NCBI GenBank assembly: GCA_027022365.1
Contig: JALVYU010000026.1
Location: 310,001-374,000, forward strand
Reading direction: 5' to 3'
DNA length: 64,000 nucleotides
From: Desulfurococcales archaeon
GTDB lineage: Archaea; Thermoproteota; Thermoprotei_A; Sulfolobales; Desulfurococcaceae
In this document: piece after piece, positions 1-64,000 of the stretch
Numbering within the stretch: the stretch's first letter is position 1
How the letters are laid out: every line of letters begins with the position of its first letter
Made by a program: the position numbers and the translations under genes
The notes under the pieces: generated by a model
Told to the model about the DNA's origin: nothing
What the model saw: the letters and a program-made list of their open reading frames with translations, nothing else
The model's database searches: none

Positions 1-2567
1 TCCCACGCCTCCTTATTTACGGGTATCAATATATGAGTTATTGCAGGGTATGATAAATTCAGGTAGAGTACATCACCTTTTACAGCTACCATCAAGTCCT
101 TCAAAGGCACCGCACCAGCAGGGGTAAACGCTATTGCATCGTTTAGATCAAGATACTTCAGTAGATCCTCTCTCACAGCCTGGTACCTAACAGCCTTCAG
201 CGTGTATTGGCCTTTACCATTGATGGTCAATGTAATGTTCTTTGTTTCTCCAGGGTATAGCGGCCCAGTGTAGATCTGTGTATCGCCGACAGGCTTGATC
301 GTCAGGTTCAGGTCGTGGTAGTCCATGTATGGTAGCTCATTGTAAAAAGTATCGTAGCTATAGACTACTGGTACCCCGCCGCTCACTATTGTCTTCACAG
401 CCGTGTATACGTCTACTTGTCCCGAGCCCTGCGTGAATGGATCATAGCCTAAGTCTTTGGCTGTGCTCTTCAATAATGCTTTAACATATGTTGGTGTTGG
501 TAGCTTACCGTATTTTTCTAGATAGGCTTGTAGAATCAATGCTATGCTCCCAGCAGTCATTGGTGTTGCTTCGCTTGTTCCTCCGAATAGATCATATGCT
601 CCCAGCCCGTTTCCTAATCCAAAGTGCCACGGCGCTGGCGCCCATGCGAAGCTACCGATGTTTACTACGTCGGGCTTCGCTACCCCCATATCGGTTGGTC
701 CGCGGTCACTCCAGCTGACAACCTCTCCTCCAGGTGCTGGTAGGTAGCCGTATAGCGGCCTATAGGCGAAGAGCGTTGATGCTCCTACGCTTATCACCAG
801 ACTCGCCGCGCCAGGTATTGTAGCGGTGCCGTATCCTGGTCCTCCATTACCCATTGCGAACACTATTATCGTCCCCGTCTCCGATACTAGGTAGTTTACT
901 AGGAGGCTGTTGGGATCCATTCCTGACGCGAAGCCCACTATGCCTATGTAGCTCATGCCCCAGCTATTGCTTATTATGTTGGCCTTGTGCTCGCCTGTGT
1001 ACTGCCAGTTCCACGGCATGTTGTTGATTGCTGAGAATCCTGACCAGAAGAACTCTGCTGTGAAAGCGTTTATCAGGTATCCTGGAGTCGACGCTATCTT
1101 GGCGTCGGGCGCTATGCCCTTTAGATGGAATACGCCATAGCCTAGGTTGTATGCTACTCTTCCACGGCTGGCTATTACTGATGCGCAGCTGGTACCGTGT
1201 CCTAGCCAGTCATAGGCTATGTCAACATAGTTGCCATTGGTATCTAGTCCTGGCAGTATGACCGCGTTGAACTCCCAGTCCTTGTCCCACCCGTATTCCT
1301 TGGTGTAGCCTGTTAGTATTCCTAGCCAGTCGTACACCCATCCAGCCAGTTCTCCAGCGCTGAAGTCATTCACGCCGTCGCCGTTGAAGTCGCGTGCCAT
1401 GACCTCTTGGCCGTAGTAGGCCGGTTTTTCATCAGCGAAGCTATAGTCTTCCCATGCCGGGTTAGGTGCTGGGGCTATGCCTGCCTCGTGTAGAACATAC
1501 ATTATGTAATAGTATGTTGTTGATAGGTCGGCGTAGACAGTGTCGTATTTACCATCATCATTGGTGTCGGCTAGTATAATGGGTATAGTGTACTGTAGTA
1601 TTCCTGACGCTCCGTAGTGCGGGTATACTGTTTGTACAGCTATTCCAAACTTGAACACGTTGTCCTTGCTATGTATGTTTCCTACATAGAATGTGCTTAG
1701 GGGAAACGAAGCCGAATATACATGGCCGGAGGGCGATATGTAGAGCACCCATCCATAATCTGTTTCACCTATTGTTCCAGGCCAGCTGAAGAAGGTTACC
1801 GGCAACTGTACTTTCAGTGTCCCATTATCATCGATTGCTTGGCTCAGTGTCAGGGTTAGCCCTAGCTCATCGGCATCAAAGATCATGGGTACTCCATTAG
1901 ATGTCCTAGCTATAGCATCCACACCTAGATCAGATATACCAAAATCAACGCCAGTATCGACAACGGCTACCGTTATCCCTTTACCAGTAATGTTGTACCG
2001 GCTCCATACTTGAGCCGCTCCTATAGTCTTTACAGCTGCATAGAGTGTCGGCTCCGCCCTGCCAATGCCTGGCAACCCAGAAGTTTGCGGATGAACCTTA
2101 GCCTCCTCGAGTATTTGTTTTACCGGGGACTCCTCCGCCATTATCTTGAAAACGTAGGGTGTTTTGGCAAGAGCTACGACGTCATTGTATGTGGCCCAGG
2201 CCTCTATGTACCAGTACTGGGGCAACTTATAAGCGAATATTATGCCCTTTGTATGTTTCTTAATGAAACCTATATCGATGATCGGGGAGGCTATGATGAT
2301 GACTTTGGCTTGACCTGGCCTCGCCTTCGCGATAATACTGGTCATGGGGGGCTCCGTAGGCTGTTTTAGAGGTATGTTTAATTTAGCGAAGAAGCTCTCT
2401 GTATAGAATGATTTGTCCAGCAATTGTGGAGAGAGCTTTGACATCCACGGCTTGTATGATAACTCGTTATTGGTCTGAACAGCGTATGTCATTGTGAACG
2501 GTGTTAGAGCTGGCATGAGAAGTATTGCGACGAATACTAGTATTAGAGGAATATACCATTTATTCAT
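1..2567 (-). CDS. Pyrolysin/STABLE-like subtilisin (S8) protease, secreted, C-terminus cut by window edge
   Basis: Extracellular serine endopeptidase of the subtilisin family. An open frame reads leftward from an ATG at 2567 and leaves the window without a stop. Residues 1-29 form a signal peptide and a propeptide follows. The catalytic triad is visible: Asp204 in VVDTGVD, His457 in GHGTSCA and Ser665 in GGTSEATPM; Asn in ISNSWG and AMGNGG fits the oxyanion region. The 253-residue gap between Asp and His is far larger than in bacterial subtilisins and resembles pyrolysin; it holds two acidic EF-hand-like loops near residues 334 and 393. The start is supported by GGGTGA just upstream. The gene follows the coiled-coil surface protein, as expected for a protease bound to an S-layer stalk. 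The family is certain; the STABLE-type role is inferred. Confidence 0.93.
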   Translation of the reverse strand, partial: MNKWYIPLILVFVAILLMPALTPFTMTYAVQTNNELSYKPWMSKLSPQLLDKSFYTESFFAKLNIPLKQPTEPPMTSIIAKARPGQAKVIIIASPIIDIGFIKKHTKGIIFAYKLPQYWYIEAWATYNDVVALAKTPYVFKIMAEESPVKQILEEAKVHPQTSGLPGIGRAEPTLYAAVKTIGAAQVWSRYNITGKGITVAVVDTGVDFGISDLGVDAIARTSNGVPMIFDADELGLTLTLSQAIDDNGTLKVQLPVTFFSWPGTIGETDYGWVLYISPSGHVYSASFPLSTFYVGNIHSKDNVFKFGIAVQTVYPHYGASGILQYTIPIILADTNDDGKYDTVYADLSTTYYYIMYVLHEAGIAPAPNPAWEDYSFADEKPAYYGQEVMARDFNGDGVNDFSAGELAGWVYDWLGILTGYTKEYGWDKDWEFNAVILPGLDTNGNYVDIAYDWLGHGTSCASVIASRGRVAYNLGYGVFHLKGIAPDAKIASTPGYLINAFTAEFFWSGFSAINNMPWNWQYTGEHKANIISNSWGMSYIGIVGFASGMDPNSLLVNYLVSETGTIIVFAMGNGGPGYGTATIPGAASLVISVGASTLFAYRPLYGYLPAPGGEVVSWSDRGPTDMGVAKPDVVNIGSFAWAPAPWHFGLGNGLGAYDLFGGTSEATPMTAGSIALILQAYLEKYGKLPTPTYVKALLKSTAKDLGYDPFTQGSGQVDVYTAVKTIVSGGVPVVYSYDTFYNELPYMDYHDLNLTIKPVGDTQIYTGPLYPGETKNITLTINGKGQYTLKAVRYQAVREDLLKYLDLNDAIAFTPAGAVPLKDLMVAVKGDVLYLNLSYPAITHILIPVNKEAW

Positions 2568-2626
2568 AGGAGTCACCCTACAATCTGGGCTTGATTTAGA
2601 CCAAACTATTTTTCTAGCTATCGTAT

Positions 2627-2634
2627 TATTTAAA
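2627..2634 (-). promoter_or_regulatory. TATA box for the subtilisin gene
   Basis: On the minus strand TTTAAATA lies about 60 bases before the ATG at 2567, which leaves room for a short leader with the GGGTGA ribosome site. The rest of the gap up to 2798 is AT-rich and shows nothing else. Confidence 0.5.
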
Positions 2635-2798
2635 ATTGTACCACTACTGTGGGTAAATACCTAGCTAAATCTTCGCTTTTCGAAACAGTCTAAAAACAAG
2701 CACGGGTACTAGTAGCTACAAACTTTATAGGATAGAGAGTATTTGGTTAGGAAAAAACATTTATTTATGAAACTATGGGGTTAATTTGTACCATTGCG

Positions 2799-5378
2799 TT
2801 ACTCTTTCTTCTTGTATATTCCGTAACCGCTAACGGCGATCGCGATGATTATAAGTATTATACTGATTATTCCGTAAGTTGATACTGTACCGCTAATACC
2901 ATCCACTGCCTTCTTTAGGTCTGAGTTCTGGCTGCTTATGTAGCTCTTGATGTCGTTGGCTGTTGACTCGATCTTGCTGGCCAGACTGCTGGCGGTGTTC
3001 TTTATGTCCTGTAGGTTGCTCTTTATGTCGGTCACGGTGCTCTGTACATTGGATACAGTGCTCTGCACGTTGCTGAGCATTGACTTGAGGTCATCCAGCG
3101 TTGATGCCAGCTGGTCTAGCTTACTGGAGACGCTACTTACTGATCCGCTGATGCTTCCTAGCTGGCTCTTTATCTCGTCGATCTTTGATAGTAGGGTCTG
3201 CGTGTCTACCTTTAGCCCGCTCTTGATCAGCTGTTCTAGCGCGTTGAGGTTCGCGGTGATGTTGCCTGCCGCTGTCTGTATTACGCCCTCTATCTCGCCC
3301 GACTTGGTTATGATTAGGTCCTTGAGCTCGGCGTTGCTGCTCTTGAGAGCTTGTAGTGTGGTCTGTATTTCGCCTACTGCAGTCTTAAGCTCTACTGTGT
3401 CTCCCTTAATCGATACTATCGTGGCGTTGAGCTCATTGAGCTTTGTACAGAGCCTCGCGATCACCTCGTTGTTCTTCTCAATGATCAGTGTTGCTAGTGT
3501 GTTGTTAATGCTCTGTAGCTTCAGAGTTATGTCGTCGCCCAGACTCGTGATCAGGGCCTTTAGGTCGTTAATGCCGACTACTACGTCGTTGAGCTGACTG
3601 CTCAGACCATTAACGGCGTTCAGCACGTCCTCAAGGGTTGGCCCTGATACTGTGAAGGTAGCGTACAGCTGTGGGGTTGTCACGTTTGGTGTTGCCCAGT
3701 ACTCATAATATACTGCTACTACGTGTAGCCCGGGCTTCAGCCCGGTCGCTGGCACAGTTACCTCTAGGCTACCGCATGGACCTGCCTCGAAGCCCCATAA
3801 CAGCGTGCCCTGATCAAGCATTATGTCGTAGTAGCCAGTCTCGTTCAGTCCCGTCGCATATATTGTGAGGAACTCCTGCCCCTCAGTTATAACCGAGGGC
3901 TCCACCCACACCTTAGCCTCTACGAAGAACGTCGTGTTACCGGCGTCGAAGGTTGCCCAGTTGCCATACTTATCGGCTGCGTAGACCACGTGTTCGCCCC
4001 AAGTTGCTCCTGGTATGGTAACTGTCACGTTCATGTTCGGGGCTGTTATGGTTGTGTTGGCTAGGAGCTCTGGGCACCCGCCCTCGAACCAGATCGTCAC
4101 TGTATCGTTTACGAAGTCGTCGAATCTGTGGAGTGTAACTATTGCTTGGCTACCAACGTATCCCTTCTCGGGCGATATAGTTATCCATGGGGTTATCTTG
4201 ACGTATACCTTAAACGACACAACGACGTCTCCATCACTGATGTTTAGCCAGTAATAGTCACTGTGAGGTATGCTTGTCGGTATTGTTATGGTTAGATTCG
4301 TGTAGTTGCCCTCAGGGCCAAGCGGGACATTTGATGCGAGTACAGCACTGTATCCCAGCGTCTCGTTGGACAGGGTTATTGTTACTGAGCCCTCGTAGAC
4401 GAAGTACTCGAGACTGATGTTGTACTCCCTGTCAATCTTATACCATGGAGCAGTATTGTCGCCGAGGACTGCGCCGTTCGCAGGAGTCTCTGAACCGAGC
4501 TCGCCGTAGAGAGTCACCGTCCTATTTAGCTCGAGGAACTCGAATGATGCGAGGATGTCTGTTCCCTGGGTTACATTGAACCATATGTTGGTAGCGTTGT
4601 CGCCGGGCAGTAGTCCTAGGTCAGTGGCAGGGAAGGTGTATTCTATGCCTGTCCAGTTCCATGCGGGGTTATAGTCCTGTGCAGCGATAGTGTTTACCTG
4701 TGATGGTATGTTCTCGGCGATCAGGCCCGACTTCCCGGTGGCATTCCACGTTATGTTGTACTCTGCGCCGACCGAGGTCGCATATGCACATATGGTTATC
4801 GGCTGCTTGGGCACTATGCTTGTCCCATTATCTGGGTTAACGCAGAATACTGGTGTTACCGTGAAGTTGTTTACTGAGACAGCTACGTCGGAGGAGGGTA
4901 TGTTGGGCCTTAGGGCGGGATTGACGTCGGTTACCTTTATCCAGTAGACTACGTCTCCTTCGAACTGCTTTGGTATGTTAAATACTACTGTGCCATTACC
5001 GAGTTTGACGTTGATTGTGCCTCCGCCGAAGGTTCCTGAGACTTGCACCGTTGACTCGGAAAGCGTGGGTGTTACATTATATATCTGATAGACATTGATT
5101 GGCCCTATATACCATGCATCGCTTGGGGTTATCACTGCTGATCCGTCTGTTGAGAACCATATCCAGATCTGTGCTCCGCTAATGACCATTCCAGTTAGGT
5201 TTAACGCTATTTCTGCGCCCGCGGGTATATGTAGCTGTGTAGCGTTGCTTCCATTGTAGTATATTACCGGCCTTCCAACTATGGTTGCGTAGGTTATCGT
5301 ATTGAGTGTTGTGAATGGGATTGCTATCCCGAGTATCATTAATGCCATGAAGATTATTCCGAGTGTTCTCCTATTCAT
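2799..5378 (-). CDS. Tetrabrachion-like surface-layer stalk protein (signal peptide, beta domains, long coiled coil, C-terminal membrane anchor)
   Basis: Probable S-layer component. The N-terminus is a classic signal peptide ending near TITYA. Some 550 residues of Ser/Thr/Gly-rich, beta-type sequence with many NxS/T sequons follow, suggesting Ig-like arms. About 250 residues without proline then show repeated hydrophobic spacing of 3-4 residues, heptads with 11-residue stretches, and look like a parallel coiled coil. One hydrophobic helix and a KKKE tail end the protein. At about 0.15 nm per residue the stalk would be near 37 nm. A GTG at 5387 is possible, but GGTGA placed 6 bases before the ATG at 5378 favours the shorter start. 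Shorter than Staphylothermus tetrabrachion (about 1500 residues); the protease gene next door supports the comparison. Homology itself was not tested. Confidence 0.8.
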   Translation of the reverse strand: MNRRTLGIIFMALMILGIAIPFTTLNTITYATIVGRPVIYYNGSNATQLHIPAGAEIALNLTGMVISGAQIWIWFSTDGSAVITPSDAWYIGPINVYQIYNVTPTLSESTVQVSGTFGGGTINVKLGNGTVVFNIPKQFEGDVVYWIKVTDVNPALRPNIPSSDVAVSVNNFTVTPVFCVNPDNGTSIVPKQPITICAYATSVGAEYNITWNATGKSGLIAENIPSQVNTIAAQDYNPAWNWTGIEYTFPATDLGLLPGDNATNIWFNVTQGTDILASFEFLELNRTVTLYGELGSETPANGAVLGDNTAPWYKIDREYNISLEYFVYEGSVTITLSNETLGYSAVLASNVPLGPEGNYTNLTITIPTSIPHSDYYWLNISDGDVVVSFKVYVKITPWITISPEKGYVGSQAIVTLHRFDDFVNDTVTIWFEGGCPELLANTTITAPNMNVTVTIPGATWGEHVVYAADKYGNWATFDAGNTTFFVEAKVWVEPSVITEGQEFLTIYATGLNETGYYDIMLDQGTLLWGFEAGPCGSLEVTVPATGLKPGLHVVAVYYEYWATPNVTTPQLYATFTVSGPTLEDVLNAVNGLSSQLNDVVVGINDLKALITSLGDDITLKLQSINNTLATLIIEKNNEVIARLCTKLNELNATIVSIKGDTVELKTAVGEIQTTLQALKSSNAELKDLIITKSGEIEGVIQTAAGNITANLNALEQLIKSGLKVDTQTLLSKIDEIKSQLGSISGSVSSVSSKLDQLASTLDDLKSMLSNVQSTVSNVQSTVTDIKSNLQDIKNTASSLASKIESTANDIKSYISSQNSDLKKAVDGISGTVSTYGIISIILIIIAIAVSGYGIYKKKE

Positions 5379-5432
5379 AATTGTCACCTAGCCTAATCTT
5401 GTCTTAGCCGTAGGATGGATATTTATCGGGTC

Positions 5433-5440
5433 TATATTTA
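5433..5440 (-). promoter_or_regulatory. TATA box for the surface-layer stalk gene
   Basis: TAAATATA on the minus strand, about 55 bases before the preferred ATG at 5378. A second TATA-like stretch lies at 5419-5427. Confidence 0.45.
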
Positions 5441-5471
5441 AGTAATACTGCCCATGATCTACATGATCATA

Positions 5472-5488
5472 CCCCGGTTTTCCCGGGG
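5472..5488 (-). terminator. GC-rich hairpin between two surface genes
   Basis: CCCCGG and CCGGGG form a 6-bp stem around a 5-base loop, just after the stop at 5518 of the upstream minus-strand gene. It stands out in an AT-rich gap. It may end or attenuate transcription before the stalk gene; hairpin terminators are not the rule in archaea, so the role is uncertain. Confidence 0.3.
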
Positions 5489-5517
5489 GTTAGGGGGGTA
5501 TTACCGGGGTGTTTGTA

Positions 5518-7467
5518 TTATATTATTCTGACTATTAACGGGTCTACATAGAGGATGTTGTCATTTGGGGAGAGTGGAACTATTAGGTAGTATCCCGGGG
5601 GCAGTATTATTGTGGCGTTATTTATGCCGGGCCTCATTGTCAGGTAATAGTCTGAAGTTTTGCTCAGTATTTCTGGCTCGTAATACATTGTCAGGGGCTC
5701 TCCCTGTTCTTTAAGGTTAAGTGGTATTATTGAGAGAACTATGGTTTTGTTAAAGGGATTATGTATTTCAATGGTTGTACCGTTGTATATCGTTGCTACT
5801 AGATACTGCCATGTGTAGCCAGCATTTATACCGATTTGGTTGTAGTAGTGCGGCATTATGATTAGGAGAGTCCTTCTCGATGGAAATTGTTGTAGAACTA
5901 GTACGTCGGGGAAGAGTGTAATGTAGAGGGCCGAGCTAGATAGACTTGTCCCTCCGATTACTCTGAATACCTGGTATTGGAATGGGCTAGAACGTGTCGT
6001 TATAACGTTTATCTTTAGTATACTACGCCATTGAAGGAGCCATTGTGGTATACTTGGTTTTACCGCTACTGTGTAGTTGGTTTTGACATAGATCGGACTG
6101 GTAGAAGGTGTTATTTTCCTAAAGACGGTGTTCTTCCCATAGCTTATAATCAGGAGCGGATCTTCTTTGTAATAACTCGTTAATTTAAATAGATTAAAGA
6201 GAGCTTTGGCGTAGTTGTCGCTATTAGGTGTTGAAACCCCAATACGCCATCTCTGTATCGTAATATAGTCCGAATCTATCCCTATAAGGGCCGGCTTTGG
6301 ATCCCAACTTATAAACTCTATTGATGTAATGTTTAGATCTACTGTAATATTGATCTCTGTTGGTGCGCCCCACACGTTTTTGATGTATCTCCCGTAGCCG
6401 AGCACTATCATTCCATCGCTACTAATATTGCCTATTATGCTACCATTAATTGTGAGGTAAGTGATCTTGTTGAGTCCTACTTGTTTAACATACTGCTTAC
6501 CGCGGAGATTAATACTCGTGTTGGCATCCGGCGCTAATGCCAGGGGGGTGTTCAAGTATTGGTTATTAATCTTTACCAGGTAGCCTCCAAGATTTACTGG
6601 TGTTGGAGCCATTGATTGCTGTACCTTTATTGTGCCGTTGAAAAGTATGTTGGTCGATACTGAAGAGTTAATGAGTATTCCTACGGCTGAGAACAGGTAA
6701 ACTGATGAGAATGTCGTATAGATAGCATAAACGTTTATAGGGTAGCCTCGTACAGTTATTGTCGCTAGTTTTGCAATACCATTGTTTTCTAGAATCTGGC
6801 TCCTGGTTACGGGATAGGTTATGGTGAAGTTTGGAGTTATTAGTCTAGTTACTTGTAATTTTATTCTGAGAGGTAATGTTGTAAGATTCACATCTGTCAT
6901 GGTTATGGTTGAGTTAACGCTATTTATTATCACTGTATTATTGATGAGAACAGGACTGAATCCTGCCGTGCCAATCATAGTGGGAGTGCCCATTCTTTGT
7001 ATTTCATTTATGAGGTTTTGATCAATATATGTTGTGTTAGGTACTATGTTATTGTTTATGAGCCAGGGGTCTTTCATCGGGTTATAGTATATTGTTATGC
7101 CCGGGTCGACTATTATTCCTGCCTTGAATGGATGTGTATAATCCGTTACAGGTAGTTTAATATACGTGGTATTGACTACGTAGCGGTTTAATTGTATAAA
7201 CGAGATCGTGCCATTCATATAGTCGATGAATACATATCGGATCTTAATCGGCTCGATCACCTGTACTACTAGGTAGAGCAAGTTATTAGTATAGGTAATA
7301 TCTAGCACAGGCTTATTAGATATTTTATCGAGTTTCCTAATATTATCGTGCATGGCCTTATTAGACTGATTTATTTCATTATTGATCATCTGATACGAAG
7401 CTATCAGTATTGCTGTGAATATTAATATTAGTACAAATGATGCATATACCGTGCCCAGAGCCTTCAT
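5518..7467 (-). CDS. Large secreted protein with pilin-like N-terminus
   Basis: 649 residues, family not recognised. The N-terminus (MKALGTVYASF followed by about 15 hydrophobic residues) looks like a class III signal peptide, the type cut by PibD-like peptidases in archaeal pilins and flagellins. The rest is rich in Asn, Thr, Ile, Val and Tyr with many NxT/S sequons and no other clear membrane helix, as in glycosylated extracellular beta proteins. The ATG overlaps the stop of the upstream small pilin-like gene by four bases (ATGA), so the two are probably co-translated. It could be an adhesin or tip subunit of a surface filament; function not demonstrated. Confidence 0.7.
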   Translation of the reverse strand: MKALGTVYASFVLILIFTAILIASYQMINNEINQSNKAMHDNIRKLDKISNKPVLDITYTNNLLYLVVQVIEPIKIRYVFIDYMNGTISFIQLNRYVVNTTYIKLPVTDYTHPFKAGIIVDPGITIYYNPMKDPWLINNNIVPNTTYIDQNLINEIQRMGTPTMIGTAGFSPVLINNTVIINSVNSTITMTDVNLTTLPLRIKLQVTRLITPNFTITYPVTRSQILENNGIAKLATITVRGYPINVYAIYTTFSSVYLFSAVGILINSSVSTNILFNGTIKVQQSMAPTPVNLGGYLVKINNQYLNTPLALAPDANTSINLRGKQYVKQVGLNKITYLTINGSIIGNISSDGMIVLGYGRYIKNVWGAPTEINITVDLNITSIEFISWDPKPALIGIDSDYITIQRWRIGVSTPNSDNYAKALFNLFKLTSYYKEDPLLIISYGKNTVFRKITPSTSPIYVKTNYTVAVKPSIPQWLLQWRSILKINVITTRSSPFQYQVFRVIGGTSLSSSALYITLFPDVLVLQQFPSRRTLLIIMPHYYNQIGINAGYTWQYLVATIYNGTTIEIHNPFNKTIVLSIIPLNLKEQGEPLTMYYEPEILSKTSDYYLTMRPGINNATIILPPGYYLIVPLSPNDNILYVDPLIVRII

Positions 7468-7817
7468 GGCCTAACCACCAAAATACACCTGTTTCTCATA
7501 ACAAGGATAGCCACAGGATCACCGGCGTGTATTCTGAAGATGGAGTCGTGTGGGACAACAGTTGTATTTATCCATTTATCGCCGTTGAGGACCTCAATGG
7601 GTGACTGTAGCTGGATTTTTGGGCCCGAATTATAGAGGTATATATATTCATTTGAGTAATCTATGTAGTTAATACTGTAGCCTACTTCACATGAATTACT
7701 AACTAATCCCTGTACTGTATTTTTCATATGCATCGAATACATCGCTACTATTCCCATCCCGATCACTGATAGCAGTAGTAATATTAGTGCTGACATATAC
7801 TGAGATAACCCTTTCAT
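7464..7817 (-). CDS. Small pilin-like protein
   Basis: 117 residues. The start MKGLSQYMSAL plus a hydrophobic run to about residue 28 fits an archaeal class III (type IV pilin) signal: short basic n-region, Lys-Gly before the cut, then the hydrophobic core helix. The remaining 90 residues are predicted beta and include two Cys. GGGGAG before the ATG is a good ribosome site. It is translationally coupled to the 649-residue protein, so the pair may form or decorate a thread. No pilus assembly ATPase or platform gene is present in this window. Confidence 0.65.
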   Translation of the reverse strand: MKGLSQYMSALILLLLSVIGMGIVAMYSMHMKNTVQGLVSNSCEVGYSINYIDYSNEYIYLYNSGPKIQLQSPIEVLNGDKWINTTVVPHDSIFRIHAGDPVAILVMRNRCILVVRP

Positions 7818-7905
7818 CGTCTCCCCTAGGATATATGGGAAGGATTAATTTAGGAGGGCTAAACGAAAATATTCGGTCTAATATCGTTTTCATAAGTCAG
7901 GAGGC

Positions 7906-9096
7906 TCACGATTTTGATCTAGTGCGACGCCAGGCCATGACTATGAGGATAACGCCGCTGATCAGGGATGCTATTGGTAGAAGCACGAGGTACCATTCAC
8001 CGCTTCTCGTATAACCATACAATGCTACGAACAAAGTGCCCGAAGCTGTGCCTCCTACAAGGAGCTCATTACCAGTTAGCCTTACTGTTGTCACAATTAT
8101 TGAGGCCCTCGATGAAATAATTATTCGCGTTGATATATGGCCTTTTCTAAGCTGGGATATGCTTGTAAGTAAGACCACTCCTTTCTTAGGATAACTACCA
8201 TAGTATCCCCCAAGAACTACTGTTCTATTTTCATTAATATCAAATGCTGTCAAATTAAGGCCAGGGTAATCTCTCGATAAGAAGTTCAAGTAGGTCGTTA
8301 GAATAGATCCTGTACGAGTATCGACCTGATAGAGCACGGGCGCCGGATTGTATGCCAGAATATATGCTTCGTATCCACTCGTTCTTAATCCTACAACGCG
8401 GATTTCCCCCAATGTACGATTCCATAGAATTCTGCCATTGTAGTTGATCATTCCTATGAATACATCCTTACCGCTCATGCTTAGATATATTACTCCAAGA
8501 TCGTTGTGGGTGAGCATTAAGATCGAGTCAACCTCTCTTCCTCCCCATATCTTCGTCCACTCATTCTTTCCGCTAAATATATCTGTGAACATGATAAAGT
8601 TCTGTAGCTTAAGCCCCGCGACGTACCGGGCGCCACCGATAACTGCGTATCTGGGCAATAGATCGTTTGAGAATATCCAATAGATACTAGAGAGGTTTAT
8701 TGATTTATTATCGATCAATGCACCATTCAGCGGGCTATATGTTCGGAGCAATAATATGTGTCTATTAGTGGTTGTCGCTGCTGTAACTATGTGATCATAC
8801 TGATAAAATATACCCAGGGGGATTAGGTCTTTATAACCCCATGTTATTCGCCAATGCAGATTGCCGTTACTACTTAGTTTATAAAGTGCAATATCGCCTG
8901 AGGTGGTGCTCGATAATATGTATACTCGCCCATTATATGGAAATAGATCTATAGGGGTATCGCCATATACACCAGTATACATATATTCTTGTTTTAGCCT
9001 CAAAGAGTATGCTTCAGTATAGGTCATATATGCTAGTATTGATGATAGTATCATGATTATAAGCCCTACTAGTACGAAGACCTTTGGATTAACCAA
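7906..9096 (-). CDS. Membrane-tethered extracellular repeat (beta-propeller-like) protein
   Basis: 396 residues starting at a TTG preceded by GGGGG. A hydrophobic helix lies at residues 5-26 and another near the C-terminus (about 365-388), followed by RRTRSKS. Between them, repeated blades of the form 'I-x-W-x-R-x-W-G' and 'G-x-I-L-W-N-R' alternate with VYxLS-like strands, which suggests a PQQ/WD-type propeller outside the cell. No catalytic residues are recognised. It is the first gene of the surface block and may bind a component of the envelope. Confidence 0.55.
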   Translation of the reverse strand: MVNPKVFVLVGLIIMILSSILAYMTYTEAYSLRLKQEYMYTGVYGDTPIDLFPYNGRVYILSSTTSGDIALYKLSSNGNLHWRITWGYKDLIPLGIFYQYDHIVTAATTTNRHILLLRTYSPLNGALIDNKSINLSSIYWIFSNDLLPRYAVIGGARYVAGLKLQNFIMFTDIFSGKNEWTKIWGGREVDSILMLTHNDLGVIYLSMSGKDVFIGMINYNGRILWNRTLGEIRVVGLRTSGYEAYILAYNPAPVLYQVDTRTGSILTTYLNFLSRDYPGLNLTAFDINENRTVVLGGYYGSYPKKGVVLLTSISQLRKGHISTRIIISSRASIIVTTVRLTGNELLVGGTASGTLFVALYGYTRSGEWYLVLLPIASLISGVILIVMAWRRTRSKS

Positions 9097-9175
9097 TTAT
9101 TATATCCCCCTACTAAGCAAGTAATGTTTACTTAAACTATTATCTTGCTTATATTTTGTAATCAATATATCTAGG

Positions 9176-10450
9176 TTATTCCCCCAATAACTTCCTTCTG
9201 AGAAACGGTAGCCATGATGTTTCGAGAATTATGGAAACTATTATCGTTACGAGTGTAGTGCTCAGAATAACTTCGCCCCAAGAAATTAGTGTAGGGTTAT
9301 TATACATTATCCCGAGACTGAGAGGTAGGGATGCAAGTACAGATGGAACTACTCCTCTTGGGCCTTCAAGTGAAATGAAGAGGTATTCTTTGAAGCTCCA
9401 CTTTCCAATCGGTATTATCGGTAAGCACGCAATAGGGCGGGCAAGTAAAACCACGCCGAGAGCTACGAGTAGTGACGGGAGAAAAGTCGTGATCAATATG
9501 TCAAGCCTTATACTCATCCCGAGCAGGAGAAATATAAATACTGCGGCAAACATTGAGAGGACTTCGTTGAAATGAAGCTCCGTATCTATCGTGCTCCTAA
9601 TTTTAAGCTCATCCTCTGCGGTTTCTCTGAAGAACTCGTGATGGTTTCCAAGTATTATGCCAAGGGTAGTCGCCACTAGATAACCGGATGCCATGAGTTT
9701 TTCTCCTATATAGAACCCTATAAAGGCTAGGCCGAGAGCAAACAGTATTATTTCCTCGTTTCTCTCAAACTTTAAATGTCTTATGAGCAAGTACCCGATA
9801 ATCGCAACACCTACGCCGAGAATAATAGATATAATTACTTCGTAGAGAAAATATGAAAGAGCCGCCAGAGAAAGAGGCATATACTGGGCAAAATACTCGA
9901 TAAACTGGGCGCTTGGTGCCTGTGGAACAACAAAAGCGACTGCTAGGGATGTCAGAACTATGCCCAAGGGATCATTGAAAATCGATTCTGACTCAAGGAT
10001 AATCCTGAGGTCGTCACGTACTTTGTATTGATGAAATAATGGGATAAGCGTGGCCGGATCCGTAGCTGATATTATTGCACCGTATAGGAAACCAGCTATG
10101 AATGGAAGATGGAAAACATAGGAGAAAAACAGTCCTGCAAGCACTGCAGTAATGATTAATCCAAGCGTATCAAGAGTGCCTATCGTCGGTAAATGTTTTT
10201 TTAGAATATACCATTTTAGATTATGTCCTTCCGTAAACAGTATTATTACTAGGCCGAAAACTCTTACGTAATCAAATAACTTCCTGGCGAGATCAGTGTT
10301 TACAACATTTAGGACAGGCCCGAATAGAAGACCTAATATTATGAAAACGAAGATATATGAGAGTTTCGCCTTACGACTTATTAGATATGAAGTTACACCG
10401 AGGAGGAGCACCAGAGCGAGTGTAAACACCAGCTCATCGATATCAGCCAT
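9176..10450 (-). CDS. Na+(K+)/H+ antiporter, CPA1 family
   Basis: Polytopic membrane protein of 424 residues with about 12 hydrophobic helices, the usual number and size for NhaP-type exchangers. Diagnostic motifs are ISATDPATLIPLF near residue 125, ESIFNDPLG near 155 and EGPRGVVPS near 360; the Asp residues in ATDP and FNDP are the ion-binding positions of this family. It exchanges monovalent cations for protons. GGAGACG precedes the ATG. Ion specificity cannot be read from the sequence. Confidence 0.93.
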   Translation of the reverse strand: MADIDELVFTLALVLLLGVTSYLISRKAKLSYIFVFIILGLLFGPVLNVVNTDLARKLFDYVRVFGLVIILFTEGHNLKWYILKKHLPTIGTLDTLGLIITAVLAGLFFSYVFHLPFIAGFLYGAIISATDPATLIPLFHQYKVRDDLRIILESESIFNDPLGIVLTSLAVAFVVPQAPSAQFIEYFAQYMPLSLAALSYFLYEVIISIILGVGVAIIGYLLIRHLKFERNEEIILFALGLAFIGFYIGEKLMASGYLVATTLGIILGNHHEFFRETAEDELKIRSTIDTELHFNEVLSMFAAVFIFLLLGMSIRLDILITTFLPSLLVALGVVLLARPIACLPIIPIGKWSFKEYLFISLEGPRGVVPSVLASLPLSLGIMYNNPTLISWGEVILSTTLVTIIVSIILETSWLPFLRRKLLGE

Positions 10451-10633
10451 TGCTATCGTCTCCGTCGTTTTATTCTGTCACTAACTACATAGTCGATTAT
10501 CATCCACTCTTTCTGTCCGTTATTTAAGATATTACAAGTTTATTTTAAAATAATCGGCTTATTTGTTGTATTTCGATATCCAAAAATTGATACAATTATT
10601 TATACAATATTATAAGGAAAAATACTAGTTATC

Positions 10634-11749
10634 TTAGTAAAATACATATTTAGGACTTATATTTATACCGAGTTCTTCCAGTTTCGTATAGAGCATGCTT
10701 AGAGCTTCCCAGTCGGAGCGCAACTGCTTAGGTGGGTGTTTGAAGAAGGGAGCGGATGCCCAGTAGGGTGATCCGTGTATTCCTCTTTCTTTGAGGGCTT
10801 TGGCTATTCTGATTACGTCTGCAAGCACCGCTGCCGCCATGGATTTATCATCAACGACTAGCTTGACATCAATTGTTAGCCTTGCTCCTCCATAACTTAT
10901 TGCTTCGAGATACATGTAGGCTATCTTGGTATTTCCCAGAAACTCGACATAGCCGCTGGGCCCAGCATAGATATACTTCTTTATCGCGTCCGGGTCAGGT
11001 TGAGTTGATGCTACCGCCATTGTCTTACTTATTTTCTTAGAGGTTAGGCGTGATGGATCCAGCATGTTTAGGAAATCCGTGTTTCCACCTACGTTTAACT
11101 GGTAGCTCTTTACTAGTTTGCACCCTCTCATGGATAGTAGTGATGCAATGGCTCTATGTAGAATGGTTGCACCTAACTGTCCCTTGATGTCATCGCCGAG
11201 CACTAGTGTTTTGTTATCCTTAAAGATGGACACGTATTTTTTGTCGCTGGCGATAAATTCTGGTATGCAATTAATGAAGGAAACACCAGCCTTTGCAGCG
11301 GCTTTGGCGTAGAATCTAGTGGCTTCGCTACTGCCTACGGGCAATAGATTTACTAGGACATCAACATTATTCTCCTCTAGCTCCTTTACAATTTCGTCAG
11401 CAGTTGGTTCAGGTTGTGATGATGGCTTAAACACATTGACCATATGTGGGGCGACTCCATCAAGTATTTTACCCATTCTTACAATAACGTTCTTACACCT
11501 TAGCTCGTCTGGATCAACGAGTTTCGGCACAACATTCGGGTATTCATAGATAGCTTGATTAAGCGGCTTTCCTACCTTGTTTTCCGATATATCTATTGCA
11601 TATACGACGTTAATATCATCAATTCGCATTCCGTCGATTACTGTGTGCATTACGCCAGTGTACTCGTTTGATTTTCTATAGTATTCTATTGATTGTATGA
11701 GCATTGAGGCTATATTACCTACTCCAATGATTCCGACGTTTACAGTCAT
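10634..11749 (-). CDS. ino1: Inositol-1-phosphate synthase
   Basis: Converts glucose 6-phosphate to inositol 1-phosphate (EC 5.5.1.4) with NAD as cofactor, the first step to archaetidylinositol lipids and di-inositol phosphate solutes. The N-terminal Rossmann motif is GIIGVGNIAS. The typical family segments LGDDIKGQLGAT near residue 185 and LNVGGNTDFLNM near 220 are intact, and 371 residues is the normal archaeal length. GGAGAT sits 6 bases before the ATG. Divergent from the PadR-like regulator gene, with a shared promoter region of about 80 bases. Confidence 0.95.
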   Translation of the reverse strand: MTVNVGIIGVGNIASMLIQSIEYYRKSNEYTGVMHTVIDGMRIDDINVVYAIDISENKVGKPLNQAIYEYPNVVPKLVDPDELRCKNVIVRMGKILDGVAPHMVNVFKPSSQPEPTADEIVKELEENNVDVLVNLLPVGSSEATRFYAKAAAKAGVSFINCIPEFIASDKKYVSIFKDNKTLVLGDDIKGQLGATILHRAIASLLSMRGCKLVKSYQLNVGGNTDFLNMLDPSRLTSKKISKTMAVASTQPDPDAIKKYIYAGPSGYVEFLGNTKIAYMYLEAISYGGARLTIDVKLVVDDKSMAAAVLADVIRIAKALKERGIHGSPYWASAPFFKHPPKQLRSDWEALSMLYTKLEELGINISPKYVFY

Positions 11750-11772
11750 CTTTTATCTCCATTAATATTTAT

Positions 11773-11794
11773 GGTTAAAAATATAGGTTAAAAA
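11773..11794. promoter_or_regulatory. Tandem 9-bp repeats in the ino1/PadR divergent promoter
   Basis: GGTTAAAAA occurs at 11773-11781 and again at 11786-11794, a step of 13 bases, between ino1 and the divergent winged-helix regulator. Such repeats in the promoter of a regulator are candidates for autoregulation. The sequence is AT-rich, so chance is possible. Confidence 0.3.
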
Positions 11795-11833
11795 CTATAA
11801 AACCTTTATGAAGAGAACTAATGTGTGACCACA

Positions 11834-12166
11834 ATGAGCGATAATACTCCAAAACCGTTCAAAAGACTTGTCAAGAAGCTAACTATTGAAAACCTATGGC
11901 TTTATGTGCTGAAATACATGATCACTAAAAATGAGCCGGTTAAGGCATATGAGGTTGTACGTTATATTAGGAATACACTTCCATATAAGCCAGCAACAGT
12001 TACTGTTTACACTGTTATATACCGTCTGTCATATGAAGGTTTAATAGAACAAATAAAGAGGGGCGGTGAGACGCTATATAGGATAAGCGATAAGGGAAGA
12101 AGTGCTTTTACGAATGCTATAAATTTCATAAGGTATATCCTAGATCTACTTGGGAAAGACGTTTAG
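11834..12166 (+). CDS. PadR-like winged-helix transcriptional regulator
   Basis: 110 residues from the ATG at 11834 (a GTG at 11825 would add three). The core reads as a winged helix: a helix ending LKYMITKNEPVKAYEV, the recognition helix KPATVTVYTVIYRLSYEGLI, then the wing KRGGETLYRISDKG, which is characteristic of PadR/ArsR-like DNA-binding domains. The C-terminal helix may make the dimer. The target is unknown; the repeats just upstream are candidates. The next gene starts inside this one. Confidence 0.75.
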   Translation: MSDNTPKPFKRLVKKLTIENLWLYVLKYMITKNEPVKAYEVVRYIRNTLPYKPATVTVYTVIYRLSYEGLIEQIKRGGETLYRISDKGRSAFTNAINFIRYILDLLGKDV

Positions 12167-12752
12167 CTACACCAAACTATACCGTTTTCTTAGAGAAAAA
12201 TGGGGCGCAAAGTCATTGAAGCTGAAAATATTTGGTGGAAAAAATAAGGAGAAGGAAGAACTACCCGAAGACATACGAGCGCTCATTAAACAATATGCTG
12301 AAAGGCATCATATTAATTATCTCCAAGCATTAAAGGAACTCATCCAAAAAGGGCTGAGATATTCTGAGCTTGAAAGACAATACGGCAAAGACGTTGATAG
12401 CAGGGAATTATGGGATAAAAGATTCTATTACCTAAAGATAGAGTCCGGCTACCTATACTATAGGCTTAGATTAAAGGAAGTAATCGATGAATTGAAGACA
12501 CTTGCGATAAGATTCGCGGGAGTACTGGGGAGTCTTGAAACATGCTATAAACAATGTATGAGCTCTGAGGCTCTTGAGGTAGAACTGAAGAAATTAGCTG
12601 ATTTAAAAGAATTTATTCGCTACTATCTTGAAACATACGTTATAACGGTCAATAAAGAACTCGAAGAGAAAAAATATGCAGATGATAAAGAGATAATAAA
12701 ATTCGTCGAAAAAACACTAGAGAAATACAAGAGATATTTTATGAAGGAGTAA
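12150..12752 (+). CDS. Helical charged protein of unknown function, coupled to the regulator
   Basis: 200 residues if started at the TTG at 12150, which overlaps the regulator by 17 bases; no better start is present. Almost wholly helical and rich in Lys/Glu, without membrane segments. It contains a segment ALIKQYAERHHINYLQALKE like a ribbon-helix-helix or small DNA-binding helix pair, then long helices with possible coiled-coil character. Two Cys lie close together near residue 130. The overlap suggests the protein works with the regulator. Family not recognised. Confidence 0.6.
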   Translation: MGKTFSYTKLYRFLREKWGAKSLKLKIFGGKNKEKEELPEDIRALIKQYAERHHINYLQALKELIQKGLRYSELERQYGKDVDSRELWDKRFYYLKIESGYLYYRLRLKEVIDELKTLAIRFAGVLGSLETCYKQCMSSEALEVELKKLADLKEFIRYYLETYVITVNKELEEKKYADDKEIIKFVEKTLEKYKRYFMKE

Positions 12753-12870
12753 TCCAGTTAAACTAGACAAAGTATGCCTAGTTCATTATGATTAAGAATA
12801 CCTATTTTTATTAGAGAATTTAGACAGACTAATAAGTGGCATCAACAATTCTTTAATGAGGTGGAAGTGA

Positions 12871-13266
12871 ATGTTATCAATGCTGTCATTTTACGCACTA
12901 GGGGTAAACACGACGGGAAACACGACTTCGGCCGCGCTACCTGATTTCATATACTCAGCGTTATCGAACCCTAATGTCGCAATAGCAATTATTATCGAGA
13001 TTGCAATGGGGATAGCGCTAGGCTACGTTATGGCTAAAATGGCGAAATACATCGTCGCATTTATCGCGATTTTAATAATCGGCGCCGTGCTGAACATATG
13101 GAGTCTGGGAGGAAGCATACAGGACTTCCTGACAAAACTAGGAATGACCGCTGCCGAACTTAAGAACGTCATACTCGGGTTCTTGGGAACACTAGGCCTG
13201 CTGATGGTAGGGCCTGTAACGCTGGGGTTCTTAATAGGCATAGTAATCGGATTAATGAAGAAGTAG
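12871..13266 (+). CDS. Small membrane protein, FUN14-like
   Basis: 131 residues with GAGGTG before the ATG. After an N-terminal Ser/Thr-rich segment it has three hydrophobic helices: IAIIIEIAMGIALGYVMA (about 40-57), a second right after KMAKY (60-80) and a C-terminal GFLIGIVIGLMKK helix. Gly-rich paired helices with a short basic turn resemble FUN14 family membrane proteins, which are common in archaea with no known role. The assignment is by pattern only. Confidence 0.55.
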   Translation: MLSMLSFYALGVNTTGNTTSAALPDFIYSALSNPNVAIAIIIEIAMGIALGYVMAKMAKYIVAFIAILIIGAVLNIWSLGGSIQDFLTKLGMTAAELKNVILGFLGTLGLLMVGPVTLGFLIGIVIGLMKK

Positions 13267-13356
13267 TTCGCAATATAGTTTTGCTACTTTTTCTACATAA
13301 CAGCTATATTAGCTATTTTATCTTAGAAAGACATTTCTAATACTGGGTGGTCTGAG

Positions 13357-13806
13357 ATGATTAATAAAGAGAAGTTTGAATTCCTTGATCATCCAGCTGA
13401 TGTTTATATAAAAGCATATGGTGCAAGTCTACCGGAACTCTATGAAAACGCGGGGCTAGCATTGTTTGAGACTATGACTGATACTACCCTAGTAGAGCCG
13501 TTGAAAAAGTTTAGTATAGAGGCTGAGGGCTTCGATCTCGAGAACTTGCTATATAGATGGTTAGAGGAGTTGCTCTACGTATATTATAGCCATAATGTGA
13601 TGTGTAGCCGAGTAATAGTAGAAAGGATCGAGATTACAAGGCGGGAGGACTGCTTCATGTACACTATTAAGGGAGCATGTTATGGAGAAGAATTTGATCC
13701 GAGAAAACATGAAGCGCGCGTTGAAGTTAAAGCAGTAACATATCATTTAATGAAAATAATTAAGGACGAAGAGGGGTGGAAAGCCTATTTCGTTCTTGAT
13801 ATATGA
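13357..13806 (+). CDS. Archease
   Basis: 149 residues, full length for the family. Archease activates the RNA ligase RtcB by promoting its guanylylation and so acts in tRNA splicing and RNA repair. The typical N-terminal FLDHPADVYIKAYG, the central LLYRWLEELLY and the C-terminal HEARVEVKAVTYH segments are all visible; the Asp and His residues in the first and last motifs are the metal ligands of the family. Its 3' end overlaps the convergent archaemetzincin gene by 22 bases. Relevant here because nearby RNAs carry introns. Confidence 0.95.
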   Translation: MINKEKFEFLDHPADVYIKAYGASLPELYENAGLALFETMTDTTLVEPLKKFSIEAEGFDLENLLYRWLEELLYVYYSHNVMCSRVIVERIEITRREDCFMYTIKGACYGEEFDPRKHEARVEVKAVTYHLMKIIKDEEGWKAYFVLDI

Positions 13807-14405
13807 TTATCTATCGAGCTTAAAAACTCGGCTATTTTAACAGAGCATCTTTCACAATAATACATTGTCTTATAATCAACCTCAAAGACAGAGTTGCTGA
13901 AGCTCATAACACATTTAGGATTATTACAGTGCCCGAGACCTAGTAAATGCCCTAATTCATGAAGAATTTCTTTCGTCACGCGCTCGACGTAGAGATCATA
14001 CCTTTTGCCAGCATATTCACTAGCAGAATAAAATATCGGATCAAGCCTTTGAGCGGATACAAAAGCTATGCCTCTAGATGGAGAGGCCTCCCCAAACACG
14101 AAGTTAAGGCCTTCATCATAAGCATCTATGTATCCGACACCAATAACGAAAACACAGCCATCCCTAAGATCCCGAAATATCTCCGCGAGATAATCGAGTA
14201 TACACGGCCCAACATACTGTCTCCTAGACCAATCAAAACAAGACATCGGAAGCTTCAGGACCTCAGGCCATACCTCCACATCAATATACGGCGAAATACT
14301 GCTCAGGACCCCATATACATTCCTACGCCAATCCTCAATAAAATCAAAGACAAAACATCTAGTCAGCGGCACAATCAGTACCCTACTCCTCATTCCAGCC
14401 ATCAC
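13785..14405 (-). CDS. amzA: Archaemetzincin zinc metallopeptidase (M54)
   Basis: 206 residues. The long zinc motif HELGHLLGLGHC (about residue 148) followed by NPKCVMSFSNS and CERC is the archaemetzincin signature: HExxHxxGxxH with the Met turn CVM and extra Cys residues for a second zinc. A soluble peptidase of unknown substrate, common in archaea. Several nearby ATG codons (MMAGM) could start it; the first is used. It is convergent with archease, with overlapping ends. Confidence 0.93.
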   Translation of the reverse strand: MMAGMRSRVLIVPLTRCFVFDFIEDWRRNVYGVLSSISPYIDVEVWPEVLKLPMSCFDWSRRQYVGPCILDYLAEIFRDLRDGCVFVIGVGYIDAYDEGLNFVFGEASPSRGIAFVSAQRLDPIFYSASEYAGKRYDLYVERVTKEILHELGHLLGLGHCNNPKCVMSFSNSVFEVDYKTMYYCERCSVKIAEFLSSIDNHISRTK

Positions 14406-14467
14406 TTCACATACCTATGTGTAGAATAGTGCCGCCGCGGGGATTTGAACCCCGGACAACCCGGTCT

Positions 14468-15049
14468 TCAGCTTCGCCGGATCACCCGTGCCAGGAGCCA
14501 ATATTTTCTTTTATGGCTACTGCTTATATATTTTATCCACTTTGACACCTGTGCTACCCCATAGATTGCTAGCTTGTACGCCTTATCTGATTTCCGTATA
14601 TGTGAATTAATACCGTAATTTTGCACAAGTATAGATTTTACCTGATAAAGCAAAGCTACGCTTTTGCTTGTGATCTCTATGGTTGGGTACTCTTCTACAT
14701 CAGGCTTCCTAGTATAGAATATTGTTCAGTCAGTATCAAATATCCCCCTAATTAACATATTAACATACTCGTTTTTTACCAATTCCCGCGGAATTGTTAT
14801 TATTGAGCTCTTCTTACCGGTCGGGAATCCTAGTTGTTTAAAGATGTTAAATAATTGTTTTGACTTGAATTCTATTCGGTAGGCTTTTGAACGGTATTTT
14901 ATTTTTGGTCTCTTGCCAATAATTTTTTCTATAAGTCTTGATATATGGAGCGTGTATTCGTAATCTCCTTCAGCTATCGAGAAGAAGTATTTACAGTTTT
15001 TACTATGATATAGTGATCCATCTCCAATCATTATTCCATAGAATTCCAT
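14468..15049 (-). pseudogene. LAGLIDADG homing endonuclease, broken by a stop in motif 2
   Basis: Reads in one frame from an ATG at 15049 (preceded by AAGGAG) to a TGA at 14468-14470, with one in-frame TGA at 14726-14728. The first catalytic motif is FYGIMIGDGSL; the second reads IRGIFDTD, then the stop, then TIFYTRKPDVEEYP. The normal residue after DTD is Gly, so one base change (GGA to TGA) explains the break. The C-terminal half continues intact for about 85 codons and its final stop lies in the tRNA anticodon loop. The undamaged remainder suggests recent inactivation. A second independent start downstream would give only half an enzyme. Confidence 0.85.
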
Positions 15050-15138
15050 AAACTCCTTAGTGTTAATTATGCTAGCCGTATTAGAAAAAAGAGAAGAACA
15101 AGTATTAGAGGCAGAAAGGCTCCTGGCACGGGCGTCCA
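14473..15138 (-). other. Large archaeal tRNA intron with BHB splice motif
   Basis: 666 nt inside the tRNA-Phe gene. The ends pair through a 15-bp perfect helix (CCCGTGCCAGGAGCC with its complement), extendable by two pairs, closed by GGA/UCC, a 3-base bulge, the 4-bp helix CGCC/GGCG and a second 3-base bulge. Each cut falls between bulge bases 2 and 3, as the splicing endonuclease expects. Most archaeal tRNA introns are below about 120 nt; this one is long because it carries a homing endonuclease frame. Confidence 0.85.
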
Positions 15139-15314
15139 CGGGCGCTCTCCCGGGCTGAGCTACGGCGGCATCGCTTACTAACATATTAATGTTACTGGTT
15201 TATTAGTTTTTATGGAGTGGTCAATTATTTGTACTCCTTTCAACATTTATTATGTATGGCTAGGAATGTCTACGTTAAAGCTATGGGGCTACCTTGTCTT
15301 GGGGGTGATCTTAT

Positions 15315-16022
15315 ATGATGGCTGTGATCCTTGCTGGTGGTTTCGGTAAAAGACTAAGACCTTATACGGAGGAAATACCTAAGCCTCTCGTTAGAGTAGC
15401 CGATAAGCCTATTCTGGAGCACCAAATAGAGTGGCTCAAACAGTATGGGTTCAACGAGTTTGTCCTACTAGTAGGCTACAGAAAAGAAAAGATAATCGAG
15501 CACATCGGTAGCGGCGGTAGATTGGGTGTTAAGGTAACCTATGTTGTGGAGGACGAGCCCCTAGGGACTGGGGGCGCGATAAAAAACGCTGAACACATAC
15601 TCTCCAAGGAGGATAAGTTCCTAGTGATAAATGGAGATATATTGACAAACCTCAACCCTCTAAAGCTATTCGAAAGACTAGAGAATGAGCCGAGACTTGT
15701 AGGTGTCATAGCAAGCATACCACTGCCAAGCCCATACGGAGTACTGGAGATCAAGGACGGAAAAGTCGTAGGCTTCGTCGAGAAACCCAGGCTCCAGGAC
15801 TACTGGATCAACGCAGGAGTATACGCCCTCAGACCAGAAGCGCTGAAATACTTCCCAGAACGCGGCGACCTAGAACGAACAGCGTTCCCAGCAATGGCTA
15901 GAGACGGCGTCCTAGGGGCAGTAAAATACACCGAGATATTTTGGAAGAGCATAGACACATACAAGGACCTCGAAGAAGCAACCAAGATAATAATCAAGAT
16001 GGGCGGTAAAATACAAGGATGA
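15315..16022 (+). CDS. Sugar-phosphate nucleotidyltransferase
   Basis: 235 residues. The N-terminal LAGGFGKRLRPYTEEIPKP is the nucleotide-binding signature of mannose-1-phosphate guanylyl- and glucose-1-phosphate thymidylyltransferases; EDEPLGTGGAI, INGDIL and GFVEKP complete the catalytic core. It makes NDP-sugars for glycosylation, which fits the heavily sequoned surface proteins of this region. The C-terminal hexapeptide domain of longer homologues is absent, so it is the short type. GGGGGTGATC lies 5-6 bases before the ATG. Sugar and nucleotide cannot be chosen from sequence. Confidence 0.92.
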   Translation: MMAVILAGGFGKRLRPYTEEIPKPLVRVADKPILEHQIEWLKQYGFNEFVLLVGYRKEKIIEHIGSGGRLGVKVTYVVEDEPLGTGGAIKNAEHILSKEDKFLVINGDILTNLNPLKLFERLENEPRLVGVIASIPLPSPYGVLEIKDGKVVGFVEKPRLQDYWINAGVYALRPEALKYFPERGDLERTAFPAMARDGVLGAVKYTEIFWKSIDTYKDLEEATKIIIKMGGKIQG

Positions 16023-16023
16023 T

Positions 16024-16091
16024 TTTTCAGATTTTCCGGCTATCATCACCGCCCTTCTCGGGCTCAAGAGACCCTCTTATCATCATCAATG
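16024..16091 (-). ncRNA. C/D box sRNA candidate downstream of the nucleotidyltransferase
   Basis: On the minus strand: box C ATGATGA (16080-16086), a 12-nt guide, box D' TTGA, a spacer able to fold as GCCC/GGGC, box C' GTGATGA, a second 12-nt guide TAGCCGGAAAAT and box D CTGA (16027-16030). The 12-nt spacing on both sides is typical of archaeal methylation guides. It begins two bases after the stop of the convergent protein gene. Targets were not identified. Confidence 0.7.
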
Positions 16092-16150
16092 ATAATACAT
16101 GGGTAAGTAAACCTAAAAACCCCGCCTATAATCCATAAAAACATGGATAC

Positions 16151-16229
16151 GCGGCGGTCGTCTAGCCTGGACTAGGACGCCGGCCCCCCAAGCCGGAGAT
16201 CCCGGGTTCAAATCCCGGCCGCCGCACCA
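16151..16229 (+). tRNA. tRNA-Gly(CCC)
   Basis: Acceptor GCGGCGG/CCGCCGC, D stem GUC/GAC, T arm CCGGG-UUCAAAU-CCCGG, discriminator A and an encoded CCA. The anticodon arm is CCGGC-CCCCCAA-GCCGG. The anticodon is CCC, but position 33 is C in place of the almost universal U. A TATA-like CTATAAT lies about 25 bases upstream and a T run follows. No intron. Confidence 0.93.
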
Positions 16230-16364
16230 CTTTTCATCAACAATTGTAGATCTTGTTAGAAAGATATGAAAACATTATCCATTGTTACACAATTTATATT
16301 CTATTCAATACATGGTTTCTTAAAAAGAGAACCTTATGAAGCATTGATGTATCACGTAGAATTA

Positions 16365-16453
16365 TGGCGCCGGGGGCGGGATTCGAACCCGCGCGGGCCC
16401 CGTGGCCCACTGGCTCTCAAGGCCAGCCCCTTAGGCCGCTCGGGCACCCCGGC
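16365..16453 (-). tRNA. tRNA-Ser(UGA)
   Basis: Class II tRNA with a long variable arm. Acceptor GCCGGGG/CCCCGGC, anticodon arm CUGGC-CUUGAGA-GCCAG with anticodon UGA, T arm GCGGG-UUCGAAU-CCCGC, discriminator G and CCA encoded. No intron. It lies between the converging tRNA-Gly and methyltransferase genes. Confidence 0.95.
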
Positions 16454-16491
16454 GCCTGTTTATATGGATTTGTTCTCTGGGCTTATATTTG

Positions 16492-17088
16492 CTATTTTCG
16501 TCGGAATATTAGTATTGTGTAGCCTTTCCGGGAGATGTTCTTAACTACTTCTATGTCCTTTCTCGTGTTTAGCTTGCTGATATAGTAGTTTGCCCCTCTT
16601 GCTAAGACGAATTCTGCGTATCCTCCTTTCTTTAGGTGTTCTATGCTTCCAATAATTATTTCTTCGACAATTTCTTTACCAGCTGATATTGGTGGGTTGC
16701 TTATTATCATATCGAATATCATGCCCTTTACGGGCTCGTATACGTTGCCCTGGAGAACCCTGACTCGTTCCTCGACACCATTTAGCCTTACATTATATTT
16801 CGCTATTTTAACGGCGACAGGATTTATATCTACCATGTATATCTGCAACTTAGGATAGGCCTTAGCAAGACTTATTCCTATGACTCCGTACCCGCATCCA
16901 ATATCCAGTACTGTGCCCTCCTCAACGATTATGGCGTGTTCGAGCAACAGTTTTGTGCCTAGATCTACCTTGTTGCCTGAGAATAGGCTAGAATAAGTGA
17001 CAAATTCTAGTGTAACCCCCTTATAGACGAACGAAATAACCTGTTTCTTCCCCAGCCTATATTTGTTGGGCCTAAAATAATGTGTCAT
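16492..17088 (-). CDS. Class I SAM methyltransferase, RsmC/MJ0882-like
   Basis: 198 residues. The SAM-binding loop VLDIGCGYGVIG (about 58-69), the acidic VDINP and the catalytic NPPIS motif are characteristic of enzymes that methylate an exocyclic amino group of RNA bases. Size and layout match archaeal homologues of the RsmC half-domain (MJ0882). Its ATG overlaps the stop of cbf5 (ATGA), so it is the last gene of the long ribosomal cluster and probably acts on rRNA or tRNA. The modified base is not known. Confidence 0.85.
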   Translation of the reverse strand: MTHYFRPNKYRLGKKQVISFVYKGVTLEFVTYSSLFSGNKVDLGTKLLLEHAIIVEEGTVLDIGCGYGVIGISLAKAYPKLQIYMVDINPVAVKIAKYNVRLNGVEERVRVLQGNVYEPVKGMIFDMIISNPPISAGKEIVEEIIIGSIEHLKKGGYAEFVLARGANYYISKLNTRKDIEVVKNISRKGYTILIFRRK

Positions 17089-18147
17089 TTATTCTTCCTC
17101 CAGACAGGCGGATACACGCCCGTCTTCATGTAGACCCGTTTGGTCTTCACTACTATTCCTTTCTTCATCCTAGCAATTTCTTCTGCGCTTTTGAGAGCTT
17201 GACCTAGCGCGACAAGTTCTCCTTTGAGCGTGAGGATCGCCACGAGCTTTCCAGGCTGTACATCCTTGGTCAGTCTCACGATGCCTGGGACAGCGAGGTT
17301 GGCGCCATGGGCTATTGCGTCTACAGCCGTATCACGTATCATTATCTTTGGTATATGGACTATCGCTGTTTCCACGGGTAGCACCACTTTACGTAGATAT
17401 CTCTCATCCCCTTCATTCCTCCAGAGATACAATGCCTCGCTTACCTCCTGCATTCTAACAAGTGTCTCGTCTTCCCGGTAGGGCCCTGTTCTCGTTCTGC
17501 GGAGCTCCCTCATATGGGCCCCCACGCCCAGCAATAGGCCTAGATCATGGGCTAGTTTACGCATATATGTGCCAGCCTCACAAAGGACTCTCAACAAGAC
17601 ATATCTCTCATTATGCTCAAGTATTTCGAGCTCATAGATTGTTCTCTTACGTATAGTTCTCTTAACACTCGATCTGAGAGGCGGCTTCTGATATATTGTT
17701 CCTTTGAAATTCTCTAGTGCTTCAACAAGCTCCTTATCTCCGACATCGCCGTGAAGCTGAACCACCATTACATATTCTTTGACGGTATGTATTACATTAC
17801 CTATTACTTTAGTAGCATTAGCTAGGGCCACAGGTAGTACGCCGGTCACCTTGGGGTTTCCCCGCCCCAGCCCCTCAAGGCTAGGGCTCTAGGGTACCCC
17901 CGTGACCAGCGCGTTCTAGCCCGAACATTTTCTTAATCCAAGCTACTACCTCATGACTCGTAGGACCTGGTGGTTTATCGAGATTAATCACTCCATTCCT
18001 TATATGTTCCTCGATTTTCCTCTCGTACGGGAGGATACCGTAATCGGGCGATGTATCATCTTCTCTAAGCACTATCCATTCGTTCTTGAATCCAGCATGT
18101 GTTGTTATCTTGTCTATGAAGATAAGCCCTTTTTCAGCGAGACCCAT
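17085..18147 (-). CDS. cbf5: tRNA/rRNA pseudouridine synthase Cbf5 (dyskerin), gene with one intron
   Basis: Catalytic subunit of H/ACA ribonucleoproteins; converts uridine to pseudouridine in rRNA and tRNA. Two frames must be joined: exon 1 17889-18147 and exon 2 17085-17857, giving 343 residues, the usual length. Without splicing the frame ends at GHGGTLEP-stop; with splicing it reads GHGGTLDPKVTGVLP, which restores the catalytic Asp. The N-terminal NLDKPPGPTSHEV, the thumb/PUA-side GTYMRKLAHDLG and a C-terminal PUA domain from about residue 255 are present. The gene follows L14e after about 160 bases and overlaps the methyltransferase. Confidence 0.96.
17858..17888 (-). other. 31-nt BHB intron in cbf5 pre-mRNA
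   Basis: Ends AG^A and AA^A as two 3-base bulges flank the 4-bp helix CCCU/GGGG (one U-G pair); inside lies a 9-bp helix GCCCUAGCC/GGCUGGGGC with a 6-base loop. Removal creates the GAC codon of the catalytic Asp. A cut shifted by one base gives the same mRNA, but the bulge geometry favours these ends. Introns at this place in cbf5 are known from other crenarchaea. Confidence 0.92.
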
Positions 18148-18309
18148 GCTTGTTCACCATCCCTGTAATGGTGACGATATTTACTATTATACTTGATTTT
18201 TCACAGAATTATTACTATTGTCTCAGATAATAACTATGTGATGTATTTGACTGGAAATAACAAAGTATTCTTGTGGCTATACAAGGAGAATTTAAGACAG
18301 GTAATGATT

Positions 18310-18600
18310 TTATACGGGGGAAAGCTTTGGCTTAACAATTTCTTTCATGAAGTCTGTGAGCCCTGTTGCTGCAATGGCCTTTAATACTTCTTCGTCCGAT
18401 GCTCCACGTCTGATATCGATTACCTTGTCTAGGGGCTCGATATGCTTGATGTTGACTCTTCTTCTTTTGACACCTGTTAGGCTCTTAGGCCCTGTTACTA
18501 GGACAAAATTATCATCTATTATATCGACTATTACGCATTTTCTTCCCGCTTCTCTCCCGGCAACCTTTACACATATTCGTCCGATCTCTATTGCAGGCAT
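18310..18600 (-). CDS. rpl14e: 50S ribosomal protein L14e (eL14)
   Basis: 96 residues from the ATG of [10 protein letters not shown]; an upstream GTG at 18612 is less likely. KOW-like N-terminus ([18 protein letters not shown]) and the segment [20 protein letters not shown] are typical of archaeal L14e. It lies between cmk and cbf5, the usual order in crenarchaea. The 160-base gap to cbf5 is AT-rich and shows no gene. Confidence 0.95.
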
Positions 18601-18632
18601 ACATCTCACCACTTAATCCTAACTAGCATTCC

Positions 18633-19178
18633 CTAATCTTTTCGCTTCCTCTTTAAAATTTTCTCTATAGCTGTCTTTACTATTTCGAATGTATTATCGA
18701 TCTCGAGGTTCTCCGTATTGATAATTATGTCAAATATGCTTAGATCATCGATATCTATGCCATAGTATTTTCTGAACCTTATTTTTTGCAGATATTCACG
18801 CATTACTGTCTCGTGGTATGCTTCCATAAGCGATTTACCATCCCTCAAGGCGATACGCTTAATCCTAGTTGCTAGTGGGGCCGTTATAAGTATCCTCACA
18901 TCAGCTATATCGGCAATTATCCAAGCAGTTAAATGTCCATCGATTACAATATTTCCTTTCAATGCCTCCAGATATGTCCTCCTATCTATCTCTATGTCTA
19001 TCGACGGATCATTAGTAGCAATCCTACTTAGCTCCTCTATACTGATTCCACGTTCCTCAGCCATTTTTCTAAAGATCATACCTGCAGAATAATATCGTAG
19101 ACCAAAATACTCGGCTATCTTCTTTGCCTGAGTGGTCTTGCCGCTACCCGGTGGTCCGCTTACAACGATCACAACCAA
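18633..19178 (-). CDS. cmk: Cytidylate kinase
   Basis: Phosphorylates CMP and dCMP with ATP. 181 residues, short archaeal type. P-loop VSGPPGSGKTTQAKKI at residues 6-21, the CMP-binding YYSAGMIFRKMAEERG, and the LID-side RIALRDGKS region are visible. The first codon is TTG at 19178, with GTG codons three and six bases on as alternatives. It is embedded among ribosomal genes between L34e and L14e, as usual. Confidence 0.94.
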   Translation of the reverse strand: MVVIVVSGPPGSGKTTQAKKIAEYFGLRYYSAGMIFRKMAEERGISIEELSRIATNDPSIDIEIDRRTYLEALKGNIVIDGHLTAWIIADIADVRILITAPLATRIKRIALRDGKSLMEAYHETVMREYLQKIRFRKYYGIDIDDLSIFDIIINTENLEIDNTFEIVKTAIEKILKRKRKD

Positions 19179-19319
19179 TTGTCGACACCCTAGTATGGCA
19201 GCAACTAGGTTTCTATGATCAATAGGTCAAATAATAAATACTCGTTGGAGACGAGAAAAAGCACTTACCAAGAACAATATCTAAAGGAGCATATTCACTA
19301 CATGAATGATGTAATGTTA

Positions 19320-19595
19320 TCAGTGAATAGTAGCACGTACTGATTCGCGCAGGAGCCTTGAAAGACACTTAGGACATATGTAGCCTCCGTAAGGCCTTTC
19401 CGGCCTCTTCTCGGTCTTAGCTAGTTTCTTCAATACACTGGGGATCTCTCTTGGAACACCATTTAATGGCTTACCACAGATAGCACATCTGGCGGGCCTG
19501 GGCTTTCTTGGTTCATAGTGAATTTTTACTCTTCCACCCGGTGTTCTCACTATTACTTTCTTCCTACTCCTTGTCCTGTGGGCTGGTCTGGGCAT
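19320..19595 (-). CDS. rpl34e: 50S ribosomal protein L34e (eL34)
   Basis: 91 residues. Zinc ribbon with CAICGKPLNG near residue 37 and CPKC near 74; the N-terminus MPRPAHRTRSRKKV is the typical basic start. Lies between the EMC3-like membrane protein and cmk. A 140-base gap follows before cmk. Confidence 0.96.
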   Translation of the reverse strand: MPRPAHRTRSRKKVIVRTPGGRVKIHYEPRKPRPARCAICGKPLNGVPREIPSVLKKLAKTEKRPERPYGGYICPKCLSRLLRESVRATIH

Positions 19596-19660
19596 TATCG
19601 TTACACCCGTTCCAACTCTATATCAGAGTGTCTATATCCAAGTATTGGTAACTCTTAAAC

Positions 19661-20104
19661 TTAACGCGTCGTAGGATACACCGCCCTCATAATCAAATAA
19701 CTTGGAGCAAGATAACCGATCAGCGTGAGGAATAATACGTTAGTAACAAAATGATTTTCGGACAGCATGGATAAGAAGGGAAGGTATATAGGTATTTCCA
19801 CTATTTGTTCATGCGGAGGAATATAGATATTGAGTATATAAATACTGGCTGTGTAGGTGAACATGAATACGAGTATGTGGAGCATGAACATTAGGAAAAT
19901 CCTTTTCTTAGCCCTATCTATTAACGGTTTGTATTTCCTTATTTTTCGGAAGTCGGATTTTGTTCTCGGCTTTTCGGGCAGTTTTATCTCAGATAATATG
20001 TGTACAGCCCAGGAAAAGTAGCTGGTTCTGCTTATCAACTTCATTGTTAATGCGGCAAGAAGAGAAAAACCTACACCTGTCAGGAGGGCTATTGTTATTA
20101 ACAA
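19661..20104 (-). CDS. EMC3/TMCO1-like membrane protein insertase (DUF106)
   Basis: 147 residues with an N-terminal helix, a cytoplasmic basic region (KPRTKSDFRKIRKYKP) and two or three later helices. This layout matches the archaeal DUF106 proteins of the Oxa1/YidC superfamily, which help insert membrane proteins and are regularly found beside secY. The TTG start lies 6 bases after secY, whose last codons GGTGAG act as its ribosome site, so coupling is likely. On the short side for the family. Confidence 0.85.
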   Translation of the reverse strand: MLITIALLTGVGFSLLAALTMKLISRTSYFSWAVHILSEIKLPEKPRTKSDFRKIRKYKPLIDRAKKRIFLMFMLHILVFMFTYTASIYILNIYIPPHEQIVEIPIYLPFLSMLSENHFVTNVLFLTLIGYLAPSYLIMRAVYPTTR

Positions 20105-20110
20105 TTGTTA

Positions 20111-21544
20111 TTACTCACCTATTAGCCTCTTAAGTAGCGGGTACGCCTCTAGTGTTCTTTCATAAGCTATCATGGTGTAGTACTGCTGCACAATACCTAC
20201 GGCCAGTAATAGCCCTGTCCCAGTACCATAGGCGCCGAGCAATGAGCCAAGAGCAGCTATTCCCGCTACTATTAGGCTGCTAAGCACAGTCAACGGGAAT
20301 ATATAGCGGCTAAGTATTCTCTCCAGTATCTTCGGGTTACGCCTTATTCCTGGGATCTCCATGCCGCTCTTTATCAATTGCTCTGCCTGCGCCGAGGCGC
20401 TCAGTCCCGATATTTCCACCCACATTATTCCGAAGAGAGTTGCCAATCCCATCAGGGTTACCGTGTATACCATGGCTCTGATAGGATCTGATAGTGTCGC
20501 ATATAAGCTTCCGGGTGGTGATAGATAATATGCTAGTCCTCCTACTAGCCTGCCATTTTCGTACTTAGCAAGAAAGTCTGCTACTTCTGACGGTACTACT
20601 CCCTGCAGATACATTCTGGAGAGACTGGCAAACACAAGTACGTCCGAATAGAGTATGCCGACCAACAGTACGGGTATGTTAGTGACATAGAGAAACTTTA
20701 ATGGTACCTTAGATTTTACCGTACGTAGTCTCGGCGACGTCACTGGTATTTCCACTTTTATGCCCTGAAGATACACCAGCACCAGTATTATGAATACGGT
20801 CACTACAAGACCTACAAGATCTCTACCGCCCTGCCTAACAATTATCTGACTAATACTGCCTCCAGACATCAGGACTTGCACAGCATAGGGGATAAAGCCA
20901 ACTATTTGCCCACTAACAACGATTGGGCTGAGAAGATTCCAAAACACGTACTGCGCAACGCCCGCTAGAATAAAGAGCGAGACACCCGAGCCCAGCCCCC
21001 ACCCCTTCTGTATCATTTCATCCAATAGTATAACTATATATGTCGCGAAGAATAGCTGTAGACCAACAATAACTCTCTGCAACGCGGTCGCACTACAGTC
21101 GGCGATCGGATTGGGGCCCGAAAGAGCCCAGTACCTACAAGCTGACACATACATGGCTGCTTCAAAAGCAGCGAGTATCAGCGCGAACGACTTCTGTGCT
21201 GCCGTGAACTTCCTTCTATCTTCTGGATTGGACATGTCGAGGTTAATGAGCTTCGCTCCAACAAGGATCTGCATGATCAGTCCAGCAGTAACTATAGGAC
21301 CGATACCTAGCTCCATCAACGTTCCTCTACGTGACGCGAATATTATCGATACCAAGAGCAATTGCTGAACATTAGAAGCACCCGTGATCTGTATTCCATA
21401 TAAAGGAGTATTTGCCATTATAACGTAAACAACCAGGGCTATGGCAGTCCATAACAGCCTCTCATATAGGCCGGGTTTAGCCCTAGGCTTTTCAACTGTA
21501 GGTATATAGTACGCCATCTTCGCAAGCGCATCCAATACGCCCAT
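20111..21544 (-). CDS. secY: Protein translocase subunit SecY
   Basis: Core channel of Sec translocation, about 477 residues with ten predicted helices. The plug and helix 2 segment GIQITGASNVQQLL, the cytosolic loop QGIKVEIPVTSPRLR and the helix 7-8 region are recognisable. The ATG of MGVLDALAKM is preferred over a GTG three codons upstream. Placed after L15 at the end of the spc-type cluster and before its membrane-insertase partner. Confidence 0.97.
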   Translation of the reverse strand: MGVLDALAKMAYYIPTVEKPRAKPGLYERLLWTAIALVVYVIMANTPLYGIQITGASNVQQLLLVSIIFASRRGTLMELGIGPIVTAGLIMQILVGAKLINLDMSNPEDRRKFTAAQKSFALILAAFEAAMYVSACRYWALSGPNPIADCSATALQRVIVGLQLFFATYIVILLDEMIQKGWGLGSGVSLFILAGVAQYVFWNLLSPIVVSGQIVGFIPYAVQVLMSGGSISQIIVRQGGRDLVGLVVTVFIILVLVYLQGIKVEIPVTSPRLRTVKSKVPLKFLYVTNIPVLLVGILYSDVLVFASLSRMYLQGVVPSEVADFLAKYENGRLVGGLAYYLSPPGSLYATLSDPIRAMVYTVTLMGLATLFGIMWVEISGLSASAQAEQLIKSGMEIPGIRRNPKILERILSRYIFPLTVLSSLIVAGIAALGSLLGAYGTGTGLLLAVGIVQQYYTMIAYERTLEAYPLLKRLIGE

Positions 21545-21668
21545 CGAAACCACGCTCGTGTTTCCGGATCATAGGGACATTATTTCTCTTGACCCTAAAA
21601 ATACATGGTAACCGGGATAAATACATTCCTAAATGTATTGAAAAGAATGCTTGGTAAATAAAACCAAG

Positions 21669-22121
21669 TTATTGTTCCTTGATGACAACTACTTCGCCGC
21701 CTGCTTCCTCTATTTTCTTCTTGGCCTTCTCGGTTATCGATCTAGTGATTATCTTTAACGGTAACGTAACTTTGCCTGATCCAAGGACCTTATTATATCC
21801 CATACTCGCAACATCTATCACTATCTTGTTATCTTCCCTGTATGCGAGGTTCTTTGACAATAGAAACTTGGCTAGCTCATCAAGTTCTCCCACATTAATA
21901 GCAACTATTTCCGGGACTAGTTCCGGTGGTCTTGTGAAGCCGTGTTTACCGTACCAGTTCCTCGCGTACTTTAGCACCCACATCCATTTATGCTTATGCA
22001 TCCCAACAGCGCCGAAGCCTCCTCTAGATCCACTTTTCCGGTGCTGGCCTATTCTTCCCCATCCCATTGTACGGGTTCTCCCCCGGAGCTTGCGGCTCTT
22101 CTTCCTTTTCCTAACAACCAT
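21669..22121 (-). CDS. rpl15: 50S ribosomal protein L15 (uL15)
   Basis: 150 residues. The basic Gly-rich start [19 protein letters not shown] with [16 protein letters not shown] is the archaeal L15 signature. AAGGAGGTGG sits 5 bases before the ATG at 22121, so the GTG at 22130 inside it is not used. Followed after about 125 bases by secY. Confidence 0.97.
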
Positions 22122-22134
22122 GAATACCACCTCC

Positions 22135-22623
22135 TTAGAGCATTCTCTTTATGAGCTCATTTATTGCTTCGCCACGGTACCCTAGCTCGCCGCCATCATT
22201 GTAGTGGCGCTTAGTGCTTTTCTTAAATCCTCCTCTTGGTGGGTGAAGCCTAAACACTGGCTTGATGCCATCTAGCTTGTGTAGTTTGACTTTCCCGTCG
22301 AGTAGAGCCTTAGCTAGGCCGGATATTCCGCCATAGATGCCTAAGTTCTTGAGCCTTGTTTCTACATACTCGTCGGTCAATGGCTTATTACCTATTGTTC
22401 GTCCACGTTTTCTGAGCAGTTCTACTAATGTGTCGTAGTTTATTTCTCCCCATGTAACCCAATCCTTAACCTTCTGCAACATTCCCTCTAGTCCAGGTTG
22501 GTCGGCCGGATATATCACCATATGGAATTTCTTATGGAGCCTTAGTAGTTTCAAAGTATACTTAACATCGGGTGGAACGTCGACTCTACCTCTAATCCTT
22601 ATGATCGCGTAGAGTTTCACCAT
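22135..22623 (-). CDS. rpl30: 50S ribosomal protein L30 (uL30)
   Basis: 162 residues, the long archaeal/eukaryal type. Start [16 protein letters not shown] followed by [14 protein letters not shown] is characteristic; the C-terminal half includes [17 protein letters not shown]. Lies between S5 and L15 with short spacers. Confidence 0.97.
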
Positions 22624-22638
22624 TTCTCAACACCTTCA

Positions 22639-23283
22639 TTAAGCCTTCAACCAGTCAACGGGTGTTACGAACTTGTAGGTGTTACGTAGCGCCTCAACAA
22701 CTGCTTTAGCGAAGTTAAGCGTTGTTCTGGTTTCCCCGAGTGTTTCTGTCCACACATCTTTTATGCCAGCCATTCTGAGCACTGCTTTCGCAACATCTCC
22801 AGCGACTAGTCCTGTTCCTTTCGGCGCTGGTTTCAGTGTTACGACTACACTTCCACTTTTACCTCTTACCACGAAGGGTACACTGTGTGGTTCTCCACAA
22901 CGACACTCCCAGCTCCCACATCCTCTTCTCACAGGCGTTATGTTGAGCTTTGCGTTCCTCAACGCTTTTCTAAGCGCTACTAGGTATTGTCTGGCTTTTC
23001 CGGCACCTACGCCCACGAATCCGTCACCGTTTCCAATAACGACTACGACTCTGAACCTGCTTACTCTGCCTGCGTCGGTTACTTTCTGCACGATGCCTAC
23101 ATCGATTCTCTCGTATTTAAGATCGGGAAGCAGATAATCCACTATTTCGGGTTCGAGCAGTGGTAGGTTGTTGTCGAAGATATCCTTGAGACTGGTGATC
23201 TTACCTTCAACGACCATTTTACCTACTCTTGTCCTTGGTACCCAGGACTCGAGGGCTTCTCTATCTACTGCATTCATGGGCAT
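22639..23283 (-). CDS. rps5: 30S ribosomal protein S5 (uS5)
   Basis: 214 residues from the ATG at 23283. The S5 double-stranded RNA-binding region [24 protein letters not shown], with GVGAGKARQ, is typical; the Cys-rich [12 protein letters not shown] loop is a known archaeal feature. The L18 stop sits inside its ribosome site (GGAGGTG), so the genes are coupled. Confidence 0.97.
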
Positions 23284-23285
23284 GT

Positions 23286-23897
23286 TCAAACACCTCCTAG
23301 GCTAACACCATACTCGTTGAGAATCCTGGCCTTTACCTCATCAAAATGCGCGGGGAGCTGTAAGGGGTCAAACCCTCTCACAATATATTGGGAGAAGAAC
23401 CTGTTGTAAGCCTCAGGATCTGCCTCCTGGAGCTTCTTGGCCCAGGAGGCTATGTGCTCCCCGCGGATACGCTCTTCGGAGGGAGCAATGCCATCGCCCA
23501 TTGGGACTTCTAGACCTACGTCATTTGCCGCCTTAATGGCCGCGAACACCTTAGCCCCTCTAGTGGGGGCGTGTAGCCCGATATCGGGGACAGCATACTT
23601 TATTCCGGCTTTAAGTGCTCTTAGAGCCGCCAGCATCCCGGTTAAATACGCGGCCGGGGTATTTCCAAGTCCTCCTAGCCATCCATACTTTTTGGCAAGT
23701 TCGCGTGAGTGGGCTGTAGCGATTGTTACGTCTCCCTCAGGCTTTGCGATCACGACTTGAACTATTATGTGTTTGAGGGTTTTTCTGACTACGAAGCGTG
23801 GATGACCTGATAGTATCATTCTGTAGCGTTTATAGTAGTTGGTTTTACCTTCTCTTCTCCTTCTTCTGGGTACTTTGTATCGTGGGCCTCTAGCCAT
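23286..23897 (-). CDS. rpl18: 50S ribosomal protein L18 (uL18)
   Basis: 203 residues, archaeal length. The start [19 protein letters not shown] and the [17 protein letters not shown] strand bind 5S rRNA in the family. AAGGTGA precedes the ATG. Flanked by L19e and S5. Confidence 0.97.
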
Positions 23898-23904
23898 GAC
23901 TGGT

Positions 23905-24363
23905 TCACCTTACTTCTTTGAGAATACCTTTTTCTTTCATATAATGTTTGAGCGAAGCAAGGCTATGGAATGTTCCGCCTTTGGCTAGCATGTATAGTCT
24001 GCGATAAGTTCTACGATCAATAATACCATGGTCTCTTAGATATCTTAGATACCTCCTGATCTTTCTGATCTTGTGCATCCAAACCTCTTTCTTGTCCAGC
24101 CGTGCTGTTTTTACTCCCTTCCTCTTACCATAGCCTCTTCTACGCCCCTTCTTTCTCTGCTCGTGTCTCTTCCTCCATCTACCTCTGCTATTCTTATGTA
24201 CAGGCCTTACCTGAATAACACGGTCTTTGATCAGCTTTCTTATCTCCTGCCTCGTGATAACGTCGGCTACTTCATCGATGTAGTTTGGATCGATCCATAT
24301 CCTGGATTCTCCGACCCCCAATACTTCCGCTGCTAATCTCTTCTGTAGACTCAGATCTGTCAC
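23905..24363 (-). CDS. rpl19e: 50S ribosomal protein L19e (eL19)
   Basis: 152 residues from a GTG that overlaps the stop of L32e. The family start [20 protein letters not shown], the very basic centre ([14 protein letters not shown]) and the long C-terminal helix are all visible. Confidence 0.97.
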
Positions 24364-24782
24364 TGCTCCTCAACCTCCGACCTGCTGGTCGTTAGGGGTA
24401 TGGGATTAGCGACTTTAAATCCCTTATTGACAGCATATCTCATTATCTCGATCTTTTTCTTCAAACCAACAGTCCTACCAATATAGACTATATACTTATC
24501 CGGATCAAGTTGCTCGAGTTCTTTAACATTGTGTATTACTACAGGTATTTTTCCCGATGGATGCAGCCCTCTGACCAGCCTTGGCGACCTGTAGCCTACC
24601 TGTACTAGAGGCGGGTACCCCTTCTTTTTCAACCTCATCTTGTTATCAGTACCTTTAGGCTTACGCCATTTAGGCTCATTCTTGAATTTTGGTTTCTTCC
24701 ACCATAAATGCCTGTAGAAGTCGGGTTTCTTTGATTTGAGCTTCTTCCTTAACTCTAATAGTTTCTCTACATCATTGGTCAT
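24360..24782 (-). CDS. rpl32e: 50S ribosomal protein L32e (eL32)
   Basis: 140 residues. The core FYRHLWWKKPKFKNEPKWRK and VGYRSPRLVRGLHPSG are typical of L32e. Overlaps L6 and L19e by four bases each, so the three are translated in series. Confidence 0.97.
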   Translation of the reverse strand: MTNDVEKLLELRKKLKSKKPDFYRHLWWKKPKFKNEPKWRKPKGTDNKMRLKKKGYPPLVQVGYRSPRLVRGLHPSGKIPVVIHNVKELEQLDPDKYIVYIGRTVGLKKKIEIMRYAVNKGFKVANPIPLTTSRSEVEEQ

Positions 24783-25336
24783 TCTTCGTCACCCCAATCA
24801 TAAATGTATATCCCATCAGCGAAAACACGCCTGTCCTTATCCTTAACTTTAGTTGCGAGCTCGATATTAGCTGCAGTCTGGCCAACATGTTCGATATCAA
24901 TACCCTCAACGATCACATCTTCTCCTTTTACGGTAACCTTGACATCATCTCCTACTATCTTTGCTATTCTATCGGATCTCTCGCCCAGAAAGTTCTTTAT
25001 TCTAACTATTCTGTTGGAATTATCAACTTCAACAGTTATTGGGAAGTGCGAATATATTATTTTAAGCTTGTACTTATATCCTCGAGTAACACCTTTAATC
25101 AAGTTCTCGATATGAGAAGCTATTGTTCCTACTAATGCCTTCTTTTTCCTATTTGCAAAGAACGTCTCAACAATAACCTTGCTATCCTTTTTAGATATTT
25201 TCACTCCTTTTGCATGTGAGAAGTCTCTTTCAAGCCTACCCTTGGGCCCTTCTACAACTACTCGTAATCCGTCTATTGTGATATTTACATTTTCTGGAAT
25301 CTCCACTTCCTCGACTACATGGACTTCCTTAACCAT
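24779..25336 (-). CDS. rpl6: 50S ribosomal protein L6 (uL6)
   Basis: 185 residues from the ATG at 25336, placed 6 bases after GGGGAGGTGA; a GTG nine bases upstream lies in the ribosome site. Two L6 repeats; the strand VVEGPKGRLERDFSH and the C-terminal DRRVFADGIYIYDW identify it. Confidence 0.97.
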   Translation of the reverse strand: MVKEVHVVEEVEIPENVNITIDGLRVVVEGPKGRLERDFSHAKGVKISKKDSKVIVETFFANRKKKALVGTIASHIENLIKGVTRGYKYKLKIIYSHFPITVEVDNSNRIVRIKNFLGERSDRIAKIVGDDVKVTVKGEDVIVEGIDIEHVGQTAANIELATKVKDKDRRVFADGIYIYDWGDEE

Positions 25337-25350
25337 ACTGGTCACCTCCC

Positions 25351-25752
25351 CTAGTAGACGAAGGCTAGCAGTACACCACCTGTTTTTTTCTCAATAGCTT
25401 CTTTATGGGACATTACACCATAGGGTGTTGATAATATGAGAAGGCCAATGTTATATGCTGGCAGGTATTCGCGGAGCCAGTGGGGCATCTTCTCTAGATC
25501 CCTGTATTTAACAGGGAACCTCGGCTTGATCACACCGACCTTGTTGATTCTCCCTAGTAGCTGTACCTTTATCTTGCCCCATCTACCATCATCAATGTAC
25601 TCGAATTCGCCGATGTATCCTCCTCTCTGCATAACCTTCAATACATTAATTATTAGTTTTGATGCAGGCCAGATCAGTACTTCGGACTTAGCCCTCATTT
25701 CGGCGTTCTGGATAGCAGCTAAAGCATTAGCGAGCGTGTCGAGCATGACCAT
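25351..25752 (-). CDS. rps8: 30S ribosomal protein S8 (uS8)
   Basis: 133 residues from ATG 25752 (GAGGGTGAG upstream). Start [18 protein letters not shown] and the C-terminal [18 protein letters not shown] are the S8 signature for binding 16S rRNA helix 21. Confidence 0.97.
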
Positions 25753-25763
25753 TGTTCTCACCC

Positions 25764-25928
25764 TCAGCTATACTTCTTAAATCCTAGAGCAGGAGCTATT
25801 TCGCGGAAACACTGTCTGCAGAGATATAAGCCGTAGGCCTGTATTACGGCATCTCGGGTACCGCATCTCTGGCACTTCCTTGATCCCTTTCCATACTTGT
25901 GGATTTTCGGCGCTCTATACTTGCCCAT
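25764..25928 (-). CDS. rps14: 30S ribosomal protein S14 (uS14), zinc type
   Basis: 54 residues, short and easily missed. Begins [20 protein letters not shown] and carries four Cys as CQRCG and CRQC, the zinc-binding form of S14; it ends [10 protein letters not shown]. Sits between L5 and S8, the standard place. The stop TGA overlaps the S8 ribosome site. Confidence 0.96.
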
Positions 25929-25947
25929 CCTAATCACCTAATCAGGC

Positions 25948-26517
25948 TTAAATTATTTCAACACCAAACTCCTTATTAAGATAAAGCATTGCTTCTTCAC
26001 GAGATACACGGTGCCTTCTAGGTATGTGTTTCTTCCTACATCTCTTTCTTCTAAGGATCCGGTAGCCGGGTCTCTCGAGAGTTATGGCTACGTCCATACC
26101 GAAGACTCCTATCTCAGGATCATATTTCACGCCAGGAATGGTTATGTGCTCCGTTATCCCGAAGCTTACATTACCGTGGTCATCGAAGCTGGAAGCCTTG
26201 ATCTTGTATCCTATGGCTTCGAATGCTTTTCGGAGGAATGCCACTGCTTTCTCGCCCCTAAGGGTGACTTTGGCAGCTATGTTTTCTCCCTTACGTATGC
26301 CGAAATCCTTGATTGTCCTCCTTGCCTTGCGAGGCACTGGTTTCTGTCCTGTAATTTCCTCTAGAACCTTCATCGCCTTTCCTAGTCTCTCTGTAGCTGC
26401 TCCTACGGATATGTTTACGGTAACCTTGGCTATTCTGGGCCTTATCATAGGATTACTGTTCCATCTCTCTAGGATCTCGTCTATGTTTGGCACGTAGTCT
26501 GTTATCGCCATTACCAT
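25948..26517 (-). CDS. rpl5: 50S ribosomal protein L5 (uL5)
   Basis: 189 residues; an ATG at 26511 overlapping the stop of S4e (TAATG) is an equally good start. ARRTIKDFGIRKGENIAAKV and the central EHITIPGVKYDPEIGVFGMD are typical archaeal L5, which contacts 5S rRNA. Confidence 0.97.
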   Translation of the reverse strand: MVMAITDYVPNIDEILERWNSNPMIRPRIAKVTVNISVGAATERLGKAMKVLEEITGQKPVPRKARRTIKDFGIRKGENIAAKVTLRGEKAVAFLRKAFEAIGYKIKASSFDDHGNVSFGITEHITIPGVKYDPEIGVFGMDVAITLERPGYRILRRKRCRKKHIPRRHRVSREEAMLYLNKEFGVEII

Positions 26518-27269
26518 ACACCCTCAGGTAGGCTGATCAATGGTTCTTCTTTACCAATTGGGAATATGTATGACAGACTTGTCTGGAATTTGTTTCCATG
26601 CTTGTCTTCAAGCGTAACGATGCTTCTATGTCTCCTGACACCTTTTCTTATCTCAACGACTCTACCCACTCTTCCAACGTTTCTACCACCGCTAATGATC
26701 GCTATTACTCCTTCCTCAAGAGGAATGTATCCCATTATCTCCTGCTTGGGTATTCCTAGCTTGAGCGCGCCTAGGGTAGAATAGATGTCTTCGACGGGAT
26801 TAGTGGGATCACTTACTCTGATCAGAACGTTCCTGCCATCATGTAGGTTTAACTGTATATGTCCGCCCTTAACCGTGGTCTTATTCTCTATTCTGCATAG
26901 TTTAAACGTTGCCTCTTCCTTCTCTATCTTGTGTAGACCCAGGACTTTGACCGGTACTGGTATGACCCTGTAGTATTCCTGTGTGTCAACTATCTCGATG
27001 ACATCCATTATACCTACTGGGAACTTGTAGTTCTTCCTAATCTTACCATCAACCCTGAAGTGTCCTTCAGCAATCAGTTTCCTAGCTTCACGCGCTGTTT
27101 TGGCGTATTTGAATATGTCTCTGACAATTATAAGTAATGGTAGTGAGAAATCTATTGGGTGCGGTCCTGGTGAAGGCTTTACGGCCCACTTATACTCCTT
27201 CCTTAATATGGGCCAAAATCTAGGTGCTGCTAAAGCCTTTAAATGTCTTTTTCCACCCATTCTAGCCAT
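26511..27269 (-). CDS. rps4e: 30S ribosomal protein S4e (eS4)
   Basis: 252 residues. Start [20 protein letters not shown], the S4-type RNA-binding KLIAEGHFRVDGKIRKNYKF and a KOW motif near the C-terminus. Its ATG overlaps the stop of L24. Confidence 0.97.
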   Translation of the reverse strand: MARMGGKRHLKALAAPRFWPILRKEYKWAVKPSPGPHPIDFSLPLLIIVRDIFKYAKTAREARKLIAEGHFRVDGKIRKNYKFPVGIMDVIEIVDTQEYYRVIPVPVKVLGLHKIEKEEATFKLCRIENKTTVKGGHIQLNLHDGRNVLIRVSDPTNPVEDIYSTLGALKLGIPKQEIMGYIPLEEGVIAIISGGRNVGRVGRVVEIRKGVRRHRSIVTLEDKHGNKFQTSLSYIFPIGKEEPLISLPEGVW

Positions 27270-27703
27270 TACTTCTCACCTTCTTTTTCTTTTGATTGTT
27301 CGGCTGATGTTTCTTCAACTTCTACTTGCTCTTTTAAAGACTTCTTTCGCTCGATTATCTCTTTTCTCCATTTATCACTTAGATCGAGTTTAATGATCAT
27401 TACTTTACTGGGATGTATTGGGTAGTAAACTGGTGTTTGATCAGCCTTTTTCATTTGAACCCCTTCAACATATATTCTGATCTTCCTCAGATCAACTCGG
27501 ACTACTTTGCCTTCATGGCCTTTCCAGTTACCACGCATTATCCTTACCACATCGCCCTTCCTTACCGGGAGCCTCCTTATACCATATTTTTCTCTTAGCT
27601 CGTGGCTAAGAGGTGCAGTCATTAGTTTGCGACGAATATGAAGCGGTGCATTGTAAAGTGCTTTCCTCTGCTTACTCGGTTTTGCGGAAGATGTGAGCAC
27701 CAT
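27269..27703 (-). CDS. rpl24: 50S ribosomal protein L24 (uL24)
   Basis: 144 residues. KOW motif [20 protein letters not shown] near residue 46 and the N-terminal [18 protein letters not shown] are family signatures. The acidic Lys/Glu tail of about 30 residues is longer than in many homologues. Confidence 0.96.
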
Positions 27704-27715
27704 ATTTTTTCACCT

Positions 27716-28138
27716 CTAGATGATCATAGTCGCAATATTTGCTATCTGAGGCCACCTCTCCGCCGCCTCTCGCGCAATGGGGCCTCTTATCTCGCTGCCC
27801 TTAGGAGAGCCTTCAGGCGTCACTATGACTACAGCATTATCCTCGAAGGCTACCCATGTACCGTCAGGTCTTCTGAAGGGTCTTCTCTGGCGCACAATTA
27901 TAGCCTTAACTACCTGCTTACGCATCTCGGGCACGCCCTTCTTAACAGTGACAACAACTAGGTCTCCAACTCCCGCTGGTGGGATTCTCCTGAGCCTGCC
28001 CTTATAGCCCGGTACCCCGATGATCTTTACCTCTTTGGCTCCACTGTTGTCCGCCACCTTAACGTAGGAGCCTACCTGTAGCCCAGTATTGATCCTTCTA
28101 CGCGACTTGACCGGCCTGCCTTTTCTTCCCTTCGGCAT
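27716..28138 (-). CDS. rpl14: 50S ribosomal protein L14 (uL14)
   Basis: 140 residues. Contains the conserved [20 protein letters not shown] and the C-terminal [20 protein letters not shown]. Its ATG overlaps the stop of S17. Confidence 0.97.
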
Positions 28139-28485
28139 TACTTACCACCTGCCCTCTTAACTACTCCTAGAACAACGAAGGAAACAGTTTTGGCTAGAGG
28201 TCTTGTCTCTCCAACGATAACTTCGTCTCCCTCCTTCGCGTTGATGCAGGGAGGATTGTGTGCATGTATCAGTGTGTGTCTTTTCTCGTATCGCTTGTAT
28301 TTCTTAACATAATGATAGTAATCGTGTCTTACCACAACTGTTTTCTGCATCTTGGCGCTAACAACTACTCCCCTGAATATCATGCCACGAACCTTAATAT
28401 GTCCATGCCATGGGCATTTCGGGTCATCGCATTCATTCTCGGGAGGCTCTATGCCTGGTATACCGATATTTCTTGCCTTAGTCAC
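28138..28485 (-). CDS. rps17: 30S ribosomal protein S17 (uS17)
   Basis: 115 residues from a GTG. OB-fold core [20 protein letters not shown] with the preceding CPWHG segment of archaeal S17. GGTGGGGAAG lies upstream as ribosome site. Confidence 0.97.
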
Positions 28486-28498
28486 TCTTCTTCCCCAC

Positions 28499-28777
28499 CT
28501 ACTTAATCATATTCTTTAACCTATCTTCCGGTCTAGCTAAAATCTGAGACCCCCTAATTATTACTTTCTCTCCCGTTGGGAGAGTTATTTCGAATACTCC
28601 CTTTTGTTTAAGTAAACGTATTATGTGTTTTTTAGATGTTTCTATCAATAGGGTCTTACGTGTTTCATCGATTATTCTTCCACTCAGGCCTACCAGATTA
28701 GGATCAGGATAGTCGAGAACAATTATTTTTAGACCGATTAGTTCGTGAAAATATATGTTCTTCCTTGTTATCTTCAT
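28499..28777 (-). CDS. rnp1: Ribonuclease P protein component 1 (Rpp29/Pop4)
   Basis: 92 residues. Sm-like barrel with the family core ELIGLKIIVLDYPDPNLVGL, SGRIIDETRKTLLIE and FEITLPTGEKVIIRG. It is a subunit of RNase P, which matures tRNA 5' ends. The place between L29 and S17 is usual in archaea; no SUI1 gene is present here. Confidence 0.95.
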   Translation of the reverse strand: MKITRKNIYFHELIGLKIIVLDYPDPNLVGLSGRIIDETRKTLLIETSKKHIIRLLKQKGVFEITLPTGEKVIIRGSQILARPEDRLKNMIK

Positions 28778-28793
28778 TTCTAAAAACTTCTAG

Positions 28794-28994
28794 TTACCTC
28801 TTGATCCCAAGTTCTTCTTCACGCATTATGGTTAGTATACGGGCGATATCCCTCCTAATATTCCTTATACGAGACGTATTGGTTAGTGTACCAACTTTTG
28901 ATTGAAGTCTCAGCTTTATCAGTTCTAGTCTGAGTTCATTAAGTCTACGTAGTCTTTCTTCAGGACTCATCCTCCTTATCTCGTCAGGCTTCAT
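28794..28994 (-). CDS. rpl29: 50S ribosomal protein L29 (uL29)
   Basis: 66 residues, two-helix protein with [20 protein letters not shown] and the C-terminal [19 protein letters not shown]. Overlaps the end of S3 by 11 bases. Confidence 0.96.
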
Positions 28995-29667
28995 TCACTT
29001 CTTCACCTCCCACACTGCTTTCCTCAGAGCCCTGAGGCTTTAATGTCTCGAGATCTTCTGGCTTTACATTCTTTATCTCAATATAGTCTGGAGGTCTAAC
29101 ATTTGGTTTGACTATAACAACCTCTATACCATATACACCGCGCTTTAGTAATGCCTTGCCTACAGCTCTATCAACCATGTACTCGACGACTTCACCCGCC
29201 TTATAGATCCTTCCGGCCTTCAGTTTCTCGTAGCGGGCTCTCTCGCTTCTAAGTTTACCACTGATTATTATCTCGGCGCCTACAGCACCTGCTTCCATTA
29301 CTCTTCTCAACATTGCAAGAGCTACTCTACGATAAGGTATCTCTTTCTCAAGGGCACGAACTATCCTGAAAGCGACGACACGTGCATTTAGATCTGGATC
29401 AGGTACTGATGATACGGTGATATCGGTATTTTCTAGCCCGAATCTTGTCTGGAATACTGTGGTTAGCTTTCGAATAACGCTGCCTCTCCTACCTATTATT
29501 CTTCCCGGGTACTCCGCGTATATCACTACCCTGTATCCAGTAGGGGTCTTATACAGTTCTACGCCCGCATAGCCAGCATCCTTGAAGTAATTAGCGAGGA
29601 ATTCATCCAGCATAACACGCTTCATGCTATAATCTATAAAATATGATTTTACACGTGGTCCTGTCAC
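28984..29667 (-). CDS. rps3: 30S ribosomal protein S3 (uS3)
   Basis: 227 residues. KH-domain core [20 protein letters not shown] near residue 52 and [20 protein letters not shown] near 120. Acidic C-terminal tail. Its start overlaps the stop of L22 by four bases. Confidence 0.97.
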
Positions 29668-30143
29668 TTCTTACCAACCTCCTTAACCACGACTTCAACA
29701 TGAGATGTTCTCTGATATTTAGGGGTGGCACGGCCGAAGGCTCTAGGCATGTATCTCTTAAGCGTTATACCCTTATGCGCCGCAATATGGACGATTACGA
29801 GGTTGTCCTTATTCAAGCCCTTGTTCTCCGCGTTTGCCTCAACATTGTCTAGAAGCTTTAAGAGATAACGTGCTGCCTTAACCGGGTATCTACCGATAGG
29901 CCACTTCCATTTATCAGCTAGTCCTCTTCTATGTGCTTGTTTACCCTTGTATCTCTTGAGGGGAACAGCTTCCTTTTTCTCAATTACTCGCTTGAGGAAC
30001 TCCTTAGCCTCGCTTAGCTTCATACCTCTTAGGACAGCGGTTACTTCTCTCATAACCTTTATAGAAACAGGTATGTCGAACTGCACGGCTTTGGCAATGT
30101 TCGACTCGTCCCTTACTTTGTAGGAGTAATGCCAAGTAGGCAT
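29664..30143 (-). CDS. rpl22: 50S ribosomal protein L22 (uL22)
   Basis: 159 residues. WHYSYKVRDESNIAKAVQFD at the start and the beta-hairpin side GITLKRYMPRAFGRATP near the C-terminus are typical. Confidence 0.97.
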   Translation of the reverse strand: MPTWHYSYKVRDESNIAKAVQFDIPVSIKVMREVTAVLRGMKLSEAKEFLKRVIEKKEAVPLKRYKGKQAHRRGLADKWKWPIGRYPVKAARYLLKLLDNVEANAENKGLNKDNLVIVHIAAHKGITLKRYMPRAFGRATPKYQRTSHVEVVVKEVGKK

Positions 30144-30156
30144 ACCTGTTCACCCC

Positions 30157-30588
30157 TTACTTGAGCGATACATACATACTGCTCCTCGTGGCCTTCAGAC
30201 CTGGTTCTCCATGTGCTACTCTCTTCGTTGTTGGGCTGAATTCTCCGAGATAATGCCCTATCATTTCCGGGATAATCCTTACAGGAATGAATTCCTTGCC
30301 GTTATATACGGCGATCGTTAAGCCCACCATTTCCGGGAGTATTATCATGTCCCTTACATGCGTCTTAATTATCGCTTTCTTCCCGGTAAGCTTCTTCGCC
30401 CGCACCTTCCTTATCTTAGCCAGCAATTTCACCTGCGCCTTAGTTAGTCCTCGTTTAAGACTACGCCTCTGTCTCGCGGGGAATAACTCTATCAGCTCAT
30501 CCAGCGGCATGTTCAGCAGTTCCTCGAGCGTCTTACCCCTGTATCTGAATTTCTTCCACTCTGGCGGTATCTCTATCTCTATCGCCAA
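30157..30588 (-). CDS. rps19: 30S ribosomal protein S19 (uS19)
   Basis: About 143 residues. [20 protein letters not shown] and the C-terminal [20 protein letters not shown] are the S19 signatures. The TTG at 30588 lies 6 bases after GAGGTG; the GTG at 30597 is inside that site and less likely. Normally it follows L2 directly; here it follows the VWA gene and has its own TATA box. Confidence 0.95.
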
Positions 30589-30626
30589 ATTATCCACCTC
30601 TGGTAAGCATAGACATTGTATCTCGC

Positions 30627-30636
30627 TATTTATATT
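30627..30636 (-). promoter_or_regulatory. Promoter in front of S19
   Basis: AATATAAATA on the minus strand, about 40 bases before the S19 start, in the 50-base gap after the VWA gene. It would give the lower half of the ribosomal cluster its own transcript, as needed after the MoxR/VWA insertion. Confidence 0.5.
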
Positions 30637-30642
30637 GTACTC

Positions 30643-32610
30643 TTAACCTCTAACATGGATAAGTTTATCCCGTATTTTAAGGTTTAGTTTCTTCCCCAAA
30701 AGCTTGGGCAGTTCTTCAGGTGAGCCAACACACACTACCTCGACGCCCCGCGATGATAGCTCAAAAGCTACATCCTCCCGGTGAAACGGGGGAACAAAAA
30801 CTATGATTCTTCTACCTATTTTGTTGGCTCGTTCGATAACTTCAACAGGATCTTTATAATCGACCGTCTGCTCTAGATCTGTAAACAAAACAATACTGTC
30901 ACCAGGCTTTGATACCTCTATCGCACGTTCAACAGCGAGCGCAATATTGGTATATCCTCTAAATCCTTCTAGGAAAACATGGTTTAGAAAACGGCTCATC
31001 AATGAAATGGGTGAGTAGCGTCCTACCTTGTATATCCTTATTCTATCAGAAAACAATATACAATATCTTAGTAGGGGGAAGACTGTGCCAAGTGATAACA
31101 ATGCCCAGATTGAATGTTTTAGCATAGATCCGCTTACATCGATTAATGCTGTGAGACGCTGTATTCTTTTCCTATCCTTTCTCGCGATAACGTAGTTGTA
31201 TCTTATATAATTGTAGAGTGTTTTTCTGACATTGAGTTTACCTGAATAGATTGACTCGATGTACTTCTTAGACTTTGTATCTCCTCTGACGATTTTCATT
31301 AATATTTTTCTGCTAAGTATAATCGCTCTCCTTAATACGTCATCGCTTATCTGTCTCTCTGTTCTTATCAAATCAAAAATCCTGTATCCGATATACTCTA
31401 TAGCATCCGAAGCCCTACTAGACAAGAACTTTATAATATTCCTTTTATCCTGTTTTAATAATGATTCATACAAAGGCATTAATTCGGATGATAGATTATG
31501 TGGTTCGATCTTATCTAGAAACATAAATGAATAGTCTATGTAGGCCGGATTACCCGTTATTAGATAATCCATATATGCAGCGAGCGCTTTTCCGAGAAAG
31601 GCCTTACTTTTTAACGAGCTATTCCTTATTTTTCCCGGACTACTGATCGATGACAACGTAAATAAATCGAGGCGAGCGAGAACCTCCTCAAGACCCGCAT
31701 TCCTGTATATTTTTGATGCGATCCTCATACGCTCATGTATGGGTAGTTTTTGAATATCCTTTGCGATCTTATCGGCGTCATCGTCCCTGATCTTCTTCCT
31801 TAGATATTCAAGGGTATAGGGACCAAGATAACTATCATGTGCTAATCTTGTTTTCTCAGCGATCTGACCGAGCTTCCTCCAAGAATTTGGCGAGGAAATT
31901 ATGCCTTCATTAATTCTTTTCCTAAGCTCGGCTCTTATCGTCTTATCTATTCGTACATTATGCCCGTAGTAGAGATCCGTAAATCTCAGTAGTTTTTCTA
32001 TGCTCATTCGAGAGAGCATATTCTGATCTATTATTTTTGACCAAAGTGCACTAGGAATTTCTTTCAGATACTTGAACAAGTCTTGTAGCTTTATTTCTCT
32101 TTTAAACATACCATCGAGTTTCTCGGAATAAATCGACTTATCGACTATTAGTCGTCCGTCCCTAGACCTTACTAGATATCCATGTTTTCTCAACCATATA
32201 TAATCAAGAATGTCCACTGAAGAACTATTCTTCCTAAAAATCCATGAAACTGTTGTCTTCCTCTTTCTAAAGAGTCTTTTCAGGATAGTCATTTCCCCAT
32301 CATATACTATCTTTTCTTCCACTCCATGATTTGTAGCTGGGTATTTCGATGATATCTTATTGTCCCCAAAAACCGAATTGTAGAGCTCGTCGAGTAAGTC
32401 GTTATATTCCTTTCTTGCACCAGTTAAAGCTTTAAGAGTTGTACATAGTTCTATAAATGCGATCTCTTTATCCACGGAAACAGACTCGGTTGATTTCCTA
32501 CTGATCAGATATTCATAGCATCTCTGAAGATTTTCCCGGATCCTGTTATCCAGCACGGATAAGTTTAAAGCATTCATTTTATCTGAGTAGCTCTTCGACA
32601 ACGTTCTCAT
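30643..32610 (-). CDS. VWA-domain protein, partner of MoxR
   Basis: 655 residues; soluble. The C-terminal von Willebrand A domain has a complete MIDAS metal site: LIDVSGSM near residue 490, GYTNIALA near 555 and LFTDLEQ near 580. The first 450 residues are helical and basic, like the CoxE/ViaA-type partners of MoxR ATPases. It starts within the MoxR gene (32-base overlap; an ATG at 32577 just after the MoxR stop is an alternative), so the two are coupled. Such pairs act as chaperones that assemble or insert metals into complexes; the client here is unknown. It lies inside the ribosomal cluster, between L2 and S19. Confidence 0.88.
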   Translation of the reverse strand: MRTLSKSYSDKMNALNLSVLDNRIRENLQRCYEYLISRKSTESVSVDKEIAFIELCTTLKALTGARKEYNDLLDELYNSVFGDNKISSKYPATNHGVEEKIVYDGEMTILKRLFRKRKTTVSWIFRKNSSSVDILDYIWLRKHGYLVRSRDGRLIVDKSIYSEKLDGMFKREIKLQDLFKYLKEIPSALWSKIIDQNMLSRMSIEKLLRFTDLYYGHNVRIDKTIRAELRKRINEGIISSPNSWRKLGQIAEKTRLAHDSYLGPYTLEYLRKKIRDDDADKIAKDIQKLPIHERMRIASKIYRNAGLEEVLARLDLFTLSSISSPGKIRNSSLKSKAFLGKALAAYMDYLITGNPAYIDYSFMFLDKIEPHNLSSELMPLYESLLKQDKRNIIKFLSSRASDAIEYIGYRIFDLIRTERQISDDVLRRAIILSRKILMKIVRGDTKSKKYIESIYSGKLNVRKTLYNYIRYNYVIARKDRKRIQRLTALIDVSGSMLKHSIWALLSLGTVFPLLRYCILFSDRIRIYKVGRYSPISLMSRFLNHVFLEGFRGYTNIALAVERAIEVSKPGDSIVLFTDLEQTVDYKDPVEVIERANKIGRRIIVFVPPFHREDVAFELSSRGVEVVCVGSPEELPKLLGKKLNLKIRDKLIHVRG

Positions 32611-33520
32611 CCTCAGGATCTTTTAGCAACACTGATCTACCGGCTTCCAGAAGATCATGCTTGTCTGCTTTCATCTTATTCTTAGCCTTGGCGAGCATAG
32701 CGGTAATAGTTAGCCACGACACTAAATCAGCTGTTCCAGGTTTATAGACTGCTCTCCGTCGAAGCTCCTTAACTACTCTTATTGCCTTAGATATAAGTTC
32801 ATCTGTTATGTACCTTGCTAATCCGCCGAGCCTTAGCATTATAATGTTATACTCCTCCTCAGGGGTAGGATATCTAAACTCTATCCTGATGAGGCGCCTC
32901 ATGAACGCATCACTTAACTCGTTCTGAGCAATGTCTAAGGGGTTGCTCGTCATTATTATTTGGAAGCCGTCACCACGCTGATAATAGGTTTTCCGAAGCT
33001 CTGGTACAATTATGCGTCTCTTATCAATAATATCTAGTAATAGGTTTTGGAAGCCTTCATTGCTTCTCCTTATCTCATCTATGAGTACACCGGTGTCAAG
33101 TATAAGTGCGGCCAGTAATGGGCGTGGAATAAAGCTTTCCTCGTTGAACCCTTTGGCCATCGCTATTGCTGGGTGAAAATCCCCTATAACTCTATATTCA
33201 TCATAGCTCTCGCTACATGGGAGGACAAACGCAGATTTTCCAGCCCAGAGCGATAATATTGCTTCTCCGATCTCGGTCTTCCCGGTCCCCGGGGGTCCTT
33301 CATAGAGTACCGGCCTATTATTCATGAAAGCAGCAATCGTTAAGTAAACTATATACGGTTTTACGATCAGCTTATACGTTTCTCTTAGGTATTTTATTAT
33401 TAAATCTGGTGAACGTACTTTCGGTACTTTCTTGATCACTGGGTCATAAATCTCTTTAACCTTAACAATTATTGGATCTTCATCCACTTCTGACCCCAGA
33501 GAATTAGAGGCTTTAAGCAT
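32579..33520 (-). CDS. MoxR-type AAA+ ATPase
   Basis: 313 residues. Walker A YEGPPGTGKTEIGEA near residue 74, Walker B LIDEIRRSNEGFQN near 148, sensor 1 MTSNP and the arginine finger region DAFMRRLIRIEF. MoxR ATPases work with a VWA protein as chaperones for complex or cofactor assembly. It overlaps the downstream VWA gene and is divergent from the small gene at 33560. Confidence 0.92.
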   Translation of the reverse strand: MLKASNSLGSEVDEDPIIVKVKEIYDPVIKKVPKVRSPDLIIKYLRETYKLIVKPYIVYLTIAAFMNNRPVLYEGPPGTGKTEIGEAILSLWAGKSAFVLPCSESYDEYRVIGDFHPAIAMAKGFNEESFIPRPLLAALILDTGVLIDEIRRSNEGFQNLLLDIIDKRRIIVPELRKTYYQRGDGFQIIMTSNPLDIAQNELSDAFMRRLIRIEFRYPTPEEEYNIIMLRLGGLARYITDELISKAIRVVKELRRRAVYKPGTADLVSWLTITAMLAKAKNKMKADKHDLLEAGRSVLLKDPEDENVVEELLR

Positions 33521-33559
33521 CTATTATAGACAACGGATAATCAAATATGTGGTGAAATA

Positions 33560-33910
33560 ATGCTAGTTATAAAGAAATGCTTCACTATTGAGGGTAGCGA
33601 CACCGTATGGGTTGAGTTGGTGTGCAGCGATAAAGGTTTATCTATAAGGGTTATAGGGCGCGAACCACTATATCGTTCTCGACGCTTATCAAGAACTTTT
33701 GACAAATACATTAAAAGACTGGTGGGTTCTAGGGGTACTGCTTTAGAGGAGCGTGTATTGACCGGTAATCCTGTGATTGCTGGGTATAAGCGTTTGGAGG
33801 ATAAACTGTACATTATTCTTGAGATAAGCTCTACACGGCTATACGTACCGGTGGAGAAAGAGAAACTTGTTAGGCGATGTATTAAAATGTTATACAGCAG
33901 ACAGAGCTAG
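33560..33910 (+). CDS. Small protein of unknown function, opposing the ribosomal cluster
   Basis: 116 residues, basic and beta-rich, no membrane segment or known motif recognised. GGTGAAATA before the ATG is a fair ribosome site, and the frame has normal codon use (an overlapping 90-codon minus-strand frame looks like its shadow). It is divergent from MoxR and convergent with L2, the only plus-strand gene in over 21 kb. It may belong functionally to the MoxR/VWA insert. Confidence 0.6.
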   Translation: MLVIKKCFTIEGSDTVWVELVCSDKGLSIRVIGREPLYRSRRLSRTFDKYIKRLVGSRGTALEERVLTGNPVIAGYKRLEDKLYIILEISSTRLYVPVEKEKLVRRCIKMLYSRQS

Positions 33911-33956
33911 TACATTGTGTTAAATTAAATAGTTTGATTATTCAGTAAAATACGTG

Positions 33957-34676
33957 TCAGCCTTTCCTTCTACCCGTTCTTCTTGCAGCGATATGTCCTA
34001 CCTTCCTACCTGGAGGCGTCTCTCTCGCAACTGTTGATGGTTTGCCTACGTGCTGGTGGCTACCACCACCGTGCGGATGGCTGACAGCATTCATTGCAAC
34101 TCCACGTACTTTGGGCCATTTGTGAGCTTTTGCCTTCCACTTGTAATACGAGTTGCCTGCTTTGAGGAGTGGTTTCTCTGTTCTTCCGCCGCCTGCTATT
34201 ACGCCTATTGTTGCCCTAGCAGTATTTGGTACCTCTATGATCTTGCCGCTGGGTAATTGGACATGTGTTTTGGCTCCAGCTCTTCCAACAATAAGTGCAT
34301 AAGCACCGGACGATCTGACAAATTTTCCGCCATCACCAGGCCTCTTCTCTATGTTGCATACCTGTGTTCCTTCTGGTATATTTCCTATAGGCAGTATGTT
34401 GCCGTTAGCTATCTTTGCATGCGGGCCTATCTCAATGATCTGGCCAACATATAGGCCTTCAACAGCAGGTGTTAGGAACTCTGCGCCGTTCTCTAGAACT
34501 ATTTTTGCGAGGGGGACCCATCTGCCAGGATCATGTATGAGATCTAGTACTTTACCCTTCATTGTCTTATCGGTTACGAGGGGTGGATATTTAGCAGGTC
34601 CCTTCTTTAGGTGCTTAGGGCTCCTGAAGGTCGGTGAACCGCGTCCCATGCGCTGAGGAAGTATACGCTTACCCAT
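33957..34676 (-). CDS. rpl2: 50S ribosomal protein L2 (uL2)
   Basis: 239 residues, archaeal length. Conserved WPKVRGVAMNAVSHPHGGGS close to the peptidyl transferase centre, with the functional His, and the start GKRILPQRMGRGSPTFRSP. In nearly all prokaryotes S19 follows; here 3.3 kb of other genes intervene. Confidence 0.97.
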   Translation of the reverse strand: MGKRILPQRMGRGSPTFRSPKHLKKGPAKYPPLVTDKTMKGKVLDLIHDPGRWVPLAKIVLENGAEFLTPAVEGLYVGQIIEIGPHAKIANGNILPIGNIPEGTQVCNIEKRPGDGGKFVRSSGAYALIVGRAGAKTHVQLPSGKIIEVPNTARATIGVIAGGGRTEKPLLKAGNSYYKWKAKAHKWPKVRGVAMNAVSHPHGGGSHQHVGKPSTVARETPPGRKVGHIAARRTGRRKG

Positions 34677-34687
34677 ACATGTTCACC

Positions 34688-34963
34688 TCATATTAGGCCT
34701 AGCTGTGATGCGACCTCACTTGCCTTATACTCAGGGGTTAGTCTAACGTAAGCTTTTTTCTCGCCACGTGGCGTTATCAGTGTTCGCACCTTCTCTACTT
34801 TAACGCCAAATATTAGTTCTACGGCGCGCTTTATGTCGGGCTTGGTTGCTGTCCTATCTACTATGAATGTCAGTGTGTTTTCTTTATCTATGAGTGTTAA
34901 TGCCTTCTCGCTATGTACGGGCCTGATTATTATCTTGTATAATCTGGCTTCATCACTGGTCAT
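34688..34963 (-). CDS. rpl23: 50S ribosomal protein L23 (uL23)
   Basis: 91 residues. [20 protein letters not shown] and the [20 protein letters not shown] segment that lines the exit tunnel site. Overlaps the stop of L4 by four bases. Confidence 0.97.
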
Positions 34964-35775
34964 AGCAGTTTCACCTCATATTTAGTGGCTATGTCTTGGA
35001 GGGCTGATAAACTGTAAACGGTTAGTCTTCCTGGCTCACCGCCTGGAGCTAGATGGAGTATGCCGAGGTTGTTCGGAGTAGCTATATCCACGCCCGGGAA
35101 GTTCCTAACAGCACGTGCTAGTGGTACGTCATAGCTGGTTAGCACAAATAATATGCTTCTAGGCTCCACATATTTTCTTCCTCTCATCTTTCCTCTCCCA
35201 GTCCTGATCCTTATCCGCTCATAACTCCTCTCGATGTCCTGCCAAACACCAATTGTTTTCAAGAACACCCTTGCCTCTTTCGCTGTCTTGACGTCTTTCT
35301 CAACATCGTCATCAATGATTATTGGTAGCTTATCTCTCGAGAAAACATGTCCACGAGCCCTCACGATCTCGGGCACAGAGGTTGCAGCGATAGCCGAAGC
35401 TGTAGCCAAGGCTTTTTCTCTCTTATTTATCCTTTCATGGAGTTTCTCGTCCGGACGAGGCGGGAATGCTGCGTGGCCTCCCCTAGCAAATACTACGAAG
35501 GCTGCACGGCCATTGGGAAGTCTTGGGACTCTCGCAATACCTCTACCTACTCCGAAGCTTCTGGCTGTTGTTCTCCTACCAGCCATCGGGTCTCTGCCCT
35601 TGGGCTGGAGCATAGCGGTGAATGCGGATAGGTACGCTCTCCTTATAAGGTCTCTTCTTATCGGCAGGCTGAAGATTATGGGTAGATCGATGGTTCTCAC
35701 TGTTTTTCCGTCTATGCCTATAACTTCTCCCGTCTTAGACTCGAGCTTGTAGGGTACCAGGATCGACCAGGTCAT
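34960..35775 (-). CDS. rpl4: 50S ribosomal protein L4 (uL4)
   Basis: 271 residues, long archaeal/eukaryal type. The loop [20 protein letters not shown] extends into the exit tunnel; the C-terminal half is typical of L4e. Two bases after L3. Confidence 0.97.
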
Positions 35776-35777
35776 GT

Positions 35778-36905
35778 TTATACACCTTGTTTGCTCTCGT
35801 GGCTAACGTAGATAATCTCCGGGGCTGCTTCAGGCTTCCACTCCGGAGGCCTTATCGGTTCACGGAGCACGAGTAGCCTCTTTCTAACGCCTATGACGCT
35901 TCCATGAAGCATGAGGTAGGGTCCGAAGACGAGCCCGTATCCAAGGAATCCTCCTTTAGGCGTGATCTCCCAGCCGTTCTTTCCTATCTTTATTATTCGT
36001 TTGTTGTACTCTGTTCTCCTATGGAATCCCATTTGTCCTGCCTGAGGTGTCTCACTCATTGTTCCGAATCCTGGGCTTCTAGAGCCTATTTTTCTGCTCC
36101 CTTTTCTATGCTTATGCCATCTGGGTAGTTCCTTGACGCCAAATCTCTTGACAACACCCTGGAATCCCTTACCCTTAGTTACACCTATGACGTCGATGAA
36201 TTGTCCTTCTCTAAACACATCCCATACAGCAACGTATTTGCCAAGGAGCCCCGCAGCATAATCTAGTTGTTCCTCGACACTTGTTCCACCGCCGATCTTT
36301 ATTTCGACTATCTCTGGCTTCTTCTTACCGATCCCCGAGAGTACTGGTATGGTGGACGCTATGACGCGGATCTCATCGGGGTCGCTGGCCTTGATCTTGG
36401 CTATTTTTTCTTCATGATACTTCACAACGAATTTGTAACCGCCATTCTCGGGTTTAACGAGTCCGGGATTAACTTTTCTAAGTCCGCGAAGATATTTACG
36501 GGTCAACTCCTCGGGGGTCATCTCGATGAATGGGTTGTCCTTGTAGATCTCATCTAGAAGCGTTGTTAATGATTCTGTCGGGTCTTTCCAGACCTCGCCT
36601 ATCGAGAGCAGCCCTGACATTGGGAATCGCTTATATGCTCTTATTCCGAGTACAAGCATTGGCGGTGCATCAAGTATTGTTACTGGTACGAATATCTCTT
36701 TGCCAGTAGTGTCTCTATTAGGCCTGTCATCGATGACCAGTATATGGGTCATTCCAGCCTTGTAAGCAGCATATCCTAATAATTTCGGCTTATCTAGAAC
36801 GATCTCAGGCCAACTCCTGACACGTGGCACTATCTTGCTTGCACGCTTACGTGGTCTTACCCCAAGGCTTCCATGTCTTGGCGCACTGTGTTTTCTATGG
36901 CCCAT
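35778..36905 (-). CDS. rpl3: 50S ribosomal protein L3 (uL3)
   Basis: 375 residues from ATG 36905 (AGGTGA upstream; the GTG at 36914 lies in that site). [20 protein letters not shown] at the start and the central [17 protein letters not shown] are diagnostic. First ribosomal gene of the cluster, 45 bases after the methyltransferase. Confidence 0.97.
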
Positions 36906-36959
36906 CGTCTTCACCTGCCATGCCGGACTATCTTACAATACTTAGGGTATTATAAAACC

Positions 36960-37799
36960 TCACTTCCGGATTAATAAATTAATCAGCCCTAGGGTTATTA
37001 TGAGTGCCTCTTCTGTTCTTATAGTTTTCACGTGTTGTCCCGGTACAGTATTCCATATGTATTTTATTCTGTCTTCTAGTTCCCAGCCTTCATTCTCAGC
37101 GATCTCATATAGTCCTCCATACGGAGAACCGAATAAGACAAGCAGTCTACTCTTATTGAACAAGGCTCTCCTTATATCTTCGGCTTTAGGGATAACGCCA
37201 TACTTACTTGTAGCAATTATACATGTGCTTGTGCCTTGTTTTCTCTCTATAATGTTCTTAAGTGAACGCTCAAAATCTATAGAAGGGCCTAAATAAACAT
37301 TGGGGTCATATTTATCAATATATTTACCAATAAGCCTATATGTGTCAATTATTCTAACTAATCCCAAGCCCTCACGTATATTCGATTCATTATCTATGAT
37401 CAGGACTTCTTTCTTTAATCCACAATCAGCTGTAAACTTATCATTTCTCCTACGAATTAAACAAACACGTATCTCGTTAGGCCTAGGTTTCATTGATACA
37501 TCATATATATTCAGTCTTAGAGGGGGGAGAGCTCCTACAAACTTTAGGTCTTTGTCGAGAGGCATTAGTTTTTTACGGAGGTATGGGGGGATAATTAAGT
37601 AGTTATGTATCTTCTTTATTAGAGATTTAATCTTCTTATCTATAGTTCGTGGAATAAAACTATCGTAATATATAATAATTTTCTTAGTCCCGAAGATCGA
37701 TGCATACCTGATTATTTGATAAATTTTTAATGTACGGAGTAAAAGACCGTGTTCTATAGAAACAACACTTGATGGCAGAGCTATTTCAAAAGAAAACAT
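36960..37799 (-). CDS. SPOUT-class RNA methyltransferase (COG2106/SPOUT1-like)
   Basis: 279 residues. The C-terminal LFGSPYGGLYEIAE followed by WNTVPGQHVKTIRTEEALII forms the trefoil-knot SAM site of SPOUT enzymes, and the conserved location before L3 matches the archaeal family related to human C9orf114. It probably methylates an rRNA base. Its ATG overlaps the stop of the 36-residue ORF (TAATG). Confidence 0.88.
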   Translation of the reverse strand: MFSFEIALPSSVVSIEHGLLLRTLKIYQIIRYASIFGTKKIIIYYDSFIPRTIDKKIKSLIKKIHNYLIIPPYLRKKLMPLDKDLKFVGALPPLRLNIYDVSMKPRPNEIRVCLIRRRNDKFTADCGLKKEVLIIDNESNIREGLGLVRIIDTYRLIGKYIDKYDPNVYLGPSIDFERSLKNIIERKQGTSTCIIATSKYGVIPKAEDIRRALFNKSRLLVLFGSPYGGLYEIAENEGWELEDRIKYIWNTVPGQHVKTIRTEEALIITLGLINLLIRK

Positions 37800-37909
37800 T
37801 ATTTCCTCCTTTGTTTGCCCGTCTTCTTCGACTTAGCTAGTTCCCTACTCATCCTTTCAGTGGTCTTTTCCTTGGTCATAAACAGACTTGTACGCTGTCT
37901 ACCACCCAT
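37799..37909 (-). CDS. 36-residue basic protein at the head of the ribosomal cluster
   Basis: Starts MGGRQRTSLFMTKEKT and ends KKTGKQRRK; about one third Lys/Arg. GAGGTGG precedes the ATG by a normal distance, a TATA box lies about 55 bases upstream, and the stop is fused to the next ATG as TAATG. These signs favour a real coupled gene. It is too short for most gene finders. The GG start recalls S25e, but the length and rest do not fit; role unknown, possibly RNA binding. Confidence 0.6.
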   Translation of the reverse strand: MGGRQRTSLFMTKEKTTERMSRELAKSKKTGKQRRK

Positions 37910-37960
37910 ACCTTTCCACCTCTGCTTTAATGTAGTTCAATGGAGTTTTCTAGGAAGTCT

Positions 37961-37976
37961 CTTTATAAAATATTTC
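37961..37976 (-). promoter_or_regulatory. Promoter of the L3 ribosomal operon
   Basis: GAAATATTTTATAAAG on the minus strand combines a purine-rich BRE-like stretch and a TATA box, about 55 bases before the 36-residue ORF. No other strong promoter is seen between cedB and L3. Confidence 0.6.
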
Positions 37977-37982
37977 CTGCTG

Positions 37983-38046
37983 TGCTCAGATACGACCGCA
38001 GTCCCCATCTTTTTCTTCGGTAAAGCCCGCCTCACATCATCGCCTT
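37983..38046 (-). ncRNA. C/D box sRNA candidate after cedB
   Basis: Directly after the cedB stop the minus strand shows C-like GCGATGA (38037-38043), a D'-like CCGA, C'-like AAGATGG, a 14-nt guide and a perfect box D CTGA (37986-37989). Box C and the inner boxes depart from consensus, so this is weaker than the 16024 candidate. Confidence 0.4.
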
Positions 38047-38047
38047 T

Positions 38048-39736
38048 CTACGAGGCCATCCCTTTATGTCTTAGTCCCTGAGGAGGCTTAATCTTTACTA
38101 TGATCGGTTTCCGGGCTTCCGTATTGACGACTAGTGCCTCGCCAACTCCTAGATATGAGAGCCTACGCGTTATCTTCTGTGGTATCCCCAACAGTTTACG
38201 TATCTGATCTTGATACTCCTGGTTAGGAGAGCCAAAAACTATGACTGTTTGAATGTTCTCATAGAGTTCCCTAGGTATGTCGCTGGGATTTTGTGTTGCA
38301 AGAATTATCGATACTTTTCTACTTCTCCCCTCTTTTATTAGTCGTTTAAGGCTTTCCAGGCGTGAAATTCTCCATGCCTCATCTATCGTGATAACATTAC
38401 CTATTAGCTCTGTGGTATTGTTTGATTTTATCTTGTCATTGTCAGTGTTTTCCTGGAGTAGTATGTTGGAACACATGCCTAGTATTAGTCCTGCGTAGGT
38501 GTTTTGGAACATTGTTCCGTGGCTTGATATGTTAAATAATATGCTTCTATTCCTCAATACTCTATACAACTCGCCATAGTTTGGATTACTGACCAATAGA
38601 TCAATAACGGGAGAAAGCTTCGATAAATGAGGATCCATCAAAATTTTTTCTGGCTCGGAAACCCCTACATTTTTGCTAATAAGCGTTAATATTTCAGCAA
38701 TGTTTTTCGTGTTGAGCCCCACTATGTTTTCAAGAACATCTCTAACAATTATTCCCCAATCAATCAGCTTAAGCCATTGTGGCTTCTTTAATATATTTAT
38801 AGGATATATATTCGGATTCACAATATCAATCATTTTTTCATCAATGTATCGAGCTAGATCACCTTTGAAATCCAAAGCCACTATTTTTAGTTCAAACAAT
38901 GATATCATATTCTCAATTATTGTTGCGAGAAGAGTTGTTTTTCCTTTCCCCGTGGGACCCAGTACAGCCATGTGCTTAAAAAGGCTCTTTATACTAATAC
39001 CAACCGGTAGATCGGAATCAATGTCATAGCCTAGCACAATCGTTTCCTCCGAATCCGGCAATACTGGTGCATGCCTTCTGATCGGTGTAAGAGCTTGAAG
39101 CCTACTATGTTCTAAAACTATTGAGCGTTTCTTGAAATCAGTAGTTATTCCTAAGTGATATGCTATCAGACTTCTTATTTCAGACGCACTTAGCGGCCGC
39201 AACTTTATTTTAAAATAATTGTTAAATACCGAAAAAACAAGTTCTTCCTGTTGTCTGATCCTTGCCATCGCATCAGCAAAATCGAAGGACTCAGCCCTTA
39301 GCTTAAACAATAACTGGATCCTAGCAACAGTATTAGAAGTTATTATCATCTTATATAGTTCCTCTAAGACTTTCAGCTGTGATAGTAGCCTTGCTCTGAG
39401 ATGAGGCTCTTCGAGTATGTCGAGTTTAGCTCTTATGTTCATCATTTCATTACTTATTCTCTTCATTAGCCTAACAAGGTCTTTTTCTCTCTTTAGAACA
39501 ATTATCTCAATTCCAGGAGGCAGACTTTCAAGCAGAGAAGCATAATTATCCATTAATTTTAATATTTCATACTCATTGAGCTCATTAAAACCATATTCTA
39601 CATTATCGGCAATCAAAAACCTCTGAACAACTATCTTTCCACCAGCCTTGGTTATTAAATAAGAATTATTGATCTCTACTTCTATGTTATCTCCTATCAA
39701 ATGCTTGATTAAATTATACACTGTCTTTTTCAACAT
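38048..39736 (-). CDS. cedB: HerA/VirB4-type ATPase of DNA import, CedB
   Basis: 562 residues. Walker A VLGPTGKGKTTLLATI at 258-273, acidic strand ALDFKGD, Walker B VITIDEAWRI near 442 and sensor ATQNPSD near 475, as in VirB4/HerA ATPases. The N-terminal 230 residues carry a possible coiled coil. In Sulfolobus CedB powers DNA uptake through the membrane protein CedA after UV damage. Here it lies directly behind cedA and a small two-helix gene, with overlapping reading frames. A pure HerA repair ATPase is less likely because no NurA gene is adjacent. Confidence 0.82.
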   Translation of the reverse strand: MLKKTVYNLIKHLIGDNIEVEINNSYLITKAGGKIVVQRFLIADNVEYGFNELNEYEILKLMDNYASLLESLPPGIEIIVLKREKDLVRLMKRISNEMMNIRAKLDILEEPHLRARLLSQLKVLEELYKMIITSNTVARIQLLFKLRAESFDFADAMARIRQQEELVFSVFNNYFKIKLRPLSASEIRSLIAYHLGITTDFKKRSIVLEHSRLQALTPIRRHAPVLPDSEETIVLGYDIDSDLPVGISIKSLFKHMAVLGPTGKGKTTLLATIIENMISLFELKIVALDFKGDLARYIDEKMIDIVNPNIYPINILKKPQWLKLIDWGIIVRDVLENIVGLNTKNIAEILTLISKNVGVSEPEKILMDPHLSKLSPVIDLLVSNPNYGELYRVLRNRSILFNISSHGTMFQNTYAGLILGMCSNILLQENTDNDKIKSNNTTELIGNVITIDEAWRISRLESLKRLIKEGRSRKVSIILATQNPSDIPRELYENIQTVIVFGSPNQEYQDQIRKLLGIPQKITRRLSYLGVGEALVVNTEARKPIIVKIKPPQGLRHKGMAS

Positions 39737-39863
39737 TATTTTTTAACCTCCGTATTATTAAATACATGAAAAGTACTAGTAAGAATAACATTAGCGATAT
39801 CCGATTCCGTGATATAACAAGCATAATGAATGACAGTATCAATAATATATGATCGATCCTCAT
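39714..39863 (-). CDS. 49-residue two-helix membrane protein, CedA2-like
   Basis: Starts MRIDHILLILSFIMLVISRN, then a second hydrophobic helix (ISLMLFLLVLFMYLII) and a charged tail RRLKNNVEKDSV. Located between cedA and cedB, overlapping the start of cedB by 23 bases. Sulfolobus Ced loci include small membrane proteins CedA1 and CedA2 next to CedA; position and topology suggest the CedA2 role. Sequence similarity could not be tested. Confidence 0.65.
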   Translation of the reverse strand: MRIDHILLILSFIMLVISRNRISLMLFLLVLFMYLIIRRLKNNVEKDSV

Positions 39864-39873
39864 CCTACACACC

Positions 39874-41259
39874 CTATACTCCCGTCACTATAAGTCTGGC
39901 AATTCTGGGCTCAGTTCCTCCAAGAAGTCTTGCAAGAGCGTATGAAGATGATAATAGAACTGCAACATATACCATAGGCCCTATGAATACTGCATATATA
40001 AATCGAGTAATAGGCGTAATGAGCATACTAGGCGACGAGATCTTTTCTTTGACTACATGGTTAATAAATGGATACTCAGTTACATCGGGGGGGCCCATAT
40101 ATATCCATTTGCTTGTACTGATACTCAAGCATGTATTCCCATGTAGTTTATATTTCTTGATAACGAATGTTATGTTATGCCATTGGTAACTATATGTTGT
40201 GAGCAATGTAGTGTTGATTCCTACAGTTATATTTGCGGAAATACTATTTGGATATACGACATAGAAGATTGAATCCTTATAACTAGTTATATTCATGACA
40301 AGACTAGAGCTATTATGATATGATACACTGATGCTTGAACCAGTTGGTAATTTTATAAAGACATACTCCGATACAATAACCACGTCAGGTAAGGATATGT
40401 GGACTGAGCAATACGTTTCATTTATCCATGTGTATTGACTCGAATTCATTAGAACTGTGTAGTTGTATGGACCATAAACAACGTTCCAATACACCGTACC
40501 ATTAGGTATGCCTTTATCGGCACCCACATATATTTCTCCGTTAGGCCCCGCCAAATACCTTGCCAAAAGCTCGCCTCCCTTACTATATATTTTTATTACA
40601 GCATATGGGATGGAGCGTCCAACTATGTCCTTAACGATAATCCTAGACGACAACAGGTTCAAACTATATTGTATCTGCTGAGATATTGACGGAGTAATGG
40701 TCTCTATAAATACTGGCATAAGGGGGGCGGCTATCGAAAATACTATGACCGTAGAGATTATCATAGCCCCTGCGGATCGCGAAAGACGAAACGGGATCGA
40801 GTGAAGAAGTAAACCTATAGCGATAAGAGCAGGAGCATATATTCTAAGGGCAGTTAAAAGAGTTGTTAATGTTATAAAGAATATCAGAAGATATGTTAGT
40901 GAGGAAATTAACGGCGAAATAATAGATGACGAGACAAATTTCAGGTTCATACTTACAAGTGCTGAACCTATAAGTCTTAGCGAGGCCATTGTTCCCGCAA
41001 TAGCCCCTATTTCTTTGGCGCTCCACAGATAGAAAGCGTTCCAATCAGCACCAATAATTCTAGAGATATATCTGATTACATATAATATCGCTGTATATGA
41101 GAAGATGAGTATTGCTGAAAAAATACTATCAATCATAAGCTGTGGCGCCCATTTCTTGAGGCCATAGAAAGGTATTGGCAACATGTATATCAAAACACCT
41201 AGATAGTATCCTAGTACTGACAAATAATACGCTATAACGATTACATCATTAATGATCAT
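39874..41259 (-). CDS. cedA: Polytopic DNA-import membrane protein CedA
   Basis: 461 residues. Residues 1-200 contain six or more hydrophobic helices, starting with a pair around the loop YMLPIPFYGLKKWAPQ. An outward beta-rich domain with sequons and aromatic residues follows (about 205-405), then a last hydrophobic pair. Position upstream of the VirB4-type ATPase and downstream of cedA1 matches the crenarchaeal Ced system, where CedA forms the membrane channel. The large extracellular domain may be a feature of this lineage. Confidence 0.75.
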   Translation of the reverse strand: MIINDVIVIAYYLSVLGYYLGVLIYMLPIPFYGLKKWAPQLMIDSIFSAILIFSYTAILYVIRYISRIIGADWNAFYLWSAKEIGAIAGTMASLRLIGSALVSMNLKFVSSSIISPLISSLTYLLIFFITLTTLLTALRIYAPALIAIGLLLHSIPFRLSRSAGAMIISTVIVFSIAAPLMPVFIETITPSISQQIQYSLNLLSSRIIVKDIVGRSIPYAVIKIYSKGGELLARYLAGPNGEIYVGADKGIPNGTVYWNVVYGPYNYTVLMNSSQYTWINETYCSVHISLPDVVIVSEYVFIKLPTGSSISVSYHNSSSLVMNITSYKDSIFYVVYPNSISANITVGINTTLLTTYSYQWHNITFVIKKYKLHGNTCLSISTSKWIYMGPPDVTEYPFINHVVKEKISSPSMLITPITRFIYAVFIGPMVYVAVLLSSSYALARLLGGTEPRIARLIVTGV

Positions 41260-41317
41260 GATCCCACGCCCAAAATACGGACCCCACTAGGAAATTAGAA
41301 AAATTAGGCCAATCCAT

Positions 41318-41584
41318 TCATATAGTGGGCGGAGCTGGTAATGGCTGATAGAATGTATTCGCTATATATGCGATCAGCGCGAACACTGTTGTCCCCATCG
41401 CTAGCCAGAATGCCGCCCATACTGCATCTTCTATAAACCGTTCCCCGGTTCTCTTAATTCTCATAAATGGAATAGGTAATCCTCTTATAGCCCACCCGAT
41501 AACCCAAGTCAGGAAAAATATAACCCAAGCAACAATAGTCACGTTCACTATTATTCCCTGAATAAAACTAATAATATTGTTCAA
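41318..41584 (-). CDS. cedA1: CedA1-like pilus/channel subunit
   Basis: 88 residues from the TTG at 41584, chosen because a longer frame to 41683 would run into the divergent gene and the TATA box lies near 41612. Two hydrophobic helices flank the loop RGLPIPFMRIKRTGERF; a short Pro-rich tail ends the protein. In Aeropyrum CedA1 subunits build a thin lipid-bound pilus related to conjugative pili. First gene of the Ced operon. Confidence 0.72.
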   Translation of the reverse strand: MNNIISFIQGIIVNVTIVAWVIFFLTWVIGWAIRGLPIPFMRIKRTGERFIEDAVWAAFWLAMGTTVFALIAYIANTFYQPLPAPPTI

Positions 41585-41663
41585 TACAACCACCCATAAG
41601 AGTCTAAGAATATATTGATAGGTGGGATAACCGAAACTATTAACGAACCTAGGACTGATAACA

Positions 41664-43643
41664 ATGAAGAAATTATGGCCCAAGACGACTAAGATATACT
41701 GGGATCCAGACTATAATATCCCGATAATAAAGCCTCTGCCCGGCCAAGAAGATTTATTCTTTATCCTGAGATTAACTGAGCCCGGTGATGCAAGACCAGC
41801 TTTTGACCAGGATTTAAAGAAGCTTCGAGCAGCAATAATTTATGAATTCAATGATTTACGGATCTATAATGTCTTGTTCAAAGACATGTTCATCCTTTTC
41901 AATAAGGTTCCGCATTGGGATCAGATGTGGGAGGTTGTTTCTTCCGGCAATGTTATGGGTCAATTATATTATGATCCCTTTAGGGATAAGTGGAGGTTTC
42001 GTTTAACATTTGCCGGCGCCTACATATTGTATAATCAAGGTATAGTCGATTTCATCAGAATTAATACCCGCATACCTCGCGGAAAAATCATCCGTTCAAC
42101 TCCCTCTACTACTTCAAAACAAGTAGTGATTGTCAATGATAGGGGAGAGGTTATAGGTATAGGAGAAAATACCGGCGAAGGAGTACAGGTAATTAAGATT
42201 TTTAAGAGGAGGAAACACCCTGTGGAAACAAGCGGGAAACCAGCGAATCTCGATACTGTTATAAAACATAATGAATATGCTCTGCAGTACTATGAAGACA
42301 GATCCGTCAAGCTACTTAGAAAACTGTATATGCTATATGGGGGCCCTGTAGTGGTTTCTTATTCGGGCGGAAAAGATAGCCTAATAGCGCTATATCTCAC
42401 ATTAAAAGCCCTTGGCGACGCAGAACTACTATTTAATGATACAGGACTAGAACTTCCTGATACGATAAAGAATGTAGAATATGTCTCCCAAAAATACGGC
42501 TTGAAGCTAACTGTAGCATCAGCTGGGAATATCTTCTGGAAAGCTGTAAAGGTATTTGGTCCTCCGGGCAAAGACTATCGCTGGTGCTGTAAGATAACCA
42601 AGCTAGTTCCACTAGCAAGAACCGCTAGGAAGAAATGGCCCCGGAAAGCACTAAACATAGTAGGTCAGCGTGCATTCGAATCAATTGATCGTGCAAAAAG
42701 TCCTATCATATGGAGAAACCGCTGGATACCGCATCTGATTAGTGCCACACCCATTCAGGAATGGAACCAGTTACTGGAGTGGTTATATATAAGGAAAAAC
42801 AATCTTCCATACAATCCCCTATATGATAAGGGATTCGAGAGGCTGGGATGCTTCTTATGTCCATCAAGCACGTTAGCGGAGTTCAAAGAGGTAGAGAAAA
42901 CCTATCCTGAACTATGGAATAAATGGATCGAAGAGCTGGAATATTGGAGAGAAAAACTACAACAACCAAAAGAATGGATAACTCTGGGGCTGTGGAGATG
43001 GTTATCACCAGCCGTCGCTAAGCAAAGACTTACCAAACATATACCCGGCTATGAAATAGATTGGAAAAAAGAATACGCTCTCAGATTAAAGTTCTCAGAA
43101 ATAGGGCTAGCCCCTTGTAGGGTAAATAAGAATGATATGGGGATCGAGATAGTCTTCGACAACAATATTCTACGGAAAAACATGGTTCAACAAATTATCT
43201 ATTCACTGAAGACAATTACGCCTAATGTGACAATGAAGAACAATGATGATCAACCGGTAATAAGTATCAATATGAATGATGTACATGCATTAATTTCGAA
43301 AAATACAATAGTTGTGAATAAAAAGCTTGAGAATAGTCTTGAAGAGTTAGCGGACATATTGAAGGCTATCTACAGGATATACGGGTGCACTAAATGTGGA
43401 AGCTGTATTCTATGGTGCCCTAGAAATAATATTATGCTTAGAAATCATGGAGCCATATTCGGTGATCAATGTGACAGGTGTAGAATCTGTATAGATGTTT
43501 GCCCTGTAGCGGAGGTACTCGTAGAAAGAGTTGTACTCCCATTAATAACAGGTGACCCGGCAATATGGAAGAGATCATCTAGAAGACACGGTGATGAATT
43601 AATAAAAGCCTTTAAGGAGTATGGCATAGTCGATGAAGTCTAG
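41664..43643 (+). CDS. PAPS-reductase-like protein with C-terminal ferredoxin domain
   Basis: 659 residues. An N-terminal domain of about 190 residues is followed by an adenine-nucleotide alpha-hydrolase (PP-loop) domain: VVSYSGGKDSLIALYL near residue 232, DYRWCCKITK near 307 and LGCFLCPSS near 395. The C-terminus has two Fe-S motifs, CTKCGSCILWCPR and CDRCRICIDVCP. This fused form (COG0175 plus ferredoxin) is common in archaea; it probably handles activated sulfur or thiolation with electrons from its own clusters. Divergent from cedA1. Confidence 0.85.
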   Translation: MKKLWPKTTKIYWDPDYNIPIIKPLPGQEDLFFILRLTEPGDARPAFDQDLKKLRAAIIYEFNDLRIYNVLFKDMFILFNKVPHWDQMWEVVSSGNVMGQLYYDPFRDKWRFRLTFAGAYILYNQGIVDFIRINTRIPRGKIIRSTPSTTSKQVVIVNDRGEVIGIGENTGEGVQVIKIFKRRKHPVETSGKPANLDTVIKHNEYALQYYEDRSVKLLRKLYMLYGGPVVVSYSGGKDSLIALYLTLKALGDAELLFNDTGLELPDTIKNVEYVSQKYGLKLTVASAGNIFWKAVKVFGPPGKDYRWCCKITKLVPLARTARKKWPRKALNIVGQRAFESIDRAKSPIIWRNRWIPHLISATPIQEWNQLLEWLYIRKNNLPYNPLYDKGFERLGCFLCPSSTLAEFKEVEKTYPELWNKWIEELEYWREKLQQPKEWITLGLWRWLSPAVAKQRLTKHIPGYEIDWKKEYALRLKFSEIGLAPCRVNKNDMGIEIVFDNNILRKNMVQQIIYSLKTITPNVTMKNNDDQPVISINMNDVHALISKNTIVVNKKLENSLEELADILKAIYRIYGCTKCGSCILWCPRNNIMLRNHGAIFGDQCDRCRICIDVCPVAEVLVERVVLPLITGDPAIWKRSSRRHGDELIKAFKEYGIVDEV

Positions 43644-43664
43644 GCATATGCGACTATCCAAGCA

Positions 43665-46490
43665 TTATTTCTTTTCTAGAAACTTCTTGATCTTTAGATA
43701 ATTCTTCTCACTCTCGTATATCAATTTATATATTTCATCTTCACTTGACGCTCTCCTCAAGATCTTAATGGCCTCGGTGACACCCACACCCGGGGAAGCT
43801 AGTAGTATAAGAGCTATTCTTCCATAATATGTTAGGAGAAGAGCTCGTTTCTTTAGATCATCAATAATTTTTCTCTCATCCCGTCTGAGACGGCGCCCTT
43901 TCTTCCATTTCTCTAAGCTCCTTAGAGTTTTATCGTCCAAGATCTTTAGGGGAGCTAATGTTCTAAGACCGCATCGAGGGCAACTGAATGTTTCATTGTT
44001 GTTGACTAGGTCTTTAACTCTGCCGTCTATTGTGTACCCACAATTAATACATATCAGTTTTATTTTTCGCGAAAGAATCCTATCCTTATAGGCGTTATAA
44101 TCCACTATTCCAACGTTTTCGGCCAATATAGGAACATGTTTTACAACTTTCTTCAACACGCTATCATCAATTGACTGTCTAATTATCTTCGTGACACTTA
44201 TCTGTCCTTCTTCGATCTTTCTAGCGATAACTATTAATCCTCTAAGGTCGAAATCTTTAGTTAAAACCTCATTTAATGCTTCATCCCCAATTATAGTCTC
44301 TCCAAGCCTATCAAGCAAATTCCGCGTGATCTTGTCCGCTGCAGGATCGATTGCACCAAATCTTTGTCCTACCTGATAGATCCTCCAATAATAATAGGAT
44401 GTTTTTCTAACTATTGATCTTATGTCTTCAGAAACTAAATGATATAGACTGGCTATCAGCTCATATATTAGATCATAAACTCTAGTATCAAGAGGAATAT
44501 TACGCGATTGAAAAACGATATAGTATGGAGTTGAATAAGCGTTTATTTTGTATATCGGATAGCGAAGCTTTATATGAAATCTAAGTATTTCTTTAAGAAG
44601 ATTATTTATTCGTGTACCTCCTGTTAAATATACTACAATGAGGCCTTTACTCCGGATATACTCGACTATTACTCTCTTATCACTAAACATTTCATCAAGA
44701 TCACTAGTAAGTTCTTTCACAGCGTTTTGTACATGTTCAGGGTAACCACGAGTTTTACTAGTTGCGATCATCCTAATGATCGCACCAACGTATCTTGCCA
44801 CACCATACTCTACAGGAATATTTTCGCCTTCCCAATGAGGAATAATCGGTGGTGCTTCAGCGTCAAGTCTCTCTACATACAATTTATGCGAGTCCTTATC
44901 GTACTCCACAACTTTCCAGAGCTTTCCTCCGAGAACAATGGGATCGCCAGGGTTAATGTTTATTAGAACATATTCTTCATTCAAAACACCTACTTTATTA
45001 CCAGTTGAAACTTCTACTACAGGTATATCACGTGTTTCAGGAATCATACTTGTTTTGTATATGTATAGTCTGGTTTTTCTCGTGGGATATATACGTGAAT
45101 CACGTATGTATATAATCCTAGAATATTCCAAGTACTCAATTACCTTCTCGAACTCAGTATAATCTAGGCTGTTGAAAAGTGGATAACCAATTATTAGTTC
45201 ATATAATTCTGATAATCTGATACCATTAGACTTAATTAGTGATAGAACCGATATGACATAAGCTAGAATATCAAGAGGTTTGTAAGTAATATTTTCTCGC
45301 TCAAGAATGTTTTTCTCAGCTCTTTTAATAAGAGTATATGATTCAAGGATCTCTAATGGATTATCGAGCGGAATAATACATCCTTTGCCAACACCGTAGA
45401 GCTTATGCCCACTTCTACCAATCCTCTGTACAAGTCTAATTGTCTGTCTTGGTGACATATATTGTATGACATAGTTGACTAAACCTATATCGATCCCCAA
45501 TTCCATACTTGATGTTGCAACTAAAGCATCTAGATTTCCATAACGAAATTCATCTTCTATTTGGAGCCTGTGTTTCCGTGATAAACTGCCGTGGTGTACG
45601 CCGATCCTAATATCTAATCCAAGAATATTTGATATTTTGTCAAGTATATATGATAATTTTTCAGATAATGAACGGGTATTGACAAATATTAAGACGTGAC
45701 GATATTTCTTTATCAGTCCTAATATAATGGCTATTCTAGCTGATAATTGTTTATCATATGTAATTTTGCTTATTTTTTCACATAACTCATCACACTTTGG
45801 TACATACAAATCCATATCAAGTCGTCTTAACCTTTTTTCTCTTATAACCCATGTTTTTACCGGTATCATATTACCCTCGAGCAATTGTCGAGCATCGTTT
45901 TCTCTCACAAGTGTTGCCGTTAATCCTATTTTTATAATATCATTGCTTACTACTCCTAGTTTTTGAAGAAAGTAAATTAATGATAAAAGCAAAACTCCCC
46001 TTTTACTCTCCATTAGATCCCTTAATTCGTCAATAATTATGTAGCGCAGATTTCTCAAATGCTTTCTAAGAGTTTCATTTAGAACTATATATGTAAATGT
46101 CTCGGGTGTCGTAATAAGTACATGGGGTGGCGTTCTTGCTATCTTTTTTCTCATACTATATGGTGTATCCCCATGCCTAAGTTCAACATTTACACCGAAA
46201 CACTTACCCAGCCTCTTTAATCTTAAAGTAATATCTCTGTTAAGAGCTCGTAGTGGCGTGATGTATATGGCTGATATCGGATTCCTTTTACTAACCATGA
46301 TATCATAGAAGACAGGTATCATTGCCGCCTCGGTTTTTCCGGAACCTGTTGGGGCAACTATTATGGTTGAGATTTTATTGTTGTATATCGTGTTGAAAGC
46401 TTTTTTCTGTAAATACGTTAATTCATTGTATCCGATAGCTTCTAAACACTTGTTGATGTCTCGCATTTCGTTAGTTCCCATTTTCATCAT
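43665..46490 (-). CDS. Lhr-type superfamily 2 DNA helicase
   Basis: About 940 residues. Motif I VAPTGSGKTEAAMIP, Ia YITPLRALNRD, II IIDELRDLM, III GLTATL, V SSMELGIDIG and VI RLVQRIGRSGH lie in order in the first 400 residues. The winged-helix and Lhr-specific domain follows (EAPPIIPHWEGENIPVEYGV), with a zinc pair CINCGY and CPRCGL near the C-terminus. Lhr helicases remodel forked DNA and RNA-DNA hybrids in repair. A longer frame to 46667 exists, but it would overlap the divergent gene; the ATG cluster at 46481-46490 fits the TATATAA near 46510. Confidence 0.92.
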   Translation of the reverse strand: MMKMGTNEMRDINKCLEAIGYNELTYLQKKAFNTIYNNKISTIIVAPTGSGKTEAAMIPVFYDIMVSKRNPISAIYITPLRALNRDITLRLKRLGKCFGVNVELRHGDTPYSMRKKIARTPPHVLITTPETFTYIVLNETLRKHLRNLRYIIIDELRDLMESKRGVLLLSLIYFLQKLGVVSNDIIKIGLTATLVRENDARQLLEGNMIPVKTWVIREKRLRRLDMDLYVPKCDELCEKISKITYDKQLSARIAIILGLIKKYRHVLIFVNTRSLSEKLSYILDKISNILGLDIRIGVHHGSLSRKHRLQIEDEFRYGNLDALVATSSMELGIDIGLVNYVIQYMSPRQTIRLVQRIGRSGHKLYGVGKGCIIPLDNPLEILESYTLIKRAEKNILERENITYKPLDILAYVISVLSLIKSNGIRLSELYELIIGYPLFNSLDYTEFEKVIEYLEYSRIIYIRDSRIYPTRKTRLYIYKTSMIPETRDIPVVEVSTGNKVGVLNEEYVLININPGDPIVLGGKLWKVVEYDKDSHKLYVERLDAEAPPIIPHWEGENIPVEYGVARYVGAIIRMIATSKTRGYPEHVQNAVKELTSDLDEMFSDKRVIVEYIRSKGLIVVYLTGGTRINNLLKEILRFHIKLRYPIYKINAYSTPYYIVFQSRNIPLDTRVYDLIYELIASLYHLVSEDIRSIVRKTSYYYWRIYQVGQRFGAIDPAADKITRNLLDRLGETIIGDEALNEVLTKDFDLRGLIVIARKIEEGQISVTKIIRQSIDDSVLKKVVKHVPILAENVGIVDYNAYKDRILSRKIKLICINCGYTIDGRVKDLVNNNETFSCPRCGLRTLAPLKILDDKTLRSLEKWKKGRRLRRDERKIIDDLKKRALLLTYYGRIALILLASPGVGVTEAIKILRRASSEDEIYKLIYESEKNYLKIKKFLEKK

Positions 46491-46506
46491 CGATGATTTT
46501 ATCCCC

Positions 46507-46516
46507 TTATATATAG
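46507..46516 (-). promoter_or_regulatory. TATA box of the Lhr helicase gene
   Basis: CTATATATAAGG on the minus strand, about 20-25 bases before the ATG cluster, which suggests a leaderless or nearly leaderless mRNA and fixes the start. Confidence 0.5.
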
Positions 46517-46547
46517 ACTTTGGAAATATATTATTGGGGAATATCTT

Positions 46548-48323
46548 GTGACTAGCTACAAATACAAAGTACCCACAAAGATTATTTTGTTTATTTTGTC
46601 GAATATTTTGGCTATTCTGTTTTATTCTGAAGCAACTGTATACGTATATAATGTTAAGATTTCTCATATCGTTATTCTCGTAATAGCTATAATATTACAG
46701 CTTGTTATGCTTTATTTAAGTAGTAACTCATTTATGATTTCAATATTATATGTTGTTTTTTCATTATATATTGCTACACCATTATCAATTTATTTCATTA
46801 CCGGATTATTACTACCTTTGCTCATAGCACTGTTTCTAAACAAGGAATTATTTAGGAAGGATAGTCTACTTATCACTATATATAATTTATCTAGAAAAAC
46901 TTATTCTAAGAGGTCTATAAGTCTGATACTGCATTCATTGGCAAGATATTTTGCATGTCTAACCATTATGTTGACTGTTATGTACTTCTTCTTAGAATTA
47001 GTGGCAATACCTTCCACAATTCGTTCTATTTACATCGTATTCCTCCCAATTTCAATTGCAACAGGCTTTATACTAATAACTTTATGGGAGATCGAGCCTT
47101 TAATTGCAAGCATGATAGCTGCATTTTCGATATATTCCCTCGGAGTATTTCCTGGCGTGATCATTGGTTATAATGCTGCTTTTACAGAAAAGGAAAAGAT
47201 CGTGGAAGGCATATATTTTGGAGATGTAGTTGCAACACTGGAATACGGTTATCCATCAAAACAGTATTTTGATACTTTCCCCCACGACAGTAAAATGCGA
47301 AAAACATGGTATTGGAGAAAATCTAACGAGAGGCTAATTATAGATATTGCCAATCTTCCCAATCAGCACCTTGTAATAGTTGGCGCGTCTGGGATGGGAA
47401 AATCATTTCTAGCTAAGCATATTGTCAGACAAATGATCAAAAAGTATAATTATAAGGCTATTGTTGTCGACTTTCACAATGAATACAACGATCTAATTGA
47501 TCTTGAAGATATACTGTATATTGATGCTAAAAACGTTTCTATAAACCCGTTTACATTAACTCGACTAAGTCCACGGGAACAAGCGCACTATATTTCACAA
47601 TTGATTTCATCAATATTTAACCTCGGGAATATACAGCAAATAACATTGGAAAATATAATAATTAAGGCATATGAGCATAAAGGAATATATGAGGATAAAC
47701 CGGAGACCTGGCACAATAAACCGCCTACCTCTAGAGATATTATTAATACCGCACTCGCGTTATCAGACGAATTCGATACTAAACGAGTTCTACCATATCT
47801 TAAAACTTTGGACAGTATATTAACACAAACAACAGAGTTAAATATAGAAAAAATCGTCCAGCACTCAGCGATCATCAACTTATCGGAACTACCAAGCGAG
47901 TTTATGCGAATAATTTATGTTTATACATTATTACAAAATATTCTCGACTACCTCTACACTAAAAGAGTTAATAAAAGAATTGTTATAGTTATCGATGAAG
48001 CTCATAGGATATTTTCAAGAAAATTCGCCCGGACAATAATATCAAGATATCTAATGGAATCGAGAAAATATGGTATCTCAATCATTATAATTACACAACA
48101 ACCAACAGATCTAATCTCTCATATATTTCAAAACACTGTGGTAAAGGCTTCATTCCGTATAAACGAACCAAAAAACTTAGAATACATGGCTAAGATTATA
48201 TGTGAGGTCGAAGACCAAGCAAAAGTCAAGACAATAAAATACGCATTACGTAACGTCGATAAGGGGGAATATGTTATAAAAATAGAAACAATGAATAAGA
48301 TATACCTTGTTAGGATCAGATAA
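46548..48323 (+). CDS. Membrane-anchored HerA/FtsK-type ATPase
   Basis: 591 residues from a GTG. The first 230 residues hold about eight hydrophobic helices; an ATPase domain follows: Walker A VIVGASGMGKSFLAKHI near 285, VVDFHNEYND, Walker B IVIVIDEAHRIF near 480 and the Gln-containing sensor IIITQQPTDL near 520. These features place it in the HerA/VirD4/FtsK superfamily. A polytopic N-terminus suggests DNA or protein transport at the membrane. Unlike the repair HerA it has no NurA neighbour. It is 5 kb from the Ced locus; a link is possible but not shown. Confidence 0.85.
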   Translation: MTSYKYKVPTKIILFILSNILAILFYSEATVYVYNVKISHIVILVIAIILQLVMLYLSSNSFMISILYVVFSLYIATPLSIYFITGLLLPLLIALFLNKELFRKDSLLITIYNLSRKTYSKRSISLILHSLARYFACLTIMLTVMYFFLELVAIPSTIRSIYIVFLPISIATGFILITLWEIEPLIASMIAAFSIYSLGVFPGVIIGYNAAFTEKEKIVEGIYFGDVVATLEYGYPSKQYFDTFPHDSKMRKTWYWRKSNERLIIDIANLPNQHLVIVGASGMGKSFLAKHIVRQMIKKYNYKAIVVDFHNEYNDLIDLEDILYIDAKNVSINPFTLTRLSPREQAHYISQLISSIFNLGNIQQITLENIIIKAYEHKGIYEDKPETWHNKPPTSRDIINTALALSDEFDTKRVLPYLKTLDSILTQTTELNIEKIVQHSAIINLSELPSEFMRIIYVYTLLQNILDYLYTKRVNKRIVIVIDEAHRIFSRKFARTIISRYLMESRKYGISIIIITQQPTDLISHIFQNTVVKASFRINEPKNLEYMAKIICEVEDQAKVKTIKYALRNVDKGEYVIKIETMNKIYLVRIR

Positions 48324-48409
48324 GAATCAAAGTTAACATTTTTAGTTATCTATCGAAATACTAAAGTAATACCACGAATTCGTCGAAAATATTATCAGGG
48401 TGATATCTT

Positions 48410-48667
48410 ATGCTCACTGAAGAATTTGATCAAGACATTACTACCGAGGAATTCTTCAGTATCGAGGCAAAATCGGTTCCAATAGCTTTGCTATCAGAAT
48501 TTATCAATAAAACAAGATTATGGATAACAGCTCTTTCCGGAAATATCTCAGAGAAAGAATTCCTTGAAATTTATCATAAGCTCGAGGAGAAGAGAAAGAA
48601 AATACGTGAACAACGCAAAGAGATTAAAAAGAGTAAGAAATCCAAATCAGTGAAATCAAAAAGCTAA
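48410..48667 (+). CDS. Small acidic-to-basic protein of unknown function
   Basis: 85 residues. Acidic N-terminus, one helix around ALLSEFINKTRLWI and a very basic Lys/Ser tail. GGGTGAT precedes the ATG. 86 bases after the HerA-type gene on the same strand. Family not recognised; the tail suggests nucleic-acid contact. Confidence 0.6.
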   Translation: MLTEEFDQDITTEEFFSIEAKSVPIALLSEFINKTRLWITALSGNISEKEFLEIYHKLEEKRKKIREQRKEIKKSKKSKSVKSKS

Positions 48668-48685
48668 CATTACTATCATTATTTA

Positions 48686-49066
48686 TTAGAATATCTGCCT
48701 CTCTACTTCTATTTCACTGAACCCTATCTCCTCAAGGCATTTTTTCAATAAGTCAAGGTCGAATCTGCGATCAAATATTATTTCTGCATTCTTACCATTG
48801 TTTTTCTCAAGCTTAATTTTATGTACAACAACCCTACCAAGAATAGCATCACGGGAATCCTTAGGTATGAACAAGTATTCCTCGAACTTTTTCCTGGCCA
48901 TATTATAGAATTCATCGAAGTTAGCAATGATCCTCATGGCCTCAGATAGATCCCTTGTTTCTCCATGATGAGATAGTATACACTCCAGTAACTCCATAGT
49001 CTTCTTATCGGATAGTTTAACATGAGGACTTCGGGCTAGATCAATTATAATCTTTATTCGGCCCAC
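48686..49066 (-). CDS. Conserved-looking protein of unknown function
   Basis: 126 residues from a GTG. Helical first half (TMELLECILSHHGETRDLSE), then strands and a C-terminal helix. No motif recognised. Divergent from PCNA, sharing a promoter region of about 65 bases; convergent with the 85-residue gene. Confidence 0.55.
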   Translation of the reverse strand: MGRIKIIIDLARSPHVKLSDKKTMELLECILSHHGETRDLSEAMRIIANFDEFYNMARKKFEEYLFIPKDSRDAILGRVVVHKIKLEKNNGKNAEIIFDRRFDLDLLKKCLEEIGFSEIEVERQIF

Positions 49067-49116
49067 GAGACTATCACCAAATATAATTACATACTCCTAC
49101 ACACATATATTTTAGA

Positions 49117-49126
49117 AGGAGGTGAT
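49117..49126 (+). promoter_or_regulatory. Perfect ribosome-binding site that selects a CTG start
   Basis: AGGAGGTGAT matches the 3' end of archaeal 16S rRNA over ten bases. CTG at 49132 lies 9 bases beyond GGAGG. The ATG at 49125 overlaps the site and opens only a 12-codon frame, so it is not the start of PCNA. Confidence 0.75.
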
Positions 49127-49131
49127 GAGTA

Positions 49132-49890
49132 CTGTTCAGAGCTGTTTATCCAACAGCAAGTAAGTTCAAGTACATTGCTCAGACACTGGCAAAAATCACG
49201 GATGAGATCCCATTTTACGCTACCCCGGACTCGCTAGAAGCGAGAATACTTAGCCCGGATAAGACTACATTAGCTATACTCAAGATACCATCAATAGCGT
49301 TTGAAGAGTATGAGTGTGACGAAGAAAGATTTTTTGTAATCGGCGCTGATGAGTTCAATAAGATCATGCGTAGAGGAACAAGAAACGATGCCGCCGTCTT
49401 CGAGCTATTAGAGGATAAGAACATATTCAGGATAGTATTCCGAAACAAAAAGACCGGTGTTGAAAGAACATTCGAGATTGAAACCAAGCCTAGAGCACAA
49501 GAAAAAGTCCCTGAACCAGAGCTAGAGCTAGGAGTAACTCTTAGAATGCTAACCGATGATTACAAAAACATAATCAGGGACCTAAAGATCGTTGGGGAGG
49601 ATGCTACATTCACCTACAAAGACGGAAAACTATTGATACACTCCATGACGCAACAGAAAGAATATCGTGGAGAATTCGAACAAGACAATCCATTACTCTA
49701 TATATCAGCTACTGTTGATTCAGCCCGTGCAAAGTATAGTGTTGGTCTACTCGAATCTACACTAAAACCGACACAGGCATCAAAAACCGTAACAATATCA
49801 TTCGATACAGACAAGCCTATAAAGATTGTATTCGAGCTACCGGAAGGCGGAAGTATAGTTTATTGGATTGTCCCGAGAATAGAGGCCTAA
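49132..49890 (+). CDS. pcn: DNA polymerase sliding clamp PCNA, apparent CTG start
   Basis: 252 residues. The clamp tethers polymerases and Fen1 to DNA. The reading frame begins, as FRAVYPTASKFKYIAQTLAK, right after the proposed start codon and carries the family segments SPDKTTLAILKIPSIAFEEY and the C-terminal IVYWIVPR. Two in-frame TGA codons lie just upstream (49123-49128), and no ATG, GTG or TTG occurs in frame before Met at 49366, which would lose 78 residues of the N-terminal domain. CTG at 49132 is therefore the likely start. Crenarchaea often have several PCNAs; which paralogue this is cannot be told. Confidence 0.92.
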   Translation: MFRAVYPTASKFKYIAQTLAKITDEIPFYATPDSLEARILSPDKTTLAILKIPSIAFEEYECDEERFFVIGADEFNKIMRRGTRNDAAVFELLEDKNIFRIVFRNKKTGVERTFEIETKPRAQEKVPEPELELGVTLRMLTDDYKNIIRDLKIVGEDATFTYKDGKLLIHSMTQQKEYRGEFEQDNPLLYISATVDSARAKYSVGLLESTLKPTQASKTVTISFDTDKPIKIVFELPEGGSIVYWIVPRIEA

Positions 49891-50127
49891 TCACCCTCTT
49901 TCAAGCTTGGATAACAAATCCATCAAGACCTTTTGCGCCTCGCTTCTTTTTATCTTCTTCGACTTACTGATCGATAAGTCGAACTTCCATACAGGATTAG
50001 GACAAATGTTTCTACGTGGGCACACAAAGCAGCAGTGAGGACACACCATTAGTTCCTCATCCATCGTACATGTTCTCGTTGGCCTATGGAGACCGCAGAT
50101 ACTGCATTGTTCCCAGTAAATAGTCAT
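49891..50127 (-). CDS. Small zinc-finger protein
   Basis: 78 residues. CSICG, CTMD, CPHCCFVCPRRNIC give about nine Cys in the first 50 residues, enough for one or two zinc or Fe-S sites; the C-terminus is a basic helix. Ends against the PCNA stop (convergent). Not recognised; may bind nucleic acid. Confidence 0.65.
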   Translation of the reverse strand: MTIYWEQCSICGLHRPTRTCTMDEELMVCPHCCFVCPRRNICPNPVWKFDLSISKSKKIKRSEAQKVLMDLLSKLERG

Positions 50128-50175
50128 TTCGTAATCCCCGTGTAATTATAATATGTCGAACACTAATAATTACCT

Positions 50176-50265
50176 AATGCCGTACCGATGAGGCACAGGA
50201 TCCGCGGCGGGGCACAACGTCCTAGCCGCCCCGCATGGGTAGACTGTGCTGAGGGATGCAGGCCC
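50176..50265 (+). ncRNA. Structured RNA candidate with C/D-like flanks
   Basis: GC-rich island in an AT-rich gap. The plus strand folds as stacked helices: GGCACAG/CTGTGCT (50192-50198 with 50244-50250), ATCC/GGGT, and GCGGGGC/GCCCCGC around a 14-base loop. It is flanked by GATGAG and CTGA, which resemble boxes C and D and could form a kink-turn. A TATA-like TAATTATAATATG lies about 30 bases upstream. The class is unknown; the minus strand could also be the active one. Confidence 0.45.
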
Positions 50266-50269
50266 TTAT

Positions 50270-51043
50270 CTACACTACGCCTATGTTGTTCATGGTAAGT
50301 AATTGTTTAAACCTTAATGCATCATCATACATGTAGATATTATTGAACAACACATATACTTCATTTGTTTGGAAAGTTTTTATTTTCTCTAATAGTTTAT
50401 AGAGATCTTCATCCGTATACTTATATCGATAATTGGTTTCTCTAGATCCTATACCATGTAGCCTGATATAGACCATATCATCGTACCAAACCGGCTCACG
50501 CCTGAATATGTCAACTATATGGATTACCCCGTGTTTCACCAGGATCCTTCTTAATTCATCATCGTGTTTTGCCCATTCCCCACGGGGCTCCCAACCCAGC
50601 AACACCTGATCAGCTATGTTTTTTGCAGCATCGAAAAAGCGGTCCACTTGTATAAGCATTTCATGATTAAAGGGCATAGACGGAGGTGTTTGTAATACTA
50701 TTATTCTGGATTTGAGCACTTTCGCGATCTCAACACATTTTTCCAGCGCATCAAGATTCTCCTTTGTAGGTTTTAAGAAACCATACTTATCAATATCGCC
50801 GGGGGGTTTATGCTTCAGTTTCTTCCATGTAGGCGAGCGCTTAGGATGAGTTATCACCTGCCAGGCTTTCATTGTGAACTCGAAATCAGTAGGCGCTTCT
50901 TTTCTTATTTTCTCGGCCCAGACAATAGATGGTAGATTGTAGAATGTGTTTTGGAGCTCTACTAGCTTAAAGTCATTATAGTATTTCTTTCTAGCTTTGG
51001 GAAAACCACAACATCCAACTTTAACTATCAATTTGCTTTTCAA
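50270..51043 (-). CDS. DUF72 family protein (COG1801)
   Basis: 257 residues. TIM-barrel-like family of unknown reaction. Start KVGCCGFPKARKKYYNDF, then ELQNTFYNLP, FEFTMKAWQVITHP and VYIRLHGIGSRETNYRY are the conserved stations of DUF72. ATG at 51043; six bases after the AbrB-ACT gene, so likely co-transcribed. Confidence 0.9.
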   Translation of the reverse strand: MKSKLIVKVGCCGFPKARKKYYNDFKLVELQNTFYNLPSIVWAEKIRKEAPTDFEFTMKAWQVITHPKRSPTWKKLKHKPPGDIDKYGFLKPTKENLDALEKCVEIAKVLKSRIIVLQTPPSMPFNHEMLIQVDRFFDAAKNIADQVLLGWEPRGEWAKHDDELRRILVKHGVIHIVDIFRREPVWYDDMVYIRLHGIGSRETNYRYKYTDEDLYKLLEKIKTFQTNEVYVLFNNIYMYDDALRFKQLLTMNNIGVV

Positions 51044-51049
51044 TACTTG

Positions 51050-51475
51050 TTACTCCCTCTTTAACTCGAGGGCTTTTACACTTTTGATAGGCTCCAACTT
51101 CATCAATATTCGCTCTATTTCCTCAGGAGTGCTTATCAATGCTTTTGATAAGTCCACAACCATATAGCATTCACCGATCTCACCGCGACGAATGACCAAG
51201 CATCTTGTAGCAATAATATCGATTCCATGGTCGGCGAGCTCCTTGGCAATTTCAGCTAAAACGCCGGGCCTGTCCTCGATCTCAATAGTCATCTCCACAA
51301 GCCTAGCCCGCTCTGGAACAGGAGATAACACTATTTCTTTCTTTTCTCGATCCGCTATAAGAAGAATATTCATGCCCTCATGAATATCTAGTGCTTCCCT
51401 AATAGTCAATGGAATTGTTATTCTACCTTTAGAATCAACCCTTACCAGTTCTTTTATCTTAACCAATCTCTCCAC
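51050..51475 (-). CDS. AbrB-type DNA-binding protein with ACT domain
   Basis: 141 residues. N-terminal SpoVT/AbrB swapped-hairpin fold (VRVDSKGRITIPLTIREALD, residues 10-50), then an ACT domain (EIEDRPGVLAEIAKELADHG, residues 65-135), which usually senses amino acids. A likely small-molecule-responsive regulator. Upstream of the DUF72 gene. Ligand unknown. Confidence 0.88.
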   Translation of the reverse strand: MERLVKIKELVRVDSKGRITIPLTIREALDIHEGMNILLIADREKKEIVLSPVPERARLVEMTIEIEDRPGVLAEIAKELADHGIDIIATRCLVIRRGEIGECYMVVDLSKALISTPEEIERILMKLEPIKSVKALELKRE

Positions 51476-51552
51476 CTCGACCAGTCACGTAGAATAATTA
51501 TTTTTGAGAATAATATTGATTATCCCACGAAAATCCCATCTACTTAGATACG

Positions 51553-52356
51553 CTATAATGGGTATTCTATGTATGACATAACCTGTATGTCAAAGCGTCT
51601 CAGAAGCCTGTTCTTCCAAGCATTACCAAGCGCTAACAGAACGACGATCTTGCTTATTTTTGCCCTAGAACGAATAACCATGTCAAGGACTGCGCTCAGA
51701 GTTTTACCAGTATATACTACATCAGCGAGTACTAGGACGTTATCTCTTCTACTTAGCAAGTCACGATCAATATATAATGACTCGGTTTCTCTCGGAGTAC
51801 GGACAACTATTGCGCTATAATATTGGAAGCCCGGATAAGGCCTCCGTTTAACTAATACTATTGGGCAATTCAGCTCTAACCCCAGCATTGTTGCCAGCGG
51901 TAACACAGAGAATGATGTCGCAACTATTTTATCGATCTTATTACCTGCAAGCTCTATCATTAAAAGTATTGTCAGTAGACGTATGATGTAGGGGTCTTTG
52001 AGCACTCTTGACAAATCTATAATACTGCTTTTTTCGCGCTCAACAAGTTCATGTAGTAATGAGTTTATATCGACCGAAAGTGATAGCGAAGCAAGTATTT
52101 TCAGTGCTTGTTCAAAACTTGGTATAATACTTCCTCTAACATATCTACATAGGACCGATTCAGGTATGCCTGTTAGTTCTGACAAAACCCTATATGAGAA
52201 GTTAGGCTTCAATAATCTCAGCATTTCATTAGCCATAAGCCTTGCCTTCACTCTATTGTACTTTGGCTTACTGTATATCATTGCTAGTTTTCTACTGATA
52301 GTCTCGATTTCATCCTCCGATGGTTTCCTAATAACTAATTTCTTCTTCAGCGTCAT
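51553..52356 (-). CDS. HTH-phosphoribosyltransferase regulator (PyrE/GfcR-like)
   Basis: About 267 residues; the ATG of MTLKKKLVIRK is preferred over one nine codons upstream. N-terminal helix-turn-helix (YRVLSELTGIPESVLCRYV, near 55-75), then a type I PRTase domain with the PRPP loop VLVLADVVYTGKTLSAVL near 215. In archaeal GfcR-type proteins such a fusion binds DNA in response to sugar phosphates or nucleotides. The PRPP loop has LADVVYTGKT where catalytic enzymes usually have two adjacent acidic residues, so it may bind without catalysing. Confidence 0.82.
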   Translation of the reverse strand: MTLKKKLVIRKPSEDEIETISRKLAMIYSKPKYNRVKARLMANEMLRLLKPNFSYRVLSELTGIPESVLCRYVRGSIIPSFEQALKILASLSLSVDINSLLHELVEREKSSIIDLSRVLKDPYIIRLLTILLMIELAGNKIDKIVATSFSVLPLATMLGLELNCPIVLVKRRPYPGFQYYSAIVVRTPRETESLYIDRDLLSRRDNVLVLADVVYTGKTLSAVLDMVIRSRAKISKIVVLLALGNAWKNRLLRRFDIQVMSYIEYPL

Positions 52357-52454
52357 ATAAAACCACCATTTCATTTTTGACATAAGCGTATCAACAATAT
52401 AGACTTTTAAACAGATATTATAAGATTACTCGTATATAAAATATAAACTGGGGG

Positions 52455-52512
52455 ATGAGCACGGTCTTAAGTACCGACGTATATGGATGAGGAAAAACCC
52501 ACGCGGTGACCC
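52455..52512 (+). other. Leader region with GATGAG repeats upstream of the XPB pair
   Basis: GGGGATGAG and GGATGAG, a CGGU/ACCG hairpin and a closing GGG/CCC pair resemble a relaxed C/D RNA, but box D would be GTGA. It also serves as 5' leader, since GGTGA is the ribosome site of the next gene. TATATAAAATATAA lies just upstream. Confidence 0.25.
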
Positions 52513-52938
52513 TTGTTGCGATCAATTGATACGATCATTGAAGTCCTTAGCTTGTCTGCTAATAAAATCAATGAAATCATCGAGAAAGCCGTTACAAAAT
52601 CTGAAGAGCTAGGTGAACCCTATACACTCATATGTAGAAAATGTAATAACAGAGAGTTCTGCCTGTTATTGAAAATAACTCCTGTACCCGAAGAGTATTT
52701 AATTGATGTATTGGGATGCATAGTATATTTATCGAGAAACGAGAAAATCACTTCTGATATTGAGATAATAATAAGATTCTCAAAAATAATTAGAACATAC
52801 AATGAAAGAATAGCATTTTATATCCCACCAGAATTATCTGGAAAAGCTGTAAAAATATTATGCAGAGATCATAGTCTCGATGAAAAGATAACTATCAAAG
52901 CTTTGCCGTACGAAGAAGGAATAATTTATGACGAGTGA
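52513..52938 (+). CDS. Cys-containing protein coupled to XPB, unknown function
   Basis: 141 residues from TTG 52513 (GGTGA upstream). A zinc-like CRKCNNREFC sits near residue 40, with helices before and beta/alpha sequence after. The last 11 bases overlap the XPB start, so the two proteins are probably made together. The usual XPB partner nuclease Bax1 is not seen. Family not recognised. Confidence 0.6.
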   Translation: MLRSIDTIIEVLSLSANKINEIIEKAVTKSEELGEPYTLICRKCNNREFCLLLKITPVPEEYLIDVLGCIVYLSRNEKITSDIEIIIRFSKIIRTYNERIAFYIPPELSGKAVKILCRDHSLDEKITIKALPYEEGIIYDE

Positions 52939-54601
52939 TCGCGTCTTGCCCATAATGTTAAGGCCTAATAGATGGCTGGATGATCAGGAGTTCAGGGAGC
53001 TCACAAGAATCTCCGACTATATCGGATACGAGAAGCAATCTGGACCAGTATTTAGGCTGAATATTAGAAAAGCTCTTCTCAATGGTTATTCATTTAATGA
53101 TCTAGTCAATTTATTTGACGAAATCGGAATCAATATATCTCCAGAGGAACTTGACTCCATAAGAAAGGAGTACAGTAAATTTTCGATTTCCATAACATGG
53201 AATAGCCTTAGAGGAAAAATAGTGCTTGACATCCCCTGGGAAACATATCGTTTGATCAAAGATAGACTTAGAGATCTAAATCCACGCTTCAGAGCAAAAG
53301 ACAAAACCTCCATTAAATACGAGATCTTGCCCTGGAGACTAAATGAATTAATTATATTGGCCGGAGCATATTCGATACCCCTAAACGATCGTTCCGGGAT
53401 ATTGAAACCCAAAAAATTACCACAAACAATCAATCTTAAAGATGTTGAATTACGCCCATACCAGTCGGAGGCTCTCAATAAATGGATAGAAAACAAACGC
53501 CAAGGAATAATAGTCCTGCCTACAGGATCCGGGAAAACTCTCATAGGCATTGCAGCAATAGCCAAGTCGCAGAGAAGAACGCTCATAATAACTTATACAA
53601 AGGAACAAATGTTTCAATGGAAGGAACAAATATTCAAATATACTGATGCAAAGCCCGGACTAGTAGGCCTTTATTACTCCGAGGAGAAAAGAATATCACC
53701 TATAACAATAACGACTTATCAGAGCGGCTATCGCAATATCAACATTTTGTCTCCTTATTTTGACCTCCTAATAATCGATGAAGTACATCATCTTCCCGCT
53801 GAGAAGTTCAAATATATAGCAATACACTCTCTAGCCCCGTACAGGATGGGGTTATCAGCCACAGCTATTAGGGAGGACGGCAAACACGAGGAATTATTCC
53901 CACTACTCGGCGGTATAATCTATCACAGATCAGCAGCAGAACTAGCCTCTCAAGGATATCTAGCACGATATAAGATAGTGACCATAAAGGTTAAGCTATC
54001 CCCAAAAGAAAAGAAAGAATACAATGCATATCGTGAAACCTATCGTAGGTTCGCAAAGGGTAGAAAATTCCAAGAAGTATTAAACCTAGCGTTGAAAGGT
54101 GTTCCAGACGCCAGAAAAGCGTTGTCATTTCACAAGAAAATGCATGATATAATAGCATTTTCACATTCGAAGCTAAAGAAAGTAGTTGAAATAGTTGATA
54201 GGGAAATAAAGAAGAAGAACAAGATCATCATCTTTACACAATATGTCAAACAAGCTGAAGAACTAGGGAAAATGCTGGAAAAATACGGAGCACTAGTATT
54301 GACAGGAGAAACACCTACTGATAAAAGAAAGAAAATACTCGAATACTTTCGCAGTTCTCCAAGTGGAATACTAATAGTGACGACTGTAGGAGACGAAGGA
54401 CTCGATATACCGGACGCCAATATTGGTATTATTGTATCAGGTACAGGATCAAAGAGGCAATTTATACAGAGACTAGGGAGAATACTAAGGCCGGGGAAGA
54501 ACAAAGAGGCTATTCTATATGAGATTATAGTTTCGGGTACCCATGAGGAATACCAGGCTAAAAGGCGCAAGAAAACAGTGCTTGATGACTTCGATTTATG
54601 A
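52928..54601 (+). CDS. XPB/Ssl2-type DNA helicase
   Basis: 557 residues. N-terminal damage-recognition domain, then LRPYQSEALNKWIENKRQG, Walker A IVLPTGSGKTLIGI near 198, DEVHHLP near 279, the XPB-specific RED motif AIREDGKHEELFP near 312, and QRLGRILRPGKN near 520. A thumb-like basic region lies between the two helicase domains. It unwinds DNA in repair or promoter opening. It overlaps the upstream Cys protein; the next gene is convergent. Confidence 0.95.
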   Translation: MTSDRVLPIMLRPNRWLDDQEFRELTRISDYIGYEKQSGPVFRLNIRKALLNGYSFNDLVNLFDEIGINISPEELDSIRKEYSKFSISITWNSLRGKIVLDIPWETYRLIKDRLRDLNPRFRAKDKTSIKYEILPWRLNELIILAGAYSIPLNDRSGILKPKKLPQTINLKDVELRPYQSEALNKWIENKRQGIIVLPTGSGKTLIGIAAIAKSQRRTLIITYTKEQMFQWKEQIFKYTDAKPGLVGLYYSEEKRISPITITTYQSGYRNINILSPYFDLLIIDEVHHLPAEKFKYIAIHSLAPYRMGLSATAIREDGKHEELFPLLGGIIYHRSAAELASQGYLARYKIVTIKVKLSPKEKKEYNAYRETYRRFAKGRKFQEVLNLALKGVPDARKALSFHKKMHDIIAFSHSKLKKVVEIVDREIKKKNKIIIFTQYVKQAEELGKMLEKYGALVLTGETPTDKRKKILEYFRSSPSGILIVTTVGDEGLDIPDANIGIIVSGTGSKRQFIQRLGRILRPGKNKEAILYEIIVSGTHEEYQAKRRKKTVLDDFDL

Positions 54602-55330
54602 TTTCCGGTGAACTAATTGAAGCACGGTAAGCAGTACTATAACTAACAGCTCAGCTAAATAATTCTCATGAACATATACATCAACAATAGTAACATCATC
54701 TCTTCTAACAATCACCGCAGGTAAAGATTCCTTACCGCTAACATAGACTGCTACGGGAATTATTTCACCATAGTCTTTCATAGCCTCAGTAATAGCTACC
54801 ACATATTTCTCATCTAGGAAGCCTATTCGCGTCATAAATCCGGATGCGTTTAACTTTTCTAAGCCCGTTATCACGAGAAGTTCGTGATCGCTTTGCCTCA
54901 TATTTATCCTATAAAACACTATTTTAATCTTGTTAAATGTCTTGCAAGCTTGGATTTCGGTATCTACTCTTCTATACACATTTTCAAATAGCATGATCAG
55001 CTTAGATAACTCGTCCACACGTATAAATCCGACTTCTCCCCACGTATCTCTAAGTATGTTAAAACAATAACCAATATTATCACATATTTGTTGTAACCCG
55101 TGGTTCTCTATAATTTCAGGCGTTTCACGCAGGATTATCGCAAGAGGAGGAACTATCATCCATATAGGAGTAGTTGTACCAAGTCTATGTGCAACAACAT
55201 ATGTTGGTTCAAGCATTACGCCGAGCTCTTCTACAATGGTCTCCCCCAGAACATCTGTTACCGATTTATAGAATTCCAAAGCGTTATTAAACGTGGGAAA
55301 TATCAGTGTTGATCCCGCCGGTATTCGCAT
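54596..55330 (-). CDS. Protein of unknown function, convergent with XPB
   Basis: 244 residues, mixed alpha/beta, no motif recognised; a hydrophobic stretch IVPPLAIILRE lies near residue 60 and a C-terminal hydrophobic helix (ELLVIVLLTVLQLV) could attach it to a membrane. Ends 6 bases inside the XPB gene. Divergent from the 111-residue gene. Confidence 0.6.
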   Translation of the reverse strand: MRIPAGSTLIFPTFNNALEFYKSVTDVLGETIVEELGVMLEPTYVVAHRLGTTTPIWMIVPPLAIILRETPEIIENHGLQQICDNIGYCFNILRDTWGEVGFIRVDELSKLIMLFENVYRRVDTEIQACKTFNKIKIVFYRINMRQSDHELLVITGLEKLNASGFMTRIGFLDEKYVVAITEAMKDYGEIIPVAVYVSGKESLPAVIVRRDDVTIVDVYVHENYLAELLVIVLLTVLQLVHRKS

Positions 55331-55402
55331 AAGACTATCCCAGTATTCAGAGCAATTTTATAATACATTTTAATCGTTATCTGTGTTAAGGGTGCTGCTA
55401 GT

Positions 55403-55738
55403 ATGAGTGAAGAAGAACACGAGAAGACCAAAGTGATAAAAATATTTGAAGGCCAAGCAAAGATCGGAGAGATTATACAGGGACTACAAAACATTATGTT
55501 GCGGCCTGAAGATCTATCAAGCCCCGTTTCGTTCCAGATGGCTATATCACGAATAATGGATGCCCTCATGAAAAGCGTTGAGGAAGGACCCAAAAAGAGA
55601 TATGTAGCTGAAATAAGATTCACTGATAGTCTTGGAAATCCTGTTGTAATAGCTGTTGACCTAGGCGAGACTTTACCACCATTTTCAAAACGCGAGATTA
55701 AAGCTCGCATCTTGATAGAGTTGTTTGAACAGGATTAA
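55403..55738 (+). CDS. Small protein of unknown function
   Basis: 111 residues. Acidic start, then helices and strands (KRYVAEIRFTDSLGNPVVIA) and a final basic helix. No motif recognised. Located between a divergent gene and a winged-helix gene on the same strand. Confidence 0.6.
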   Translation: MSEEEHEKTKVIKIFEGQAKIGEIIQGLQNIMLRPEDLSSPVSFQMAISRIMDALMKSVEEGPKKRYVAEIRFTDSLGNPVVIAVDLGETLPPFSKREIKARILIELFEQD

Positions 55739-55795
55739 CACTTTCAGTATTCAAATAGCTATATATGATGAACATTGTAAGGGCTGACATTAAGG

Positions 55796-56101
55796 ATGAG
55801 GAGTAACCAGGCTACTGATAAGATTAGTAGACTACTGAAGAAACGTGAGTTGCTGGCGTTTTACATTCTATGTAAGGATGGTGAAAGAGAATACAACATC
55901 GGTGAAGCGTTAGACATTATCATGAACGAACTTATTCTTTCTAGAAAAGTGGCTTGGAACGTGCTGAGGAGACTTATAAGGCTAGGGCTTTTAAGAAGAA
56001 TAAGCAATGCTTATGTGAAATGTATAGGTTTTGAAAGCTATTTTGATGCTTTACTGCGTAGTTATAGGGAAGGACGTGTTCGCCGGATAGGAGCTGTGTA
56101 G
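55796..56101 (+). CDS. Winged-helix-like small protein
   Basis: 101 residues. The pattern of helices ELLAFYILCKDG, SRKVAWNVLRRLIRLGLLRR and a short wing resembles a winged-helix DNA-binding domain. Basic C-terminus. Sits just upstream of the convergent Alba gene. Target unknown. Confidence 0.6.
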   Translation: MRSNQATDKISRLLKKRELLAFYILCKDGEREYNIGEALDIIMNELILSRKVAWNVLRRLIRLGLLRRISNAYVKCIGFESYFDALLRSYREGRVRRIGAV

Positions 56102-56152
56102 CGAAAGCGCTAGAAAAACACTATTGTTTTATTTTTTGTTATCTTGACCTCG

Positions 56153-56449
56153 TTACTCTTTTACCTTAAGCTTTATCTCGATGGTGCTTACTCTGGTCTC
56201 GCGGCCGCTGGGGTTGGTCACTGTCTGGCTGCCGATCTTTATCTCTTCGATGTCTACCTTACCGGGTAGGAACCTGTTCCTAACGATCTCTACGGTGTCG
56301 ACAGCCTTGCTGATCGCTCTTCCTCTAGCCTTAACGACTATCTCTTTTACGCCCTGGTGTATTAGGGTTAGGACTGCGATTACGTAGTTCATTACGGGCT
56401 TCTTACCAACTAGTACGGTGTTGCTTGCATGAGGTGTTGCCTCTGCCAT
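56153..56449 (-). CDS. albA: DNA/RNA-binding protein Alba
   Basis: 98 residues from the ATG of [15 protein letters not shown] places it there and not at the GTG of 56458. Conserved [33 protein letters not shown] and the C-terminal strand. Alba coats chromosomal DNA and RNA in archaea. The Lys in GKKP is the acetylated position of Sulfolobus Alba. The same genome carries a second copy 4 kb away. Confidence 0.96.
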
Positions 56450-56485
56450 GATGCCCACCTATTGACAACGCTTGTTTTAGTCTAG

Positions 56486-56504
56486 ACCCTATGAATCCTA
56501 GGGT
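56486..56504. promoter_or_regulatory. Inverted repeat in the Alba promoter
   Basis: ACCCTA and TAGGGT, 7 bases apart, between the TATA box (TTTATATA at 56508-56515, minus strand) and the Alba start, about where transcription should begin. A candidate operator. Confidence 0.35.
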
Positions 56505-56603
56505 TTCTATATAAACTTTACTCCTATACTTAGGAATAACATATGAGTGTTATTGTCCCCCTTCCTTTTAATCCAAAGCACTATAACGATATCGTTTCTA
56601 GGG

Positions 56604-59600
56604 ATGATTATGCAGAGAAAAACAATTTTAGATCCTATTTACTCCCATGCATGCCCATCTTGTGGAGGAGATGCAGAGGCTAGTTCACTAGAGAAAGTAG
56701 GGATTTGTACAAGGTGTTTCGCCGGAAGTAATAAATACACGCTTTCGGCTCTTTCATCACATCATGATCTCTTAGAAGAGATAGAGTATTTTGCTAAGTT
56801 TTTCCAAGAGGTCAATAATGGTTTTAAACCATGGGGCGCCCAGCGAGCATGGGCTAAAAGATTACTCAACAAGGAGAATACAGTAATAATAGCCCCTACT
56901 GGCATGGGTAAGACAACTTTACTTATAACATACGCTTTATACGCTAGTAAGGAGTACAAGCATAAGATCCTATATCTTGCACCGACAAAAGCATTGGCGA
57001 AACAAATATACGAAAAACTGGCAAATAGCGGAATTAATAGCATTAAGATCATATTCTATGATTCATCATTATCTAAAAAGAAAAGAGAAAAAATCCTTGA
57101 AGCTGTGAAAAACGGGCAGTACGATATACTTGTTGTAACTAATCATTTCTTATCAAGATACGACGATCTTGTTCGGGAAAGCAATCCCGACATAATTATG
57201 ATCGACGATGTTGACTCGCTAATGCGTAGTGCAAAAAGCATAGTAAAACTACTCCATCTACTGGGTTATGATGATGAAATTATCGAACTAATTAAGAAAA
57301 AACATGCTATATTCTGGAGACTTGTTGTACTAAGATCTTTGAACAAAGAAGAAGAATCTAAGGAACTAATAAAGAAGCTCTTAGAGATCGAGATAAGGAT
57401 AGATGATAAGTTATCAAAAGTTAAGAGAAAACAAGTTATTATATCATCAGCAACCGGTAGAATGCGTGGCGGCTATGCCTCGATACTTAGAGATCTTTTA
57501 CGTACCGATATTTCAGGCGTAACAATATACGGTAGAAATGTAACCGATTCTTATTATCTCTTCAAAGACGAGAAAGAGTTAAACAATGCCCTTATCAGTG
57601 TAATCAAAAAATTAGGCCGCGGATGCCTAATTCTAATAAGCCCAAGGCATCCGTTTAAAGAAGTTTTCAAAAATGTTGCCGAACACTTAAAGAAGGAGGG
57701 CCTTGGTCTAAAGATAGCCGAAGCGACACCATATAACATTAAAAAGTTCATTGAAGGCAAGATCGACATCATAATAGGGAGCTCTAGCTACTACGGTATG
57801 AGTGTCAGAGGTATAGACGCGCCTGAACACATTAGATACATCATATTTCTAGGAACACCCGCATTTACAATAGATCTCGAGGGATTTCTTGCAAATATAA
57901 CATTACTCTCCAGAGCGGCGCTGCTGTTGTCTGAAGAAAAAGGTGATGGGTCCTATAGAACTATAAGTGCAAACCTAAGAAATACTATGTTTAAGCTTAG
58001 TCTAGGTGAAAGAAGATTATTATCATATTTGATGAAAGGCAAAATCACAGTTGAAGATATTAGTAATGAAAAACTAGTCAAGCTATACAGCGAGATTAAT
58101 TCCTACTACAAACAGATTATAAGCGATCTAAAAGAATTGCTTAAAAATAAAAGAGTATTGAACATGGGGTCAATAACTCTCTTTTACGACAAGAAAACAG
58201 GAACATATAAAGCAATTATTCCTGATGTTATGACCTATATTCAGGCAAGTGGAAGAACAAGCAGACTATTAAGGGGAAAAATGACTCATGGGCTCTCAAT
58301 AATATTTGAAAACATAACGTTTTCTAACGTAATAAAATCGCTGGAGAAAAGACTCAATGCATATAATGAGGAATTAGTCTTTAAGGAACTTGATCAAGTT
58401 GATCTGGATCTTGAGATAAAAGAAATAATCAATAGTAGGACTCAAAAGAAAGAAGTCAATATGCTTAGTTATAAGAATATATTACTTATAGTAGAGTCGC
58501 CGACGAAAGCAAGAACTATTGCGAGGTTCTTCGGTAAACCAACTAGAAGAAAAATAGGCAGTGTTAGTGTATTTGAGATACCATTCATATCAGATAATAC
58601 TGTCATACATATGAACGTAATAGCAACGCGTGGCCATATATATGATCTAACAACAGAACCAATAGGTGCATACGGGATAATTTTCAATAATAATAAGATA
58701 ATGCCCAAATACGAAACAATAAAACGCTGTAGGATTTGCGGCCATCAATTCACATACGGGGATAAATGCCCGAGATGCGGTAGCTCAGCTTTTTATGATT
58801 CAATCGAAATAGTCAGTGTTTTGAGAAAGCTATCATCAGAAGCGGACGAAATATACATAGCCACAGACCCTGACATAGAGGGAGAAAAAATTGCTTATGA
58901 CGTGTATTTAACTGTTAGACCCTTTGTAAGTGAGGAAAACATATGGAGAATAGAGCTCCATGAAATAACGTTATCGGAGCTAAAGAAAGCATTCGGTAAA
59001 AAGAGGAGAATTAATAAAAAGCTCGTGGAGGCCGAGATATATAGGCGCATACTTGATAGACTCATAGGCTTTAGCTTGAGCCAGAAGCTATGGATTAAGT
59101 ACGGCAAGAATTGGTTGGGAGCTGGAAGAGTTCAAACACCTGTTCTAGGATGGGTTATTGAACAGTACAATAAATGGAAGCTGAACAAATGTAAGCTGAT
59201 CATACTTGAACTACCCAACGGTCTTAAAGTAAGGTTTCATCTTGGGAAAGATGATTATAGGAGAATAGTAGATAGGATTAAGAAGGAAGGCGTTGAGCTC
59301 AGACTCTTAGAAATTAATGAAAAAACGTTCAATCCACAACCACCGTACACTACCGACATGCTTTTAGAGGATGCGTCTAGATTAGGGATACCATCGAGAC
59401 TCGCTATGAAGATTGCACAAGAATTGTTCGAATCGGGCTTGATAACCTATCATAGAACCGATTACACATATGTATCCTCGACAGGAATATCAATAGCTAG
59501 GCAATATATTAAAAAACACGGATTTGAAGGTTTATTCAGGCCTAGCCACTGGGGCGATAAAGGAGCGCATGAGGCAATACGGCCGACTCATCCTCTCGAT

Positions 59601-60269
59601 GTCGACGAGCTCATAAAAGCTATTTCGGAGGGATTAATTAATCCGTCAATACCCCTAACTGGTCTACACTACAAGCTCTATGGTATGATCTTCAACAGAT
59701 TCATTGCTAGTCAGATGAAACCCTACAAGGCAAAAGTAGCCAAGATCTCAGTATATGTAGCGGATCTAGAATTGGCCGAACTAGAAGTGATCCTAGAAAT
59801 AGTGGATCATGGATTCGACGTTATCAGAAAAACCACGACGTATCCATCGATACAAGACATAGTAGGCAAGAAGCTTATGCCCGTAAGTATAAAAGTTGTG
59901 GACTCGTCTCTAGAGAAGCTTCATAGCGAGGGCTCGATCATCAAGCTGATGAAGTCAAAGGGGCTTGGAAGACCTAGTACTTATGCGTCAATAATCTCAA
60001 GCATAGTCAGACATGGATACGTAATTAGGTCGAAGAGGAGGGGGTATCTTATACCGACGAAAACAGGTATAGAAGTATACGATTACCTCACCAAGAACTA
60101 TGCAGAACTAGTTTCGGAATCAACTACTAAGAAGATGGAGGAAACAATCGATATGATAGCTTCAGGTAAGGCGAGTGTGGAAACAGCTATATTACTAGTG
60201 CTAGACAAGATAACATCATATAAGCTACCAATAACTGTTAGTTCACAACCCAGTAGCGTAGAAGTATAA
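56604..60269 (+). CDS. rgy: Reverse gyrase
   Basis: About 1221 residues from the ATG of MIMQRKTILDPIY; an upstream ATG at 56547 adds 19 hydrophobic residues and is less likely. N-terminal zinc finger (CPSCGG and CTRCF), helicase half with Walker A IAPTGMGKTTLLI and IDDVDSL, then the type IA topoisomerase half: toprim LIVESPTKARTIARFF, second zinc finger CRICG and CPRCG, and the active-site Tyr in LITYHRTDYT. Introduces positive supercoils and marks a hyperthermophile. Flanked by two Alba genes. Confidence 0.97.
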   Translation: MIMQRKTILDPIYSHACPSCGGDAEASSLEKVGICTRCFAGSNKYTLSALSSHHDLLEEIEYFAKFFQEVNNGFKPWGAQRAWAKRLLNKENTVIIAPTGMGKTTLLITYALYASKEYKHKILYLAPTKALAKQIYEKLANSGINSIKIIFYDSSLSKKKREKILEAVKNGQYDILVVTNHFLSRYDDLVRESNPDIIMIDDVDSLMRSAKSIVKLLHLLGYDDEIIELIKKKHAIFWRLVVLRSLNKEEESKELIKKLLEIEIRIDDKLSKVKRKQVIISSATGRMRGGYASILRDLLRTDISGVTIYGRNVTDSYYLFKDEKELNNALISVIKKLGRGCLILISPRHPFKEVFKNVAEHLKKEGLGLKIAEATPYNIKKFIEGKIDIIIGSSSYYGMSVRGIDAPEHIRYIIFLGTPAFTIDLEGFLANITLLSRAALLLSEEKGDGSYRTISANLRNTMFKLSLGERRLLSYLMKGKITVEDISNEKLVKLYSEINSYYKQIISDLKELLKNKRVLNMGSITLFYDKKTGTYKAIIPDVMTYIQASGRTSRLLRGKMTHGLSIIFENITFSNVIKSLEKRLNAYNEELVFKELDQVDLDLEIKEIINSRTQKKEVNMLSYKNILLIVESPTKARTIARFFGKPTRRKIGSVSVFEIPFISDNTVIHMNVIATRGHIYDLTTEPIGAYGIIFNNNKIMPKYETIKRCRICGHQFTYGDKCPRCGSSAFYDSIEIVSVLRKLSSEADEIYIATDPDIEGEKIAYDVYLTVRPFVSEENIWRIELHEITLSELKKAFGKKRRINKKLVEAEIYRRILDRLIGFSLSQKLWIKYGKNWLGAGRVQTPVLGWVIEQYNKWKLNKCKLIILELPNGLKVRFHLGKDDYRRIVDRIKKEGVELRLLEINEKTFNPQPPYTTDMLLEDASRLGIPSRLAMKIAQELFESGLITYHRTDYTYVSSTGISIARQYIKKHGFEGLFRPSHWGDKGAHEAIRPTHPLDVDELIKAISEGLINPSIPLTGLHYKLYGMIFNRFIASQMKPYKAKVAKISVYVADLELAELEVILEIVDHGFDVIRKTTTYPSIQDIVGKKLMPVSIKVVDSSLEKLHSEGSIIKLMKSKGLGRPSTYASIISSIVRHGYVIRSKRRGYLIPTKTGIEVYDYLTKNYAELVSESTTKKMEETIDMIASGKASVETAILLVLDKITSYKLPITVSSQPSSVEV

Positions 60270-60290
60270 CGTTGAGAACTAAGGTATACC

Positions 60291-60596
60291 CTAGTATTTT
60301 CTTCGGACTCTAATGGCTATATACGATCTTCTTCTGCCTCTAAATCTCTCACTACCTATTTCAACGTTTACTAGCTCGATACTATCACCGAGCTTATCTT
60401 TGAGTATTCTGTAAACATCCACAGCTTTGCTAATGAAGTCCCCCCTACCCTTGATTATTATCTCGTCTATACCTTCATTGAAGCTGACAATAGCGTCGAA
60501 AATATAGTCATCAATGTGTTTTTTACCTATATCAATTATCTTTGTCTGAGGCGATAACACTTCGTTGCACCACCACATATTCTTCGTACACGCCAC
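60291..60596 (-). CDS. Second Alba-family protein
   Basis: 101 residues. The Alba core is visible (KHIDDYIFDAIVSFNEGIDE, GRGDFISKAVDVYRILKD, and a final basic strand), but the GKKPVMNY motif is replaced. Diverged paralogues of this kind form heterodimers with Alba1 in other crenarchaea. Convergent with reverse gyrase. Confidence 0.85.
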   Translation of the reverse strand: MACTKNMWWCNEVLSPQTKIIDIGKKHIDDYIFDAIVSFNEGIDEIIIKGRGDFISKAVDVYRILKDKLGDSIELVNVEIGSERFRGRRRSYIAIRVRRKY

Positions 60597-60651
60597 TATC
60601 CTAATCGAAAATACATGAAAGGGATTATTTAAGGTCTACTATAACACTGAG

Positions 60652-60718
60652 AGAATCAGCCGGGATTCGCTATTATTTCATCCCGTTAAGGTCTTTGGAT
60701 AGGGCGTTCATCATCCTA
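60652..60718 (-). ncRNA. C/D box sRNA candidate overlapping the end of a protein gene
   Basis: Minus strand: box C ATGATGA at 60708-60714, C'-like GGGATGAA, then a guide TAATAGCGAATCCCGG and box D CTGA at 60656-60659. The outer boxes are perfect; D' is unclear. Box C includes the stop codon of the upstream 213-residue gene, so the RNA may be cut from that mRNA. Targets not identified. Confidence 0.6.
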
Positions 60719-61352
60719 TACTCATGTATTTTCCAAATGCTTTAATTAAACGTCCGGATATATCCGCTAGATAAGATGCTATAACTGGTGCATCACCACA
60801 TGTTACATACAAGGAGCGGGGGATTAGCAATAGGTCTAGCTTATCTATATTATTTCCGTAATCTGGTATAATCCGGATAACGGATCTTTTTCTCTTATTA
60901 TTGTATAGGCACACAACTAGATCGTTATCCAGCCGCGAAGCCGAGAGAATATTGTTTCCGCTGCGAATTTTCCGTTGAAGCGCTATGGATTCACACACAT
61001 TATGTTTAACCCTCATATATACTTCAGCACATATTGTTTCAAGCCTATTGGATAGTTCAATCAGGATGCTTTTAGTCACGGAAACAAGATGCTCCAGACC
61101 CCTCAATAAAACACATTTACTTGCCCTCAATATGTATGGCTCAATAATATCTGTTCTAAACCCCTGCTTTTCTAATAAATACCTAACATAGGATATTGAA
61201 TATTGTCTTTTGACCTCGATCCTAATACTAAAGCATAACTGGGCGCCCGACCTCTCTATCGCTACCTGCGGCTCAGACGGGGATAACTTCTTCATTTTAT
61301 CAGACCTCGTATCCTCTTCATCGCCTTGTTCTGTATGAAATAAAATATACAT
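60711..61352 (-). CDS. Protein of unknown function
   Basis: 213 residues with several internal Met that could start it (for example MKKLSPSEPQ). Mixed alpha/beta; the segment IRIEVKRQYSISYVRYLLEK and many Cys (about six) but no clustered metal motif. No family recognised. Its stop codon lies inside a C/D sRNA candidate. Confidence 0.55.
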   Translation of the reverse strand: MYILFHTEQGDEEDTRSDKMKKLSPSEPQVAIERSGAQLCFSIRIEVKRQYSISYVRYLLEKQGFRTDIIEPYILRASKCVLLRGLEHLVSVTKSILIELSNRLETICAEVYMRVKHNVCESIALQRKIRSGNNILSASRLDNDLVVCLYNNKRKRSVIRIIPDYGNNIDKLDLLLIPRSLYVTCGDAPVIASYLADISGRLIKAFGKYMSIG

Positions 61353-61535
61353 GGAAAAATATCAGTAACACGGACCTTCTTCATCTAACTAGTATCCGGC
61401 AGTGGCTTATCATCATCCAATACAAGCTGATAATTATAGAGCTACTTTATTCTATCGTTCGGCAAGCATTGATATTTATAAGCAGGATACAATTATTGGA
61501 TAACGTAGCCGAAAATACAAGACACGTGATCAGCT

Positions 61536-62267
61536 ATGATGTCGCAACCATCCCAAAAAACCAGTTTATTGATAGGTCAGATCAGCATACTTATAATCTC
61601 ACTGGTTACTGCCTTCATGCCTCAGTATTCGATGTACATTTTCCTAGGTTATTTCATTATAATAATGATAGTAATGTTTAGAAGCTCGAGAAAAATGAGC
61701 AAAATACCTCCAAAAAACGAGCTTGGCGCACCTCTTTTTAAAGAGAATGGCGCTATCAAGATCGCTATGAATGACGAGCTATTAACACAGGAGCTCAAGA
61801 AACAAGCAATGGGGTCTATGAGTTTATTAATGCTTACATTTATGGTATTCATACTGTTTCCGCTCTATAGGCAATACGCGTTTATACCGATACACGACGC
61901 TTTATCTTCGGCTATCGGAAACACTATTGTTGTAAACTTTCTTGATTACTATATAATGTACCAGGTTATATTCGGTATTCTAACATTATCGCGGTTTTTA
62001 ATGCAGAATAAACTGGGGCAGATGAACTTAATGATTCCACAGAAATTCCATTTATACCGTATCGGAATCGTTGCCAATGACAGAATGTTCATACCGCTAA
62101 CAAGCGATTTATGCTTCATCTTTGATCGTAAGAGACACTTCGTAGAGCTTCACAGCATTAAAAACAAGGGCTTTAGAATAAGACTTTACACAGACGCTAT
62201 TAGCGAGTTAGTAGAAAAACTGAAAAGCCTAAAGGTGTCCCAATGTGTCGAGGAAGCAAAGATATAA
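61536..62267 (+). CDS. Membrane protein of unknown function, DUF2208-like
   Basis: 243 residues. Helix pair at about 11-50, a cytoplasmic stretch MSKIPPKNELGAPLFKENG, further helices at 93-115 and 135-155, then a soluble C-terminal domain with FIFDRKRHFVELHS. This layout fits the archaeal DUF2208 membrane proteins, from memory only. It overlaps the eL24-like gene by 23 bases. Confidence 0.6.
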   Translation: MMSQPSQKTSLLIGQISILIISLVTAFMPQYSMYIFLGYFIIIMIVMFRSSRKMSKIPPKNELGAPLFKENGAIKIAMNDELLTQELKKQAMGSMSLLMLTFMVFILFPLYRQYAFIPIHDALSSAIGNTIVVNFLDYYIMYQVIFGILTLSRFLMQNKLGQMNLMIPQKFHLYRIGIVANDRMFIPLTSDLCFIFDRKRHFVELHSIKNKGFRIRLYTDAISELVEKLKSLKVSQCVEEAKI

Positions 62268-62490
62268 ATGTATAATGTGTGGCCGAATATTCCCCGAGGG
62301 CCAAGGCATAGTAATTACATATGGAAAAACAATACTGTCGTTCCATAGCAATAGATGCGCCTCGAAATTCTTTAGACTGCTCCTGGAACGTGTACCTCCA
62401 GAAGAACTTGAAAAATACATTAAGAGGCTTATCGAGGAACAAGAAGATAGGCTTAGATCGCTTGAGGAGATTAAAAAGAAGAAAATATAA
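62245..62490 (+). CDS. eL24-like zinc protein with C-terminal helix
   Basis: 81 residues from a GTG. CIMCGRIFPEGQGIVITYGK followed by FHSNRCASKF is the zinc-binding pattern of ribosomal protein L24e (Cys-x2-Cys, then Ser-x2-Cys). After it comes a charged helix of about 40 residues that ordinary archaeal L24e lacks, so it could be a related TRASH-type protein. It starts within the preceding membrane protein gene. Confidence 0.6.
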   Translation: MSRKQRYKCIMCGRIFPEGQGIVITYGKTILSFHSNRCASKFFRLLLERVPPEELEKYIKRLIEEQEDRLRSLEEIKKKKI

Positions 62491-62557
62491 TAGGTCTGCT
62501 CGCGGTAATGTCATCATCCCTTACGGTCCATGGGGGGCAAGTGTCTTCATCCCTAGG
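62491..62557 (-). ncRNA. C/D-like sRNA candidate with possible 16S rRNA 530-loop guide
   Basis: Minus strand: UAGG stem, C-like GATGA (62549 region), box C' ATGATGA (62511-62517), a 12-nt guide CATTACCGCGAG, D-like CAGA (62495-62498) and the CCUA that closes the stem. Nine bases of the guide complement the universal 16S sequence CGCGGUAAU. Boxes C and D are non-consensus, so this is tentative. Confidence 0.45.
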
Positions 62558-62583
62558 GCCAAGATTATTTGGCTAAAGCATTA

Positions 62584-62820
62584 TCAACTATTGTTTTGAT
62601 TCCCCTTTGAAAATCTTCTCCTTATTTCATCCACCACTTCTCTACTTAGACCAATTTTTCTCGCCATTTCTAAAGCCTTTTCAAGAGCTTCATCATCACT
62701 GATCGCATTGACATTGAATAATATATTTGTCTCCTTCAAACGAACTCTATACCTAGGCTGCCCCAGGAAAACATATCTTTCCAGTATTTCTAGATCCTTC
62801 TTGTCAATCAAACCTGACAC
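62584..62820 (-). CDS. Small protein of unknown function
   Basis: 78 residues, alpha/beta: LERYVFLGQPRYRVRLKETN then AISDDEALEKALEMARKIGL. The strand-strand-helix pattern recalls small ribosome-associated proteins such as LX, but no true match is claimed. Thirty bases downstream of the HIT gene on the same strand. Confidence 0.6.
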   Translation of the reverse strand: MSGLIDKKDLEILERYVFLGQPRYRVRLKETNILFNVNAISDDEALEKALEMARKIGLSREVVDEIRRRFSKGNQNNS

Positions 62821-62849
62821 CCCAAAATCTTAATCGATAAAATCTTCGG

Positions 62850-63401
62850 TTAAACCCTGCCCTCATCATCAAACATCAGTGATCGAGGGCTTCCACATCT
62901 GTTTTCAATATCTTTCCACTTAGATTTTAATATGTGATATCCCTCGTTTAGGGCCATAGGTAGAGTTTTTGTAGAACCTATAATAGCGATGAAATTAGCG
63001 TCGCCAACCCATCTGGGTACTACATGGAAGTGAATATGCCCTGGAACACCAGCACCAGCTGCTCTTCCTATATTGACTCCTATATTGAACCCATCAGGGT
63101 TAAATGCCTTCTTAAGAACTTCGACAGAGCGTCTAATGAGCGTACACATTTCAAGATATTCTTCCTCTGTTAGATCAGATAGTTCTCCGACATGCCTATA
63201 TGGTACTATGAGTAGGTGCCCCGTATTATATGGGTAAGCATTCATAACAACATATGATTTCCTCCCCCGATATATGATCAATGACTGGTCATCACTGTAT
63301 TTAGGTAGTTCGCAGAAGACGCATTTCTTCTCGGAATCTATTTTTCGTATGTACTCGTATCTCCAGGGGTTCCAAAGTAGTTTAAACAATTTATCACCCA
63401 T
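62850..63401 (-). CDS. HIT family nucleotide hydrolase/transferase
   Basis: 183 residues. Zinc pair CVFCELP near residue 28, GHLLIVPYRHVGELSDLTEE and the catalytic histidine triad GHIHFHVVPRW near 125. These proteins cleave Ap4A or adenylated substrates. The length and the Cys pair fit the archaeal AP4A phosphorylase-like group. Divergent from the ABC exporter gene. Confidence 0.93.
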   Translation of the reverse strand: MGDKLFKLLWNPWRYEYIRKIDSEKKCVFCELPKYSDDQSLIIYRGRKSYVVMNAYPYNTGHLLIVPYRHVGELSDLTEEEYLEMCTLIRRSVEVLKKAFNPDGFNIGVNIGRAAGAGVPGHIHFHVVPRWVGDANFIAIIGSTKTLPMALNEGYHILKSKWKDIENRCGSPRSLMFDDEGRV

Positions 63402-63460
63402 TACTCACTTAATTATGCTCTCGATATTGCTTTCCTTTTATTGAGAAATATACGCCAGCT

Positions 63461-63472
63461 ACTTATAGAAGT
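63461..63472. promoter_or_regulatory. Operator candidate, copy 1 (ACTTATAGAAGT)
   Basis: 12-bp imperfect palindrome (ACTT/AAGT arms). Lies next to the TATA-like GCGTATATTT of the HIT gene. An identical copy is at 63550. Confidence 0.4.
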
Positions 63473-63549
63473 TATGGAAATATATAACATAATTCATACC
63501 TATTTACGGATACAACGTTTTTATACATGGCGAACTTAGTAAACTACTT

Positions 63550-63561
63550 ACTTATAGAAGT
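63550..63561. promoter_or_regulatory. Operator candidate, copy 2 (ACTTATAGAAGT)
   Basis: Exact repeat of copy 1, 89 bases apart, about 25-30 bases after the TATA box at 63518-63527 and thus near the expected transcription start of the ABC gene. Position suggests repression. Confidence 0.45.
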
Positions 63562-63643
63562 GAAAACAAGGGTGAAAACATTTGTGGAAGAGTCACGAAA
63601 CATGTAAATTATGTAAACAATGACTAATCGAGGTACACTAATT

Positions 63644-64000
63644 ATGGCCGAAACTACTGATCTTCTGAAAGAATCATTTAATATCATGAAGATACTGTCA
63701 ATTGATTCCTTGCTTTCTGTAGTAATATTTCTCTTTGCATCTATCCTGACATATGTTAATGCAAATTTAATGAAATCATTTATCGACTCGTTAATTGGCC
63801 CAAGTAATTTTAACGCGGTTCTTTATAAAGGATTTGGATTATTAGCAGTTGTCTTGATAAGTTATGTTTTAAGTTTTATAGGCGAATACATATTAAGACG
63901 GATTGGTGTCAAAGCTTTTATGGTGTTTTCAAATAAAATGCTAAGCACACTATATAGTGCTAAATACATTCATCTAAAAAGCGGGGATATTTTGACGAGA
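63644..64000 (+). CDS. ABC exporter, N-terminal transmembrane domain, cut by window end
   Basis: 119 residues visible of a protein that continues beyond the window. Start MAETTDLLKESFNIMKIL; a GAGGT lies 9 bases before this ATG (an in-frame ATG at 63620 is an alternative). Two hydrophobic helices (SLLSVVIFLFASILTYVNAN and GFGLLAVVLISYVLSFIGEY) and a coupling-helix region, YIHLKSGDILTR, match type I ABC exporters. The ATPase domain is not in view. Confidence 0.75.
   Translation, partial: MAETTDLLKESFNIMKILSIDSLLSVVIFLFASILTYVNANLMKSFIDSLIGPSNFNAVLYKGFGLLAVVLISYVLSFIGEYILRRIGVKAFMVFSNKMLSTLYSAKYIHLKSGDILTR

Follow-up and report, generated by a model that had tools for sequence, protein, structure and literature searches.

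A long BHB intron with a broken LAGLIDADG homing endonuclease gene in the tRNA-Phe gene of a Desulfurococcales archaeon

The window analysed here is a stretch of 64,000 nucleotides from a Desulfurococcales archaeon, and a tRNA-Phe locus occupies positions 15169 to 14430 of its minus strand. The gene is in two exons separated by a long intron, and the features to which the text will refer are the following, all on the minus strand:

15139..15169, minus: exon 1 of tRNA-Phe(GAA), 31 nt, up to tRNA position 30; the 5′ part in relatives is 100% identical
14473..15138, minus: intron at 30/31, 666 nt
14430..14472, minus: exon 2 of tRNA-Phe(GAA), 43 nt, from tRNA position 31, with the anticodon GAA
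15138..15144, minus: 5′ side of the BHB motif, with the CGCC strand at 15144-15141 and the bulge CG/U (slash, splice site) at 15140-15138, from the fold and pair counts
14472..14478, minus: 3′ side of the BHB motif, with the GGCG strand at 14478-14475 and the bulge AA/G at 14474-14472, from the fold and pair counts
15118..15137, minus: 5′ strand of the inner helix, GGACGCCCGTGCCAGGAGCC, pairing with 14499-14479
14479..14499, minus: 3′ strand of the inner helix, GGCTCCTGGCACGGGTGATCC, with a one-base bulge
14468..15079, minus: broken gene for a LAGLIDADG homing endonuclease, from profile matches and comparison with the genome G101

Spliced in silico, the exons give 74 nt that form a full cloverleaf, identified by ARAGORN as tRNA-Phe(GAA). 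With long introns permitted, the same program reports the entire locus as tRNA-Phe with a 666-nt intron; by default neither ARAGORN nor Rfam reported it. The joined exons are 97-99% identical, over 74/74 nt, to intronless tRNA-Phe genes of the same order, which excludes a chance resemblance. Is this the only tRNA-Phe gene of the organism? The source genome is a draft assembly in 44 contigs, 99.97% complete, and a search of it with the joined gene found no second tRNA-Phe; the other full-length matches examined are Ile, Met, Lys, Ala, Arg or Thr.

An earlier, sequence-only reading of this DNA had proposed a tRNA-Phe gene whose two halves fold into a complete tRNA, with a 666-nt intron at 30/31, and had named a second intact tRNA-Phe(GAA) gene, together with the lack of a spliced product from this locus, as the finding that would speak against it. 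The gene, the intron borders at 15138 and 14473 and the copy number all bear this proposal out; the splicing itself is something we infer. The same reading had called the length unusual, and rightly so, because the published ranges for archaeal tRNA introns are 11-129 nt (PMC4090602) or 11-175 nt (PMC2738675). The site is less surprising: 30/31 is listed among the non-canonical positions of archaeal tRNA introns (PMC4090602).

The exon-intron borders fold into a BHB core, in which a 4-bp helix (CGCC/GGCG) stands between two 3-nt bulges that carry the splice sites. The inner helix consists of 3 + 2 + 15 bp, one-base bulge included. To call this motif textbook, as had been done, fits the 4-bp helix, the 3-base bulges and the long inner helix, but the outer helix has just 2 bp. 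The pairing is retained in 98.5% of cells across five distinct homologues, with two compensated pairs; by itself this gives modest support, because the intron ends hardly vary (30 of 500 in a shuffle control). A BHB core and a complete tRNA upon removal of the insert are the marks of an archaeal BHB tRNA intron, and both are found here. The same genome encodes two tRNA_int_endo genes.

Other genes of the neighborhood can be mentioned at this point. An archease gene lies on the plus strand at window positions 13357-13806, about 600 nt from the tRNA-Phe gene; archease is a partner of the RNA ligase RtcB. At 17085-18147 on the minus strand, the gene for the pseudouridine synthase Cbf5 is divided between two frames that meet at a hairpin, and this is probably the known BHB intron of crenarchaeal cbf5 pre-mRNA (PMC2738675).

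What, then, makes the intron so long? The reading frame inside it matches the Pfam profiles LAGLIDADG_3 (E 4.6e-10) and LAGLIDADG_2. The copy in the window is broken: it has ACG at 15079-15077, where G101 has its ATG start, and an internal TGA at 14728-14726, within the second LAGLIDADG motif (DTD, then the stop), although this single TGA could be a sequence error. With the endonuclease dead, no movement can start from this locus now. Better preserved relatives exist. In G101, which belongs to the same genus (WAPN01000014.1, Desulfurococcales archaeon S144_56_esom), the frame is intact and 96% identical; in G107, from another genus (JALWZC010000055.1), it is open and 73% identical. The protein with its two LAGLIDADG motifs is intact in the first, open in the second and broken in the window. 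For the intact protein a two-repeat LAGLIDADG fold is predicted with a pLDDT of 90.9, and the solved structures nearest to the model are those of 7qsu, an intein that bears an endonuclease, and of the intron-encoded I-Tsp061I (TM 0.75), with I-DmoI further down. The intact protein therefore models as an archaeal intron endonuclease, a predicted function. When the BHB-stem codons are excluded, dN/dS for the pair G101 and G107 amounts to 0.056; the synonymous sites are nearly saturated. By this ratio the endonuclease is under purifying selection, something to be expected only when the enzyme is used.

The way in which these frames end deserves some attention. That of the window stops with the TGA at 14470-14468, which is U33-G34-A35 of the tRNA itself, and the frames of the loci L070, L071 and L097 likewise cross the 3′ splice site and stop inside the anticodon loop. 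The stop is UGA at 33-35 in tRNA-Phe and UAA at 36-38 in tRNA-Lys. This occurs in all of the open in-intron copies, yet it may be due to chance. Since such frames cross the 3′ splice site, the full-length protein would require an unspliced transcript. The beginning of the frame is also peculiar in G107 (locus L071, 654-nt intron), in which no intronic ATG, GTG or TTG precedes the first motif and a GTG straddles the 5′ splice site. The introns of the window (666 nt) and of G107 (654 nt) are both multiples of three, and their ligated ends would create an in-frame AUG; the circle of L071 would be an endless open frame with that AUG at its junction. Translation of a circular intron was considered as a feature of the family and set aside, because in G101 the 662-nt intron does not fit this pattern and provides an AUG of its own.

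A homologous intron is found at 30/31 in at least five other genomes, with lengths of 662 nt (G101), 654 nt (G107), 633, 670 and 527 nt. Two of these have open frames and three are decayed, namely those of G166, G191 and the locus L082 (JAGGUY010000045.1, Thermoprotei archaeon AUK086); in addition, G158 has the 3′ end of a similar intron at a contig edge. The comparison drew on assembled genomes, several of which are metagenomic. The contig ends of G140 and G210 were considered as a sign of intron polymorphism and rejected, for both contigs end elsewhere. Other genera of the family have an intronless tRNA-Phe, and short introns of 27, 29, 31, 51 and 84 nt sit at the same position in G189, G195, G130, G113 and G135, respectively. 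These short introns of the sister genera may be deletion derivatives of the long one.

Has the intron been inherited or has it moved? One can imagine an ordinary non-canonical intron, passed on vertically, that gained an endonuclease gene once and was never mobile afterward. The short introns at the same site, widespread in the family, would fit such a history, and so would the genes flanking the tRNA-Phe locus, which are syntenic within the genus. The trees say otherwise. In the Cbf5 tree of the hosts, G000, G101, G140, G166, G191 and G210 stand together (100/99), G107 adjoins G135, and G724, the genome of L082, falls far outside. In the intron tree, G107 joins G000 and G101 (96/97), and G191 joins G724 (97/95); this tree has six rows only, some of them decayed and fast. 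A single clade for the genus is rejected by the intron data (AU p = 0.00097), and the AUK086 intron is 69% identical where Cbf5 is merely 60% identical, closer than its host gene allows. Added to the purifying selection that only an enzyme in use would be expected to show, these data make strictly vertical descent improbable. The conflict between the two trees points to horizontal movement, which is supported within the limits of a six-row tree. A shared insertion site across lineages, with trees that contradict those of the hosts, is what characterizes a mobile intron.

We therefore consider it very probable that the sole tRNA-Phe gene of this archaeon was invaded at 30/31 by a BHB intron carrying a LAGLIDADG homing endonuclease gene that has since decayed here. 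The length of 666 nt finds its explanation in this broken, horizontally mobile gene. The sequence-only reading was right about the gene, the site, the BHB motif and the length, but it overlooked the LAGLIDADG gene, the homologues at the same site and the horizontal movement.

The events at the locus, splicing, cleavage and homing, are ones that we infer, and they may be pictured as follows. The intact endonuclease would once have cut intronless tRNA-Phe alleles near 30/31; intronless genes with near-identical exons are present in the order. Recombination repair would then have copied the intron into the cut allele, and the interrupted gene would have become immune to the enzyme. After fixation no target would be left, and the endonuclease would decay, leaving long, dead introns behind; the short introns (27-84 nt) that sister genera have at this position are perhaps decay products as well. 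The tRNA would remain functional throughout: the two-subunit tRNA splicing endonuclease would cut the bulges and a ligase, RtcB, would join the exons. Ligation by RtcB is an established archaeal pathway.

Is tRNA-Phe a special case? Profile searches extended to the phylum and to another class recovered endonucleases of rRNA introns and very long ORFs, probably inteins, and also a number of LAGLIDADG genes linked to tRNAs. In the genome G674 such a gene lies within an intron in the D-arm of tRNA-Lys(CUU); the ends of this intron form a BHB-like structure, its removal leaves a complete tRNA-Lys, and its length is also 666 nt, a coincidence. At another 18 loci, a tRNA in the same orientation follows directly after the LAGLIDADG gene (Phe 4, Lys 1, Trp 8, Leu 3, Val 2), starting 56-291 nt past the end of the LAGLIDADG match. 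The tRNA genes at these loci measure 91-202 nt, more than an intronless tRNA of their kind, and are mostly intron-bearing. Two further genes, L103 and L106, adjoin a divergently oriented tRNA-Leu(CAA) whose length is ordinary; the tree places them with the genes upstream of an intron-bearing tRNA-Leu(CAA).

All 11 of the tRNA-linked proteins scanned match LAGLIDADG_3. The tree of these enzymes groups them by isotype, across host families and across both architectures (Phe 93/91, Lys 99/93, Trp 100/99, Leu 100/100). When each combination of host family and isotype is represented by a single row, the sorting is perfect, a result equaled by shuffled labels 19 times in 2000. The in-intron enzyme of tRNA-Phe has only 32-35% protein identity to its upstream-of-tRNA relatives and groups with them at 93/91. 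A second profile search returned mostly endonucleases of rRNA introns and of long ORFs, probable inteins, and for three further genes from it (L223, L224 and L228) no same-strand tRNA follows shortly downstream. The link between LAGLIDADG genes and tRNAs is strong but not universal. As for the organism itself, its 16S rRNA gene (L079 505-1038, contig C7) has a LAGLIDADG-encoding intron, whose protein is a distant relative of the tRNA-Phe enzyme.

The family f14 is informative in this regard. The tRNA-Phe is interrupted at 30/31 in all four of its genomes that carry a Phe-type gene, while it is intronless in 51 of the 63 scorable genomes (3 of the 12 intron cases were scored from hit geometry only). 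In several genomes without the upstream endonuclease (G463, G594, G615, G616, G617), the tRNA-Phe intron at 30/31 measures 27-30 nt and closely resembles those adjoining the endonuclease. Three of the tRNA-Phe-linked enzymes of this family (L085, L095, L096) have GNG in place of GDG in the first LAGLIDADG motif, and from this substitution one catalytic aspartate may be missing. Remnants of a tRNA 5′ part also occur upstream of some genes. Comparable fragments occur at the Trp loci L188, L189 and L191 and are clear in the first and last of these. The tRNA-Phe remnant of L085 and L096 scores only slightly above the best of 200 shuffles, though it begins at nt 1 in both; that of L085 stops at nt 30, adjoining the position of the intron. 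None was found in L084, L098, L092 or L115.

The succession of tRNA 5′ fragment, ORF and complete tRNA in some relatives recalls the only locus with this architecture reported so far, the 1.8-kb insertion in tRNA-Thr(GGU) of Caldiarchaeum (Sugahara 2012, PMC3293823). The Phe and Trp relatives share with it the 5′ fragment, the ORF and the intron-bearing complete tRNA, whereas the locus in the window is a true intron. In Caldiarchaeum the ORF was assigned by SVMProt to the DNA recombinases and was linked to pNOB8-type plasmids (PMC3293823). By the same logic, the insert described here could be a plasmid or virus that targets tRNAs with an SSV/pNOB8-type integrase, and the shared gene order is the point in favor of that origin. 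Yet every copy scanned is a LAGLIDADG protein and none an integrase: the 11 tRNA-linked proteins gave no match to an integrase family, and at the in-intron loci neither an integrase nor a duplicated attachment site was seen. The insert is, moreover, spliceable, only 0.5-0.7 kb long and devoid of other genes. A viral source was also considered and rejected, as the one viral-contig match is weak (28% identity over part of the protein). An integrative element is thus a very improbable origin. That the locus is an artefact, a chimeric assembly or a pseudogene with the true tRNA-Phe elsewhere, might be suspected from a 44-contig draft and a gene that default tRNA finders miss, but can scarcely be credited given perfect exons, no other tRNA-Phe in a 99.97%-complete genome and the same structure independently assembled in five other genomes.

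The preferred reading, an invading intron with its own homing endonuclease, has clear parallels. Homing endonuclease genes have been described for archaeal rRNA introns (PMC4496867), and the crenarchaeal 16S and 23S introns (I-DmoI, I-Tsp061I) have BHB ends, an intronic endonuclease gene and mobility, and they too decay to remnants and short introns (PMC4496867); the fold of their enzymes is also the one predicted here. Here, however, the host gene is tRNA-Phe, not rRNA, and the tRNA-Phe enzyme and its tRNA-linked relatives form a branch of their own, with 27-39% identity to the rRNA-intron enzymes found in this work. The non-canonical tRNA introns and the tRNA-Lys split at 30/31 (Nanoarchaeum, Staphylothermus) share the site, the BHB core and the expected removal by the splicing endonuclease (PMC4090602), whereas the published introns of this type are short and have no protein gene, unlike the 527-670 nt and endonuclease gene of this family. 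Mobile introns that bear homing endonucleases also occur in tRNA genes of bacteria and organelles (PMC3984707), but those are group I introns, self-splicing ribozymes; here the ends are of the BHB type, and Rfam gave no group I match at the gathering score within the window. No earlier endonuclease-encoding archaeal tRNA intron was found in the literature searched, which covers few of the subscription journals, so that priority is unproven. The parts are known; the tRNA host gene and the isotype-specific set are apparently not described in that literature.

The origin of archaeal tRNA introns and of split tRNAs is a long-standing question, and these data suggest that selfish genes help create such introns. 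Across the Thermoproteota, the lineages of the LAGLIDADG set to which this enzyme belongs are each tied to one tRNA isotype, either inside the intron or beside the gene. In the second arrangement the element could move as a cassette of the enzyme and a 5′ tRNA part for replacement, in which a short intron would make the repaired gene immune. That isotype-specific endonucleases drive the gain of archaeal tRNA introns and gene fragments, moving as intron or as cassette, is a proposal that we make tentatively and rate a little short of an even chance. Should it be correct, many of the short, ordinary introns in archaeal tRNA genes would be scars left by earlier homing. In any case, an endonuclease lineage lodged in a tRNA intron, with relatives tied by isotype to other tRNA genes, puts forward a concrete agent for the gain of introns. 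The locus also shows that a mobile element can reside even in a tRNA gene that is essential and present in one copy, where default tRNA annotation overlooks it.
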